DNA from: an uncultured Planctomycetota bacterium | GTDB lineage: Bacteria > Planctomycetota > Phycisphaerae > UBA1845 > Fen-1342 | Direction: 5' to 3' | Assembly: GCA_900696535.1 (NCBI GenBank) | Contig: CAADGM010000009.1 | Span: 1 to 52,126, forward strand | DNA length: 52,126 bases | Shown here: positions 1 through 52,126 of the stretch, piece by piece | Position numbering within the stretch: the first letter of the stretch is position 1 | Layout of the letters: each line of letters begins with the position of its first letter | Program-made: the position numbers and the translations under genes | Notes under the pieces: generated by a model | The model's database searches: none | The model's input: the letters and a program-made list of their open reading frames with translations, nothing else | Told to the model about the DNA's origin: nothing

Positions 1-2599
1 CCGTCTTCCCCGTGCCCAGCAGCGGAATCGACTCGACCCGCACGACGCGCGTGATGTTGTGCAGCGCCGACAGGCCGGCCTCGCGCAGCCGCCGGTTCGC
101 CGCGGTCCGGTCCACGTCGTCCCGCGTGGTGAAAAGTACGACTTCCGGGTGGTCCTCGCTTGGCGTCGCCTCGACCGCCACCACGGGGCCCTCGTCCTCC
201 GGCGCCGAATAGTGCCGACTCAGGACTTCCTCGATCGCCGGCAGCGAAATCATCTCGCCGCCGAGCTTGACAAAGCGCTTGAGCCGGCCGCGGAACGTCA
301 GCACCCGATCGGCATCCTCGCTCACCAGGTCTCCGGTCCGGTACCAGTGCTTGCCTTCGAACTCGATGAAGGGCGAGGCCACCTCGCCGCCCAGATAGCC
401 TTCGAAGATGCTCGGCCCGCGGACGAGCAGCATCCCCGTCCCCCCGGGCGTGACGCGCTCGCCCCGCTCGACGTCAATGATCGCGTACTCCAGCGAAGGC
501 AGCACCTGCCCGATCGTTCCGGGCCGACAGAGCGCCTCGTGATTCGTCGCGACCACGGGCGAGCACTCCGTAATCCCGTAGCCCTCCAGCACCGGCGCCT
601 GCGGGCAACGTTCTCGCAGGGCCGCGTACACGTGCTCGGGGCACTTCTCCGCTCCGCTGGCGATCAGCCGCAGGCTGCGCAGTTGCTCCGCCGTCGCGGC
701 GCGCGCGATGCCGTACAGAAACGTCGGTGTTCCCGCGACCATCGTCGCTCGGTATGCCTCGATCAGCCGTGCGAGCAGCGCCGCCTCCGTCGGGTTCGCG
801 TGATACACGGCTCGCACGCCCGCCAGCAGCGGCACCAGCGTCGTGATCGTCAGGCCGAACGAATGGAACGGCGGCAGAAACCCCATGAGCACATCGTCGT
901 TGCGAACGGAGAACATCCCCAGCAGGTCGCGCAGGTTCGCCAGGACGTTGACATGCGTCAGCGGAACCGCCTTCGGCAGCGACTCCGACCCGCTCGTCAG
1001 CAGCACGACCGCGTGCTCCGGCGGCCGGGCACGCTTGAGGACCGACCAGTCGATCCGCGCACGCGCGGCCGCCAGCAGTTTCGTCACCCGCGACACGCCG
1101 CCGACCAATTGCTCCAGCGGCAGCAAGTAGGGCTTGAGCGGCTCCGGGTCGATGCCCTGCGATTGCAATCGCGCGACCAGCGGGCCGGCGGTCAGCACGC
1201 GCTCCACGCCGCAGAGCTCCAGCGAGTGCAGCACGTTGCGCGTCCCAGTTGTCCAGTTGATCATCACCGGCGTACGGCCGGAGAAGAGTGTGGCCAGGTA
1301 AGCGACCGAGGCAGCGCCGGAGGCGGGCAGCATGATGCCTATGCGTTGCCCGGGCAGGGCCTCGATGAGTGGACGGAGCACGAAGATGGCGGCTACCAGG
1401 TCGCGCGCCGTCCGCGCGCCGCTGCGCTGATCGGCCACGATGACGCGATCGGGAGCGCGTCGCGCTGCGGCCAGGAAGACTTCGTTGACCGTCAAGCCAG
1501 CCGGGATTGCGGCCGTTCCTGGCGGCCGGGGCGCGAACCAGGCTCGCGGTACGGGCTTGAGCTCAACGATCTTCGCCGCGACCGCCTGCCCGCGCGCCGC
1601 CAGCAGGACGTCGCCCACAGTCTGAAGCGCGTCCACGTCGGCGGCGCTGGCGCCGAACTCGTCTGCCAGCCACAGGACCAGCTCGGCCTTGGCCAGGCTG
1701 TCCATCCCGAGGTCCTGCGCCAGGCGTTGATCCGTACCCAGCTCACTCTGGCCCGTCTTGTCGTGCAGGTAGCTCAGCACCAGCTCCCGCGTCGCGGCCG
1801 GAACGGCGTCGATGGCGCCCTCGACCTGGCCATACTCGGGCTCCGGCAGCTCTCGCCGTCCGCCCCGCTCCCAAATCGTCAGCGGCACGTACGTCGCCGG
1901 CGGCGCATCTTCGTTGTAGAAGCGCTCCAGGTAGGCGTTGATCGCGTTGCGGCCGCCGGCCCGCGGCAGGTCGTCCGGCTCGAAGAGGTCGATGGTGACG
2001 TGCCGCTTCGGCGTGAAGACGACGAGATTCGCCAGGATGGCCGGCGCGCCGCGCCGCAACACGGCCCCGACGTCGGGCATGCGGCCGCCTGTGCCCGCCA
2101 GCCCAAAGCGGCTGCCCCAGAGTCCCCGCGTGCGCACCAGCACGATGCGCGTCGCCGGCGCCAGCGCGAGGATGTTCTCGACCGCGCTGTTGCCGCGCAG
2201 GTCCTCGAAGCGCGTGCGGTAGATGTGTCCCGACGGATAGAGCAACACGTTGTCACCGGCGCGAAGCCGCTCGGCGACCCGCCGAACCGTTTCGGCGACG
2301 GCGTCCTTGGCGAGCGCTCCCTCGCGTCGGAGGTCGGGGAGCGGAATGACGCCGATGCGGCGGGCCAGCCCGCGGATTACGGGCATGGCCACGTAGTGCT
2401 CGTCCGCCAGCGGTCGCGGACGAAAGTCCCGGTGCAGCGCGGCCAGGACGATGATGGGGTCGATCAGACCGGGGTGGTTGGGCAGGAAGAGGATGCCGCG
2501 GGTGCCGCGGGCCCGGACCGCGTCGACTCCCGACACCCGGACGCGGTAGCGCACGGCCAGGAGGCTCTTCACCGCGGTGCGGAGCAGGGCGTCGATCAA
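1..2599 (-). CDS. Acyltransferase / acyl carrier / AMP-dependent acyl ligase fusion (Aas-like), 3' end cut by window
   Basis: The minus strand reads as one open frame with three domains in order. Residues 1-200 are a PlsC-type acyltransferase (FLPNHPGLIDP, the NHxxxxD motif, then LLYPSGHIYR). A phosphopantetheine carrier domain follows at about 280-350 (DLGMDSLAKAE, with the Ser that takes the prosthetic group). An AMP-binding acyl-CoA/ACP synthetase domain completes it (LLTSGSESLPKAVPLTH, GYGITECSPVV, WYRTGDLV); the frame is still open at base 1 after LGTGKT, near the usual C-terminal lysine motif. The likely role is activating a fatty acid, loading it on the internal carrier and transferring it to a lysophospholipid or glycerol phosphate at the membrane. 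E. coli Aas has the two outer domains but no carrier. I chose TTG at 2599 because GAGG lies 5 bases upstream and TAA at 2645-2647 closes the frame; GTG at 2572 is an alternative. Domain calls are firm, substrate is inferred. Confidence 0.85.
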   Translation of the reverse strand, partial: MIDALLRTAVKSLLAVRYRVRVSGVDAVRARGTRGILFLPNHPGLIDPIIVLAALHRDFRPRPLADEHYVAMPVIRGLARRIGVIPLPDLRREGALAKDAVAETVRRVAERLRAGDNVLLYPSGHIYRTRFEDLRGNSAVENILALAPATRIVLVRTRGLWGSRFGLAGTGGRMPDVGAVLRRGAPAILANLVVFTPKRHVTIDLFEPDDLPRAGGRNAINAYLERFYNEDAPPATYVPLTIWERGGRRELPEPEYGQVEGAIDAVPAATRELVLSYLHDKTGQSELGTDQRLAQDLGMDSLAKAELVLWLADEFGASAADVDALQTVGDVLLAARGQAVAAKIVELKPVPRAWFAPRPPGTAAIPAGLTVNEVFLAAARRAPDRVIVADQRSGARTARDLVAAIFVLRPLIEALPGQRIGIMLPASGAASVAYLATLFSGRTPVMINWTTGTRNVLHSLELCGVERVLTAGPLVARLQSQGIDPEPLKPYLLPLEQLVGGVSRVTKLLAAARARIDWSVLKRARPPEHAVVLLTSGSESLPKAVPLTHVNVLANLRDLLGMFSVRNDDVLMGFLPPFHSFGLTITTLVPLLAGVRAVYHANPTEAALLARLIEAYRATMVAGTPTFLYGIARAATAEQLRSLRLIASGAEKCPEHVYAALRERCPQAPVLEGYGITECSPVVATNHEALCRPGTIGQVLPSLEYAIIDVERGERVTPGGTGMLLVRGPSIFEGYLGGEVASPFIEFEGKHWYRTGDLVSEDADRVLTFRGRLKRFVKLGGEMISLPAIEEVLSRHYSAPEDEGPVVAVEATPSEDHPEVVLFTTRDDVDRTAANRRLREAGLSALHNITRVVRVESIPLLGTGKT

Positions 2600-2773
2600 A
2601 CGTACCTCGTGGGCCCTAGGCCCGGCGGAGCGGTCCGCGACGCTTTATACGCGGGTCTCGCCCGCGGCGCAACGTCCCGCCCGGCGCCGCGAGAACGGGG
2701 GTGAACGCCCGGTTTCCGTTCGACCAATTCTGCGTCGTAATGCCCCGAACGGCGCACTGGGAGGTGTGAGGAC

Positions 2774-3178
2774 GTGCGGGAGCACGTGGCAATCGTGGAT
2801 CGCCACGCAGCGGCGGCTCTACGGTCGGGAGAAAAGCGCGTCGAGACGCGTTTCTTCTCCCGGCCGCGAGCACCGTTCGGGTGGGTTGCGGTGGGCGACA
2901 AAATTCATTTCAAGTTATCTGGTCGTGCTATTATAGGAACATGCCGTGTCGGGCGAGTTCGCGTCTTCACGCGGCTGACACCGGCAAAGATTCGCGCACT
3001 GGAGGCTCGGTACGGGAGCGCAGTCGCCGCGCCGCCCGGGTATTGGCGTCGCAGGCGGTCTGCGACCCACGCCGTCTTCATTTGGATTGGCCCGCTCCAG
3101 CCGGCGCCGCGCGGCCTGGTGGTTGCGCGCCAGTTCGGGAACGCCTGGCTCGCACTCGGGGGTCGGCGACGGCCAGTA
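2774..3178 (+). CDS. ASCH-domain (PUA-like) protein; no in-frame stop before rpsL
   Basis: About 115-135 residues resemble the ASCH fold: [16 protein letters not shown] is the typical 'xxxGxKxvExR' start, followed by [10 protein letters not shown] and [17 protein letters not shown] proteins are small PUA-like RNA- or nucleoside-binding proteins; the ligand here is unknown. The GTG start at 2774 has GAGG close upstream. The odd point is that this frame has no stop: it continues through the rpsL promoter and leader and is in phase with the whole of S12, ending at 3688. A run of five G at 3158-3162 followed by TAA at 3177-3179 in the +1 frame suggests that one G fewer would give a normal end (LALGVGDGQ-stop) just before the rpsL promoter. 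The end coordinate is therefore approximate. A sequencing indel, real slippage or a genuine read-through are all possible. Confidence 0.6.
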
Positions 3179-3197
3179 ACAATCCCTCGGCGCCCCC

Positions 3198-3225
3198 TTG
3201 GCGGGGACAGCAGACGGGCTATACT
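3198..3225 (+). promoter_or_regulatory. Predicted sigma-70 type promoter for rpsL-rpsG
   Basis: TTGGCG (3198-3203) and TATACT (3220-3225) are separated by 16 bases, 68 bases upstream of the rpsL start. This is one of the best matches to the vegetative consensus in the window, and it lies where a ribosomal protein operon needs one. Its position right after the likely end of the ASCH gene supports that gene's ending before it. Confidence 0.6.
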
Positions 3226-3292
3226 GCACGGTCTATCGACTGACCGGCCGGGATGCCCGCCCGGTGCAGCGGCTTCAGGGCGACGAGGAACT

Positions 3293-3688
3293 ATGCCGAC
3301 GATCAACCAGCTTGTCCGTGGCCCGCGCCGCGACCTGCCCCGCAAGAGCAAGGTCCGCGACCTGGACCAGTGCCCGCAGCGCCGCGGCGTATGCGTGCTG
3401 GTCAAGACGCAGACCCCCAAGAAGCCGAACTCCGCCCTTCGGAAGGTCGCCCGCGTGCGGCTGATGAACGGCCGCGAGGTCAGCGCCTACATCCCCGGCG
3501 TGGATCACAACCTCCAGGAACACTCGATGGTTCTGATCCGCGGCGGCCGCGTGCGCGACCTGCCCGGCGTGCGCTACCACATCGTTCGCGGCAAGCTCGA
3601 CTGCGCCGGCGTTCAGAAGGACAAGGAAGGCAAGGAGCGCAATCGCAGCCGCAGCAAGTACGGCGTGAAGATGCGGAAGAAGAAGTAA
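3293..3688 (+). CDS. rpsL: 30S ribosomal protein S12
   Basis: The 131-residue product is a clear S12: [45 protein letters not shown] and [13 protein letters not shown]12 sits at the decoding centre of the small subunit. Lys43 of the PNSA loop is kept, but the residue equivalent to E. coli/M. tuberculosis Lys88 is Arg ([11 protein letters not shown]88), a change known to give streptomycin resistance in other species. There is also a short charged insertion before the C-terminal RSKYG. ATG 3293 is preceded by GAGG and matches the conserved N-terminus, although the frame is open upstream into the ASCH gene. rpsG follows after 18 bases. Confidence 0.97.
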
Positions 3689-3706
3689 GCGGGAGCAAGC
3701 GAAGCG

Positions 3707-4189
3707 ATGGCCTACAAGCGTTTCACGGCGTCCGACAAGATGCTGCGGCCTGATTCGCGGTACAACAGCCGCGTGGCCAGCAAGTTTATTAACTGCATGA
3801 TGTGGCAGGGCAAGAAGGCGGTCGCGACGCGAATCTTCTACGGCGCCATGGACCGGATCGCCGAGAAGATCAAGGACGCGCCCCCGATCGAGGTCTTCGA
3901 GCAGGCCCTGAACAACGTCAAGCCCGAGGTCGAGGTCCGCTCCAAGCGCGTCGGCGGTGCGAATTACCAGGTTCCGATGCAGGTCAATCCCAAGCGGCGC
4001 CAGTCGCTGGCGATCCGCTGGGTGCTCGAGGCTGCCCGCAAGAAGGGGGGGCGCCCGATGTCGCAGCGCCTGGCCGACGAGTTGATGGCTGCGTTCCGTC
4101 GCGAGGGCGACGCGATGCAGCAGCGCGAAATGGTCCACCGCATGGCCGACGCCAACAAGGCCTTCGCCCACTTCGCCTGGGGACGCTGA
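3707..4189 (+). CDS. rpsG: 30S ribosomal protein S7
   Basis: The 160-residue product matches S7 throughout ([70 protein letters not shown]). It nucleates assembly of the 30S head and binds the 3' domain of 16S rRNA; in many bacteria it represses its own operon. It is the second gene of an rpsL-rpsG unit. In most bacteria fusA and tuf come next, but here a hairpin terminator follows and then convergent genes, so the str operon is shortened. Confidence 0.97.
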
Positions 4190-4220
4190 ACCGCTCGCGC
4201 GATCGCCAGCCCACAGAAGG

Positions 4221-4246
4221 AGCGCCGGACCGCCGCGTCCGGCGCT
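4221..4246. terminator. Hairpin terminator between rpsG and the convergent acetyltransferase
   Basis: A perfect 10-bp stem, AGCGCCGGAC (4221-4230) and GTCCGGCGCT (4237-4246), has a 6-base loop CGCCGC and is followed by TTTCGTT. It lies 31 bases after the rpsG stop. The T tract is weak but the stem is strong, and it may serve both convergent units. Confidence 0.7.
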
Positions 4247-4308
4247 TTCGTTCTCGCCCTCCTCGACCGCGCTGGACGCGGCGTTCCTACTCAACCTTCC
4301 GAGCGATG

Positions 4309-4800
4309 CTACGGGACGAGCGCCACCGACTTCGAATGGATCACTTTGTCGTCGCCGGGGGCGTAGAAGTCCGTCAGTGTCGCTTCGGCGATGTAGCCGC
4401 ACGCCTCGTAGAACCCGCGGATCGGGAGGTACTGCACCCGGCCCGACGTCTCCGCGTACACCTTCCGCCCGCCCGCCTTCGCGATCCGCTGCTCGGTCGC
4501 GAACAAGAGCACGCGACCGAGCCCGACCCCGCGAAAGTGCCGGTGCACCGCGATCCAGTCTAGGCGGTAGCTTCCCAGGGTGCGGGGGATCGGCCCGTAG
4601 CAGGTGAACCCGGCGACGTGCCCCTCCTGCTCGGCGAATAGAAACTCGTGAGCGCTGGCTATGCCCAGCTCCAGTCGCGCCCGAATGAGCCCGACGGCCA
4701 GTTCGACTTCTTCCGTTGAGAAGAAGCTGGTCGAGGCGGCGATACTGCGAACGTGCTCCACGTCGTCGGGTGTGACGCGCTCGCGGAAGTGCGGGTTCAC
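4309..4800 (-). CDS. GNAT family N-acetyltransferase
   Basis: The 163-residue product has the GNAT fold: a first half with the acceptor-site helices, then beta 4 (LDWIAVHRHF) leading into motif A RGVGLGRVLLFATEQ, which carries the R/QxxGxG/A acetyl-CoA pyrophosphate loop, then a C-terminal YLPIRGFYEACGY typical of motif B. The acceptor is not predictable. GTG 4800 is preceded by GAGGAGG at a good distance; that ribosome binding site overlaps the stop codon of miaA (TGAGGAGG), so the two genes are probably one transcript with coupled translation. Confidence 0.85.
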   Translation of the reverse strand: MNPHFRERVTPDDVEHVRSIAASTSFFSTEEVELAVGLIRARLELGIASAHEFLFAEQEGHVAGFTCYGPIPRTLGSYRLDWIAVHRHFRGVGLGRVLLFATEQRIAKAGGRKVYAETSGRVQYLPIRGFYEACGYIAEATLTDFYAPGDDKVIHSKSVALVP

Positions 4801-4811
4801 CGGTCACCTCC

Positions 4812-5762
4812 TCAACGGTTGACGCAACCTGGCTCGAGCAGCTTCAGTACGCTCGCGAGCAGCACCTCGACGGGGTCGTCGGCGCCCGCCTCCACCCAGC
4901 GCACGCCGGACAGTGCCTTCAGCCACGTTCGCTGCGCCTTGGCCAGCCGCCGCGTGTTGATCTTGATTTGCTCGATTGCCTCGTCGAGCGAGGCGCGGCC
5001 GGCAAAGTGAGCGAACAGTTCCGCGTAGCCGACGGCCTTGACGGCCTGCGGCCCCAAACCGCGCGGATCGGTCCAGAGCCGGTGTGCCTCCTCGACCAGC
5101 CCCTCGGCGATCATGCGCCGCACGCGCGCGTTGATGCGCCGGTTTGCATCGTCGCGGTCGCGCCGCAGGCCGATCAGCGTCCACTGCCAGTCGCGGCGCC
5201 GTGGCCCGGTCGCCTCCCATTGCCGCTGGAGTGCACTGATCGGCTGGCCAGTGAGCTGGTATACCTCGAGGGCCCGCTCGATGCGTCGCAAGTCGTGGCG
5301 GTGGATCTTCGCCGCCGCCTCGGGGTCGACCTGCGCCAGCTCGGCGTGCAGGGCGTCGAGCCCTTCGCCCTCCGCCCGGGCCCGCAGCGCCGCCCGGACC
5401 GCGGGATCGGCCGACGGCCCCTCGAACATGCCCAGGTACCAGCACTTGAAGTACAGCATGGTGCCGCCGACCGCGACGACGGGCCGGCCGCGGGCGTGCA
5501 CGTCTTCGACCGCAGCGTCCGCCAGCGCGCGGTAGCGCGCCGCACTGAACGCCTCCCAGGGGTCGGCCACGTCAATGAGATGGTGCGGCCGCGCGGCCCG
5601 CTCGGCCGCCGGGGGTTTGGCCGTGCCGATGTCCATGCCGCGATACACCTTCATCGAGTCGACGCTGAGGATCTCCGCGTCCAGCCGCTCGGCCAGGGCC
5701 CGGGCGACGGCGCCCTTCCCCGAAGCCGTGCATCCCAGGATGACGATGACGCGGTGCTCCAC
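4812..5762 (-). CDS. miaA: tRNA dimethylallyltransferase
   Basis: The 316-residue protein has all MiaA blocks: an N-terminal P-loop, DAEILSVDSMKVYRGMDIGTA with the catalytic Asp, HHLIDVADPWE, the HDLRRIERALEVYQLTG block, and the C-terminal VGYAELF and NTRRLAKAQRTWLK that bind the tRNA anticodon stem. It adds an isopentenyl group to A37 of tRNAs reading UNN codons. The P-loop is unusual: GCTASGKG, where most family members have GPTxxGKT/S, so the hydroxyl residue after the Lys is Gly. GTG 5762 fits the family N-terminus. The frame is open far upstream, but that is the antisense of addB. Confidence 0.93.
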   Translation of the reverse strand: MEHRVIVILGCTASGKGAVARALAERLDAEILSVDSMKVYRGMDIGTAKPPAAERAARPHHLIDVADPWEAFSAARYRALADAAVEDVHARGRPVVAVGGTMLYFKCWYLGMFEGPSADPAVRAALRARAEGEGLDALHAELAQVDPEAAAKIHRHDLRRIERALEVYQLTGQPISALQRQWEATGPRRRDWQWTLIGLRRDRDDANRRINARVRRMIAEGLVEEAHRLWTDPRGLGPQAVKAVGYAELFAHFAGRASLDEAIEQIKINTRRLAKAQRTWLKALSGVRWVEAGADDPVEVLLASVLKLLEPGCVNR

Positions 5763-5879
5763 GCGGTTGGTATACGCCCGGCGCCGCCGACTGGCCAGCG
5801 GGGGCCCGGGTAGTGGCGTTGATTTCGGCCGCTCGCAGCCGGAACATACGTTGGGAGCTTCGGCCAGCCGGGAACCGCC

Positions 5880-8800
5880 ATGCCAGTGCAGTTCATCCTC
5901 GGGCGCGCGGGCACGGGCAAGACACGCGCCTGCCTCGATGCCGTGCTTGCCGAGCTCGCCGCCGGTGAGGACGGGCCCCAGTTGGTCCTGCTGGTGCCCG
6001 AGCAGGCGAGCTTCCAGATGGAGCGGGCGCTGGCCACGCGGGCGCCGCGCGGCGGCTACACGCGTGCCGCGGTGTTGAGCTTCTCGCGCCTGGCCAGCCG
6101 CGTCTTCGAGCTGACCGGCGGGCCGCCGGAGATGCTGGTGCCGCGAACGCGCCGGCTGCTCCTGGGGCAGCTCGTCCGTGAGCGTGCGGACTCGCTGTCC
6201 GTGCTGCGCCCCGCGGCGCACGTCCGCGGCCTCTACGACGAGCTGAACCGGGTGATCGACGCGCTCTTGCGCGAAGCGGTGTCCCCGGAGCAGCTCCGCG
6301 CCGCCGCAGAGCAGGTCGCCGACGGCCGCTCGCGCCGCAAGGTCGAGGAAATCGCCGAGTTGTACGGCGCGTACGTGGTTCGGCTCGGGCCGCAGCGCAT
6401 CGACGCAGCCGCCCGTCTCGCGCTGCTCCGGGCGCGGCTTGCGGGCGCCGACTGGCTGCGCGGGGCACACGTCTGGGTGGACGGGTTTGCCGGGTTCACG
6501 GGGCAGGAGTTCGAGACGCTCGTCGCGCTGGCGGAGATCGCGGCGCAGATGCACGTCGCGCTGTTGCTGGACCCCGACTCGCCCGCCGTTCGCGATCCGC
6601 TCGTTGCCCCCGATCCGCTCAGCCTGTTCTCCAAGCCGGAGCGAACCTACCAGCACCTGGTCGCGCGGCTCGCCGCGAGAGGCGTGACGGTCCTGCCCCC
6701 GCGCGTGCTGGAGACGCCGGGGCCGCGCTTCGTCGCCGCGCCCGCGATCGCGCGGCTCGAGTCGGGCCTGTCCCGGCGGCTGGGCGTTTCCGACGGGCCT
6801 GCACCCGATGCAGGTGCGGACTTGCCATCCACCGAAGCCGTGCGGGTGCTTGAGTGCCCGACGCAGCGGGCGGAGCTGACGGCGGCGGCGCGCTGGATCC
6901 GGGCGACGGTGGCGAACTCGGGGGGGCGATTGCGATTCCGCGACTTCGCGGTCATCGCGCGCGACCTGACTCCGCTGGTCGAGCTGGTCGAGGAGATCTT
7001 CGCCGACTTCGAGATTCCCTGCTTTATCGATCGCCGCCGCCCGCTGCGCTCGCATCCGCTGTGTCGCCTCGCAGCGGCCCTGCTCGACGCGGCGGTCAGT
7101 GACTGTGAGACCGACGCGATGGTCCGCCTGCTGCGGACGCGGCTGCTGCCGATCCCGCGCGACGCAAGCGAGCGGCTGGAGAATCTCGCCGTGCAGCACG
7201 TGATTCGCGGCGCGGCACTCTGGCGGTGTGAGAATTGGCCCCTCAGCGACACCACCGAGACGCCAGCCTGCCGTGACGAGCGCCGGTGGCTCCTGGCCGG
7301 CCTGGACGCGCTCCTGGCGCTGGCGAGTGGCAGCCCGGCGACCGGGGCGGCGTTTGCCGACGCGATGCGCACGGCGCTCGAGCGGCTGGGCCTGGCCGAC
7401 ACGCTCCAAGCCTGGATCGACGAGGCCCGCCAGGCGCATCGCTGGGAGGCGGCCGAACTGCACCGGTTGGCATGGGAGGCGCTCTGCGGCGCACTGGAGG
7501 ATGTTCACGCCGCGCTCGGTGCCGCGTCCCTGCCGCTGAGCGACTGGGCGGCGACGCTGACTGGCGCCTTGGCCGACGCGACCGTGGGCCTCGCGCCGCC
7601 GACGCTCGACCAGGTGCTGGTGAGCTCGATCGAGCGAAGCCGGCACCCAGACATTCGCCACGCGTGGCTGATCGGCTTCAACGCGGGCCTGTTCCCCGCG
7701 CTGCCCGGCGACGACCGGCTCCTCGGCACGGAGGAGCGCGAAGCCCTGGTCGCCGCGGGCCTGCCAGCCTTGGCGCCGCGCCGCGAGGAGGCCGTCACGG
7801 AGCGGCTGCTGGCCTACATCGCGCTAACGCGCCCCTCGGAGAGTCTCACGATCAGCTTTGCGCAGAGCACGGCGGATGGCGAGCACCTGGAGCCGTCGCC
7901 GCTCCTGGCCGACGTGCTCGCGCTGCTGCCGGGCGCTCAGGTGCAGCGGCTCGACGACGCGCCTCCGCCCACCAGCTTGCGCGAACTGGCGGCGGCGATG
8001 CTCGACGCCCGCCGCGACCCGCGACAGGCCGCGCTCGCCCGCCGCTGCGACGCCCTTGTCGACAGCTTGCGTGCCGCGGGCCGCGAACTGGCGCCGCTTG
8101 ACCGTCTCCTGCGCGGCCTGCGCTACACGAATACCGTGCCGCCGCTCGGGTTCGTCGGCCGCGGGCCGGTGGCCTGGCGCGGCTCGCCTTCGCAGATCGA
8201 GACGTTCATCCAATGCCCGTTCAAGCACCTCGCGCAGTACCGCCTGCGGCTGGATGCCTGGCGGCGACCGCGTCCCTTGCGCTGGGACCTCGGAGCCGAA
8301 GCACACGACGTGCTCGCCGCCGTGACGCGACGGGTGATCGATGCGGGCGGCGACCCACGGGCGCTATCCGACGAGGCCTGGCTGGGCCACCTGGCGGCTG
8401 TGCTCGCCGAGCGCCGCGCCGCCGAGCCCGCTGGCCTGCGCACCCGCCGCCCCGAACTGGCCGCGGCGCGCGAGTCGCTCGAGGGATTCCTGCGCGAGGT
8501 CGTGAAAGTCCAGGCCGAGCGCCTGCGACGGGGCAGCTTCACGCCCTGGCTGGTCGAGCACGCGTTCGACTCGGCGGTCGAGGGCGGTCTGCCGGACCTC
8601 GCGCTCACGCTGGCCGATGGCCGCCGCGCGGCGCTGCGTGGGCGGATCGATCGCGTCGACGTGTGTGTCTCGCCTGATTCGCCCGGCGAAGCCCTGGCGA
8701 TGCTCTACGACTACAAGTCCTCCGCGGGCGGACCGGCCCACTCCGAGTACCTTCTCGATGCGCGCCTGCAACTCGTCGCCTACCTGCTGGCCATCGAGGG

Positions 8801-9332
8801 CGCGTTGTGGCAGGGAAGACGGGTGCGCGGCGTCGGCGTGCTCCAGGCACCGCTGTACCCGGATACCGAGCGGCTGCGCGCTGACTACGTGGTCGAGAGC
8901 GAGCCCGGCGAGCAACTGCTGCACCTGTATCGTCCGCGCGGGCTCCTGCACGCCGATCACGCCCGGCTGCTCGACCCCAGTCTCGATGTCGGCCGGTCAG
9001 CGGTCGCGCCCTTCAAGCTCAACAAGGACCGCAGCTTCGCGAAGAACGAGGGCGACGTGCTCTCTAATGCTGACTGGGTCGAGACGCTCGACCTCGCGCA
9101 CGCCACGCTCGCCCAGGCCGCCGAGGGACTGGCCACCGGCCGCGCCGAAGTGGCCCCGCTGGCGACCGGCTCGCCGCGCAGCCGCACGCTCGCCTGCCAG
9201 AACTGCGAGTTTGCCCGCGTGTGCCGCTTCGACCGTGCGTACAACGTACCGCGCGCGGCCGAACTGCACCTGCCCACCCGCAGCAACCGCACTCCCGCCG
9301 CGCACGCCCCGCCACCCGGAGGGACACAATGA
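5880..9332 (+). CDS. addB: ATP-dependent nuclease subunit AddB (Fe-S cluster type)
   Basis: The 1150-residue protein begins with a Walker A motif (GRAGTGKTRACLD). Its C-terminal half carries the RecB-like nuclease with MLYDYKSSAGG as the metal-binding core. Four cysteines are placed as in AddB iron-sulfur proteins: one in QIETFIQCPFKHLAQY and three in ACQNCEFARVCRFD near the end. AddB pairs with AddA to process double-strand breaks and recognise the Chi-like signal. ATG 5880 overlaps no other gene. The stop codon overlaps the addA start (ATGA), so the subunits are translationally coupled. Confidence 0.92.
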   Translation: MPVQFILGRAGTGKTRACLDAVLAELAAGEDGPQLVLLVPEQASFQMERALATRAPRGGYTRAAVLSFSRLASRVFELTGGPPEMLVPRTRRLLLGQLVRERADSLSVLRPAAHVRGLYDELNRVIDALLREAVSPEQLRAAAEQVADGRSRRKVEEIAELYGAYVVRLGPQRIDAAARLALLRARLAGADWLRGAHVWVDGFAGFTGQEFETLVALAEIAAQMHVALLLDPDSPAVRDPLVAPDPLSLFSKPERTYQHLVARLAARGVTVLPPRVLETPGPRFVAAPAIARLESGLSRRLGVSDGPAPDAGADLPSTEAVRVLECPTQRAELTAAARWIRATVANSGGRLRFRDFAVIARDLTPLVELVEEIFADFEIPCFIDRRRPLRSHPLCRLAAALLDAAVSDCETDAMVRLLRTRLLPIPRDASERLENLAVQHVIRGAALWRCENWPLSDTTETPACRDERRWLLAGLDALLALASGSPATGAAFADAMRTALERLGLADTLQAWIDEARQAHRWEAAELHRLAWEALCGALEDVHAALGAASLPLSDWAATLTGALADATVGLAPPTLDQVLVSSIERSRHPDIRHAWLIGFNAGLFPALPGDDRLLGTEEREALVAAGLPALAPRREEAVTERLLAYIALTRPSESLTISFAQSTADGEHLEPSPLLADVLALLPGAQVQRLDDAPPPTSLRELAAAMLDARRDPRQAALARRCDALVDSLRAAGRELAPLDRLLRGLRYTNTVPPLGFVGRGPVAWRGSPSQIETFIQCPFKHLAQYRLRLDAWRRPRPLRWDLGAEAHDVLAAVTRRVIDAGGDPRALSDEAWLGHLAAVLAERRAAEPAGLRTRRPELAAARESLEGFLREVVKVQAERLRRGSFTPWLVEHAFDSAVEGGLPDLALTLADGRRAALRGRIDRVDVCVSPDSPGEALAMLYDYKSSAGGPAHSEYLLDARLQLVAYLLAIEGALWQGRRVRGVGVLQAPLYPDTERLRADYVVESEPGEQLLHLYRPRGLLHADHARLLDPSLDVGRSAVAPFKLNKDRSFAKNEGDVLSNADWVETLDLAHATLAQAAEGLATGRAEVAPLATGSPRSRTLACQNCEFARVCRFDRAYNVPRAAELHLPTRSNRTPAAHAPPPGGTQ

Positions 9333-12300
9333 ACCTCACGGCCAGCCAGCGCCGCGCGGTCGAACACCGGGGCAGCAGCCTCCTGGTCGCGGCCTCCGCC
9401 GGCTCGGGCAAGACGGAGGTGCTCGCGCAGCGCTGCGTGTCGCTGCTCATCGACACGCGTCAGCCGTGTGACGCCGACCGCCTGCTCGTGGTGACATTCA
9501 CGCGCGCGGCCGCTGCCGAGCTGCGCGTGCGGATCGCGCGGCGGCTGGCGGAACTGCTCGCCACGACCCGGGATTCGGCGCTGCGGCGGCTGATTCGCCG
9601 GCAGGAGCTGCGGCTCGACGCGGCCGAGATTGGCACGATCGACGCCTGGTGTGGCCGGCTGGTGCGCGACCAGTTCGAGCGGCTCGGCGTCGACCCGGAT
9701 TACGAGATTCTCGGTGAGCAGGACGCGCACGTGCTCCGCGTCGGCGTGCTCGATGAACTGCTCGACGACATCTATCGCGGCGGGCACGCGCTGTCCGAAC
9801 CCGTGCGCGCCTGGCGTCGTCGGACCGCGCGCCCGGACGATGAGTTCCTGCGCCAGCTTACGATGGCCCTGAACCGCTACCGCGAGCACCTCGTCAACCC
9901 GGCCGCGTGGTTCGAGGCGCAGCGCGACCCACGGCGACGTGTGCCCGCGGAGGCGGTGCTCGCAACGGCGCTGCGTCGCGAGTGCGCGCTCCAGCAGGCC
10001 GCCGTCGCCGCCATGCTTGGGCAGGCGGAGGCCGCTTCCGCGGCGGCGCTGCGCGGCTATGCCGACGCGCTGCGCGACTGGTGCACGAGACTGGAGCATG
10101 GCGCTGCGTTGACCGGCGTGGTCGCGGAGATTGCCGCCTTCCAGTTGGTGGCGCCGGCGCAGCGCGGCGGGCGCACGACTGCCCGACGCGGGGGCGGCCA
10201 ACCGAAGCGCGCGGCGGCGGCCGATGAGAGCGCGCCGACGCTGCTTGAGCGCGTGGCCAGCGAGTGGCTGCATGGGCGTTTGCAGGAGGCGTGGACCCCG
10301 GACGATGTGGACGCGCTCCTGGGCGATTCGGAGCGACTTGCGCTGCTGGTGGACACGCTGCTGGACGTGGAGGCCGAGTACGAGGCACGGCTCGGTGCCT
10401 GGAAGCGCGAGCGCGCTCGCTACGAGTTCGGTGACGTACAGCGGATGGCGCTCGACGTGCTTGGCACGCCGGCCGATGGCCAGCAGCGCGCGCCGACCGA
10501 GCACGCGCACCGGCTCCGAGCCCGCTACGAGCACGTACTCGTCGACGAGTGCCAGGACACCAGCCCGATCCAGCTCGAACTACTCCGCCTGGTCACACGC
10601 GCCGAGCCCGGCCGCACGAACGGCTTCTTCGTCGGAGACATCAAGCAGAGCATCTACGGCTTCCGCGAGGCCGAGCCGCGCCTCTTCGCCCGGCTGCTGG
10701 CCGACTACGAGGCCGGCCGGCAGGAGGGCACGGCGGCTTACCTGGCCGACAACTTCCGCAGCCACGCCGGCGTCCTGGCTCCGCTCAACGCCATCTTCGC
10801 GCGGCTGTTCGATGCGCAGCTTGGCGGCACGGCGTTCGGCGAAGGTGAGCGGCTGGTCGCCCGCCGCACCGAGATCGCAAATCCATCGCTCGACGGTGCG
10901 CCGCGGATCGAGCTGCTGCTGCTCGAGCGACCTGCCAACGGTGCTCCGAAGGCAAGCCCCGCCGACGCGCTGCCGCCGACAGATGTCGAGTGTGAGGCGC
11001 AGCTCGTCGCCGACCGAATCCGTGCGCTCCTCGCCGGCCCCGTCGAGATCCCCCGCCGCGTGGGTGGCGACGGCGTCGAGCTGCGACCGCTCCGGCCGGC
11101 CGACATCGCGATCCTGCTGCGCGTCGCCCAAGAGAAGGCCGGGCAGGTCGCTCGCGTCCTGCGCGGCAACGGTCTGCGCTGCGTCGCGGGCGGACGCGAA
11201 ATGCTTCTCGACTCGATCGACGTGAGTGACGTGATCGGCGTGCTCGAGTTGCTCGGCAATCGTCGCCAGGACGTCGCCCTCGCGGCGTATCTGCGCGGGC
11301 CGCTCGTGGAGCTCGAACCGGCGGACCTCGTGCGAATCCGCTCGGCTTGTCCGCAGGGCGACTTCCTTGACGCGGTGGAGGGATACGCCGACTCGCCGGA
11401 CGCGGAGCCTGCGCTGGCCGCGCGCGTGCGGTCGGCTTGCGCGCAGCTCGACCGCTGGGCGCGTCAGGCGCGCGAGGCGCCCCTCTCCGCCCTGGTGCGT
11501 GCGATCCTGCGCGACGGCGAGCTGGTGCTGCGCGCGCAGGGGCTTCGGGGCGGGCCGCAGCGCGTGGCCCTCCTCCGCGCGGTTCAGCGGCTCGCGGCCC
11601 AGTTTGACGCCGGCGGCCAGGACGCCGCCGATTTCGTCGCCTGGCTCGAGTCCCTGGCCGACTGCGAGACGGACCCGGGCGCGCCGGCCCCGGCGGACGA
11701 GGACGCCGTGCGGATCTTGACCGTTCACGCGGCCAAGGGTCTGGAGTTTCCGGTTGTCTTCGTGCTCGACTGTGGCCGCCCCCTCGGCAATCGCGGCACG
11801 CCTCCGCTGCACGTCGACGAGGAGCTGGGCATCGGCCTGAGATTCCTGGACTACCCCGCGCGGCGGAAGCTGGTCTCGGCGGCGCACCACGTGGCCGGCC
11901 AGCGCATCCGCTCCCGCGAGCAGGAGGAGGAGCTGCGCTTGCTCTACGTCGCGGCCACGCGCGCGCGTGAGCAGCTTTACCTGGTGGGCACGTCCGAAGC
12001 CGGTGCTTGGAACGAGGCGATTGATCGCTACGCGAATGCCGGTCCGCAGGCGCCGACGCTCCTGGAGCGACTCACGGCCAACGCGTGGCTCGAATGGCTC
12101 CTGCCCGCGATTGCGGCGGCGCGCCTGCATGAGGCGCGTGGCTTGCCGCTGCCCGCGGTGCGCGTGACGACTCAGTCCGCCGCCGACGTTAAGCTGGCCG
12201 AGCCGGCCGGCAAGCCCGACTCGGTGCCGGTGGAGCTCCCCGAGTGGTCAGACCGGGACCAGGCATGGGTCGATGCCGCCCGGACTATCATCGCAGCTCC

Positions 12301-13051
12301 GCCCGACCTCGCGCTGGCGTGCCTGCCGGCCGTGCTCTCGGTCAGCGCGGCCAAGCGCGCGATGGAGCCGCAGCAGGACGAGGTCGAGGATCGTCCGGCG
12401 ACGCTGGCCGCGCCCGGGGTGCCGCTGCGACTGCCGCGGTGGCGAGCGGAGCCTGCCCCGACCGCGGGCACCGACTACGGCACGGCCTTCCATCGCTTCA
12501 TGCAGTTTGCTGATCTGCGCCGCATCGCGACGCTCGACGACGTCACCGACCAGTTGGCAGCGCTTCGGCAGCGCGGGCGGCTGTCGACGGACGAGTGCGC
12601 GTTGCTCGACCCCGCTGACGTGGCGTGGCTGGGATCCAGCGAGGTCGGCAGGCTGCTTGCCACGTACAACCCTGACGTCCGCCGCGAGGTTCCCTTCGTC
12701 TTCGCGCTACCGGTGCCGCGCCACGGCGAGCGGCTGGTGCTGCGCGGCGTGATCGACGCACTGGCAGGCACACCGTCGGGGCTCGTCATCGTCGACTACA
12801 AGACCGACCGCGTAGAAACCGAGGCGGAGCTTGCCCAGCGCATCGCCGGCTACACCATTCAGGTGCAGCTCTATGCCCGCGCGATGGGTGCCATCCTCGA
12901 TCGACCAGTCGCCGAGGCGCGGCTGGCGTTCGTGCGGCTGCGGCGGCTGGTGCCGGTGGCCTGCTCGCCGGCCGACGTAGAGCGCGCGGCGGAGCGGGCG
13001 ATCGCCTCGGTTCTGTCACTTTCGGGCGACGCGCCGGCTGGCGGGCCGTAG
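9329..13051 (+). CDS. addA: ATP-dependent helicase/nuclease subunit AddA
   Basis: The 1240-residue UvrD/RecB-type helicase-nuclease shows Walker A AASAGSGKTEVLAQR, VVTFTRAAAAELRVRI (motif Ia), LVDECQDTSPIQ (motif II), GDIKQSIYGFREAEP (motif III), LTVHAAKGLEFPVVF (motif V) and LLYVAATRAREQLYL (motif VI). The C-terminal nuclease has YGTAFHRFMQF and LVIVDYKTDRV. It unwinds 3'-5' and cuts during recombinational repair of double-strand breaks. ATG 9329 has GGAGGGACACA upstream and overlaps the addB stop by 4 bases, which sets the start. The open frame upstream is only antisense/out-of-frame addB. gpsA follows 59 bases later. Confidence 0.94.
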   Translation: MNLTASQRRAVEHRGSSLLVAASAGSGKTEVLAQRCVSLLIDTRQPCDADRLLVVTFTRAAAAELRVRIARRLAELLATTRDSALRRLIRRQELRLDAAEIGTIDAWCGRLVRDQFERLGVDPDYEILGEQDAHVLRVGVLDELLDDIYRGGHALSEPVRAWRRRTARPDDEFLRQLTMALNRYREHLVNPAAWFEAQRDPRRRVPAEAVLATALRRECALQQAAVAAMLGQAEAASAAALRGYADALRDWCTRLEHGAALTGVVAEIAAFQLVAPAQRGGRTTARRGGGQPKRAAAADESAPTLLERVASEWLHGRLQEAWTPDDVDALLGDSERLALLVDTLLDVEAEYEARLGAWKRERARYEFGDVQRMALDVLGTPADGQQRAPTEHAHRLRARYEHVLVDECQDTSPIQLELLRLVTRAEPGRTNGFFVGDIKQSIYGFREAEPRLFARLLADYEAGRQEGTAAYLADNFRSHAGVLAPLNAIFARLFDAQLGGTAFGEGERLVARRTEIANPSLDGAPRIELLLLERPANGAPKASPADALPPTDVECEAQLVADRIRALLAGPVEIPRRVGGDGVELRPLRPADIAILLRVAQEKAGQVARVLRGNGLRCVAGGREMLLDSIDVSDVIGVLELLGNRRQDVALAAYLRGPLVELEPADLVRIRSACPQGDFLDAVEGYADSPDAEPALAARVRSACAQLDRWARQAREAPLSALVRAILRDGELVLRAQGLRGGPQRVALLRAVQRLAAQFDAGGQDAADFVAWLESLADCETDPGAPAPADEDAVRILTVHAAKGLEFPVVFVLDCGRPLGNRGTPPLHVDEELGIGLRFLDYPARRKLVSAAHHVAGQRIRSREQEEELRLLYVAATRAREQLYLVGTSEAGAWNEAIDRYANAGPQAPTLLERLTANAWLEWLLPAIAAARLHEARGLPLPAVRVTTQSAADVKLAEPAGKPDSVPVELPEWSDRDQAWVDAARTIIAAPPDLALACLPAVLSVSAAKRAMEPQQDEVEDRPATLAAPGVPLRLPRWRAEPAPTAGTDYGTAFHRFMQFADLRRIATLDDVTDQLAALRQRGRLSTDECALLDPADVAWLGSSEVGRLLATYNPDVRREVPFVFALPVPRHGERLVLRGVIDALAGTPSGLVIVDYKTDRVETEAELAQRIAGYTIQVQLYARAMGAILDRPVAEARLAFVRLRRLVPVACSPADVERAAERAIASVLSLSGDAPAGGP

Positions 13052-13110
13052 AATCCGCCATCGCTGCCGAAGGCTCGCACCCGCCGCGGGCTCATGGAGA
13101 TTGTCACGTC

Positions 13111-14112
13111 ATGATCGAGAAAGCAGCCATCGTCGGGATCGGCGCGATGGGTACGGTGATGGCCCAGATCCTCGCCGAGCACGGCGCGAACGTGGCGATG
13201 CTCGCTCGGCCGGAGGAGCCCGTCAGCGAGGTGTTCGTTCAGCGCGAGAATCGGCGCTACCTGCCGGGCACGACGCTCTCCGAGCGCATCACGCCGACGA
13301 ACAGCGCCGAAGCCGCGCTGCGCGGGGCGGACCTGGTCGTCTCCGCAGTCCCGTGTCAGTACCTGCGCTCGGCCTGGGTTCACTGTGCGTCGCACACACC
13401 GCCCGGCGTCGCGATCGCCTCGGTGACCAAGGGCATCGAGATCGGCACGACCCTGCGGCCCAGCCAGGTCATCGCGGCCTGCGCGCCTGGCCACCCGATT
13501 GCGGTGCTCAGCGGCCCGAACATCGCCGCCGAACTGGTCCGCTGCCTGCCGGCGACCGCGGTGGTCGCGTGTCAGGACGACGCGGTCGCTGGGCGCGTAC
13601 AGCAGGCGCTGTCCACACAATGGCTGCGGCTGTACACGAGTGGGGACGTGATTGGCGTGGAGCTGTCGGGGGCGGTGAAGAACGTCATCGCCCTCGCGGC
13701 CGGCATCCTCGATGGTCTGAAGGCCGGCGACAACGCGAAGGCTGCCTTGCTCACCCGCGGCCTGGTCGAGATCACGCGCCTGGGCGTCGCGCTGGGGGCC
13801 CGGCCGGAGACGTTCAGCGGGTTGGCCGGCATCGGCGACCTCATCACAACCAGCGTCTCGCCTCACGGACGCAACCGCTGTGCGGGCGAGCGGATCGGCC
13901 GCGGGGCCCGGGCCGATCAGCTTGTTCAGGAAAGCCGCGGCGTCATCGAGGGGATCCCGACCACGCGCGCGGTCCTGGAGCTGGCCCGCCGCCACGGCAT
14001 CGAGATGCCGATCACGCAGGCGGTCTACGACGTGGTCTTCGAGAACAAGTCGCCTACGCTGGCTATTTCGGAGCTGATGAGCCGGCCGCTGAAGTCCGAG
14101 GCCCGGTCGTAG
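13111..14112 (+). CDS. gpsA: Glycerol-3-phosphate dehydrogenase (NAD(P)+)
   Basis: The 333-residue protein has an N-terminal Rossmann motif (VGIGAMGTVMAQILAEHG), the family block VLSGPNIAAELVR, the catalytic lysine in LSGAVKNVIALAAG, and GLAGIGDLITTSVSPHGRN. It makes sn-glycerol-3-phosphate from dihydroxyacetone phosphate, the backbone for phospholipids. Its length matches the family. It lies 59 bases after addA on the same strand and may be co-transcribed, though the pathways are unrelated. Confidence 0.94.
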   Translation: MIEKAAIVGIGAMGTVMAQILAEHGANVAMLARPEEPVSEVFVQRENRRYLPGTTLSERITPTNSAEAALRGADLVVSAVPCQYLRSAWVHCASHTPPGVAIASVTKGIEIGTTLRPSQVIAACAPGHPIAVLSGPNIAAELVRCLPATAVVACQDDAVAGRVQQALSTQWLRLYTSGDVIGVELSGAVKNVIALAAGILDGLKAGDNAKAALLTRGLVEITRLGVALGARPETFSGLAGIGDLITTSVSPHGRNRCAGERIGRGARADQLVQESRGVIEGIPTTRAVLELARRHGIEMPITQAVYDVVFENKSPTLAISELMSRPLKSEARS

Positions 14113-14149
14113 TGTGCTGCCTCGCCAGTACGCCGACTTCGCGGGCACG

Positions 14150-14247
14150 GTGGGGCGGGCCTGCGTGCACGTGATTCCTCAGGCAGGGTGGGGCGGGCCT
14201 CCGTGCCCGCCGGCAGGCAAGGCGGCGGGCAGGGACGCCTACCCCAC
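14150..14247. repeat. Cluster of three GTGGGGCGGGC-type repeat units
   Basis: Two direct copies, GTGGGGCGGGCCTGCGTGC (14150-14168) and GTGGGGCGGGCCTCCGTGC (14188-14206), are followed by an inverted copy whose complement reads GTGGGGTAGGCGTCCCTGCC (14228-14247). The direct and inverted units can pair into a long hairpin. Two more copies occur at 32221-32267. All lie between genes, as expected of a dispersed intergenic repeat. No coding function is seen. Confidence 0.75.
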
Positions 14248-14289
14248 TGCGCGCGAGCGCGATGCGACCCGGCGCGCAGTCAGGTTTCG

Positions 14290-14319
14290 TTGACACCCGC
14301 CGCGCGCGTCCGTTAGGCT
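14290..14319 (+). promoter_or_regulatory. Predicted promoter for the histidine kinase gene
   Basis: A consensus TTGACA (14290-14295) is followed after 18 bases by TAGGCT (14314-14319). The -35 is perfect and the -10 is weak. A start near 14326 would leave a short leader before the kinase gene. Confidence 0.4.
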
Positions 14320-14351
14320 CCATCCGTGGCCGCCATTGATTCGCGGCGGCC

Positions 14352-15263
14352 GTGTCGACCGGTGATCGCGTCTCCTGGCGAGCCTGGCGCATGACCCAGT
14401 CCGCAGCCCGAGCGGCGCTTCCGGCGGGGGAGGACGGGGTCTTGTCTGCACGCGAGCCGCTGCCTCCCGCTCGACCCCCCGACGCACTCCCTCCCGCGGA
14501 CGGATCGCTGCACGCGGCGTACGAAGCCTTGCAGCGCGAGCTCATCAGTTGCCAGCGGCTGGCGCTGCTCGGCAGCCTCTCGGCGATGGCGGCGCACGAG
14601 TTCAACAACCTCATGACGCCCATCGTCGCCCGGGCCGAGGCCGCGCTGACCAGCGGCGACGACCTCCCGTTCATGCGCAAGGCGCTGGAGCGCACGCTCA
14701 CGCAAGCACAGCGCGCGGTAGCGCTGAGCCGCAGGCTGCTGGACCTGGCGCATGATCGGCCGCTGCCGGTCGAGCCATGCCCGGTTGAGCCTGTGGTGCG
14801 CGAGGCGCTGGAGTCGGCCGCGCGCCCGCTCGAGAAGGACAACATTCCGGTCCGCGTCGAGGTTCCGCCGGAGCTGGTCGTCATGGCCCGGGCCGACCTG
14901 CTATGTCAGGTGCTTCTGAACCTCGTGCTCAATGCGCGCGAGGCGATGAAGCCCGCCGGCCGCGGAACGCTCGCCATCGCGGCACGACCCGACGGCGCGG
15001 ATGTGCTGATCGAGGTCCGCGACTCGGGCACGGGTATCCCACAGGAATTGATCGACCGCGTGTTCAACCCGTTCCTGTCCGCGTCGCCGACCGATCGCCC
15101 CAACGACTGGCAGCAGGTCGGGCTGGGGCTGAGCGTCTGCCGGATGATCGCGGCGCGGCACGACGCCCGGCTGAGTGTGCGGGCCAATCCCGAGGGCGGC
15201 TGCACGTTCACGCTTCGCTGGCCGAGCGCGACGGCGGGGGCGGCTCGTCCGTCCGACGTCTGA
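14352..15263 (+). CDS. Orphan sensor histidine kinase without a sensor domain
   Basis: The 303-residue protein has a variable N-terminus of about 65 residues, a dimerisation/phospho-acceptor helix (LGSLSAMAAHEFNNLMTPI, with the H box His), then an HATPase_c domain: N box LLNLVLNAREAM, G1 EVRDSGTGIP, F box NPFLSA and G2 VGLGLSVCRMIAARH. No membrane segment, PAS or GAF domain is seen, so it is probably cytosolic and senses through a partner. No response regulator is next to it. GTG 14352 is used; ATG 14391 is equally possible as neither has a clear ribosome binding site. Its last 56 bases overlap the end of the opposite-strand gene. Confidence 0.85.
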   Translation: MSTGDRVSWRAWRMTQSAARAALPAGEDGVLSAREPLPPARPPDALPPADGSLHAAYEALQRELISCQRLALLGSLSAMAAHEFNNLMTPIVARAEAALTSGDDLPFMRKALERTLTQAQRAVALSRRLLDLAHDRPLPVEPCPVEPVVREALESAARPLEKDNIPVRVEVPPELVVMARADLLCQVLLNLVLNAREAMKPAGRGTLAIAARPDGADVLIEVRDSGTGIPQELIDRVFNPFLSASPTDRPNDWQQVGLGLSVCRMIAARHDARLSVRANPEGGCTFTLRWPSATAGAARPSDV

Positions 15264-17508
15264 GCCACCCGGCCAACCCGATCGCGATGACGCCGAACCC
15301 CACTGCCGCGGATACGGCGCTTCCGGTCGTCAGCCCCGGGGGCCAGTAGTCAGCCTCGATGACGGCGGGTTCGCTCGAGGGCACGCGGACCGCAATGAGT
15401 GGGCCGACTGTCTCGATCGGCGCCGGCTCACGGTTGACCCGGGCACGCCATCCAGGCAGCGACAAGAGCGAGACAATGACGCGGGATGAAGGCTCGTCGC
15501 CACGCTGTCCGCGCCGACGCTCCAGCTCCGCCACGCCGCGCGGCCACGGATCGACCTCGACCCGCACCGCTCGCGACGAAACCCACTCGAATCGGACCGC
15601 ACCCGGATGGTCCGCGCTCTCGAACGCGGCCAGTCCGGCGGCGTCCGGACAGCGGTACAGCCGCCACCCGCGCGGCGTCGTTCGCACCAGATCCGCGCCG
15701 GTCGGCGCGGGCAGGCCGGGGTCGCACAGCAGCACCCAGCCGACGTTGGCGAGCCGCATCCACTTGCTGCGGTCAAGCAGGGTGGCGGCCTGCTCGGCCT
15801 CGCCCCAGGGCTTGAAGCCGAACGCCCGGTCAAACGGCCTCGGTTGTAACGGCCCGTAGTCCGTTAAGGACGGAATCCGCTGAAGCACGTTCGTGTTGGC
15901 GACGAGCTTCTCGACCGGGTCGGTGTACTCGCCGGGCAGCCCGCGTTCGCGGCGCGTAACAACCCAGAGACGCTGACCAGATTGCCGCACGTCATCGAGC
16001 CACGCGGCGTCGACCGGCGCGCGCAGCGCGTCGGCACTTCTCACGCCGGCCGGCACATCGATCGTCCACCCAATGATCGCCAGGTCCGCGACCGTTGCGG
16101 CTGCAACCGTCCAGCGGCGCCAGTCGTCGAACCACGGCCGCGAGACCACTTGCAGCACGACCAGCGCGCCCACCGCCACGATGAGCGGTACCCACACGGC
16201 CGAACTCCACGGACGCAGCGCGAAGAGTGCCTCGGCGCGCAGCGACGCCGGCAGCAACGGCGAACTCAGCAGGACCAGCCCAAGCGGTACGGCGACGAGG
16301 ATCGCCGCGGTCCGCAGCGGCCGGTGGGACCAGCGCTGTGCCGCGAGGCGGAGCCGCGCCGCCGCTGGCGACAGCTCAGGGCCCAGGTCATGCAGGGCGC
16401 GGGCAGCGAGCACGGCTGCCGCCAGGTGCACCAGGAGCAGCGCTCGCGCCGGAACCCGGAAGAGCGACGCTCCCGGCACCCAGTAAAGCAGCGGACAGAT
16501 CGGGCCGAATTGCCCCAGCGCCAGCAGCAGAGCGAACAACCCGAGCAGCACCCACGCCCGAAGCTGCGGATCGGCCCGCCAGCCGCAGCGGAGCACGAGG
16601 GCCGCGAGCACGAGTGGCAGCAACCCGACGTAGGCGAATTGCTCAACCTGGTGCGACGGTCCCCACCAGGGCTGGTCGAAGAAGTTCGGCGTGCGCTGGC
16701 CGAGCAGCATGGGCATCACGAGAGTCAGCGCTGCTGCGGGGTTCCAACTGTTCTCGACGAAGTCGACGAACGTCCGCTCGCCGCGCGTGCACTCCATCGT
16801 GTAGAGGAGCGTCGGCACAAGCTGTACCGCGAAGAGGCCGCCCGCGAGCATCCAGGCCAGCAGCCACCGCGCGATCGCCGCCGGCGAGCGGCCGGCCGCG
16901 AGGAAGACGAGCGAGCCCATCGCGGTGAGCGCGGCGATCTGAACGTGCCCGGCCAGGCATTGCATCGCCGCTGGCAGCGCGGCCAGGGCCAGCCGGCGGC
17001 CATCGCGCCAGGTGCCTGCGTTGGCGTAACGGGCGAGTCGCCAGAAGACCCAGGGCGTCCAGGCGGCGGCGTGGTGCATGGCCAGGTGGGCGCGGTGGGC
17101 CAGCATAAATCCGCAGAACGCGAACGCGATGCCGCCCAGCATGGCCGCGTCCCGCCGTAGGCCGCCAGCGCGCAGCAGCCGGTAGGCCCCGAGGATCGCA
17201 AGGCTGTAGTGCGCCCAGAGTGACGCCGGGTAGGCGAATTCGGTCGGAAGGACGGCGAAGATCCACGTGGGCGGGTAGAAGAGCGCGGTCTGCGGGTCGG
17301 CCAGGTACGGTCGCCCCAGTCCGGTCCAGGGCTGCCACAGCGGAAGCTCGCCCTGCGCGACGAACGCGTGCAGCAGCCAGCGCATCGGGTAGTAGTACAG
17401 GATGTCGTCTTCCCCAGCCCCCAGCCCGCCCAGCCGCCACGCCGGCGCCAGGACCAGTCCGGGCAGGAGAACGACAGCCACGCCGATCGCGACTCGCACT
17501 CTGTTCAT
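15208..17508 (-). CDS. YfhO-like multi-pass membrane protein
   Basis: The 766-residue protein has an N-terminal hydrophobic helix, a loop DDILYYYPMRWLLHAFVAQG, about a dozen further membrane helices to residue ~520, a soluble region of some 200 residues and a final membrane helix (AAVGFGVIAIGLAGWL) before a charged tail. This layout, with PLWQPWTGLGRPYLADPQ early on, fits the YfhO / GT-C glycosyltransferase-like superfamily that acts on lipid-linked sugars. Substrate is unknown. ATG 17508 is the first Met of the hydrophobic N-terminus; the longer frame upstream is antisense to the NUDIX gene. Its 3' end overlaps the histidine kinase end by 56 bases, tail to tail. Confidence 0.75.
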   Translation of the reverse strand: MNRVRVAIGVAVVLLPGLVLAPAWRLGGLGAGEDDILYYYPMRWLLHAFVAQGELPLWQPWTGLGRPYLADPQTALFYPPTWIFAVLPTEFAYPASLWAHYSLAILGAYRLLRAGGLRRDAAMLGGIAFAFCGFMLAHRAHLAMHHAAAWTPWVFWRLARYANAGTWRDGRRLALAALPAAMQCLAGHVQIAALTAMGSLVFLAAGRSPAAIARWLLAWMLAGGLFAVQLVPTLLYTMECTRGERTFVDFVENSWNPAAALTLVMPMLLGQRTPNFFDQPWWGPSHQVEQFAYVGLLPLVLAALVLRCGWRADPQLRAWVLLGLFALLLALGQFGPICPLLYWVPGASLFRVPARALLLVHLAAAVLAARALHDLGPELSPAAARLRLAAQRWSHRPLRTAAILVAVPLGLVLLSSPLLPASLRAEALFALRPWSSAVWVPLIVAVGALVVLQVVSRPWFDDWRRWTVAAATVADLAIIGWTIDVPAGVRSADALRAPVDAAWLDDVRQSGQRLWVVTRRERGLPGEYTDPVEKLVANTNVLQRIPSLTDYGPLQPRPFDRAFGFKPWGEAEQAATLLDRSKWMRLANVGWVLLCDPGLPAPTGADLVRTTPRGWRLYRCPDAAGLAAFESADHPGAVRFEWVSSRAVRVEVDPWPRGVAELERRRGQRGDEPSSRVIVSLLSLPGWRARVNREPAPIETVGPLIAVRVPSSEPAVIEADYWPPGLTTGSAVSAAVGFGVIAIGLAGWLRRRTDEPPPPSRSASEA

Positions 17509-17623
17509 CTCCGCCCATGATCGGCGAACGGGGCCGGCGTGCAACCGCGGCGTCGGGCGCAGCCGTCGTCGAGTAGGATGGTGCTGACGAGTTCCGGCCG
17601 CACGCGCCGGGCGAGGAGCGTCG

Positions 17624-18064
17624 ATGCGGCCGACGAAGTACGGCGTGGTCGTGGTGGTTGAGCGGGAGGGCCGCTTCCTGGTCATCCGTCGGGCGGCGAG
17701 CGTCATCGCCCCGAACGCGTGGTGTTTCGTGGGCGGCGCGATCGAGGCCGGTGAGAGCGAAGCCGACGCGGTCGTGCGTGAATTCCGCGAGGAGGTCGGC
17801 GGGCAGGTGCGGCCGCTGCATCGCGAGTGGGAACATGTCAGCGACGACGGTCGGCTGCACCTGGCCTGGTGGCGGGCCGAGCTGGTGGGCGGGGAGCTGC
17901 GCGCCAATCCGCACGAAGTCGCCGAATTCTGCTGGTGCCCACCGCAAGAAATCGTCGGCCTGCCCGACCTGCTCCCGAGCAACCGCGAGTACCTCACGAC
18001 GGTGCTGGGACTGGCGTCTCCGTCGGCGCCGTCGCCTGATGCGAGCGGCACGCCGGGCGCTTGA
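17624..18064 (+). CDS. NUDIX hydrolase
   Basis: The 146-residue protein has a complete NUDIX box, GGAIEAGESEADAVVREF followed by REEVGG, matching GX5EX7REUXEEXGU, with the metal-binding glutamates present. The N-terminal GVVVVVEREGRFLVIRR is the usual first strand pair. Family members hydrolyse nucleoside diphosphates linked to another moiety; the substrate cannot be read from the sequence. ATG 17624 follows GCGTCG without a strong ribosome binding site. It is divergent from the YfhO-like gene, 115 bases away. Confidence 0.88.
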   Translation: MRPTKYGVVVVVEREGRFLVIRRAASVIAPNAWCFVGGAIEAGESEADAVVREFREEVGGQVRPLHREWEHVSDDGRLHLAWWRAELVGGELRANPHEVAEFCWCPPQEIVGLPDLLPSNREYLTTVLGLASPSAPSPDASGTPGA

Positions 18065-18100
18065 CGCCGCGGTGATGGGCTGGGCGCTCAGCCGCAACCG

Positions 18101-18784
18101 TCAGGCGTGCGGGCCCTCGCCCGCCGCCCGGATCGCCCGCGCGCAGCGCGCCAGCACGTCGTCGAGCATCGACCGCGTCAGGCGTCCCGTCAGTGTGTTC
18201 TGCTGGCTGGGGTGGTACGACGCGAGCAACAGGCGGCCGTCCGACAGCGTCCGCGAGACGCCGTGCCCGAACCTTTCCGAACGCTCGCCCAGCAGCCGCG
18301 TCGCCTCGCGCCACGCCAGCCCGCCGAGAGCAAGCAGGACGCGCCATGGCGTCTGCCGCAGCGTTTCTTCGAGGTACGGTCGGCAGGCAGTGAGTTCCGG
18401 CGGGGTCGGCTTGTTGTCGGGTGGAGCGCATCGACAAGCCGCCGTAATGAGCACGCCCGGAATGCTCAGCCCGTCGTCACGGCCGGTCGAGTGCGGCTGG
18501 CTGGCCAGTCCGGCGCGGTGCAGGGCGGCGAACAGCCACTCGCCGCTGCGGTCGCCGGTGAACATGCGCCCCGTGCGATTCGCACCGTGGGCACCCGGGG
18601 CCAGCCCGACAATAAGGAGCCGGGCCCGCGGGTCGCCGAAGTTCGGGACCGGGCGGCCCCAGTAGCGCTCGTCGCGATACGCGGCCCGGCGAATCCTCGC
18701 CACCTGCCGGCAATGAGCGCGCAAGCGCGGGCAGCGCTGGCAGCGGATGACGCGGCGATTCTGCGACTCCAGCCAGTCGGACAT
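18101..18784 (-). CDS. Uracil-DNA glycosylase, family 5 type (UdgB-like)
   Basis: The 227-residue protein has the N-terminal cysteines [11 protein letters not shown] and later [16 protein letters not shown] with TACRPYL, which fit the 4Fe-4S ligands of family 4/5 enzymes. The active-site loop is [19 protein letters not shown]; the absence of the Glu of family 4 and the Ala after PG point to family 5 (UDGb). [13 protein letters not shown] is the DNA-minor-groove motif. Such enzymes remove uracil and hypoxanthine from DNA. It starts 22 bases after nrnA and is probably in the same operon. Confidence 0.88.
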
Positions 18785-18806
18785 GGTCGATCCCCGCGGG
18801 TAGCGC

Positions 18807-19820
18807 TCAGTTAACCGGGCCGTCCCGTAGCGCTGCCTCCGCCTCGGCGATCACGCGCGGCACAACGTCGTCCCAAGCGCCGGTCACGCGAGCGCCGGCA
18901 GCGCGAAGATGTCCGCCGCCGCCGAAGCGGCCAGCGAGGGCCGCCACGTCGAGGAACGACTTGCTGCGGAGGTTGAGGCGGACGACGCCGCCGACGTCCT
19001 CGGTGAACAGGATGATCGCCTCGACGCCCGCGAGCCGGCCAGCCTCGTTAACGAGATCCTCGGTGAGCGCGCGGTCCGCCCCGGTCTCGGCGAAGTCAGC
19101 CTGGCGAAGCTTGAGCACGGCCAGCCGCCCGCCGGCGTGCAGTTCCAGCGAGAGGAGCATCCGCCCGACCAGGCGGAGCTTGCTGATCGGGTCGCGCGCG
19201 TAGATGGGGCGATACAGTGCGCTCGGCGACGCGCCGACCTCGCACAGCCGCGCCGCCGCGCGCAGTGTTCGCGCGTCGGTGTTCGCGAAGCGAAACCAGC
19301 CGCAGTCCGTCGCCAGGCCGATGAACAGGGCTTCCGCGATTGTGGGTGTGAGCTGGAGACCCGCCGCCGGCAGCCATTCGGCGATCATCAGGCAGGTGGC
19401 CGCGGCGGACTCGTCGATCACCCGCAGGTCTTCCGGTCGCGTGCCGATCGGGTCGCGGGTGGCGTGGTGATCGATGACGAGCGTGCGCGGCGCGCGGCCG
19501 AGCAGGTCAGCCACCGGCTCGAGCTGCGACAGGGAGCAGGTGTCCAGGATCACCAGCGCGTCACAACCGGGTTCAAGCGTCCGCTGCTCCTCGGGCCAGT
19601 ACCGCCAGCTCACGGCGCTCGCCAGGCTCGGGTAGCGGGGCGGGAAGGGGCGCTCGAACAGGGTACAGGCCGGCCGACAACCAAGCTGCTCGACGGCGAG
19701 GGCAAGCCCGACCAACGCCCCGAGGGCGTCCCCGTCCGGCTTTCGGTGGGTGAGCAGCAGCGGGCGCTGGGCCGCGGCGAGCCAGTCGCGGAGGCGTTCG
19801 AGTTCGGCGCGGCCGGGCAT
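18807..19820 (-). CDS. DHH-family phosphoesterase, NrnA-like (nanoRNase / pAp phosphatase)
   Basis: The 337-residue protein has an N-terminal DHH domain: [16 protein letters not shown] (motif I), VILDTCSL (motif II), [14 protein letters not shown] (the DHH motif III), then [17 protein letters not shown]. The C-terminal DHHA1 domain has [12 protein letters not shown]. This is the NrnA layout, an enzyme that degrades 2-5 nt RNAs and may also dephosphorylate pAp or cleave cyclic-dinucleotide products. ATG 19820 matches the family start; the open frame further upstream is the antisense of the next gene. The uracil glycosylase follows. Confidence 0.88.
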
Positions 19821-19890
19821 GGGGCAGGATTGTAGCCGCGGCGGGTCGCCAGGCGGGGCCAGGAGCGCCGACGCCGGCGCGATCCTCGCG

Positions 19891-19919
19891 TTGGCTAACG
19901 CGGCGCCGCGACGTATGAT
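19891..19919 (+). promoter_or_regulatory. Predicted promoter of the PHP-like / amphi-Trp / PhoU-kinase cluster
   Basis: TTGGCT (19891-19896) and TATGAT (19914-19919) are separated by exactly 17 bases. Transcription from about 19926 would give a leader of about 70 bases before ATG 19995, and makes the TTG at 19932 an unlikely start. Confidence 0.55.
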
Positions 19920-19994
19920 GCTCGTAAGTCTTTGCGACAGCGGAACGTCCGGGTGGACCGGCCGGTCCGGCCGCCGATTCGCAGACGTCGTCGA

Positions 19995-21149
19995 ATGGTG
20001 TTGAAGACTACAGCCAACGGGACCGAGCTTGACCTGAGCCGGATCGCGCCCGAGCCCAGCGAGTGGGACGATCGCGCCTACCGGCTCATGATCACCGAGA
20101 CACTGACCCCCGAGCAGATCCGCCGGGTGGCGACGCCGTCCCGCATCGAGCCGCGGCAGGAGGAGGTCCTGGCGATCCACTGGCACCCCGAGTGGATCCC
20201 CATGGACGTGATCATGCAGCGCGTGCGGGCGATGTATCCGAACCTGCGCGCGCAGCTCATCATTCCGACGCAGCACAACGTGCTCATGGAGTACGACGGG
20301 CTGGCGGGCGTCGAGATCGACTGCTTCTCGGCCCCGTTCAACCGCAAGGTGCAGCTCCTGGCGCACTTCAGCGCCGCGCGGGTGCAGCGGGCCGACGCCC
20401 TGCGGGCCATGCTCTCGCACACTTTCAAGTACCGCGCCAGCCAGCTCTGGGAGTACATCGACTCGATCCTCGAACCTGCGTACGAGGAGCGCGTCGAGCG
20501 GGCGGCGGCCCAGACCGGTGCCGATGCGGACCTGGTGCGCTTCTGCCGACTCCATGTGGCGCGGCTGAAGGCGCTCATCCAGCGACACGAGCGCGTCACT
20601 CCGCCAGACATGTTCAAGAACAAGCTCGTGCGGAACTACTTTCACGCCCTGCGTGAGTTGTACGACGAGCACCTCATCGGCCACGCACAGGTGTTCCTGC
20701 GGGCGGTCAAGGAGATCGTCAAGGCGCACTTCTCGCTGACGTACTTCTACCGTGTGCCGGAGATCATCGAGGAAGTCCGTGGGCTCGGCGGCGGGGTGGT
20801 GATCCCGCACCCGGAGCAGTTCTGGCCGATCCTCCTGGCGGACTACGATGTTGACGGCATCGAGGTCTGGAACCCGCAGTCGCGCGAGTTCACCGAGTTC
20901 CTCATCCAGGTCGTCAGCAAGCAGAACAAGACGCGACCCGCCGGTCGGCGCCCCCTGCTCATCACGATGGGCGATGACACGCACTTCGGCGAGAAGGTGC
21001 TCAATCCGGCCTACCAGGAGAAGGAGAAGGCTGGTCGCGAGCTGGGGCTCCAGCCCGCCTGGGACGAGCTGGGTATCCGCAAGCGGCTCAGCGCCGCCAG
21101 CACGGACCGGGGCCGCGTGATCGAGGAGTACCGTGCGCGGCTGCTGTAG
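19995..21149 (+). CDS. PHP-like metal-dependent phosphoesterase domain protein
   Basis: The 384-residue protein has no named family I can give with certainty. Several blocks look like PHP domains: EEVLAIHWHPEWIPMDVIM (a His-x-His near the N-terminus), GGGVVIPHPEQFWPIL, DVDGIEVWNPQSREFTEFL, and LLITMGDDTHFGEKVLNP, which resembles the 'GSDaH' end motif. A central insert of about 150 residues is helical and charged (VLRNYF-like region, HLIGHAQVFLRAVKEIVKAHF). The likely activity is hydrolysis of a phosphoester using bound metals; the substrate is unknown. ATG 19995 is chosen from the promoter position. It is the first gene of a same-strand trio; the next start is 165 bases on. Confidence 0.7.
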   Translation: MVLKTTANGTELDLSRIAPEPSEWDDRAYRLMITETLTPEQIRRVATPSRIEPRQEEVLAIHWHPEWIPMDVIMQRVRAMYPNLRAQLIIPTQHNVLMEYDGLAGVEIDCFSAPFNRKVQLLAHFSAARVQRADALRAMLSHTFKYRASQLWEYIDSILEPAYEERVERAAAQTGADADLVRFCRLHVARLKALIQRHERVTPPDMFKNKLVRNYFHALRELYDEHLIGHAQVFLRAVKEIVKAHFSLTYFYRVPEIIEEVRGLGGGVVIPHPEQFWPILLADYDVDGIEVWNPQSREFTEFLIQVVSKQNKTRPAGRRPLLITMGDDTHFGEKVLNPAYQEKEKAGRELGLQPAWDELGIRKRLSAASTDRGRVIEEYRARLL

Positions 21150-21314
21150 CCGCGGTGTCGAGTCGTGGCGGGCTTCGCGTCGCAGGCCGGGCGGGCAGGC
21201 GACGCGAATCTGGGAACGGATTGGGCGCCGGTCAGGGATGCCCGGCGCGGCCTGATCGGGCGGACTGGGCCGCTGGAGGGCGGCTTGCTCCGGCCCATTA
21301 CAAGGATGGCACCG

Positions 21315-21596
21315 ATGCCGAGTCGAGATGCGTTCGAATACGAATCGTTGCAGGATATCGAGTCGATCGTCGGGTACCTCGGCGCGCTGGCGGACGGGCT
21401 GAAGCGCGGTCACCTGTCGCTGTCGAGCAACGGCAAGCTGCTCGCGCTGCGCCCGACCGGGCTGCTGCGCCTCTCGGTCGAGGCCAAGCGGGGCAAGACC
21501 CGCTCGCGGCTGATCGTGAAGGTCTCGTGGCGCGAGGACGCCCCGGACGAGCCCAAGACCGCCGAGCCGCTCAAGATCCGCCCGGGTCCGGCCTAG
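21315..21596 (+). CDS. Amphi-Trp domain protein
   Basis: The 93-residue protein has the amphi-Trp pattern: EYESLQDIESIVGYLGALADGL, then GHLSLSSNGKLLALRP, alternating strands LLRLSVEAKRGKTRSRLIVKV and the closing SWRED with its Trp. From memory, this domain was defined together with the 'GAK' gene group (ATP-grasp, CofD-like and HprK-like kinase proteins). ATG 21315 is preceded by AAGGA at 8 bases, which decides against ATG 21306 and the long upstream extension. The stop TAG is one base before the next start, so the two genes are almost surely co-translated. Confidence 0.75.
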   Translation: MPSRDAFEYESLQDIESIVGYLGALADGLKRGHLSLSSNGKLLALRPTGLLRLSVEAKRGKTRSRLIVKVSWREDAPDEPKTAEPLKIRPGPA

Positions 21597-21597
21597 G

Positions 21598-23247
21598 ATG
21601 CCGCGCATGCACTCCTATGCCGGCATTGCCCGGAACTTCCGCTTCATGCTCCTGCACGTCCGCAAGCAGCTCGAGCACACGCGCAAGCTGCTGGGGGACG
21701 CCGACCTGCGCTGGATCCGGCCCATCCGCAGTGGCGAGGGCTATATCGACACGCAGAAAAGCATGATCGAGAACGAGTGCTTCGCCTTCATCCGCACCAC
21801 GCCCAACGAGGACGAGCAGACCATCGCCTCGGTGCGGGCCGTCAACGTCATCACCGCCAACCTCGAGCGCATCGCCGACTTCGTGGTCAACATCGCGCGG
21901 CAGATGGAGCACTTCACGGAGCCGGCGGCGGCCCGCTGGTTCGACGGGCCCGCGTTCGTCACGAAGGTGCTGGCCGGGCTGGACCTGATCGAGCCCGCGC
22001 TCTTCGAGCGCGACAGCGACCTGGCGATGAAGATTTGCGCCGTGGAGGACGACCTCGACCGGCTGTACCAGGCTCAGCTCAAGCGGATTATCGAGGCGCT
22101 GCGTGCTTCGCAGTCTGTCGAGAACCTCATTACGTCGCTGTTCATCGTCCACTACCTCGAACGCATGGGCGACGCGTTGCTCAATGTCGGTGAGGCGATC
22201 CTCTTCGCGGTGCTCGGTGAGCCGTTGAAGATGCACCAGTTCCGCGTCATCAACCAGGCCCTGGCCGCCGGCGACGCCAGCGCCGCGCCCCTCGCCGAAG
22301 CCGAAGTCGACAGCATCTGGGGCACGCGCAGCGGCGTGCGCATCGGGAGCGTGCAGTCGGACGAGGTCGAGGGTGGCCGCCGGGTGCTGTTCAAGGAAGG
22401 CAGCCCCGACAAGCTGGCCCGCGAGAACGCCGCCCTCCAGCGCTGGGAGCAGGTCGCGCCCGGACTCGTGCCGCGTGTCGTCCGCTACCAGTCCGAGGGC
22501 GAGGGCGCGGCCCTGCTGCTCCAGTACCTCGACGGGCAGACGCTCCAGGAGATCGTGCTCAACAACGACTGGCCGTTCGTGCAGCGGGTGCTGGCCCGTC
22601 TCGAGGTCGTCCTCCGCGAGGCGTGGACACGGACGCGCAACCCGCAGCCCGTATCCGGCGGGTACCTCCAGCAGCTCACCGACCGGATCGAGGACGTGTA
22701 CCGCCTGCATCCCGAGTTCCGCGGAGACGCGGTCCAGGTCAACACGCTGCGCTCGCCGGCGCTGGTCGAGCGGCTCGCGGAGGTCGCGTCGCTGGACGTC
22801 GAGCTGCCCGCCCCGTTCAGCGTCTTCATTCACGGCGACTTCAACCTGGACAACATCCTGTACAACGTCGAGCGGGACAGCGTGCACTTCGTGGACGTGC
22901 AGCGCTCGCGCGACATGGACTACGTGCAGGACGTCTCCGTCTTCCTGGTGTCGAGCTTCCGGCTGCCGGTCACGAGCCGGCGGGCGCGTCGCAGCCTGGA
23001 GCAACTCGCCCTGGCGTTCCTGCACTTCGCCCGCCAATTCGCCGCCGAGAACGAGGACGCGACGTTCGAGGCTCGCCTGGCGCTCGGGCTGATCCGTTCG
23101 TTCGTGACCTCGACCCGCTTCGAGCTCAACCGGCGCTTTGCCGGCGGCATGTACCAGCGGGCGACGCTGCTGCTGGGTAAGCTGGCCAAGCACCGCGGGC
23201 AGCCCTGGAGCGACTTTCGCGTCCCCGACAGCGTGCTGATTTACTGA
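21598..23247 (+). CDS. PhoU domain fused to an APH/choline-kinase-like phosphotransferase
   Basis: The 549-residue protein has two halves. Residues 1-240 are two PhoU-type three-helix bundles with the metal motifs ANLERIADFVVNIA and YLERMGDALLNVGEAI. Residues ~250-549 are a protein-kinase-like small-molecule kinase: the ATP lysine in RRVLFKEGSP, LLLQYLDGQTLQEIV, the catalytic loop FIHGDFNLDNILYN and the metal-binding VHFVDVQRSRDMDYVQD. All catalytic residues expected of aminoglycoside phosphotransferase-type kinases are present. PhoU normally links phosphate uptake to PhoR signalling; fusion to a kinase suggests phosphate-responsive phosphorylation of an unknown small molecule. ATG 21607 with AGGA 8 bases before is an alternative start. 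No pst or phoB gene is nearby. Confidence 0.8.
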   Translation: MPRMHSYAGIARNFRFMLLHVRKQLEHTRKLLGDADLRWIRPIRSGEGYIDTQKSMIENECFAFIRTTPNEDEQTIASVRAVNVITANLERIADFVVNIARQMEHFTEPAAARWFDGPAFVTKVLAGLDLIEPALFERDSDLAMKICAVEDDLDRLYQAQLKRIIEALRASQSVENLITSLFIVHYLERMGDALLNVGEAILFAVLGEPLKMHQFRVINQALAAGDASAAPLAEAEVDSIWGTRSGVRIGSVQSDEVEGGRRVLFKEGSPDKLARENAALQRWEQVAPGLVPRVVRYQSEGEGAALLLQYLDGQTLQEIVLNNDWPFVQRVLARLEVVLREAWTRTRNPQPVSGGYLQQLTDRIEDVYRLHPEFRGDAVQVNTLRSPALVERLAEVASLDVELPAPFSVFIHGDFNLDNILYNVERDSVHFVDVQRSRDMDYVQDVSVFLVSSFRLPVTSRRARRSLEQLALAFLHFARQFAAENEDATFEARLALGLIRSFVTSTRFELNRRFAGGMYQRATLLLGKLAKHRGQPWSDFRVPDSVLIY

Positions 23248-23389
23248 TCCCCGCGGGCCGGCCCCGGCGGCGCGGGCGGCACGGGGCGTCCCCGATTCCA
23301 CGATCGGCCCGGGCTTATACGCGACGCTGCCTCGCGCCGCGAGTATCCTGTCGGCGCGCCCGAAAGGTCGCAGCCAGGAGGACTGGTCC

Positions 23390-23791
23390 GTGTGCCCGGT
23401 GTGTGCCAGCCCGATGATGATCGTCGAGCTTCAGGGTGTTGAGGTCGATCACTGCCCGGCCTGTCGGGGCACGTGGTTCGATAGCGGCGAGCTGGAGCTG
23501 GTCGCCGAGATCGCCGGCATCGAGCCGGAGCGGCTGCGCGGCGTCCTGCTGCCCGAGCCCGGGGCGAGGGCGGGCACGCGACGCTGCCCGCGCTGCGGCC
23601 GGCGGATGCAGCCGGCCACGGTCGGCCCGCGCGAGCCGGTGCACATCGACCGTTGCCCCGATGGCGACGGCGTCTGGCTGGACGCCGGCGAGCTGGCCAG
23701 CGTCGTGCGAAACTACCACGAGGGCGACCTCGGTAAGCTGGCCGAGTTCTTCGGCGACATGTTCCGCAGCGAACTCGAGCACGGGCGCTGA
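23390..23791 (+). CDS. Tandem zf-TFIIB zinc-ribbon protein
   Basis: The 133-residue protein has two copies of the bacterial zf-TFIIB unit. Copy 1 is MCPVC with DHCPACRGTWFDSGEL; copy 2 is RRCPRCGRRM with DRCPDGDGVWLDAGEL, where the fourth cysteine is replaced by Gly, so the second site may not bind zinc well. A short acidic/helical tail follows. The function of this family is not established. GTG 23390 has AGGAGG 8 bases upstream. lemA starts 23 bases after the stop and the genes look co-transcribed. Confidence 0.85.
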   Translation: MCPVCASPMMIVELQGVEVDHCPACRGTWFDSGELELVAEIAGIEPERLRGVLLPEPGARAGTRRCPRCGRRMQPATVGPREPVHIDRCPDGDGVWLDAGELASVVRNYHEGDLGKLAEFFGDMFRSELEHGR

Positions 23792-23814
23792 GCCGCGCCC
23801 CTGGGAGGATGCCT

Positions 23815-24381
23815 GTGAGCGCAACACTGATTGGCGTGCTGGTCGTGGCCGGCGTAATCCTGATCCTCTTCCTGTGGGGCGTGGGAATCTACAACACGCT
23901 CATCCGCCTGCGCAACGAGGTGAAGAACGCTTGGGCACAGATCGACGTCCAGCTCAAGCGGCGGCACGATCTCATCCCCAACCTCGTGGAGACGGTCAAG
24001 GGCTATGCCGGGCACGAGCGCAGCACGCTCGAAGCCGTCGTGAACGCGCGGACGAAGGCGGTCTCCGCCGGCAGCATCGAGGAGAAGGTACAGGCCGAGG
24101 GCGAGCTGTCGCGGACCCTGGGCCGCCTGCTCATGCTGGTCGAGAACTACCCCGACCTGAAGGCCAACCAGAACTTCCTGGCCCTCCAGGAGGAGCTGAC
24201 CAGCACCGAGAACAGGATCGGCTTCGCGCGGCAGTACTACAACGACAGCGTCATGCGCTACAACAACCAGATCCAGACCTTCCCACCGAATATCGTCGCC
24301 GGCCTGTGTGGCTTCACGGAGTCGGTGTTCTTCGAGGTCCAGGACGCGGCGCAGCGCGAGGTGCCGCAGGTGAAGTTCTAG
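23815..24381 (+). CDS. lemA: LemA family membrane protein
   Basis: The 188-residue protein has a single N-terminal membrane helix (VLVVAGVILILFLWGVGIY), then the LemA coiled core: YNTLIRLRNEVKNAWAQIDV, RRHDLIPNLVETVKGYAGHE, NYPDLKANQNFLALQEEL and FFEVQDAAQREVPQVKF. LemA proteins are small exported or membrane-anchored helical proteins commonly paired with HtpX-like proteases, as here. GGGAGG ends directly at an ATG (23809), which leaves no spacing, so GTG 23815 in the same frame, 6 bases from the GGAGG, is the better start. The protease gene follows after 33 bases. Confidence 0.93.
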   Translation: MSATLIGVLVVAGVILILFLWGVGIYNTLIRLRNEVKNAWAQIDVQLKRRHDLIPNLVETVKGYAGHERSTLEAVVNARTKAVSAGSIEEKVQAEGELSRTLGRLLMLVENYPDLKANQNFLALQEELTSTENRIGFARQYYNDSVMRYNNQIQTFPPNIVAGLCGFTESVFFEVQDAAQREVPQVKF

Positions 24382-24414
24382 CCGGCTTCTCGGTTCCGAG
24401 TCAGTGCCTCGGCC

Positions 24415-25971
24415 ATGTGGGAAGCCATCCGCGCCAACCAGCGTCGCTCGCTCCTGCTCATCATGGTGATGGGCCTGATCCTCGTCGCGCTCGGCGCGAC
24501 CATCGGGCAGGTTGTCGCGAACGAGATCGCGCCCCCCGATGAGCACGAGTGGCAGCGTGCCGCGCGGCTGTTCGATCACAACGCACTGGTTGAACGCGGG
24601 CTTGCGCCGGCGCGCGAGCCGGCACGGGGTGCCCGGGCGGCCGCGCCGCCGTGGGGGGCGCTGATCGGCGCGGGCGTAGCGATCGTGATCTGGCTGGGAC
24701 TGTGGCTGACGGCGGCGGTGTCGGGCGACGCCATCCTGCTCCGCGCGGGCCGGGCCTTTGAGCTCGAGAAGAGCGACGCGCCGCAATTGTGGAACGTCGT
24801 CGAGGAGATGACCATCGCGGCCGGCCTGCCCAGGATGCCCCGCGTCTTCCTGGTCGATGACCCGTCGATGAACGCCTTCGCGGTCGGCTATTACCCCGAC
24901 CGCGCGGCCGTCGCGGTGACGGCCGGCCTGCTCAAGCGGCTCAGCCGCGACGAGCTCCAGGGCGTGATCGCCCACGAGATCGGCCACATCCGCAATCGGG
25001 ATGTCCGCTTCATGACGCTGGCCGGCGTTATGGTCGGCGCGATCGTCCTGCTGTCGCGCGGCTTTCTGCGCGGCGTGCTGCGCGGGGGCGTCGGCCGGAG
25101 ACGCGGCTCGGGCAAGGGCGGCGGGGCGGGCGTGCTCATCGTATTGGCCATTGCCGTCATCCTGGCGATCGTCGCGCCCATCGCCGCACAGCTCCTCTAC
25201 TTCGCATGCTCCCGTAAGCGCGAGTACCTGGCAGATGCCTCGGCGGCGCTGTTCACACGCTACCCCGAGGGGCTGGCGTCGGCGCTCAAGAAGATCGCCG
25301 GACAGTCGTACGCCCAGGTAGAGACCAGCGACGTCATTGCCCCGCTCTGCATCGTCAACCCCCTCCAGGCCCGGGCCGCCTTCACGCTCTTCTCGACCCA
25401 TCCTCCCACCGACAAGCGCATCCAGGTGCTGCGCGGCATGGCCGGTGCCGGCCTGGCGGCCTACCAGGCTGCGTACGAAGCGGTTCACGGGCGCGGGGCC
25501 GCCTGCGTGGGTGCCCGTTCGCTGGCCGAGAGCGCGGACGTGGCCAAGCGGCCGCCCGCCCCGGCGCCGGAGCAGCGCGAGGAGATCGTCCAGCAGGCTC
25601 GCCTGGTCGGACGCCTGCTCGACAAGGCGCTGGCGCTCGTCGTCATCGGGTGCCCTTGCGGCGCGCAGCTCAAGCTGACTCCCGACGACGCGCTCGCCTC
25701 CATTACCTGCCCCCGCTGTGGCCGGTCACACGACGTGCCGCAGGCCGAGCGCCAGCCTGCGCGCGACGAAGCCGGCGCCGCCCGCGCCCCGGCCCCGGAA
25801 CGCCCCCTGCGCTACCGTCGCCGCACCAGCGGCTGGGAGTCCTTCCGCTGCGTGTGCGGTGGCACGGTCCAGCTCAGCCCCAAGTTCTCGGCGGAGCGGA
25901 CAAGCTGCCCCCGCTGTCATCGCACGATCCAGGTGACCGGCGCCGCCGGGGGGGCGCGCGCGCAGCCGTAG
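24415..25971 (+). CDS. M48 family (HtpX-like) membrane metalloprotease with two C-terminal zinc ribbons
   Basis: The 518-residue protein has membrane helices at about 12-35 and 80-105, a catalytic HExxH in VIAHEIGHIRNRD, further helices around 200-260, and the third zinc ligand region CSRKREYLADASAALFTR. This is the HtpX/Ste24 core that degrades damaged membrane proteins. Unusually, the tail adds two zinc ribbons: GCPCGAQLKL with TCPRCGRSH, and RCVCGGTVQL with SCPRCHRTI, separated by a proline-rich linker. The lemA-protease pairing is common. The zinc-ribbon gene upstream shares the theme. Substrates are unknown. Confidence 0.9.
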   Translation: MWEAIRANQRRSLLLIMVMGLILVALGATIGQVVANEIAPPDEHEWQRAARLFDHNALVERGLAPAREPARGARAAAPPWGALIGAGVAIVIWLGLWLTAAVSGDAILLRAGRAFELEKSDAPQLWNVVEEMTIAAGLPRMPRVFLVDDPSMNAFAVGYYPDRAAVAVTAGLLKRLSRDELQGVIAHEIGHIRNRDVRFMTLAGVMVGAIVLLSRGFLRGVLRGGVGRRRGSGKGGGAGVLIVLAIAVILAIVAPIAAQLLYFACSRKREYLADASAALFTRYPEGLASALKKIAGQSYAQVETSDVIAPLCIVNPLQARAAFTLFSTHPPTDKRIQVLRGMAGAGLAAYQAAYEAVHGRGAACVGARSLAESADVAKRPPAPAPEQREEIVQQARLVGRLLDKALALVVIGCPCGAQLKLTPDDALASITCPRCGRSHDVPQAERQPARDEAGAARAPAPERPLRYRRRTSGWESFRCVCGGTVQLSPKFSAERTSCPRCHRTIQVTGAAGGARAQP

Positions 25972-26078
25972 GCGTCGGGCGGAGCGATTTCCGTCCGTCG
26001 GGGGCTCCCGCTAGAATCGAGACCGTCGTATCCGTCGCGTCCGTCTGGCACGCCGTCCATGCAACGGATGACCACGCT

Positions 26079-27236
26079 ATGAACTTCGACCTGCCGGAAG
26101 ACCTCCTCCCCCTGCGTGACATGGTGCGGAAGTTCGCGGCCGAGCGGCTCCGGCCGCACTCGCGACAGTGGGACCGCGACGCCGCGCTGCCGGACTGGAT
26201 CGTCCCGGCCCTCTCCGAACTCGGGCTGATGGGCGTCCTCACGCCAGAGCAGTACGGCGGGGCCGGCCTAGGCTACCTGGCCAACTGCGTCATCATGGAG
26301 GAGATCGCGCGCCAGGACGCGAGTGTGGCACTGCTGCTCGCGGCGCACAACGGCCTGTGCCTGTCGCACCTGAACCTCGCGGCCAGCGAGGAGCAGAAGT
26401 CCAGGTACCTGCCGAAGCTGGCGGCGGGGGAGTGGGTCGGCGCGTGGGGTCTGACCGAGCCGGGCAGCGGTTCGGACGCGGCCGCGCTGACCACCCGCGC
26501 GGTCCCGGACGGCAAAGGCTGGCGGCTGAGCGGGAACAAGATCTTCATCACGAACGGCAACCGGGCACAGGTGTACGTGATCATGGCCCGGACCGATCCG
26601 GACAAGGGGGCTAAGGGCATCTCGGCCTTCATCGTCGAGCGTGACGACAAGGGGTTCTCCGTCGGACCGAAGGAAGACAAGCTCGGAATCCGCGGCAGCG
26701 ACACGGTGCCGCTCGCGCTGGACGACGTGTACTGCGGCCCGGAGGACCTGGTAGGGCAGCGGGGGCAGGGCTACGTGGACGCGCTGAAGGTCCTGGAGCG
26801 CGGCCGCGTAGGCATCGGGGCGCTGTCACTCGGCCTGGCCCGCGGCTGCCTGGAGGAGTCGGTCTCGTACGCGCAGGGGCGGCACGCCTTCGGCAAGCCG
26901 ATCAGCGAACTTCAGGCGATCCAGTTCAAGCTGGCCGACATGGCGATGCACATCGAGGCCGCCCGCCTGCTGATCTGGGACGCGGCCACCGCGCTCGATC
27001 GCGGGGACGATGCCCGCTACAAGGCGTACGTCGCCAAGCTGTTTGCCAGCGAGGCGGCCACGCGCATCGGCCTGGAGGCCATCCAGGTGCACGGCGGGTA
27101 CGGCTATACGAAGGACTTCCCAGTCGAGCGCTACATGCGCGACGCCAAGCTGTGCGAGATCGGCGAGGGCAGCAGCGAAGTGCAGCGCATCCTCATCGCC
27201 CGGCACGTGCTCGCCTCGGCGACGGCGGGTGCGTGA
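26079..27236 (+). CDS. Acyl-CoA dehydrogenase (first of two)
   Basis: The 385-residue protein shows the flavoenzyme signatures WGLTEPGSGSDAAALTTRA and KIFITNGNRAQ, the C-terminal QVHGGYGYTKDFPVERYMRD, and GEGSSEVQRILIAR with the catalytic Glu. It oxidises acyl-CoA to trans-2-enoyl-CoA, passing electrons to ETF; the Glu position suggests a short- or medium-chain enzyme. ATG 26079 starts the conserved N-terminus. A TAGAAT at 26012-26017 may be part of its promoter. The second dehydrogenase begins 34 bases after the stop. Confidence 0.93.
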   Translation: MNFDLPEDLLPLRDMVRKFAAERLRPHSRQWDRDAALPDWIVPALSELGLMGVLTPEQYGGAGLGYLANCVIMEEIARQDASVALLLAAHNGLCLSHLNLAASEEQKSRYLPKLAAGEWVGAWGLTEPGSGSDAAALTTRAVPDGKGWRLSGNKIFITNGNRAQVYVIMARTDPDKGAKGISAFIVERDDKGFSVGPKEDKLGIRGSDTVPLALDDVYCGPEDLVGQRGQGYVDALKVLERGRVGIGALSLGLARGCLEESVSYAQGRHAFGKPISELQAIQFKLADMAMHIEAARLLIWDAATALDRGDDARYKAYVAKLFASEAATRIGLEAIQVHGGYGYTKDFPVERYMRDAKLCEIGEGSSEVQRILIARHVLASATAGA

Positions 27237-27270
27237 CGCGCCGCGCGACACCCTACCCGGAGGAGCTATC

Positions 27271-28434
27271 GTGGACTTCCGACTCGACGACGACCAGCGG
27301 CAGCTTCGCGAGGCGGTACGCGACTTCTGCGTCAACGAGATCGCCCCCAAGGCCGCCGAGCGCGACGAGCAGCACCGCTTCGAGGACGGCCTGGTCGAGA
27401 AGCTCTCGCAAATGGGCCTCTTCGGGACGTACATCCCGACCGAGTACGGCGGCAGCGGGCTGGACATTGTCTCGTACATCATCACGGTCGAGGAGCTCTC
27501 GCGGGCCTGCGGCGCGACCGGCATCCTCGTCTCCGCGCATCACTCGCTGTGCTGCGACCCGATCATTAACTTCGGCACCGAGGAGCAGCGGCGGCGGTAC
27601 CTGCCGAAGCTGGCCACTGGCGAGTGGATCGGCTGCTTCTCGCTGACCGAGCCGGGCAGCGGCTCGGACGCGGGCGCGGCCCGCTGTATGGCCGTCGAGA
27701 CCAAGGAAGGCTGGCTGCTCAACGGGACCAAGAACTTCGTCACCAACGGGGGCGAGGCGCACGTCTTCGTCGTCTTCTGCGTCACCGATCCGGGCAACGA
27801 GAAGCGCCGGCTCTCCGCTTTCATCGTTGAGCGCGGTACGCGCGGGTTCACGATCGGCAAGCTCGAACGCAAGATGGGCATCCGCGCCAGCAGCACGGCC
27901 GAGCTGATCTTCGAGAACTGCCTGCTCCCGCGCGACGCGCTCCTGGGCGAGCGCGGCAAGGGGCTGAGCGTCGCGCTGGCCACGCTCGACGGCGGGCGGA
28001 TCGGCGTCGCTGCCCAGGCGGTCGGCATCTCGCAGGCTGCCCTCGACGAGTCCGCCCGCTACGCCAACACGCGCGTGGCATTCGGGACCACCATCGGCAC
28101 GTTCCAGGGGATTCAGTGGAAGCTCGCCGACATGGCCGTCGCGGTCGAGGCCGCGCGCCTGCTGACCTACCGCGCCGCGTGGCTCAAGCAGAACAAGCGG
28201 CCCTTCAGCACCGAGGCGGCGACAGCGAAGCTCTTCGCCAGCGAGATGTCCAGCCGCGTGTGCAGCCTGTGCATCCAGGTGTTCGGGGGCTACGGGTACT
28301 GCCAGGACTACCCCGCCGAGCGGCTGCTGCGCGATGCGCGGATCACCGAGCTGTACGAGGGGACCAGCGAGATCCAGCGGCTGGTCATCGCTCGCAAGCT
28401 GCTTTCGGACCCCCACTGGATGACCCGGCCGTAA
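27271..28434 (+). CDS. Acyl-CoA dehydrogenase (second of two)
   Basis: The 387-residue protein is a paralog of the preceding gene: FSLTEPGSGSDAGAARCMA, KNFVTNGGEAHV, QVFGGYGYCQDYPAERLLRD and ITELYEGTSEIQRLVIARK with the catalytic Glu. It resembles short-chain/butyryl-CoA-type enzymes. GTG 27271 has GGAGGAG upstream at 6-7 bases, which fixes the start. Two dehydrogenases in a row may serve different chain lengths or branched acyl-CoAs. No ETF genes are in the window. Confidence 0.94.
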   Translation: MDFRLDDDQRQLREAVRDFCVNEIAPKAAERDEQHRFEDGLVEKLSQMGLFGTYIPTEYGGSGLDIVSYIITVEELSRACGATGILVSAHHSLCCDPIINFGTEEQRRRYLPKLATGEWIGCFSLTEPGSGSDAGAARCMAVETKEGWLLNGTKNFVTNGGEAHVFVVFCVTDPGNEKRRLSAFIVERGTRGFTIGKLERKMGIRASSTAELIFENCLLPRDALLGERGKGLSVALATLDGGRIGVAAQAVGISQAALDESARYANTRVAFGTTIGTFQGIQWKLADMAVAVEAARLLTYRAAWLKQNKRPFSTEAATAKLFASEMSSRVCSLCIQVFGGYGYCQDYPAERLLRDARITELYEGTSEIQRLVIARKLLSDPHWMTRP

Positions 28435-28472
28435 CGGTGGCTGAACGACGGCCGGCGTGCCCGCGTCAGTAG

Positions 28473-28494
28473 CGTCGGACCTCCGCGTCCGACG
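28473..28494. terminator. Small hairpin after the acyl-CoA dehydrogenase pair
   Basis: The 8-bp stem CGTCGGAC (28473-28480) and GTCCGACG (28487-28494) has loop CTCCGC. It lies between convergent genes (dehydrogenase and PEP-CTERM protein). There is no T tract, so any terminator role would be Rho-aided. The core GGAC-nnCCGC-GTCC is the same as in the hairpin after rpsG, so it may belong to a dispersed family. Confidence 0.5.
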
Positions 28495-28559
28495 AGGTGC
28501 ACACGACCGGCCAGAGGCGGTGTGCCAACGTCCGCCCCCACCGCTCGCTGCGAACCGTC

Positions 28560-29231
28560 CTAGCCGCGCGCCGGCCGCCGCAGGCCCAGGAGGCCCAGGC
28601 CGATCACGCCCAGCAGGCCCGCGGCCGGCGCCGGAACGAGCGGCGGCGGCGGGGCGTTCGTGTTCGGATTGTTGAGGAAACTGTCGCTCTTGCTCGCCTG
28701 GCCGATGGCGATGACGTGCATGCCGACGCGGAGCGCGCCGCTGTCCAGCGCCGCGAGTACGTCGCCGTACGAAGCGGACGGCGCGAGCATGAACTTGATC
28801 GTCAGCAGGTCGTTCGCATCGTTGAGCCCCCAGCTTGGCTTGGGGTTGCGGGCCGACACGCTGTAGTCCGTCTCGAAGCCGAGCGGGTTGCCGCCGGGCA
28901 ACGTGCCAGGGCTCGCATCGCGGCTGAACTGAACGCCGCTGGTGTACGACAGCGAAGGGAACGGCGAGGCGAACCGCAGCAGCGGCGCCATGGCGTCGTT
29001 GCGGTCGAAGAAGATGCGCGCCACGCTCGAGTTGACGGTCGCGGCGTTGTCGAACACGAAACTCACGAACGACCCGCCGTCGCTGACCGTCATTCGGAGC
29101 TGCGGCGCGATGTTGACGTTCGACGGGTTGTTGTTGGTGATGTTGGAGAAGTTGTATACGACGCCCGCGTCGGACGCGGCGACGAACAGGACCCCCGCAA
29201 CGAGCAGCGCAAGCGCAATCCTGGCGAACAT
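28560..29231 (-). CDS. PEP-CTERM-type exported protein
   Basis: The 223-residue protein has a signal peptide (MFARIALALLVAGVLFVAASDA), a beta-rich middle of unknown function and a C-terminal sorting signal: a proline-rich linker PPPPLVPAPAAG, a hydrophobic helix LLGVIGLGLLGL and the basic end RRPARG. This is the PEP-CTERM arrangement, in a VPAPAAG variant, recognised by an exosortase for export to the cell surface. No exosortase is in the window. The function of the body is unknown. It sits on the opposite strand within the fatty-acid cluster. Confidence 0.8.
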   Translation of the reverse strand: MFARIALALLVAGVLFVAASDAGVVYNFSNITNNNPSNVNIAPQLRMTVSDGGSFVSFVFDNAATVNSSVARIFFDRNDAMAPLLRFASPFPSLSYTSGVQFSRDASPGTLPGGNPLGFETDYSVSARNPKPSWGLNDANDLLTIKFMLAPSASYGDVLAALDSGALRVGMHVIAIGQASKSDSFLNNPNTNAPPPPLVPAPAAGLLGVIGLGLLGLRRPARG

Positions 29232-29549
29232 CTTTCCCTTACTCCAGACGATTCGAAAGTGCCCGACCGCAGGTCAGGCTGCCGAACACCGTTCAGTCAG
29301 GCGATGGTACGCCCGACACAGCGTGCGGACAAGCGCGCTGCGGACCGTCGGTGCAGATTTCCGCCACGCGGCCTTCGCCCGATAAGCGCCGCCTCCGCTC
29401 GTCGCTCCTCGTTCGTCGACATTGCGCGGGATCGCCCCGCGTTGCGGGTCGATCGCCAGTGGCGGCCCAGCCACGCTGCCGCTACAACACGGAGGTCAAT
29501 TCACGGCCGCGCCGCGGTCGTCGCGCGGCCCAGCGGAGGCGCGCAGCGC
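29232..29549. other. Divergent intergenic region
   Basis: This 318-base gap separates the divergent PEP-CTERM gene and the 3-hydroxyacyl-CoA dehydrogenase. It must hold both promoters, but I see no convincing -35/-10 pair. It contains a short GC hairpin (CGCGGG/CCCGCG near 29426-29442) and a GGAGG before ATG 29550. No RNA gene or small open frame stands out. Confidence 0.5.
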
Positions 29550-30413
29550 ATGAATATCAGAACCACGGTGAGGACCGTCGGCGTCGTCGGTACCGGGACG
29601 ATGGGCTCAGGCATCGCCCAGACTTTCGCCCAGGCCGGCCGGGCTGTCCTGATGTACGACGCCCTGCCGGGCGCCGTCGACAAGGCCCTGGCCGGCATCG
29701 CCAAGTCGCTCGACAAGCTCGTGGAGAAGCAGAAGCTGGCCGCGGACGTGGCGGGCGCCACGAGGAAGAACCTGAGGTCCGCATCGCTGGGGGACTTGGC
29801 CGGGGTGGACCTGCTGGTGGAGGCGGTCTTCGAGGACGTGGCGGTCAAGCGGGCGCTGTACGGCGAGCTGGCCAAGCTGCTTGCCCCCGACGTCGTCCTG
29901 GCGAGTAACACGAGCAGCATCTCGATCAGTGAGCTGGCCGCGGCCAGCGGCCGCCCGGCACAGTTCATCGGGATGCACTTCTTCAACCCGGTACCGCTGA
30001 TGAAGCTGGTCGAGGTGGTCGTCGGTCTCCAGACCGCCGAGCCGGTGGTCGAGTTCACGATGAACCTCAGCCGCGAGCTCGGCAAAACGCCGCTGCGGGT
30101 CAAGGATCACCCCGGCTTTGTGAGCAACCGCGTGCTGATGCCGCTGATCAACGAGGCGATCGCCTGCCTGGCCGACGGGGTGGCGGACGCGGCCACGATC
30201 GACGAGGTGATGAAGCTGGGCATGGCCCACACGATGGGGCCGCTGGCCACGGCCGACCTGATCGGCCTGGATGTGTGCCTGAACATCATGGAGGTCCTGC
30301 ACCGGGACCTCGGGCTCGACAAGTACGCCCCGCATCCGAGCCTGCGGACGATGGTGCGGGCCGGTCAGCTCGGCCGCAAGAGCGGAAAGGGGTTCTTCAG
30401 TTATGGCCAATGA
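29550..30413 (+). CDS. 3-hydroxyacyl-CoA (3-hydroxybutyryl-CoA) dehydrogenase
   Basis: The 287-residue protein has the NAD-binding GVVGTGTMGSGIAQTFAQAG, the active-site ASNTSSISISELA and GMHFFNPVPLMKLVEVV with the catalytic His, and DHPGFVSNRVLMPLINEA, then LGRKSGKGFFSY at the end. It interconverts 3-hydroxyacyl-CoA and 3-oxoacyl-CoA. Length matches the single-domain HBD/PaaH type rather than the FadB fusion. ATG 29550 has GGAGG upstream. The enoyl-CoA hydratase start overlaps its end by 11 bases, so the two are coupled. Confidence 0.93.
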   Translation: MNIRTTVRTVGVVGTGTMGSGIAQTFAQAGRAVLMYDALPGAVDKALAGIAKSLDKLVEKQKLAADVAGATRKNLRSASLGDLAGVDLLVEAVFEDVAVKRALYGELAKLLAPDVVLASNTSSISISELAAASGRPAQFIGMHFFNPVPLMKLVEVVVGLQTAEPVVEFTMNLSRELGKTPLRVKDHPGFVSNRVLMPLINEAIACLADGVADAATIDEVMKLGMAHTMGPLATADLIGLDVCLNIMEVLHRDLGLDKYAPHPSLRTMVRAGQLGRKSGKGFFSYGQ

Positions 30414-31176
30414 GAAGTCGCAAACCACGGTAGCACTGAGCCGGACGGGCGACGTTGCCTCGATCGAATTCTCCTCGCCGGACGGGATCAACATCTTCTC
30501 GTCGCGCGTCGTGGGCGAACTGGGCGAGGCTGTCGAGAAGGTCGCCACGGACGCCCAGGCGCGCTTTGTCGTCCTTCGCGCGAAGGGGAAGGTCTTCCTG
30601 GCCGGCGCCGACATCGCCCAGATGCAGCGCTTTACGCAGGACGAGGCGCTGGCCTTCGCCCGAAAGGGGCAAAGTGTCTTCGACGCGCTTGAGAGGCTGC
30701 CGCAGGTCACTATCGCCGCGATCAGCGGCCACGCCCTGGGCGGTGGCTGCGAGGTGGCCCTGGCCTGCGACTTCCGCCTGACCGTCGCGACCGCCAAGTT
30801 TGGCCAGCCCGAGGTGCGCCTCGGCCTGATTCCCGGCTGGGGCGGCACGCAGCGGCTGGCGCGCTACGTCCCGCTCGGCATGGCGCGGCGGCTGCTGTTC
30901 TCGGGCGAGCAGATCACGGCGGAAGTGGCGCGGGCGCTGCATCTCGTTGATGAAGTCGTGGCCGATGCGGCGGAGCTGGAGGCGGCCGTGCAACGCTGGG
31001 TGACGCTGCTGACCCCCGGCTCGCCGGCGGCGGTGAAGCACCTGAAGCGGGCGATGCTGTCTGGCGACGAGGCGGGCGAGTTCGCCAAGTGCTTTGTCGG
31101 CACCGAGGCGCGGGAAGGAACGACGGCGTTCCTGGAGAAGCGCGCGGCCGGATGGACGCAGCGGCCGCCAGCGTAG
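30403..31176 (+). CDS. Enoyl-CoA hydratase/isomerase
   Basis: The 257-residue crotonase has the oxyanion-hole segments GKVFLAGADIAQM and AAISGHALGGGCEVALACDF, and KFGQPEVRLGLIPGWGGTQR; both glutamates expected for hydration are present. It hydrates trans-2-enoyl-CoA to 3-hydroxyacyl-CoA, the step between the dehydrogenases and the HBD of the neighbouring genes. ATG 30403 overlaps the end of the HBD gene. A thiolase, which would complete the pathway, is not in the window. Confidence 0.93.
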   Translation: MANEKSQTTVALSRTGDVASIEFSSPDGINIFSSRVVGELGEAVEKVATDAQARFVVLRAKGKVFLAGADIAQMQRFTQDEALAFARKGQSVFDALERLPQVTIAAISGHALGGGCEVALACDFRLTVATAKFGQPEVRLGLIPGWGGTQRLARYVPLGMARRLLFSGEQITAEVARALHLVDEVVADAAELEAAVQRWVTLLTPGSPAAVKHLKRAMLSGDEAGEFAKCFVGTEAREGTTAFLEKRAAGWTQRPPA

Positions 31177-31194
31177 AGAGCCGCCCAGTCGACG

Positions 31195-32130
31195 CTACGC
31201 GGGCTCCAGCGCCCGCCCCGCGTCGGCGGCGAACTCGCGGGCGGCCTCCTCCACGGCGCTGGTCCAGTCTTCCGGCGCCCGCAGGGCGAAGCGAGGCTGG
31301 TTGTACGCGTAGATGACCGAGCGGGACGCGTTCACCACGGCGCCCGTCCCGTCCGCCCGGAACAGCGGCCGGCACGCTTCCATCGTCGCTCCCTGCGCGC
31401 CGTAGCCCGGCACGAGCAGCGGCGTATGCGGCAGCAGTTCGCGCAGTGCCTGGGTCGACTCGGCGTCCTTCGGCGCCACCACGGCGCCGACGCACGACAG
31501 GCCGCAGCGCCCCAGCAGCTCCTCGCTGAATCCCCAGCGATGCACGAGGTCGGCCAGGTGCTCGTAGAACCGGGGCCCCTCGCCGAATTCGTGGACCTCG
31601 TCCGCCCCCGGATCCGACGGCCGCACGAGCAGGTACAGCCCGCGCCCCAGCCGCGCCGCGGTCTCGATGAACGGCTGCATCGCGCCCACCCCCATGTACG
31701 GGGCCAGCGTGATCGCGTCTGGAACGCGGGCCGGGTCGATGTCCTCGAAGGGCGGGTCGTCCAGGTGCGCCCGCGCATACAGCGCCGCGGTCGAGCCGAT
31801 GTCGCCGCGCTTCACGTCGCCGATGACCAGCAGCCCGCGCTCGTGCGCATAGGCGATCGTTTCGCCGTACGCCTCGATGCCGGCCCCGTAGAACGGCTCG
31901 AAGAACCCGATGTTGATCTTGACCGCGGGCACGTGCGGCGCGACGGCATTGATCACGCCGCGGCAGAACGCCGCCACCGCCCGCGCCGCCGACTCCGCCC
32001 GGCGGTCGCGCGGTCGCAGCAGGGGCGGCAGGTTCTCCAGGACGGGATCGAGGCCGACGACGGCCGGCGTGCCGCAGCGCCGCACCGCGTCATTGAGCCG
32101 ATCACAGTAGTGCTCGACCATGCCCGGCAT
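31195..32130 (-). CDS. pyrF: Orotidine 5'-phosphate decarboxylase (long, type 2)
   Basis: The 311-residue protein has AVKINIGFFEPFYG, the catalytic LVIGDVKRGDIGSTAALYA (Asp-x-Lys-x-x-Asp), ITLAPYMGVGAMQPF and LLVPGYGAQGATMEACRP. Length and motifs fit the type 2 PyrF subfamily found in Actinobacteria, Myxobacteria and Planctomycetes. It makes UMP in pyrimidine synthesis. ATG 32130 or the in-frame ATG 32121 three codons on could be the start; neither has a clear Shine-Dalgarno. It converges with the hydratase, 18 bases apart. Confidence 0.93.
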   Translation of the reverse strand: MPGMVEHYCDRLNDAVRRCGTPAVVGLDPVLENLPPLLRPRDRRAESAARAVAAFCRGVINAVAPHVPAVKINIGFFEPFYGAGIEAYGETIAYAHERGLLVIGDVKRGDIGSTAALYARAHLDDPPFEDIDPARVPDAITLAPYMGVGAMQPFIETAARLGRGLYLLVRPSDPGADEVHEFGEGPRFYEHLADLVHRWGFSEELLGRCGLSCVGAVVAPKDAESTQALRELLPHTPLLVPGYGAQGATMEACRPLFRADGTGAVVNASRSVIYAYNQPRFALRAPEDWTSAVEEAAREFAADAGRALEPA

Positions 32131-32220
32131 CATACGGCGAGCCGTGCGGGTGCGGCTACTGCGCGTCGATACGAGGCGCTGGTGTACTGCCTCCGAATCA
32201 CCGCGACGTATTCGCGCGCA

Positions 32221-32267
32221 GTGGGGCGGGCGTCCCTGCCTGCGGGGGTGGGGCAGGCATCCCGTCC
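32221..32267. repeat. Two GTGGGGCGGGC-type repeat units
   Basis: GTGGGGCGGGCGTCCCTGCC (32221-32240) and GTGGGGCAGGCATCCCGTCC (32248-32267) are direct copies separated by 7 bases. They match the three units at 14150-14247; the first equals the complement of the inverted unit there at 19 of 20 positions. Confidence 0.7.
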
Positions 32268-32368
32268 GCCCTGACGGGCTGGAAACCGGCCCCGCGCTGC
32301 CTGAGAAGTCGCAGGGTGTGCGAGGCGGCGCGATAGAACCTATCCCGGAACCCAGAGCAACACGACAT

Positions 32369-32476
32369 GGAGCACGCGCCATCAGCAGGTGGTGCACACG
32401 TCGGAAGGCAGATCGGCGTGAGTCACGGCCCGCGTTCGGCTCCGAGCAAGCACCCCCCGCTGATAGCGGGTGCTCC
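32369..32476. repeat. Pair of inverted 26-base elements
   Basis: The left arm at 32369-32394 (starts GGAGCACGCGCCATCAGC) and the complement of the right arm at 32451-32476 (starts GGAGCACCCGCTATCAGC) agree at 22 of 26 bases, with 56 bases between. The right arm alone also folds as CCCGCT-GAT-AGCGGG. The structure resembles a miniature inverted-repeat or REP-like element; it lies just downstream of the peroxiredoxin stop and could act as a terminator or mRNA end. Confidence 0.65.
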
Positions 32477-32495
32477 ACAGGTTCTCGGACAGGTC

Positions 32496-33248
32496 TCAGC
32501 CGCCCAGCGCTGCGAGCACCTCCCGCTCATGACCCTCGGGGCGCACGCCGCGGAAAATCTTCTTGATTCTCCCGTCCGGACCAATCACGAAAGTTGTCCG
32601 CGTGATGCCCCAGTACGTCTTGCCATACATGCTCTTCTCGACCCACACGCCGTAGCGCTCCGCCACCGAGTGATCCTCGTCGGCCAGCAGCGGGAACGTC
32701 AGGCCGAACTTGCCGGCGAACTTCTGGTGGCTGGCAACGTCGTCCGGCGAGACGCCGAGCACGACCGCGTTGCGGTCGGTGAACTGCCCGAGCGCGTCGC
32801 GGAAGCCGCAGGCCTCGGTGGTGCATCCCGGCGTGTCATCCTTGGGATAGAAGTAGAGGACGACGTGCTTGCCGCGGTAATTCGAGAGCGTGTGCGGCTT
32901 GCCTTGGTCGTCGTTCAAACTGAAGTCGGGGGCGCTGTCGCCTTCGTTCAGCACGACCCCGGGCGACGCGGGCGGCGTAGCGACCGGCGCCGGCGCGGCC
33001 GGCGGCGGCGCGGGTGGAACGGCCTGCGGCGTGCGGCGCGGCATGCGGGGCTTGGCCGCGACGGGCTTCTTGACGACCTTGCTCGCGACTTTCTTGGCGA
33101 CCTTGCGCGCCGTCGTGCGGGCTGCCTTCTTGGCGGCCTTCTTCACGACGCGCTTGCCGGTCTTCTTGGTCGCGGCCTTGCGACTCTTCTTGACGCTGGA
33201 CTTCTTGGTTGACTTCTTCGAGGTCTTGCGTGTCTTCTTCTTCGCCAT
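32496..33248 (-). CDS. Bcp/PrxQ-type peroxiredoxin with a histone-H1-like lysine-rich N-terminal tail
   Basis: The 250-residue protein has two parts. Residues 1-69 form a lysine-rich tail (about 25 Lys and 6 Arg, with repeats such as KKAAKKAARTTARKVAKKV) that looks like a bacterial histone-H1-like tail. A Pro/Ala linker follows at 70-97. Residues ~98-250 are a complete PrxQ peroxidase: GDSAPDFSLNDDQG, YFYPKDDTPGCTTEACGFRD with peroxidatic and resolving cysteines five residues apart, and GITRTTFVIGPDG. It reduces hydroperoxides with thioredoxin-type partners. The tail suggests binding to DNA or RNA, placing peroxide removal at the nucleoid. ATG 33248 has GAGGA 7 bases upstream and opens the tail directly, so the tail is not an annotation artefact of a wrong start. 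Confidence 0.9.
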   Translation of the reverse strand: MAKKKTRKTSKKSTKKSSVKKSRKAATKKTGKRVVKKAAKKAARTTARKVAKKVASKVVKKPVAAKPRMPRRTPQAVPPAPPPAAPAPVATPPASPGVVLNEGDSAPDFSLNDDQGKPHTLSNYRGKHVVLYFYPKDDTPGCTTEACGFRDALGQFTDRNAVVLGVSPDDVASHQKFAGKFGLTFPLLADEDHSVAERYGVWVEKSMYGKTYWGITRTTFVIGPDGRIKKIFRGVRPEGHEREVLAALGG

Positions 33249-33469
33249 GACGGTTCCTCGTACTCTCCTGTGCGGAAGAGAATTCTCTCGAGTCGAGCAC
33301 TCGGACTTGCACGAGCACAGCGCTGCGCCGCGGCGCGAATTATGGCCGCGCTGCGCGCGGGCCACAACGGACGATGCGCGCCAACGCGACGTGCTGGCGC
33401 ACTTCGGCGCGCACCGACCCCACCAATCGGAGGCCGCCTGGTCGCTGTTCAACTCGCAGGGGCGTCGTA

Positions 33470-34408
33470 TCAGGCGTTCTGAGTCGGCTGGTGAAACCCC
33501 ATTCGCGGCCGCAGGGCGTCGGCCAGGGCGGCCGGCAGCGCGTCCGCCACGTCCCGGGCCAGGAACCCGATCGGCCCGATCCGCTTGGCGCACAGATCCC
33601 CGGCCAAGCCGTGCACCTGTACACCCAGGCAGGCCGCCTCGAACGGAGCCAGACCCTGCCCGATGAGTGCGGCGATGAGCCCGGTGAGCACGTCACCCAT
33701 CCCGCCGGAAGCCATGCCGGGGTTTCCCGTGGTGTTGATGAAGGCGTGACTTGGCGTGCAAACCACTGTCCGATAGCCCTTTAAGACGATGACCGAGCCG
33801 CTCAGGCAGGCGTATTCATGAGCGACCCGAACGCGAGTCGCGTCGTCGTCGCCTGCTAGTGGAGAAAGCCCGGCGCCGTCGCGCAGCCTCGTCATCTCGC
33901 CCGGGTGCGGTGTCAAGACGGCCGGCCAGCGGATGCCGGCGCTGCGGTGTTCGCGCGGGGAGGCGCATCCACCGGCCATGAAGACGCGCAAACCGTCCGC
34001 GTCGAGCACGACCGGCCGGCCGCTGGACAAGGCGGCCGTCGTCACCCGTGCGGCGGTGTCGCCCTCTCCCAGTCCGGGGCCGACCGCCAGCACGTCGGGC
34101 CATGTGTCGCCCGCGAGCGCTTCGCCAGCGGCGCCGGCCGCGCCCGCCCCGGCGGGCTGGTGCTCAAGCCCGACGGTCATCAGGCATGGCTCGCTGGCCG
34201 CCACGATGGGCTGGATTGAGGTCGGGCAATAAACGCGAACGAGGCCGGCCCCGCCCCGCAGCGCCCCGAGAGCGCAGAGTACCGCCGCCCCGCTCATGCC
34301 CGGGCTCCCCGCGACGATCCCGACCCGGCCGACCTGCCCCTTGTGCGCCGTCGGCTCGCGCTGCGCCAGGATGGGGACGTCAGTAACGATCGCGGGTTGC
34401 GCGGGCAC
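33470..34408 (-). CDS. nnrD: ADP/ATP-dependent (S)-NAD(P)H-hydrate dehydratase
   Basis: The 312-residue protein is the YjeF C-terminal kinase-like domain: GRVGIVAGSPGMSGAAVLCA, LAVGPGLGEG, VVLDADGLRVF, AVLTPHPGEMTRL, VIVLKGYRTVV and NTTGNPGMASGGMGDVLTG. It repairs hydrated NADH and NADPH. The epimerase partner domain (NnrE) is not fused and not adjacent. GTG 34408 lies 5 bases after the larB stop, so the two genes form an operon. Confidence 0.92.
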   Translation of the reverse strand: MPAQPAIVTDVPILAQREPTAHKGQVGRVGIVAGSPGMSGAAVLCALGALRGGAGLVRVYCPTSIQPIVAASEPCLMTVGLEHQPAGAGAAGAAGEALAGDTWPDVLAVGPGLGEGDTAARVTTAALSSGRPVVLDADGLRVFMAGGCASPREHRSAGIRWPAVLTPHPGEMTRLRDGAGLSPLAGDDDATRVRVAHEYACLSGSVIVLKGYRTVVCTPSHAFINTTGNPGMASGGMGDVLTGLIAALIGQGLAPFEAACLGVQVHGLAGDLCAKRIGPIGFLARDVADALPAALADALRPRMGFHQPTQNA

Positions 34409-34413
34409 GACTG

Positions 34414-35262
34414 CTACTCACGCTTTGTGGGGCGGTCAGCCGACGTCTCGGCTACGCGGACGACGGGACCGGTGCTGGCTGCCTCGCTGGTGACCGAAGC
34501 GCGGCCGCCGCGGACCGCCAGGCGGTTGATCAGGGCGGCCTGGTACCCCGCCCCGAAGCCGTTGTCGATGTTCACGACGCTGACGCCGCTCGCGCAGCTA
34601 TTGAGCATGGTCAGCAGCGCGGCCAGGCCGTGGAAGTTTGCCCCGTAGCCCACGCTGGTCGGCACGGCGATGACGGGCGCCTCGACCAGGCCGCCGATGA
34701 CGCTCGGCAGCGCCCCTTCCATGCCTGCGACCACGACCAAGGCGTTGGCCGCCCGCAGGTCGGCAGATCGCGCCAGCAGGCGATGCAGCCCGGCTACGCC
34801 CACGTCGTAGATCGGCTCGACCCGGGCCCCGAGCATCTCGGCCGTGACGCGGGCCTCCTCGGCCACGGGCAGATCGCTGGTGCCGGCACAGACGATGCCG
34901 ACCAGGCCCTCGCCCGGCTCGGCGGGCGCGTGACGCAGCGCCGCCGCCCGCGCGGTCTCGAAGTAGGTCGCGTGCGCAAAACGCTGCTGAAGCGCCGTAG
35001 CGGTTTCCAGCCCGATACGGGTAGCCAGCAGGTCATGCCCCTGGGCGACGAGCCGCTCCGCGATTGCGACGACCTGCTCCGGGGTCTTCCCTTGGCCGAA
35101 GATCACCTCGGGGAACCCGCACCGCAGCGCGCGGTGATGGTCAACACAGGCGAATTCCAGTTGCTCGAAGGGCAAGGTGGCCAGCCGACGCTCGACCTCC
35201 TCGACGCTCGTGCGCCCAGCGGTGAGGTCTTCCAGGAGGTTGCGCAGGTGACGGGGGTTCAC
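34414..35262 (-). CDS. larB: LarB, nickel-pincer cofactor biosynthesis carboxylase/hydrolase
   Basis: The 282-residue protein has the LarB N-terminal helical part (LLEDLTAGRTSVEEVERRL, DHHRALRCGFPEVIFGQGK) and the PurE-like core: GLVGIVCAGTSDLPVAEEA, EPIYDVGVAGLHRLL, VVVAGMEGALPSVIGGL and PVIAVPTSVGYGANFHG. LarB carboxylates the pyridinium ring of nicotinic acid adenine dinucleotide to begin the Ni-pincer cofactor of lactate racemase-type enzymes. larC, larE and larA are not in the window. GTG 35262 has GGAG 6 bases before it. nnrD follows; both use nicotinamide-type dinucleotides. Confidence 0.92.
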   Translation of the reverse strand: MNPRHLRNLLEDLTAGRTSVEEVERRLATLPFEQLEFACVDHHRALRCGFPEVIFGQGKTPEQVVAIAERLVAQGHDLLATRIGLETATALQQRFAHATYFETARAAALRHAPAEPGEGLVGIVCAGTSDLPVAEEARVTAEMLGARVEPIYDVGVAGLHRLLARSADLRAANALVVVAGMEGALPSVIGGLVEAPVIAVPTSVGYGANFHGLAALLTMLNSCASGVSVVNIDNGFGAGYQAALINRLAVRGGRASVTSEAASTGPVVRVAETSADRPTKRE

Positions 35263-35369
35263 CGGGTCTCCAAGGCGCGACGCGTGTCGAGGCGCCTCGG
35301 GCCTCGTCTGAGCACCCGAGGGCCGGACCGTGCCGCCGGGCTGGCTCGCCTCGGCCTAGCCGCGGCTAC

Positions 35370-35398
35370 TGCCGGACAGTGACCGCGCGTACTATAAC
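35370..35398 (+). promoter_or_regulatory. Possible promoter for the GroES-like gene
   Basis: TATAAC (35393-35398) is a good -10; the hexamer 17 bases before it, TGCCGG, is a poor -35. A start near 35405 would give about 100 bases of leader before ATG 35503. Activator dependence or a false hit are both possible. Confidence 0.3.
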
Positions 35399-35502
35399 GC
35401 TGGTCGGCTCCATGCGGGGTGCCCCGCGACCCGGTGCCGGCGTGGCTGTTTCCGCCGTCGGGGCCGGACACGAACCGGACCTGGCGGCCCTCGAGAGCTG
35501 AA

Positions 35503-35829
35503 ATGACGCAGGCCAGCGGCAGTAAACCCCAGCTCGAGACCGTCGAGCCGATCGGCAAGCGGGTCCTGATCCGCAAGGACGAGGACAAGAAAATCACCAA
35601 GGGCGGCATCCAGCTCCCGGGCAACATTGAGATTCCGACGATCACGGGCCGCGTGGTGGCCGTCTCGGCCCAGGTGGCGCGCGACGACGATTACCCCATT
35701 CAGCAATACGACCGCGTGCTCTTCAATCCGAAGAACGCGATCCCGGTGGACTTCGAGGGTGACAACCGCTTGTTCGTTGTGCCCGTGGAGGATCTGGTGG
35801 CCGTCTTTCGTCGAGAGAAGAAGGCGTGA
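35503..35829 (+). CDS. GroES-like (Cpn10 fold) co-chaperonin
   Basis: The 108-residue protein aligns with Cpn10 over its length: VEPIGKRVLIRKDEDKK, TKGGIQLPGNIEIPTITGRV (mobile loop with the hydrophobic IQL in place of IVL), QYDRVLFNPKNAIPVDF and LFVVPVEDLVAVFRR. It may cap a GroEL ring, but no groEL is adjacent, so it is better called GroES-like. ATG 35503 has GAGAG upstream; the upstream open frame looks non-coding. Its stop overlaps the next gene's start (GTGA), which couples their translation. Confidence 0.82.
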   Translation: MTQASGSKPQLETVEPIGKRVLIRKDEDKKITKGGIQLPGNIEIPTITGRVVAVSAQVARDDDYPIQQYDRVLFNPKNAIPVDFEGDNRLFVVPVEDLVAVFRREKKA

Positions 35830-36260
35830 CACGGCGCGTGCCGGCTCGCCCGCGTCGCCTGGCACTGGCCATGCACGGGCGCCCGGCCGCGGCCCGGCCG
35901 GTCGTCCTGCTCGCGGTGACGGTGGTGCTCCTGCTCGCGGCGGCGCTGTCGCTGCTTCGGTGCGGCGGGCGCGAGCCAGCGCCGGCGGATCAGTTCCTCG
36001 GCTTCTACTGCACCGCCTGCAAGCAGTCGTTTCAGCTCTCCGCGCGGGAGTTCGAGCGGCGCCTCGACCGAGGCGAGGTGGGCACCTCTCCCGGGGGACA
36101 GTTCCAGGTCCGCTGCACGCACTGCGACGCGCCCCGCGCCGTCCGCGCCGACACACCCGCGGACATCGCGGCCGCTCAGGCTGCCGCGGAGCGGCCGGGG
36201 GCAGGTGAGGGCCCGTCCGGGCCGCTGTTCCGCCCACCGGACGAGGATCGCGGGCCGTGA
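35826..36260 (+). CDS. Membrane-anchored zinc-ribbon protein of unknown function
   Basis: The 144-residue protein has a basic start, one membrane helix (VVLLAVTVVLLLAAALSLL) and then a small ribbon with two CxxC pairs: GFYCTACKQSF and QVRCTHCDAPRA. The Pro/Gly-rich tail is probably disordered. I do not recognise a named family. The start GTG overlaps the stop of the GroES-like gene by 4 bases, so the two proteins are made together and may share a role in protein quality control. Confidence 0.7.
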   Translation: MTRRVPARPRRLALAMHGRPAAARPVVLLAVTVVLLLAAALSLLRCGGREPAPADQFLGFYCTACKQSFQLSAREFERRLDRGEVGTSPGGQFQVRCTHCDAPRAVRADTPADIAAAQAAAERPGAGEGPSGPLFRPPDEDRGP

Positions 36261-36348
36261 CGCGTTCCCGGGGCGGGGCCGGCGCGTGATGCCCCGGGGG
36301 CGCAGTTGCCACCGCGAACGAGCTGTCAAGTCCGCCGGCCGGGTTGCC

Positions 36349-36354
36349 TATAAT
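36349..36354 (+). promoter_or_regulatory. Perfect TATAAT -10 element upstream of the prepilin-type gene
   Basis: TATAAT occurs at 36349-36354 with no good -35 at 17 bases (TCAAGT). A start near 36361 would place 90 bases of leader before ATG 36452, and rules out the ATG at 36353 or other starts within the element. Confidence 0.4.
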
Positions 36355-36451
36355 GGCAGTGGCACGTTTCGGTGAGCCGCCCAGTCACGGCCGAAGAGCA
36401 CGTCCAGCCATGCGCCGCGCCCGACACGCCCCCGAACGACCGGTTGCTCGA

Positions 36452-37408
36452 ATGCGCCGGGCCTTCACGCTGATTGAGCTGCTCGTGGTTGTCGCGATCA
36501 TCGCGCTGCTCATGTCGCTGCTCATGCCGGCCCTGCGCGGGGCGCGCGACCAGGGCAAGATGGTCCGGTGCCTGAGCAACCTGCGGCAGATCGGCGGCGC
36601 GCAGGCGATCTACTTCTCCGAGGAGCGTGACTGGTTCCCCTTCAACCGGCACGACAACGAGGCGGGCACGCAGATGCACGCCGTCTTCTTCGGCGGGCAT
36701 CCCGGGCGGCGTGTGCCGGGGACGACTCGGGAGTGGTGGGGCTACGCCGAGCCCTACAACCGCAACAAGCCCAATGAGCGGCCTTTCAACCGCGTGCTGT
36801 ACCCGGACCTGCCGGACTGGGATGTCCAGCCGGACGAGCCGCTGTACGACATTGTGCGCCACGTTCCGGTGTACGAGTGCCCCGGCGATCAGGGTATGGA
36901 TGGCTGGTCGAACGTTCCCGACATCGCGGGCTTCAGCAGCCGCTACCGGTACGTCGGGACGAGCTACGTATCGAATTACCTCTTCGTGCGCTACTGGGCG
37001 TATGACTACTTCAAGCCGCCCACGGGCCGCACCCCGGCCTGGCTCTCGCGGGCGAACGCGTACCTGCGTGAGCAGATCAACCGCGACCCGTCGCGCTTCA
37101 TGATCATCACCGAGGACCCGTTCCTGCGTTCGCAGTTCACGTACACCCCGCTGCGCGGTGTTCACCGGAATTTCCAGCCGTTCGTCAACCTGGGCTCGCA
37201 GGGTGTCGGGCCCGGATTCGCGCGGCACAACATGCTCTTCCTCGACGGGCACGCGGCGAACATGCTGGCGGACACGTCGCAGGGCACGTGGGGGCGCGGA
37301 TGGAAGTCAGCCGGCGGCAATCGCAAGGACGACCCCCGCGCCTGGTGGAACAACCCCCTCGATCCGGACTATCGCTTCCGCGACATTACCCCGCTGCCGC
37401 GGCGCTGA
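36452..37408 (+). CDS. Prepilin-type (type II pseudopilin-like) protein with an H-X9-DG C-terminal motif
   Basis: The 318-residue protein starts MRRAFTLIELLVVVAIIALL, a prepilin peptidase site with cleavage after Ala4, followed by the pilin helix MSLLMPALRGARDQGKMVRCLSNLRQIG. The body is a large exported domain; near the end RHNMLFLDGHAANML gives the 'DGH' motif common in the many planctomycete proteins of this kind (related to DUF1559). It is probably assembled into or sorted by a type II secretion/pilus-like machine. ATG 36410 is an alternative start 14 codons earlier. Confidence 0.85.
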   Translation: MRRAFTLIELLVVVAIIALLMSLLMPALRGARDQGKMVRCLSNLRQIGGAQAIYFSEERDWFPFNRHDNEAGTQMHAVFFGGHPGRRVPGTTREWWGYAEPYNRNKPNERPFNRVLYPDLPDWDVQPDEPLYDIVRHVPVYECPGDQGMDGWSNVPDIAGFSSRYRYVGTSYVSNYLFVRYWAYDYFKPPTGRTPAWLSRANAYLREQINRDPSRFMIITEDPFLRSQFTYTPLRGVHRNFQPFVNLGSQGVGPGFARHNMLFLDGHAANMLADTSQGTWGRGWKSAGGNRKDDPRAWWNNPLDPDYRFRDITPLPRR

Positions 37409-37412
37409 GCCG

Positions 37413-37883
37413 TCAGAACAGAGGCACGGTCATGACGCGCGCGGGGTCTCCCAGGCAGATCTCCACGGCGGCCAGGTACTCGATCCACCAGACCATCATG
37501 CCGGCGTAGAACGCCGTCAGTCCGTACAGGCCGGCCTGCGAAAGCCGGTGCTTCCGGTAGCGCATCAGGACCAGGATGCCCGCTCCGAAGAGCACCGTCT
37601 TGTAGGCTGCGGCGTGCGTGGGCGTTTCCACCATGGCGGCGGCGACGATGTTGGCCTCGCGGAAGTTTCCGCGCGCAAGCTGCGACTGCGTCAGGGCCAG
37701 GTCGAACGCGTTGAACACGAAGAGCATCGCCACCAGCAGCGGCGAGCAGTCGAAGCGGACCGTCGGAAAGCCAGGGCGGACGAACTCGACGCGCCGTCGG
37801 ACGCCTCGCCGCCATGCGATACGAATCCGCCTGCGGTCGACCATTCTGGGCGTGAAGACGGGATGAGCGCTTGATGTGGACAC
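37413..37883 (-). CDS. DUF5658-type small membrane protein
   Basis: The 156-residue protein has a basic N-terminal 45 residues, then about four membrane helices: LLVAMLFVFNAFDLALTQ, AAAYKTVLFGAGILVLMRY, and AGLYGLTAFYAGMMVWWIEY among them. The pattern 'FNAFDLALT...ARGNFREANIV' after the first helix fits DUF5658, whose function is unknown. It converges with the prepilin-type gene, 4 bases apart. The AT-richer stretch at about 37887-37902 (TGTATATCG) may contain its promoter. Confidence 0.65.
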   Translation of the reverse strand: MSTSSAHPVFTPRMVDRRRIRIAWRRGVRRRVEFVRPGFPTVRFDCSPLLVAMLFVFNAFDLALTQSQLARGNFREANIVAAAMVETPTHAAAYKTVLFGAGILVLMRYRKHRLSQAGLYGLTAFYAGMMVWWIEYLAAVEICLGDPARVMTVPLF

Positions 37884-38005
37884 GATGATTGTATATCGGC
37901 GTGAACGCGTCCCGGCTGAAGAATCTGCCGGGTGACCGGTTGGGGACTGGTCGTCAATCGATCACGCACAGCGGTGGCTTGCGAGTCACGTTCGCCGCAG
38001 GACCG

Positions 38006-40279
38006 TCAGTCGCGCCGCCGAGAGCGGATGCCCTTCCGCCTGCGCTCGTGGCGGTCGACACGCGCCACGTCCAGCGGCATGCCGACCGGGCCGCGATCGG
38101 CCGGGACCAGGACCAGCTCCTCGGCCGCCTCGTTCACCGCGGCCACGCGGACGCGGAAGCGCAGTCCGACGTGCACGAGTCGGCGCGTGCGACGGCCGAC
38201 CAGGACGCTCGCGTCGCGATCGAAGTCCCAGTCGTCCCGCCCCAGGTCCGGAAGGTGCACCAAGCCCTCGGCCATATGCGGCTGCACTTGCACGAAGGCG
38301 CCGATCGACGTGACGCCGGTAACAATGGCGTCGAAGTCCTGCCCGACCTTCTCCCGCATGAAGTTGAGCAGCAGCGCCGCCTTCGCCTGGCGCTCGGCCT
38401 GTTGCGCGCGGCGCTCGAGCGCGCTCATCTTCCGCCCCAGCTCGCCCAGCGCATCCACCGCCTCGCCCTCTTCCTCGGCGAGCTCGCGGCGGCGCCGCCT
38501 TGCTGCACGGCCGCCGGCCTCGCCGCCCGGGTGCCCAGCGTCGAGCAGCCGATCAACGAGGCGATGCACGGTCAGGTCGGGGTAGCGGCGGATTGGAGAC
38601 GTGAAGTGGCAGTACGCGTCGCTGGCCAGGGCGAAGTGCCCAGCCTCGACCGCGCTGTACTCGGCCAGCGAGAGCGAGCGGAGCAGCAGGAAGTTCACGG
38701 TCTGCTCCTCCGGACGCCCCCGAACCTCTTCTAGTAGCGCCTGGATCGCCTCGCGGCTGAGCACGCGCGGCGGGGCGTGCCCCAGCACGGGCCCGAGCGC
38801 CGCCAGCCCGGCCGCGGCCTCCGGCGCCGGCGGCGCGTGCACGCGGCGCAGCGGCCGCAGGCCCGCCTCCAGCAGCGTGCGGGCCACGACCTCATTGGCC
38901 TCCACCATGAACATCTCGATGATCGTGTGCGAGAAGCTCGTGTCCTCCGGGCGCGCGTCGATCACGTGCCCACTCGGGGCGACCTCGATTCGCACCTCCG
39001 GCACGGTCAGCGAGATCATGCCCTGGCGGAGTCTACGCTCGCGGATGCGTCGCGCGAGCGTGTCCGCCCGGCGAAGCACCGTGGCCACGGCCGGGGGCAT
39101 GGGCAGCGCGTTCTCCAGGAACGCGGTCACCTCCTCGTACGTCAGCCGCGCCGACGAGCAGATCAGTGAGCGCGCCAGCCGGGACTCGACGACCTCGCCC
39201 CGGCGGTCGTAGGTGATGAGCACGCTCTTGGTCAGTCGCGGGCGGCCCGGTTGCAGGCTGCACACGCCGTTGGACAGCGCTGTCGGCAGCATCGGCAGCA
39301 CGAGCCCGGGAAAGTAGACGCTGGTTCCGCGGCGGCGGGCCTCGCGGTCGATCGCGCCGTTTGTCGGGACAAAGTGGGCCACGTCGGCAATGTGGACGCC
39401 CAGCCTGACGCGGCCGTCGTCCAGCGGCTCGACCGAGATCGCGTCGTCGAAGTCGCGGGCATCCCGCGGATCGATCGTGATCGTCGTCAGCGCGCGGAGA
39501 TCCTCGCGATCCGCGGGCGGCTCCGACGCCAGCCGATTTGCGTCGAATTCGTCCGCGAGCCGGGCCGCAGCTTCCAAGGCGCCATCGGAGAACTCGTCCG
39601 GCAGTGAGGTTCGCCGCACGACCGCGAGGATCTGCGCCCCGGCGTCCCAGCACGGCCCCAGCCGCTCGACCACGCCGCCGCGCACGGTGGCCAGGTGCAG
39701 GTTGCGTGTCTCGGGCTCGACCACGACCAGCTCGCCCGGCAGCGCGTCGCCCACGCTGTGGAGCGGCACGCGGACTTCGGGGAGAATCCCGCGGCCCCGC
39801 GGCTGCACGCGGAAGGCGGCCCCCGCCCGCTCGAGGACGCCAACCCAGCGCAGCGGGGCTCGCTCCAGGATTTCGACGACCTCGGCACGCGGGCCCGTGT
39901 CACGGCGGGCGGCCTTGACGAGTCGGATGCGCACGGTGTCCCCGTCGAACGCTCCTCCGGTGGCGTCGTGGGGGACGTAGAGGTCAGGGAATCCCGGACG
40001 CTCGACGAACCCGAAGCCGCGACGGGTCGCCCGGAATGTGCCCACGAGCTTTCCGGGCGTTCGGGGGGCCTGGAGCGTCCGCGCGGGCCCGAGTTGCAGC
40101 GTCCCGTCACGAAGCAGGTCGCGAACGAACGAACGGAAGCTGCTATACTGGTCATCTGGGATGCGGAGTTCGCGGGCCAGCCCGCGGATCTTCACCGGGC
40201 GATCCGGGCGACCTGCGATGGTCGAGAGGACGGCGTCGCGCCACTCGCGCTCTGGATGGGCGTGGTGCTCGCTGGTCAT
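38006..40279 (-). CDS. rnr: Ribonuclease R
   Basis: The 757-residue protein has a winged-helix start (DQYSSFRSFVRDLLRDGTL), cold-shock-type OB folds (GFGFVERPGFPDLYVP), the RNB nuclease with TITIDPRDARDFDDAISVE carrying the clustered catalytic aspartates, SDAYCHFTSPIRRYPDL, and a C-terminal S1 domain (FDAIVTGVTSIGAFVQV) with a basic end. It degrades structured RNA 3'-5'. ATG 40279 is the natural start. An Arg/Glu insert near 610-640 (RRRRELAEEEGEAVD) is charged but tolerated in the family. Confidence 0.94.
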   Translation of the reverse strand: MTSEHHAHPEREWRDAVLSTIAGRPDRPVKIRGLARELRIPDDQYSSFRSFVRDLLRDGTLQLGPARTLQAPRTPGKLVGTFRATRRGFGFVERPGFPDLYVPHDATGGAFDGDTVRIRLVKAARRDTGPRAEVVEILERAPLRWVGVLERAGAAFRVQPRGRGILPEVRVPLHSVGDALPGELVVVEPETRNLHLATVRGGVVERLGPCWDAGAQILAVVRRTSLPDEFSDGALEAAARLADEFDANRLASEPPADREDLRALTTITIDPRDARDFDDAISVEPLDDGRVRLGVHIADVAHFVPTNGAIDREARRRGTSVYFPGLVLPMLPTALSNGVCSLQPGRPRLTKSVLITYDRRGEVVESRLARSLICSSARLTYEEVTAFLENALPMPPAVATVLRRADTLARRIRERRLRQGMISLTVPEVRIEVAPSGHVIDARPEDTSFSHTIIEMFMVEANEVVARTLLEAGLRPLRRVHAPPAPEAAAGLAALGPVLGHAPPRVLSREAIQALLEEVRGRPEEQTVNFLLLRSLSLAEYSAVEAGHFALASDAYCHFTSPIRRYPDLTVHRLVDRLLDAGHPGGEAGGRAARRRRRELAEEEGEAVDALGELGRKMSALERRAQQAERQAKAALLLNFMREKVGQDFDAIVTGVTSIGAFVQVQPHMAEGLVHLPDLGRDDWDFDRDASVLVGRRTRRLVHVGLRFRVRVAAVNEAAEELVLVPADRGPVGMPLDVARVDRHERRRKGIRSRRRD

Positions 40280-40466
40280 GTCCAGGATCCGTGTCAGCAG
40301 CCTTGCGGCAAGCAGCGCAGCGTCGGCCAGTGGCCGCGGATGCTAGCCGGCCGCGTTCGGGCTCGCCAACGCATCGATGCGTCCGCGCCGGGTCCGGGCT
40401 CTCGCCTGAACGGCCCGTCGTGGGTGCGACCGGACAGCTTTCTCGTGCGTCTGAGGAGACACAGGC

Positions 40467-40940
40467 ATGTCGACCAACAACGGCGTGATCAAGACGGATG
40501 TCCAGTTCTCGGTCTTCCTGGCCAATAAGCCCGGCATCCTTGCCCAGCTCTGCCGACAACTCGCCAGCCAGAAGATCAACATCACAGCCATGTGCCTGAT
40601 GGACTCGACGGAGCACGGCGTCTTGCGACTGGTCACGGGCGAGGCGGACCGCGCCCGCAAGGTCTTTCGTGACCTGAACCTGTCGATGACCGAGTCGCGC
40701 GTCCTGCTGGTGACGCTGCCCAATCGGCCCGGCGCCCTGAGCGACGTCGTCGAGCGTCTCGCGTCCAGCCATATCAGTGTCAACTACGCCTACGTCACGA
40801 CCGGCGCCCCCGGAGGCAAGACCGTCGGCATTCTCCAGGTCTCCGATCCCGCCAAGGCCGACAAGGTGCTGACCGAGCGCGCCGCGCGCCGCAAGTCGGA
40901 CATGCGCAACCTTCGAGCGTCCCACGCCTCGCGGCGCTGA
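40467..40940 (+). CDS. Tandem ACT-domain protein
   Basis: The 157-residue protein is two ACT domains: FSVFLANKPGILAQLCRQLA with INITAMCLM, then VLLVTLPNRPGALSDVVERL with ISVNYAYVTT. A basic tail follows. ACT domains bind amino acids and regulate enzymes; no catalytic domain is attached, so it is probably a regulatory or sensor protein. ATG 40467 has AGGAGA 10 bases upstream. The next gene starts 3 bases after its stop. Confidence 0.85.
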   Translation: MSTNNGVIKTDVQFSVFLANKPGILAQLCRQLASQKINITAMCLMDSTEHGVLRLVTGEADRARKVFRDLNLSMTESRVLLVTLPNRPGALSDVVERLASSHISVNYAYVTTGAPGGKTVGILQVSDPAKADKVLTERAARRKSDMRNLRASHASRR

Positions 40941-40943
40941 CCC

Positions 40944-41507
40944 GTGCCGACCGGCCAGCGCGATCCGACCGCCGCCCCGCCCGCGCCGCTCCCCGCGGAC
41001 GCACGCGGCGCTGGCGGCGCGCACGCGGCCGGGGAGGCAGGCGGTGAACTGCGACGGGTTGAGCGGCGACAAGCCAACGAGAGCCGCCTGGTGGCCGGGC
41101 TCGTGCTGCTCGCGTGCGCGGCCGTCCTGGTGACCGCGGTCCTGCTTCCACCCGATCCGCGCGGCTACGGAACGCACGAGCGCGTGTTCGGCGGGCCGTG
41201 CGGGTTTCTCGTCGTGACCGGGCTTCCGTGCCCGACGTGCGGCATGACCACGGCATTTGCCCACGTCGTGCGCGGGCAGCTACTCAGTGCGCTCCGGGCA
41301 CAGCCGGCCGGGTTCGTGCTGGCGGTGCTCACAATCCTCGCGGTTCCGTGGTCCCTGGTTGCAATGGTCCGGGGGCGCTGGCCGGACCTTCAGCTTTGGC
41401 GCGTGCCCGCGTGGGTCATCTTCCTGGGCGCCGTGTTGGTGTTCATCGCGGCGTGGGGGATCAAGATCGCGACCGGACTGTCGGACGGATCCCTACCCTA
41501 TCGTTGA
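40944..41507 (+). CDS. DUF2752 membrane protein
   Basis: The 187-residue protein has a variable Pro/Ala-rich start, three membrane helices (LVAGLVLLACAAVLVTAVLL, PAGFVLAVLTILAVPWSLVA, VIFLGAVLVFIAAWGIKIA) and the DUF2752 hallmark GLPCPTCGMTTAFAHVVRG between the first two. The function is unknown; the motif's paired cysteines are conserved in the family. GTG 40944 follows the ACT gene by 3 bases. Confidence 0.85.
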   Translation: MPTGQRDPTAAPPAPLPADARGAGGAHAAGEAGGELRRVERRQANESRLVAGLVLLACAAVLVTAVLLPPDPRGYGTHERVFGGPCGFLVVTGLPCPTCGMTTAFAHVVRGQLLSALRAQPAGFVLAVLTILAVPWSLVAMVRGRWPDLQLWRVPAWVIFLGAVLVFIAAWGIKIATGLSDGSLPYR

Positions 41508-41528
41508 CCGCACGCGCCTGCGGCGAAC

Positions 41529-42548
41529 TCAGGGTGCGGCGCCAGCGCCGGCGTCGTCCAGGTCGAGCGGGCCGCGTTCGTGCCGGGGCGTGTACTTGCG
41601 GACCAGCTCGGCCAGTCTCGGCTGGTTGGGGTTGAGCTCGAGGCTGGTGTGCCACGACTCCAGCGCCCGGTCGCGCAGCGCCGTGTTGCCAGGCTCCGTC
41701 AGGTGTCGGGTCATGTTGACGACGCCCAGCCCGGCGTGCGCAGCAGCGTTGCGAGCGTCGAGGGCCAGGGCCTTGCGGTACGCTTCGGCCGCGTCGTCGA
41801 GCCGCCCCTCGCGCCACAGGCAGTAGCCATAGCGCTCGTGCGCGATCGCGAGCGATGCGTCCAGTTGGATCGCCTTCTCGAGTGCCAGCCGGGCCGGTTC
41901 CCAGCGTTCCTGGTTGAGATACACCGTGGCCAGGTTTACGAGTACGAGCGGCTGGGCCTGGTCGGACTCGAGCGACTCCTTGTAGACCCGGATCGCCTCG
42001 TATCCCCGGCCCTGCGCCGCCAGCACCGCCCCCAGGTTGCTCCGAACCAGGCCATTCGAGGGGTCGATGTCGATCGCCTTGCGGTAATGCGACGCGGCAC
42101 GCTCCAGGTCGCCGGTCTGGTGGTAGACCGTGGCCAGGCGGAACTGGAGATCGAAGCTCCGCGGTGCCAGCCGCTCGGCCTGCGCATACGCGACCGCTGC
42201 CTGGTTCATGCGGTTCAGCAGGCGGCACACCTCGCCCAGCTCGATCAGCATCGGCACGCTGGTCGGTTCGAGCCGCACGGCCTCCTGGAGCGAAGTCGCG
42301 GCGGACTCGAGGTCGCCGCTCTGCCGATACGCGACGCCCAGGTTGAAGTGGGCCTCGGCGTAGGTCGGGTCGAGCCGGATGGCTTCCTTGAACTCGGCCA
42401 CCGCCTGCGCGTAGTCGCGCGATCCGAGCGCGTCCTTGCCGCGCGCCAGCCGCGCATCGGCCAGCGGCCGCAGCGCGGCGCAGCCCATCACGCCAACCAC
42501 CAGGAACCCTGCGACGAGAACGCGAATTCGTGCCGGACTGACTCGCAT
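41529..42548 (-). CDS. TPR-repeat lipoprotein
   Basis: The 339-residue protein has a lipoprotein-like leader, MRVSPARIRVLVAGFLVVGV then MGCAALRP with the lipid-acceptor Cys, and about eight tetratricopeptide units (YAQAVAEFKEAIRLDPTYAE, AHFNLGVAYRQSGDLESAA, VRSNLGAVLAAQGRGYEA and others). It probably sits in a membrane facing the periplasm and scaffolds a complex. ATG 42548 is chosen because it starts the leader; the open frame upstream is non-coding. It converges with the DUF2752 gene, 21 bases apart. Confidence 0.85.
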   Translation of the reverse strand: MRVSPARIRVLVAGFLVVGVMGCAALRPLADARLARGKDALGSRDYAQAVAEFKEAIRLDPTYAEAHFNLGVAYRQSGDLESAATSLQEAVRLEPTSVPMLIELGEVCRLLNRMNQAAVAYAQAERLAPRSFDLQFRLATVYHQTGDLERAASHYRKAIDIDPSNGLVRSNLGAVLAAQGRGYEAIRVYKESLESDQAQPLVLVNLATVYLNQERWEPARLALEKAIQLDASLAIAHERYGYCLWREGRLDDAAEAYRKALALDARNAAAHAGLGVVNMTRHLTEPGNTALRDRALESWHTSLELNPNQPRLAELVRKYTPRHERGPLDLDDAGAGAAP

Positions 42549-42733
42549 GCCATTGCTCGCCGAAGAAGGCTCGGCCGCCCCGCACCGGAACCGACGCACC
42601 GGACCGCGCGCGTGTGGTTTACTGTGTGTCGCCCGCGGCGTCAACGAACGCACAGCGCGGCGAGCTTCGGAAGAATTATCGGCAGTTCGGGCCGGCCGGA
42701 TCGAGTGGCGCCGAGCGGATCGCGCGACCCGGG

Positions 42734-45103
42734 TCACTGTGGCGGCTCGATCGTCCACTGCTCCACGAAAGACTGCGCGTAGTCGCGCACGAGTTCGTCA
42801 GCGTCAGTCCGCGCGATTCGCCCGATGACGTCGCGGGCCGCGGCCCCCTGCCGCGCCGCCAGCCGCACCGCCAGCAGCCGCACAGCCCATTGCTCGTGGT
42901 CCAGGCACGCCTCGGCGGCGGCGAGCAACCCGCGAGTCAGACCGACGGGCTGGAGGGCGTCGAGGGCGCGCATACGGACTTCCCAGGACGCGTCCGCCAG
43001 CGCCGCGACGAGCCCCTGTTCGAGCTGTTCCGCCGGCACGGGCTCCAGGGCGTAGCCGGACCGCCGCAGCGCGGCTCGCTGCCGCTCACCCAGCAGGTCG
43101 GCCGCCACGTCGATGCACCGTGCGCGAACCGCAGGGTCGCTCGATCGCAGGCCGGCCGTGAGCTGCTGCACGGCGGCGGGCTGAACCGTCGCCGGCACGC
43201 GCGCCAGATAGGCCGGCTGCCGGACGACGAGTCCGGTCGGGCTGGGTCGCCACTGCCCGTCTGTACCCAGCGTGCCGTCCACGATCGCGCTGATGGCGAC
43301 GCGCTCGCTGCGCTGGGGCGTACCCCGTGCCACCCCGCGCAGCGGCCCAACGTCGAGCGTCCGGACGGCCGAGGCGCTCTGCCCCGGGCGCAGCACGAGC
43401 GACTGGTCGACGCTGACCGTCATCAGTCCGGGATACGTTCGCGGCGGCTGGCCATCAACCGTGAACGAGAGGACGAAGACGGGATTGAGCATCGCGCCGG
43501 GGCCGAGCGTGATGGCGAGCGGCCCGCGGTTAACCAGCGTGCAGCGCACCCACCAGGGCTGTCCCGGCCTTACCTCGGCGCCGGCCAGCTCGATGCGTGC
43601 GTCGACGAAGGCGGCCGGTTCGCGCACGAAGTCGAACACACGCGCGTCGAAGCGATCGAGCGCGGCTCGGATGGCGGGGTAGCGCTGCGCCGGCGCCTCC
43701 GCCGGCGGACGCGCGACCGGCCGCGTCGTCGCGGCGAGTATCGTCGGCGCTGCCAGGTCTGAGCCCGTACCGGCTGCAATGGCAGACTCGAGCTCGCTGA
43801 TCAGGTCAGCCGCCGCGCCGCTGAACGGAGGCGGGTCGAGCTGGGCGATCGTCGCGGCGGCGCCCGCGCTGTCGCCGGCTGCGAGCCGGATTCGGGCGAC
43901 GACATAGGCGGCGTACGGGTCGCGGCCTGCGACGGGCGTCAGCGTGGTCAGTGCCGTGTCGGTCTGGCCGGCCACCCACTGGGCCCAGCCAAGCACGCGC
44001 CGGACGAAGTCATCGTCGCGAACGCGTCGCGCGGCCTGCTCGGCCCATGCCAGCCCGCGGTCGGGTTCCGCGCCGATCGTGACGAGGAACCAGGCACCCT
44101 GCGCCAGTTCGTTCGTCACAAGCGTGTTCGGATCGCGCGTGGCCGCGTAGCGATGCCCGAGCTCCGCGCGGATCGTCTCGGCCTGCGCGTCGCCGCGACT
44201 GTGGTGCAGGTACCACAGCAGCATTCCTCCCTCGGCCGCGACGGATGGATCGGCCAGGATGGCCTCGCGCACGCGCTCGATGGCGGCGTCGAAGCTCCCC
44301 CGCGCGGCCGTGTTGCGGGCCAGCGCCAGGAGAAAGGCCCCCGGTAGCGGCTCGCCGGTGAACGCGCGGCGCTGCGTCTCCAGGGCATAGTCGAAGAAGC
44401 GTCCCGCATCGTCCACGAAGCCATACTCGTCCAGGACGGTCGCCGCCTGCCAGGCTGCTCGCACGGCCAGCGGCGCGAGTTGTACATGCCGAAGCGCAGC
44501 GGCCAGCCGCTCCTCGGGCGGCGCGTCGGCGTCGAGCGCAGCGGTGGCCAGGGCCGCCGCTTCGACGCAGGCGGGCTCGAGCTCCAGCGCCGCCGCGATG
44601 TGCCGCCGTGCGCGGGGCAAGTCGATCTGCTCGAGCGCGACGCGGGCGAGCTCGACCTGGACGTGGGCGAGCAGCGCGGGCGGGCGCCGCGTTCGGGCGA
44701 CCGACTCCAGCCAGGCGATGCGCTTCTCCGCCGTCTGCTGGGCGGCTGCGCCGGCCTGGAGCCAGAGCATGAACGCGCCTTCGTGAGTCGGGTCGGCCCT
44801 GAGGAGGTCGTTGACGGCCTGGTTCGCGGCCGGTCGGTCGCCCGTGAGGGTGGCCAGCTCATACAAGTACGCGTGTGCCTCCTGAAGAGCGGGGTCGAGG
44901 CGCGTGGCGCCGCGGAGAAGCAGCCGCACGCGCCGAATGTCGCGCGCGTCGGGATTGGTTCCCCGGCTCAGGCCGAGATCGCGGGCCGCGTCGAGCAGGA
45001 TCTCGGCGGCCGTGCGCGGGCGCGCCTGCGATGCCTGTCCCCGGGCCGTGCCCGAGGTCAGCACCAGCAAAGCAAGGCAGATCGGCAAGAACAGGCGCGG
45101 CAT
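42734..45103 (-). CDS. Large exported TPR / HEAT-like repeat protein
   Basis: The 789-residue protein has a signal peptide (MPRLFLPICLALLVLTSGTARG) and a repetitive helical body: TPR-like pairs through about residue 480, then a beta-rich module (VRCTLVNRGPLAITLGPGAML, FTVDGQPPRTYPGL) and a HEAT-like end (GLVAALADASWEVRMRALDAL, EQWAVRLLAVRLAARQGA). It is likely a periplasmic or surface scaffold; no enzyme domain is seen. ATG 45103 is preceded by GGAGG at 5 bases, which decides against the ATG at 45115 and the TTG further up. The TPR lipoprotein gene follows on the same strand after 185 bases. Confidence 0.8.
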   Translation of the reverse strand: MPRLFLPICLALLVLTSGTARGQASQARPRTAAEILLDAARDLGLSRGTNPDARDIRRVRLLLRGATRLDPALQEAHAYLYELATLTGDRPAANQAVNDLLRADPTHEGAFMLWLQAGAAAQQTAEKRIAWLESVARTRRPPALLAHVQVELARVALEQIDLPRARRHIAAALELEPACVEAAALATAALDADAPPEERLAAALRHVQLAPLAVRAAWQAATVLDEYGFVDDAGRFFDYALETQRRAFTGEPLPGAFLLALARNTAARGSFDAAIERVREAILADPSVAAEGGMLLWYLHHSRGDAQAETIRAELGHRYAATRDPNTLVTNELAQGAWFLVTIGAEPDRGLAWAEQAARRVRDDDFVRRVLGWAQWVAGQTDTALTTLTPVAGRDPYAAYVVARIRLAAGDSAGAAATIAQLDPPPFSGAAADLISELESAIAAGTGSDLAAPTILAATTRPVARPPAEAPAQRYPAIRAALDRFDARVFDFVREPAAFVDARIELAGAEVRPGQPWWVRCTLVNRGPLAITLGPGAMLNPVFVLSFTVDGQPPRTYPGLMTVSVDQSLVLRPGQSASAVRTLDVGPLRGVARGTPQRSERVAISAIVDGTLGTDGQWRPSPTGLVVRQPAYLARVPATVQPAAVQQLTAGLRSSDPAVRARCIDVAADLLGERQRAALRRSGYALEPVPAEQLEQGLVAALADASWEVRMRALDALQPVGLTRGLLAAAEACLDHEQWAVRLLAVRLAARQGAAARDVIGRIARTDADELVRDYAQSFVEQWTIEPPQ

Positions 45104-45239
45104 GAGTGCCTCCATGCGGGTCGCGATGGGGACGCGGCCGCCGGCTTCCCGGCGGGGGCGTATAGCGCGGCTGGAAGATACCCGCGTTGCAGGGCTGGAA
45201 CTAGGTCGGGGGACGGGCTGGGATGGCAAGGCGCGTGGA

Positions 45240-45575
45240 TCAGGCCCTGGGCACCGGCTCGAGTACGGCCGTCATGGAGCCCTTGCTGTGCGCGAGGCGC
45301 CAGTCCCGCCCGTAGGAGTGGATCTGCTGCTGCTTGAACTCGGCCTGCTCGAAGAGGAGCGTCGCCAGGACAACGCGTCCCTGCTCGTCGACCTCGCAGG
45401 CGAGGCGATAAGCCCGCTGGGGGTCGTACCCGAAAAGGCGGTGGAGCATCTCGATAACATACTGGTACGTGTGGTCATCGTCATCGAGCAGCACGACGTT
45501 CCACAGCGGCGCCAGGCGCGTGCGTGGCGCAGCAAGAACTTCGGTCTGGGGCGAGCTGGCTGCCGCAGTAGACAT
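45240..45575 (-). CDS. clpS: ATP-dependent Clp protease adaptor ClpS
   Basis: The 111-residue protein matches ClpS: WNVVLLDDDDHTYQYVIEML, GYDPQRAYRLACEVDEQGRV, VVLATLLFEQAEFKQQQIHS. ClpS delivers N-degron substrates to ClpA/ClpC. Where E. coli has Asn-Asp-Asp to hold the substrate N-terminus, this protein reads DDDDH, a form seen in many non-proteobacterial ClpS. The N-terminal 30 residues are flexible. ATG 45575 is used; no ClpA or ClpC gene is near. It is head to head with ribBA across 134 bases. Confidence 0.92.
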   Translation of the reverse strand: MSTAAASSPQTEVLAAPRTRLAPLWNVVLLDDDDHTYQYVIEMLHRLFGYDPQRAYRLACEVDEQGRVVLATLLFEQAEFKQQQIHSYGRDWRLAHSKGSMTAVLEPVPRA

Positions 45576-45709
45576 GCGAGCGACTCGACGTGTGGCCGTG
45601 CGAAGAGTACCACGACCCGGGCTGCGCACGCAACCCTTTTTGTGCTAAGATAGTTACGCACGGCGACAATAGGATCGCAAAGGTCCGAGTTGGACCGTTG
45701 GAGGCAGGC

Positions 45710-46978
45710 ATGACTTCGACTCCCGGGGTGTCGGCGGCGGGCCCGTTCAGTCCGATCCCGGACATCCTCGAGGACCTGCGCCAGGGGCGCATGGTCGTCC
45801 TGGTGGACAGCGAGGACCGCGAGAACGAAGGCGACCTGATCTGCCCCGCCCAGCTCATCACGCCGGAGCATGTCAATTTCATGCTCCGCTTCGGCCGCGG
45901 AACGCTCTGCGTGGCGCTGACCCACGCGCGCTGTCGAAAGCTCCAGCTTTCGCCGCAGGTCTCCCAGAACACGACTCGCCTGGGGACCGCGTTCACCGTC
46001 ACGGTCGACGCCGGGCCGCAGTTCGGCGTTACGACCGGCGTCTCGGCGTTCGACCGTGCGACGACCATTCGCCACCTCGTCGCCGAGGAGGCCGTCCCGG
46101 AGGACTTTGTCCGCCCGGGCCATATCAGCCCGCTCATCGCGCGGGACGGGGGCGTGCTGGTGCGCAACGGGCAGACCGAGGGCTCGGTCGACCTGTGCCG
46201 GCTGGCCGGGCTGCTGCCCGGCGCGGCGCTGATCGAGGTGCTCAACGAAGACGGCACCATGGCCCGCGTGCCGCAGCTCATCGAGGTCTGCGCTCGCCAC
46301 GGGCTGAAAATGTGCACCAACGCGCAGCTCATTGAGTACCGGATGCAGCGCGAGCGGATCATCGAGCGGGTCGAGTCCGTCCCGATCCGCAATGACCTGG
46401 GCGAGTGGCTCCTGGTCGCCTACCGCGCGCGGACCGACCACCGCACGCACGTCGCCCTGTGTCGTGGCGGTATCGGCGAGCTTGATGCGCTCGGATCGGT
46501 CCGGCCCGTCGATGAGCCGGTGTTGGTGCGCGTGCACTCGGAGTGCCTCACGGGCGACGTCTTCAACTCGATGCGCTGCGAATGCGGGCCGCAGCTTCGC
46601 CGATCGATGGAGCTCATCGCCGCCGACGGGCGCGGCGTGCTCGTGTATCTGCGGCAGGAGGGTCGCGGCATCGGGCTGGAAAACAAGCTGCACGCGTATC
46701 GGCTTCAGGACGGCGGCCTGGACACGGTCGAGGCGAACCTGGCGCTGGGCTTCCCGGCTGACCAGCGCGACTACGGCATTGGTGCACAGATTCTGCGTGA
46801 TGTGGGCGTCACGCGCATCCGGGTGCTGACCAACAACCCGAAGAAGACGTCGAGCCTCGAGGTCTACGGGCTGCACGTCGTCGAGCAGCTCCCAATCGAG
46901 ATCGACCCGAACGAGCACAACCGGCGCTACCTCGAAGCCAAGAAGGCCAAGCTCGGCCACCAGCTCCGCGGCGTGTAG
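45710..46978 (+). CDS. ribBA: Bifunctional 3,4-dihydroxy-2-butanone-4-phosphate synthase / GTP cyclohydrolase II
   Basis: The 422-residue protein has the RibB half (MVVLVDSEDRENEGDLICP, MLRFGRGTLCVALT, FVRPGHISPLIAR, HTEG-equivalent QTEGSVDLCRLAGL) and an intact RibA half (RVHSECLTGDVFNSMRCECG with the zinc cysteines, YLRQEGRGIGLENK, DQRDYGIGAQILRDV, LTNNPKKTSSLE). It makes both riboflavin precursors from ribulose-5-phosphate and GTP. ATG 45710 has GGAGG (45700-45704) 5 bases before. A TAAGAT at 45646-45651 may be its -10, without a good -35. No FMN riboswitch is seen in the 134-base upstream gap. Confidence 0.95.
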   Translation: MTSTPGVSAAGPFSPIPDILEDLRQGRMVVLVDSEDRENEGDLICPAQLITPEHVNFMLRFGRGTLCVALTHARCRKLQLSPQVSQNTTRLGTAFTVTVDAGPQFGVTTGVSAFDRATTIRHLVAEEAVPEDFVRPGHISPLIARDGGVLVRNGQTEGSVDLCRLAGLLPGAALIEVLNEDGTMARVPQLIEVCARHGLKMCTNAQLIEYRMQRERIIERVESVPIRNDLGEWLLVAYRARTDHRTHVALCRGGIGELDALGSVRPVDEPVLVRVHSECLTGDVFNSMRCECGPQLRRSMELIAADGRGVLVYLRQEGRGIGLENKLHAYRLQDGGLDTVEANLALGFPADQRDYGIGAQILRDVGVTRIRVLTNNPKKTSSLEVYGLHVVEQLPIEIDPNEHNRRYLEAKKAKLGHQLRGV

Positions 46979-47318
46979 CCGGGCCCCGGCTGGCGAACGG
47001 ACGTTTGCGGCATGGCCCCGGGGGCGTCGGCGCCGATTTTCCCGAAGATCTCCCGCGTCCGTTTCTAAGCGACCGTGAGCGGTGCGGCACGCGCATGGCC
47101 GATGCTGTCACCGATGCCGCCAGACGCTCGAACGTGCTGCCTCGCGGCGGCGCCGGCGGCCGGGTCGTACGTTGTCCAGAGACCAGCCAGTTGAGGACCG
47201 CGGCCCGGCCCGTCGGCGCCGCTGGTGTGGCCGAGGGGGAGTCCGCGCGGCGGACGAAACTGAGGATGGTGTGCCGCCAGGCCGTCGACAGGGTGTGCGG
47301 GGCGAAATGGTCGCCCGC
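46979..47318. other. Intergenic region between convergent ribBA and rho
   Basis: This 340-base gap holds no gene I can support. Right at the ribBA stop a palindrome AGCCGGG/CCCGGCT (46977-46991) could form a short hairpin but lacks a T tract. No tRNA or other RNA fold stands out. Reading frames through it on either strand lack homology and run into the coding regions of the neighbours. Confidence 0.5.
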
Positions 47319-48854
47319 CTACGCCAGGTTCATGGTCATGAGGAAGAGCCGGTTGTTCTCCATCTTGCTGAGCCGGGTGCGGAGCAGCTCGACGGCCTCG
47401 ACAGGGTTCATGTCGGCCAGCACGCGGCGGAGCATGTAGATCTTCTCGAGCTCCTGCTCGTGGAGCAGCAGCTCTTCCTTGCGCGTGCCGCTGGCGGCGA
47501 TGTTGATCGCGGGCCAGACGCGCTTGTCGACCAGGCGGCGATCGAGGTGCAGCTCGCTGTTGCCTGTGCCCTTGAACTCCTCGAAGATGACCTCGTCCAT
47601 CTTCGAGCCGGTATCCACCAGGGCGGTCCCGATGATGGTGAGGCTGCCGCCTTCCTCGATGTTGCGGGCGGCGCCGAAGAACCGCTTGGGCTTCTGGAGC
47701 GCGTTGGCGTCCACGCCGCCGGTCAGGATTTTGCCGGAGTGCGGGACCTCGGTGTTGTAGGCCCGCGCCAGGCGGGTGATCGAGTCGAGGAAGATGACCA
47801 CGTCGCGGCCGTACTCGACCAGCCGCTTGGCCTTGTCGATGACCATCTCAGCGACCTGGACGTGGCGACTGGCGGGCTCGTCGAAGGTCGAGCTGATCAC
47901 CTCGGCCTTGGTGGAGCGCTGCATCTCGGTCACTTCTTCCGGCCGCTCGTCGATCAGCAGGATGATGACGTAGGCGTCCGGGTGGTTCGTCGAGATGGCG
48001 TTGGCCATTTTCTGCATGAGCACGGTCTTGCCGGTGCGCGGCGGGGCGACGATCAGCATGCGCTGCCCCTTGCCGATGGGCGTGACCATGTCGACGATCC
48101 GCATGTTGAGTTCCTGCTGCGCCGTCTCGAGGTAGTACCGCGCGTTGGGGTGCAGCGGGGTGAGGTCCTCGAAGTTGGTCTTCTCGGTGACCTTCTCCGG
48201 GCTCTCGTAGTTGATCGCCTCGACCCGCAGCAGCGCGAAGTAGCGCTCGCTCTCCTTCGGCGGGCGGATCTGGCCGGCAACCACGTGCCCGTTGCGCAGG
48301 CCGAAGCGGCGGATCTGCGACGGGCTGACGTAGATGTCATCCGGGCAGGGGAGGTAGTTGTACTCGGGGCTGCGCAGGAACCCGAATCCGTCGGGCAGCA
48401 CCTCCAGCACGCCTTCGCCGTAGAGCAATCCGTTCTGGTTGATGCGGCGTTTGAGGATCTGGAAGATCAGGTCCTGCTTGGTGAGGCCGACGTACTCCTC
48501 GATGCCTTCCTTCCGGGCGACCTCATGCAGGTCGTTGACGGTCATCTTCTGGAGGTCGGTGATGTGCAGCTCCCCGCGTTTGACGCGCTCGTACTTCTCG
48601 TGCGTCTCGCGGTCGATCGGCGAGCCGTCGTCGGCTTCCGCGCGGGGCGCCGCGGCCGGCGGGGCATCGTCATCGTCGTAGGTGCTCCGCACATCGCGGG
48701 CCGCGGGAGCGGTCGCCCGATCCGCCTCCGCCGCCGACGGGCGGCTGCGCGGCGTCTCTTCGGCGGACACCTCCGGCGCGAGCGCCTCATTGTGCTCGTC
48801 GGACGCTGTTTTCTTCTTTGTCGCGGGACGCGTTCGCGATGGGGTCTTAGCCAT
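47319..48854 (-). CDS. rho: Transcription termination factor Rho
   Basis: The 511-residue protein has an N-terminal extension of about 95 residues, Ala/Pro/Asp-rich and probably disordered, then the Rho N-terminal domain ([20 protein letters not shown]), the RNA-binding cold-shock fold ([38 protein letters not shown]), Walker [13 protein letters not shown], Walker [15 protein letters not shown], and the Q- and R-loop regions ([22 protein letters not shown]). It terminates unstructured transcripts and is consistent with the scarcity of strong T-tract terminators here. ATG 48854 opens the extension directly. Confidence 0.96.
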
Positions 48855-49149
48855 CTGTGCGGACTCCGGGAAACGGCTGCGCCTTCTGCGGCGCCGCGGC
48901 TCGGTTCAGTTCGTGTGTCACGCTTCCTTGGAAGCGGACGGGATTCTCACTTCGCCGGGCGCCCGAGGGAACGCTCCGGGCTCATTCCGGATCGGCCAGA
49001 CCCGCTCGTCGACTCGGGTGCCCGCGATGATTCGGCGTCGGCCAGCCGCGTGTGGCCGGCCGGCCGAGGTACCACCGACGGGTCCTGAGCGCGACACCCT
49101 CGCCGCGGGCCCAGCGGCCCGGCGCGTCCGGGCCTTGGACTCCGAGCGC

Positions 49150-49785
49150 TTACTGACCTCGCTCGGCGGCCCCGGCTCCGTGACGCTCGAGAACCTGCTC
49201 GAGCACGCGGGCGGCCTGGGGGCCGATGGCCTCCGGCGAACCGTCGTTATCGATCACGAAGTCCGCCCGGGCACGCTTCTCTCGAACGGGTAACTGCCAT
49301 CGCTCTCTTCGCGCGAGCTCCTGGGCATCCCAGCCGCGCTCACGGACCCGTCGCAATCGCTGCTGATCACTGGCATGAACGAAAACGACGGCGTCGCACT
49401 CGCACGCGAGATTACTTTCAAGCAGGAGCGGGGAGTCGAGGACGATGGCCTTGATCGCCGAGTGCGTATCTACACCGGCAATCATAGCGCGCCGCCGCTC
49501 GGCGATCAAGGGGTGCACCAGGGCCTCCAGTCGCGACTTCTCCGCCCGGTCAGCAAAGACGATCTGGGCGATCTTTCGGCGATCGAGCCGGCCGTCGGGC
49601 CGCAGGATGTCCGGGCCCCACCAGGCGGTCAGCTCCCGGATCACGTCGGGTTGCTCCGTGACCTCGTGCCCGAGCTTGTCGGAGTCGATGACCAGGCACC
49701 CCAGCTCGGCCAACGCGGCGGCGACGCGACTCTTGCCGGAGCCGATGGCCCCCGTGAGGCCGATGACGGGTTTTCGCTGGCTCAA
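49150..49785 (-). CDS. coaE: Dephospho-CoA kinase
   Basis: The 211-residue protein begins SQRKPVIGLTGAIGSGKSRV (P-loop), then LVIDSDKLGHEVTEQPDVI, FADRAEKSRLEALVHPLI and IVLDSPLLLESNLACECDAVV. It phosphorylates dephospho-CoA in the last step of CoA synthesis. There is no ATG or GTG at the family N-terminus; TTG 49785 gives M-SQRKPVIGLTG, which fits the family, though its ribosome binding site is poor. The open frame further upstream is an out-of-frame shadow of the next gene. Confidence 0.92.
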   Translation of the reverse strand: MSQRKPVIGLTGAIGSGKSRVAAALAELGCLVIDSDKLGHEVTEQPDVIRELTAWWGPDILRPDGRLDRRKIAQIVFADRAEKSRLEALVHPLIAERRRAMIAGVDTHSAIKAIVLDSPLLLESNLACECDAVVFVHASDQQRLRRVRERGWDAQELARRERWQLPVREKRARADFVIDNDGSPEAIGPQAARVLEQVLERHGAGAAERGQ

Positions 49786-49925
49786 GGGTGCGACCCAGGC
49801 CGCCGCCGGTGCAGGTCCCCCTGCGCCCGCGGGCGGAGCGCACCACGGGGGCTTGCCCCCTGGCCGACTGGCGGTCGCGAGGAACGACTGGGCCGCGCGC
49901 GGCGCGCGGCGCTCCTGCGGATGGA

Positions 49926-49955
49926 ATTGTCTGCCGGGCCACCGCGGGCTGTCAA
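49926..49955 (-). promoter_or_regulatory. Possible promoter for coaE
   Basis: On the minus strand a perfect TTGACA (49955-49950) is followed after 18 bases by GACAAT (49931-49926). The -35 lies in the loop side of the hairpin at 49941-49963. A start near 49919 would leave about 135 bases before TTG 49785. Confidence 0.35.
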
Positions 49956-49963
49956 CCCGCGGT
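49941..49963. terminator. Hairpin downstream of the PAD-like gene
   Basis: ACCGCGGG (49941-49948) pairs with CCCGCGGT (49956-49963) across the loop CTGTCAA, just after the stop of the minus-strand PAD-like gene at 49980. No T tract follows, so termination would be Rho-assisted. A second GGGGGC-TT-GCCCCC hairpin lies nearby at 49848-49861. Confidence 0.45.
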
Positions 49964-49979
49964 GACCTGGCACTGCCCC

Positions 49980-52126
49980 CTACGGGCAGATTGTGCCGAT
50001 GAGCGCGACGAAACCGTCGATGTCGTCGAAGTCGACGGCGAGGTCGCCGTTGGTGTCGGCGTTGTCCACGGAGCAGGTCGGCGGATTGCCCGTCATGGCC
50101 ACGTGGAACCCGATGAAGCTCGACTCGCCCGAGAGGGCCGCGACGAAGTAGTCGATGTCGTTGAAGTCGACGTCGCCGTCGCAGTCCATGTCGCCCGGGC
50201 ATCCGGCCGGCAGCGCGTCGGTGCTGACCTCGACGTAGTCGAGGAACGTCTCGCTCGTGGCGCGCTCGACGTAAAGCAGGAAGGTCATCTGGCCGCCGGG
50301 GCCGATGTAGCGGTCGAGGTTGCTTCGCAGCGTGCCGGTCATGAACCCGTCGCGGTTGCCGGCCCAGTTGTCGACGAAGCGATTCTGGCCGTAGTTGCCG
50401 GGCTGGGTGCCCTGGCCGTCGCTCCACTGACCCTGGACGTAGTCCCACACGTACACCTCGGACTGGGCACAGTCGTCGGCGTAGCCCTCCCAAAGCATGT
50501 TGATTGCCGCCAGGTCGGCCGCCGGAGCCGCGATCGTGAACTCGAACACGTGCGTGGCCTCGGTGCCCGAAGGCGGCTGCGTCGAGATATAGCGGTTCGT
50601 ATCCGTGTTGCCGCCGGTCGCGTTGGAGGTCGCAATGCGGGTGTAGTTGGCGGAGGTGAGCTGCGAGAGAACCGGCTTGCGGACGTTGTTGACGTTCGCG
50701 CCCCACGAATTCGTCGCGAAGCCGTAGGCGAACTTGTCCACGCCGGCGCCGGTGGCGTAGGTGTACAGGGTCCGCGTGGCCGGGGCGATCTGGAACACGT
50801 CGGTGCTTGTGGCCTCGGCGGTGTCGCCGTCGCTGGCGTGGACGACGACCTTCACCAGCGCCGAGTTCGACCACAGGGCGGGCACCGTCCAGTTGTACGA
50901 GCCCGAGTTCGTCGTGGTCGCGATCGGCTGCCAGCTCGCGCCGCCGTCATAGCTGTAGAGCAGGTCGACGCTCGGAATCTCGCGGTTGTCCGTGTCGGAC
51001 GCGATCCACTCGATCGTGTGCGTTGTGCCGCTGACGAGCAGTTCGCCCCCGGCGGGGGTGATCACGTGGGCGGCCGGCAGCGGGTTCGTATAGCGCGGGA
51101 CCTGCATGACGATGCAGTGGATGGCGCCGGCCGCCGGGATGATGTCCGTGCACTCGATCGGGTTGAGCAGCACGCCGGGCCCGGCCGCGGCCTGGAAGGC
51201 CGCCAGGGCGGCGGCGTTCTCGGTCGGGTAAGCGTTGTAGCGGATGGTGAAGATGCGGTTGTTCACGCGGTAGGCGTTCGTGTAGGTCCAGTGCGTGGAG
51301 CCGGTGTTCCAGGCCGGCGTGCGATGGACCGTGAAGCCCAGGTTCTGCATGTATGGGACAGCGTTGTTCGTGATGCTGATCGCGGTCGCGTTCGAGCCCG
51401 GTTTGAACTCCGAGATGATGATGTCGTCGTCGTCCACGAGGTAGAACCACATGTCGATATGGCCGGTGCCGTCCACCGAAGCAGGCAGCGCCGAGAACAC
51501 GTGCAGCGTGTCGATGCCCTGGTAGCGGTTGTAGATCTCGGCGATCAGCGCCGCGTCGAATCCGGCCGATGCCGGGTTGTCCCCGTTGACCAGCGTGGTC
51601 ACGAAGCCGGTGCGGTTGGGGCCCGGCTGGAAGTTGCCGCCCGAGAAGTAGAGCGGCTGATCGTAGGTCTTCATCTTCAGCGTGGGGAAGTTCGGGTCAG
51701 GCTGGTAGTCCATGCCGACCTGCGTGGGCACGAAGTTGTCCAGCGGCCGGGTCGGGTAGTAGTGGCTGTCGGTCAGGGCCAGCACGCCGTTTTGCCAGAT
51801 GAAGTGCGGGCCGTAGTCCCGGATCCACAGCGCGTTGAGCGAGAAGCGCAAGAATTTGACCTTGTTCATGTTTGCGCCGGCCGCGATGAACGCATTCCGC
51901 GCCGTCGTCTCTTCGCTCGCGTTCCGCACGACGACGTACGCCACCTCGTCGCACGTCGGGCAGTTCGGGTCGTTGGTCAGCTCCTTGACCATCTGCGTCA
52001 CAACGTTCGTCCACTGACCGGGGACGTAGGCGTACAGAACGCCGCGGGTCGGCGAGTACTCCGGCGGAGAGGCGATGAGGCCGGAAGTCGGCATCTCCTC
52101 GCCCAGCGAGATGCTGAAGGGCATCA
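49980..52126 (-). CDS. Secreted peptidylarginine-deiminase/agmatine-deiminase-like protein with dockerin-like tail (5' end cut)
   Basis: At least 714 residues are visible. Residues ~25-345 are a PAD_porph/agmatine-deiminase fold with the catalytic set: LWIRDYGPHFIW (Asp103), GTGHIDMWFYLVDD (His222, Asp224) and GAIHCIVMQVPR (Cys337). The His-to-Cys distance of 115 equals that of Porphyromonas PPAD. An Ig/fibronectin-like domain follows (~355-450: HTIEWIASDTDNREIPSVDL), then a beta-sandwich (~450-640), and a C-terminal dockerin-like pair of calcium loops (GDMDCDGDVDFNDIDYFVAAL and DTNGDLAVDFDDIDGFVALI). Members convert arginine or agmatine to citrulline or carbamoylputrescine; the Ig domain and tail make an exported protein-acting enzyme more likely than a cytosolic agmatinase. 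The first Met in view is at 52124; the signal peptide probably lies outside. Confidence 0.85.
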   Translation of the reverse strand, partial: MPFSISLGEEMPTSGLIASPPEYSPTRGVLYAYVPGQWTNVVTQMVKELTNDPNCPTCDEVAYVVVRNASEETTARNAFIAAGANMNKVKFLRFSLNALWIRDYGPHFIWQNGVLALTDSHYYPTRPLDNFVPTQVGMDYQPDPNFPTLKMKTYDQPLYFSGGNFQPGPNRTGFVTTLVNGDNPASAGFDAALIAEIYNRYQGIDTLHVFSALPASVDGTGHIDMWFYLVDDDDIIISEFKPGSNATAISITNNAVPYMQNLGFTVHRTPAWNTGSTHWTYTNAYRVNNRIFTIRYNAYPTENAAALAAFQAAAGPGVLLNPIECTDIIPAAGAIHCIVMQVPRYTNPLPAAHVITPAGGELLVSGTTHTIEWIASDTDNREIPSVDLLYSYDGGASWQPIATTTNSGSYNWTVPALWSNSALVKVVVHASDGDTAEATSTDVFQIAPATRTLYTYATGAGVDKFAYGFATNSWGANVNNVRKPVLSQLTSANYTRIATSNATGGNTDTNRYISTQPPSGTEATHVFEFTIAAPAADLAAINMLWEGYADDCAQSEVYVWDYVQGQWSDGQGTQPGNYGQNRFVDNWAGNRDGFMTGTLRSNLDRYIGPGGQMTFLLYVERATSETFLDYVEVSTDALPAGCPGDMDCDGDVDFNDIDYFVAALSGESSFIGFHVAMTGNPPTCSVDNADTNGDLAVDFDDIDGFVALIGTICP

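What the first reader, a model, noticed from the sequence alone, without database searches (positions are those of the whole stretch)
19891..23247. Three-gene cluster: PHP-like phosphoesterase, amphi-Trp protein and PhoU-kinase fusion
Seen: a good promoter (TTGGCT-17-TATGAT), then a PHP-like protein, a 93-residue amphi-Trp protein, and, one base later, a protein joining two PhoU bundles to an intact APH/choline-kinase-like kinase (HGDFNLDNILYN, FVDVQRSRDMD). Known: PhoU senses or relays phosphate status; APH-type kinases phosphorylate small hydroxyl compounds; amphi-Trp was defined with a set of uncharacterised kinase-linked genes ('GAK' group, recalled from memory). Inference: a phosphate-responsive write/erase module, with the kinase adding and the PHP protein removing a phosphate from an unknown metabolite or polymer, and amphi-Trp as its carrier, lid or partner. 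No pst, pho or antibiotic genes are close, which argues against simple phosphate uptake or drug resistance.
Basis: partly seen in the sequence, partly recalled or inferred. Interest (0 to 1): 0.75.

Follow-up and report, generated by a model that had tools for sequence, protein, structure and literature searches.

The report
Kinase-eraser half of GAK system
Three neighbouring genes that recur together in several bacterial phyla encode a kinase-like protein, a small protein that is likely its partner, and an enzyme predicted to remove phosphate; together they likely switch a phosphate on and off an unknown compound, as half of an uncharacterised gene set called the GAK system.

Summary
In detail: promoter-like site, PHP-like gene (start more likely 19995), amphi-Trp, PhoU-APH kinase. 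I compared 15 genomes with a PhoU-APH locus: amphi-Trp lies directly upstream of the kinase in 14, and the NCBIfam 'GAK system' ATP-grasp gene directly downstream in 12. In the window's own assembly the ATP-grasp gene, HprK-related kinase B and a second amphi-Trp are on another contig (C144); no GAK CofD-like gene was found. The PHP-like family (no PHP model hit among 65 members) has a confidently predicted PHP fold with invariant metal-site residues. Best evidence for an eraser: the 5 of 15 genomes without the PHP gene carry a calcineurin-like metallophosphoesterase instead (3 also a histidine phosphatase), as do Rhodobacterales plasmids; none of the 15 has both. The swap maps to one branch of the kinase tree, so it is one event. 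PhoU as phosphate sensor is not supported: as aligned, its metal motifs are lost in three plasmid versions that keep the kinase site. Amphi-Trp as covalent carrier is not supported: no invariant attachment residue. The substrate is unknown. Verdict: real, conserved; a new variant of a named but uncharacterised system.

The parts
19891..19919 (+). promoter-like site TTGGCT-17-TATGAT, 75 bases before the likely start codon
   Evidence: only consensus match in 19800-23450, 0.2 expected from shuffles; function not tested
19995..21149 (+). PHP-fold phosphoesterase-like gene (384 aa; an upstream TTG at 19932 would give 405 aa)
21315..21596 (+). amphi-Trp protein, the type found beside PhoU-APH (93 aa)
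   Evidence: TIGR04354 58.3 bits, PF20068 31.3 bits; alignment A3
21598..23247 (+). PhoU-APH fusion kinase (549 aa)
   Evidence: PF01895 75.4 bits, PF01636 43 bits; 1228 homologues at E <= 0.001 among the 7998 candidates scored, best 120 listed
21598..22245 (+). PhoU-like part of the fusion (about residues 1-216, my estimate), with ExxxD motifs E90/D94 and E188/D192
   Evidence: motifs invariant in 132 of 132 aligned; the model of the homologue P0036 matches PhoU 4q25 at TMt 0.84
22402..22980 (+). APH-type kinase part matched by PF01636 (residues 269-461); K266 lies just before it, then E276, H412-G-D414, N419, D433
   Evidence: residues invariant in 132 of 132 aligned

Best explanation
The trio is the kinase-phosphoesterase half of a GAK-type gene system, whose ATP-grasp and HprK-related kinase genes lie on contig C144 of the same assembly; in it the PhoU-APH kinase would add, and the PHP-fold enzyme would remove, a phosphate on an unknown small compound, with amphi-Trp likely a binding partner of the kinase. 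Shown: the gene order, its recurrence, the conserved kinase-site residues, the predicted PHP fold with invariant metal-site residues, and the alternation of PHP with a calcineurin-like metallophosphoesterase. Inferred: that the two enzymes oppose each other on one compound; that this compound is made or modified by the GAK ATP-grasp enzyme (its next-best models are MptN/RimK-type amino-acid ligases) and, where present, the CofD-like protein; that PhoU serves as a docking or regulatory body rather than as a phosphate sensor; that amphi-Trp docks on the kinase (one natural fusion).
For: Fifteen genomes with a PhoU-APH locus were compared (6 of 294 in the window's phylum; G164, met through its amphi-Trp gene; four loci; four further genomes of the phylum of L006). 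Amphi-Trp directly upstream in 14 of 15; GAK ATP-grasp directly downstream in 12 of 15; HprK-related kinase B over its cut-off in 10 of 15. In the phylum of L006 (titled Nitrospinota) PHP and PhoU-APH occur in the same 5 of 24 genomes. Own genome: ATP-grasp 414 bits (cut-off 300), HprK_rel_B 436.6 (cut-off 200) and amphi-Trp 60.6 bits on C144, tetranucleotide r = 0.86 with the window. Swap: PHP at the locus in 10 of 15 genomes; metallophosphoesterase in the other 5 and in none of the 10, in the upstream slot in 4 of those 5; among 72,556 plasmid records it occurs (E <= 1e-20) in the same five records as PhoU-APH (E <= 1e-30). Kinase residues 132 of 132 and 3 of 3 plasmid homologues read. One amphi-Trp-PhoU-APH fusion, P0036.
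Against: No substrate or assay. PHP and PhoU-APH could act at successive steps rather than oppose each other. The swap needs one change on the kinase tree (one branch, 100/99), so it is not repeated replacement. In the 3 plasmid loci read, amphi-Trp is not beside the kinase; in L066 it is not directly upstream. In the 3 plasmid metallophosphoesterases only two of my five motif patterns matched (GDxxDKG and GNHD), against five of five in the L037-L040 ones. Only one fusion was found, and in its model amphi-Trp has pLDDT mostly under 55, so no docking is predicted. PHP-fold enzymes are not all phosphomonoesterases. A counterpart of RNase AM Asp20 is not identified. The window's assembly has 6.14% contamination, so C144 could be foreign. 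G166 has the trio but no GAK ATP-grasp match.
Confidence: 0.5

Rival explanations
1. Biosynthetic pathway: kinase and PHP enzyme act at successive steps on one route, for example phosphorylation as a protecting or activating step that is later removed, and the GAK set makes an unknown cofactor-like compound (ATP-grasp ligation, CofD-like transfer).
For: ATP-grasp next to MptN/RimK ligase models and a CofD-like gene in part of the loci; CofD and RimK-type ligases act in F420 and methanopterin maturation (recalled). One form or the other of the phosphoesterase is present in 15 of 15 genomes.
Against: CofD_rel_GAK is absent from 5 of 11 genomes tested, the window's included; I noticed no scaffold-building enzyme that recurs in the loci, but did not search for one.
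Confidence: 0.27
2. Protein-modifying switch: one or both kinases phosphorylate a protein (amphi-Trp or another), by analogy with HprK acting on HPr, and the ATP-grasp enzyme adds amino acids as RimK does; PHP, or metallophosphoesterase plus histidine phosphatase, reverse it.
For: HprK-related kinase B keeps a P-loop (pattern found in 10 of 11; in the eleventh, L038, missed by the pattern but seen by eye); several phosphatases; one amphi-Trp-kinase fusion.
Against: Amphi-Trp has no invariant Ser, Thr, Lys, Cys or His in 22 sequences; Ser11 in 14 of 17 of the type beside PhoU-APH. APH-type kinases mostly act on small molecules (recalled).
Confidence: 0.13
3. Phosphate-responsive module: PhoU senses phosphate status or relays it and gates the kinase.
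For: PhoU ExxxD motifs invariant in 132 of 132 aligned; PhoU fold TMt 0.84 for the homologue P0036.
Against: As aligned, motifs lost in 3 of 3 plasmid homologues that keep the kinase site; the own genome's PhoU beside ABC-transporter genes is on C110, and neither that PhoU nor its permease has a relative at 17 loci at E <= 1e-5.
Confidence: 0.08
4. Anti-phage defence or drug-resistance cassette.
For: Patchy distribution (6 of 294 genomes), plasmid carriage in Rhodobacterales, APH-type kinase.
Against: No PADLOC hit at E <= 0.001 for 8 proteins of the system; APH models far below cut-offs (33.3 against 205); no match in 50,697 phage records at E <= 1e-10 for the kinase or PHP protein. Neighbouring genes were not searched for defence systems.
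Confidence: 0.02

Closest known systems
NCBIfam 'GAK system' families: TIGR04354 amphi-Trp, TIGR04355 HprK-related kinase B, TIGR04356 ATP-grasp, TIGR04357 CofD-like
   Same: amphi-Trp in the window; ATP-grasp and HprK-B over cut-off on contig C144; in other genomes one run of genes with the trio or its kinase
   Different: split over two loci here, no CofD-like match in the assembly; no GAK-named model hits PhoU-APH or the PHP protein
PHP phosphoesterases BAD_1165 (3o0f), RNase AM (9etk, 7ug9), Cv1693 (2yb1)
   Different: 14-20% identity; the TDH motif (recalled) is TQH in 64 of 65; no residue assigned to RNase AM Asp20; no Pfam PHP hit in 65 members
PhoU (4q25, 1sum, 1t72)
   Same: fold of the PhoU part of the homologue P0036, TMt 0.83-0.85; ExxxD motifs
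   Different: fused to a kinase; below the PhoU equivalog cut-off (68.5 against 130.25 bits); motifs lost, as aligned, in plasmid homologues
APH(3')/choline-kinase fold kinases
   Same: K, E, HGDxxxxN and D residues; Foldseek E 1e-7 to APH(3')-Ia for P0036
   Different: 33.3 bits against a cut-off of 205 for APH(3'); nothing points to drugs as substrates

Membership tests
GAK system (NCBIfam set) | amphi-Trp protein over the TIGR04354 cut-off | tested here: met
   58.3 bits against 31
GAK system (NCBIfam set) | GAK ATP-grasp enzyme TIGR04356 in the genome | tested here: met
   G000:C144, 414 bits against 300
GAK system (NCBIfam set) | HprK-related kinase B TIGR04355 in the genome | tested here: met
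   G000:C144, 436.6 bits against 200
GAK system (NCBIfam set) | CofD-like protein TIGR04357 in the genome | tested here: not met
   no match in G000 (assembly 95.92% complete); also none in 4 others of the 11 genomes tested. So filed as a CofD-less GAK-type variant, not as a full GAK set
GAK system (NCBIfam set) | components in one locus | tested here: not met
   trio on C9 (window), ATP-grasp and HprK-B on C144; both lie inside their contigs
GAK system (NCBIfam set) | XXXCH-domain protein (recalled member of the set) | not tested
   no genome search made
PHP phosphoesterase superfamily | PHP fold | tested here: met
PHP phosphoesterase superfamily | trinuclear metal-site ligands | tested here: inconclusive
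   seven of the eight RNase AM ligands named in PMC9410882 have an invariant counterpart by order and motif (H62, H94, E107, H124, H272, D328, H330); Asp20 counterpart not identified, no residue superposition was available
PhoU phosphate-signalling protein | over the PhoU equivalog cut-off | tested here: not met
   68.5 against 130.25 bits; no pst gene among 5 scanned neighbours, 18101-25971
aminoglycoside phosphotransferase | over an APH equivalog cut-off | tested here: not met
   best 33.3 against 205 bits

The most novel reading that the evidence does not exclude
The GAK system is a two-kinase switch with exchangeable erasers that makes and tunes a so far unknown phosphorylated, amino-acid-ligated metabolite (a cofactor or a second messenger); the PHP-fold protein of this window is its eraser, an unrecognised PHP subfamily, replaced in a second branch of the system by a dedicated metallophosphoesterase, mostly with a histidine phosphatase.
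Probability: 0.25. Interest if true: 0.85.

Novelty: new variant of a known kind. Interest (0 to 1): 0.62.

Why it matters
A set of enzyme genes seen here in Planctomycetota, Nitrospinota and plasmids of Rhodobacterales (its kinase also in named Desulfovibrionales) has names but, in the library searched, no paper that I found (0 papers for 'amphi-Trp' and for 'GAK system'; nothing relevant in the listings). Adding the PhoU-APH kinase and two exchangeable phosphoesterases turns a list of domains into a testable circuit: remove the eraser, find the phosphorylated compound that piles up, and show that it needs the kinase. It also offers a function class for a large protein family (1579 homologues at E <= 0.001 among 7996 candidates scored; none of the 120 listed carries a Pfam domain).

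Tried and rejected
Papers: eight searches on the system or its domain pairs returned nothing on it. The listings (1 and 5 papers, the five for 'XXXCH' alone) look unrelated from title and abstract; in one of them, PMC12389409, a search of the main text found neither XXXCH nor GAK. The acronym GAK is not explained in any call. led to PMC9410882, of which I read passages, not the whole text.

Sequence search of the Protein Data Bank with the PHP protein and its alignment gave no PHP structure; only the fold comparison did. In Pfam, 9 families were touched weakly by members of the PHP alignment, none a PHP model; the most frequent, DOPA_dioxygen in 4 of 65 with best E 7e-4, I take as chance. The amphi-Trp profile had weak matches, best a designed protein at E 2e-4, not pursued.

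A second structure job on the natural fusion P0036 was meant to show where amphi-Trp docks; that part is not confidently modelled. A search for more amphi-Trp fusions found only P0036 itself (1 of 265 candidates; it sees only relatives that share short exact words).

One amphi-Trp type for each kinase: I considered this and drop it. The second type (KKDKEK-like) lies by HprK-B or CofD in several loci (L005, L042, L065, L066, L043), but in L037, L038 and L039 it stands beside the first type just upstream of PhoU-APH, in L064 upstream of PHP.

Amphi-Trp as covalent carrier: rejected for lack of an invariant attachment residue. Phosphate uptake: rejected. Defence: no PADLOC hit. Phage cargo: no match. 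PHP protein in plasmids: no match at E <= 1e-5.

Several independent PHP replacements: rejected, the kinase tree needs one change (L040 is a long branch and its place is unsure; L041 was left out because its kinase gene is broken). In L003 another metallophosphoesterase lies upstream of PHP (L003:6595-8085); it shows no similarity to the swap family at E <= 1e-4, so it was not counted.

Linkage estimate from contig lengths: of the best 40 PhoU-APH proteins 31 have a longest contig of at least 6 kb, and 23 of these 31 share that contig length with a PHP-like protein of the 120 listed; for all 120 it is 33 of 88, a lower bound because the PHP list is cut.
Full report
What is there. The window is the whole of contig C9 of its assembly. 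Between 19891 and 23247 on the + strand lie one promoter-like site, a PHP-like gene, an amphi-Trp gene and a PhoU-APH fusion gene. The PHP-like gene most likely starts at 19995, where the homologue entry P0121 starts. To its left, on the other strand, are a DHH-family phosphoesterase and a uracil-DNA-glycosylase-family gene; to its right a zinc-ribbon gene, LemA and an HtpX-like protease. None of these five has a relative at 17 other loci (tblastn, E <= 1e-5).

The trio recurs. PhoU-APH has 1228 homologues at E <= 0.001 among the 7998 candidates scored (best 120 listed), among them named Desulfonatronum, Fundidesulfovibrio and Desulfocurvibacter; the PHP-like protein has 1579 among 7996. In two annotated metagenome genomes the locus tags of the two genes differ by two (CHACPFDD_01094/01096, HJJLKODD_02794/02796), leaving room for one gene between them. 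In a sample of 294 genomes of the phylum 6 have PhoU-APH at E <= 1e-60, 20 have amphi-Trp, and 6 of 6 PhoU-APH genes have amphi-Trp directly upstream, three of them two in a row.

It belongs to a larger set. I read 15 genomes with a PhoU-APH locus: G000 (window), G104, G166, G191, G203, G273, G164 (kinase gene broken into two frames), L003-L006 (two Phycisphaerae, one Spirochaetia, one Nitrospinota by their titles) and G298, G309, G311, G314 of the phylum of L006. Amphi-Trp is directly upstream of the kinase in 14 of 15; the exception, L066, has PHP directly upstream and two amphi-Trp genes downstream. Directly downstream of the kinase is the GAK ATP-grasp gene in 12 of 15; the exceptions are the window, G166, and G273, whose contig ends inside the kinase gene. 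HprK-related kinase B is over its cut-off in 10 of 15 genomes. The GAK CofD-like protein is over its cut-off in 6 of 11 genomes tested. Names were confirmed by NCBIfam for genes of L005, L042, L063, L037 and L003; at the other loci the assignment rests on BLAST similarity to these or on the family searches of whole genomes. In the window's own assembly the ATP-grasp gene, HprK-B and a second amphi-Trp are on contig C144, inside it, and 20 kb of C144 resemble the window in tetranucleotide use (r = 0.86, against 0.71 for a piece of C110 and 0.47-0.70 for seven other genomes). No CofD-like match was found there. So the set is split in this organism.

The eraser swap. Ten of the 15 genomes have the PHP gene at the locus. 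The other five (G104, G191, G203, G273, G164) have no match to it in the assembly (2 of 294 genomes matched at E <= 1e-15, G000 and G166). All five have instead a calcineurin-like metallophosphoesterase (PF00149 for the four at the loci): in four in the slot upstream of amphi-Trp, in G164 on another contig. Three of the four also have a histidine-phosphatase gene there (PF00300, RHG motif). None of the ten PHP genomes has that metallophosphoesterase, and none of their loci that histidine phosphatase. On plasmids of Qingshengfaniella, Pseudooceanicola and Tritonibacter the deposited annotation reads phosphotransferase, GAK ATP-grasp, HprK-related kinase B, histidine phosphatase, metallophosphoesterase, amphi-Trp, with a GAK CofD-like gene beside it in two of the three that I read (3 of 5 matching records). 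These are the same form: their metallophosphoesterases are 33-37% and their histidine phosphatases 42-43% identical to those of G104, and the metallophosphoesterase (E <= 1e-20) occurs in the same five plasmid records as the kinase (E <= 1e-30) among 72,556. In their metallophosphoesterases only two of my five motif patterns matched, so their activity is less sure. In a tree of 17 kinases, 10 PHP rows and 7 metallophosphoesterase rows are separated by one branch with support 100/99. The exchange therefore happened once at this sampling, and is not a series of independent replacements. It still suggests that the system keeps needing a phosphoester-cleaving enzyme while its fold may change.

The kinase. 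K266, E276, H412, G413, D414, N416, N419 and D433 are invariant in 132 of 132 aligned sequences (119 listed homologues, the window and 12 loci, some of them identical; the truncated L039 and the broken L041 were left out) and in 3 of 3 plasmid homologues. The PhoU motifs E90/D94 and E188/D192 are invariant in the 132 but not, as aligned, in the plasmid homologues (E90 to D, D94 to R, E188 to R, Y or S, D192 kept or E; a four-sequence alignment of distant proteins, so single columns may be off). PhoU therefore is probably not a metal or phosphate sensor in all members; a docking or regulatory part is more likely (inference). The genome's own PhoU gene, beside ABC-transporter genes, is on C110.

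Amphi-Trp. Only W72 is invariant in 22 sequences. No Ser, Thr, Lys, Cys or His is invariant, so a covalent carrier is unlikely. Two types can be told apart; the window has the one that stands beside PhoU-APH, C144 the other, but the place of the second type varies between loci. One homologue, P0036, joins amphi-Trp to PhoU-APH in one chain; a search for others found none. The predicted model of P0036 shows PhoU and APH folds but not where amphi-Trp sits.

How it most likely works. The kinase adds and the PHP enzyme removes a phosphate on a small compound that the GAK ATP-grasp enzyme, and where present the CofD-like protein, make or modify; amphi-Trp holds on to the kinase. Everything in that sentence beyond the enzyme classes is inference. 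Rivals are given with their weights.

Novelty. The GAK families are named in NCBIfam but I found no paper on them in the library searched. New here, as far as those searches go: PhoU-APH and a PHP subfamily as steady partners, the PHP/metallophosphoesterase alternation, and a split, CofD-less form.

Noticed in passing
window 18101-19820 (-): Uracil-DNA-glycosylase-family gene and a DHH/DHHA1 phosphoesterase gene, divergent from the trio; no relative at 17 other loci.
   Followed up: partly
window 23390-25971 (+): Zinc-ribbon gene, LemA and an HtpX-like M48 protease with a zinc-ribbon-like tail follow the trio; no relative at 17 other loci.
   Followed up: partly
L067:12095-13390 (G000:C110): A Mu-type phage portal match (PF06074) lies a few kilobases from the own genome's PhoU and ABC-transporter genes, so a prophage may sit beside them.
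   Followed up: no
L005 (Spirochaetia metagenome genome): The full set in a genome of a phylum where only 1 of 247 genomes searched has the kinase: transfer or a misbinned contig.
   Followed up: partly
L041:7033-8651 (G164): The PhoU-APH gene is broken into two frames while amphi-Trp and ATP-grasp flank it; decay or assembly error.
   Followed up: no
L043:6727-8194 (G107): A CofD-like gene of the GAK kind with an amphi-Trp gene stands without the rest of the set in the 14 kb read.
   Followed up: no
L003:6595-8085: A different calcineurin-like phosphoesterase gene just upstream of the PHP gene; no similarity to the swap family found.
   Followed up: partly
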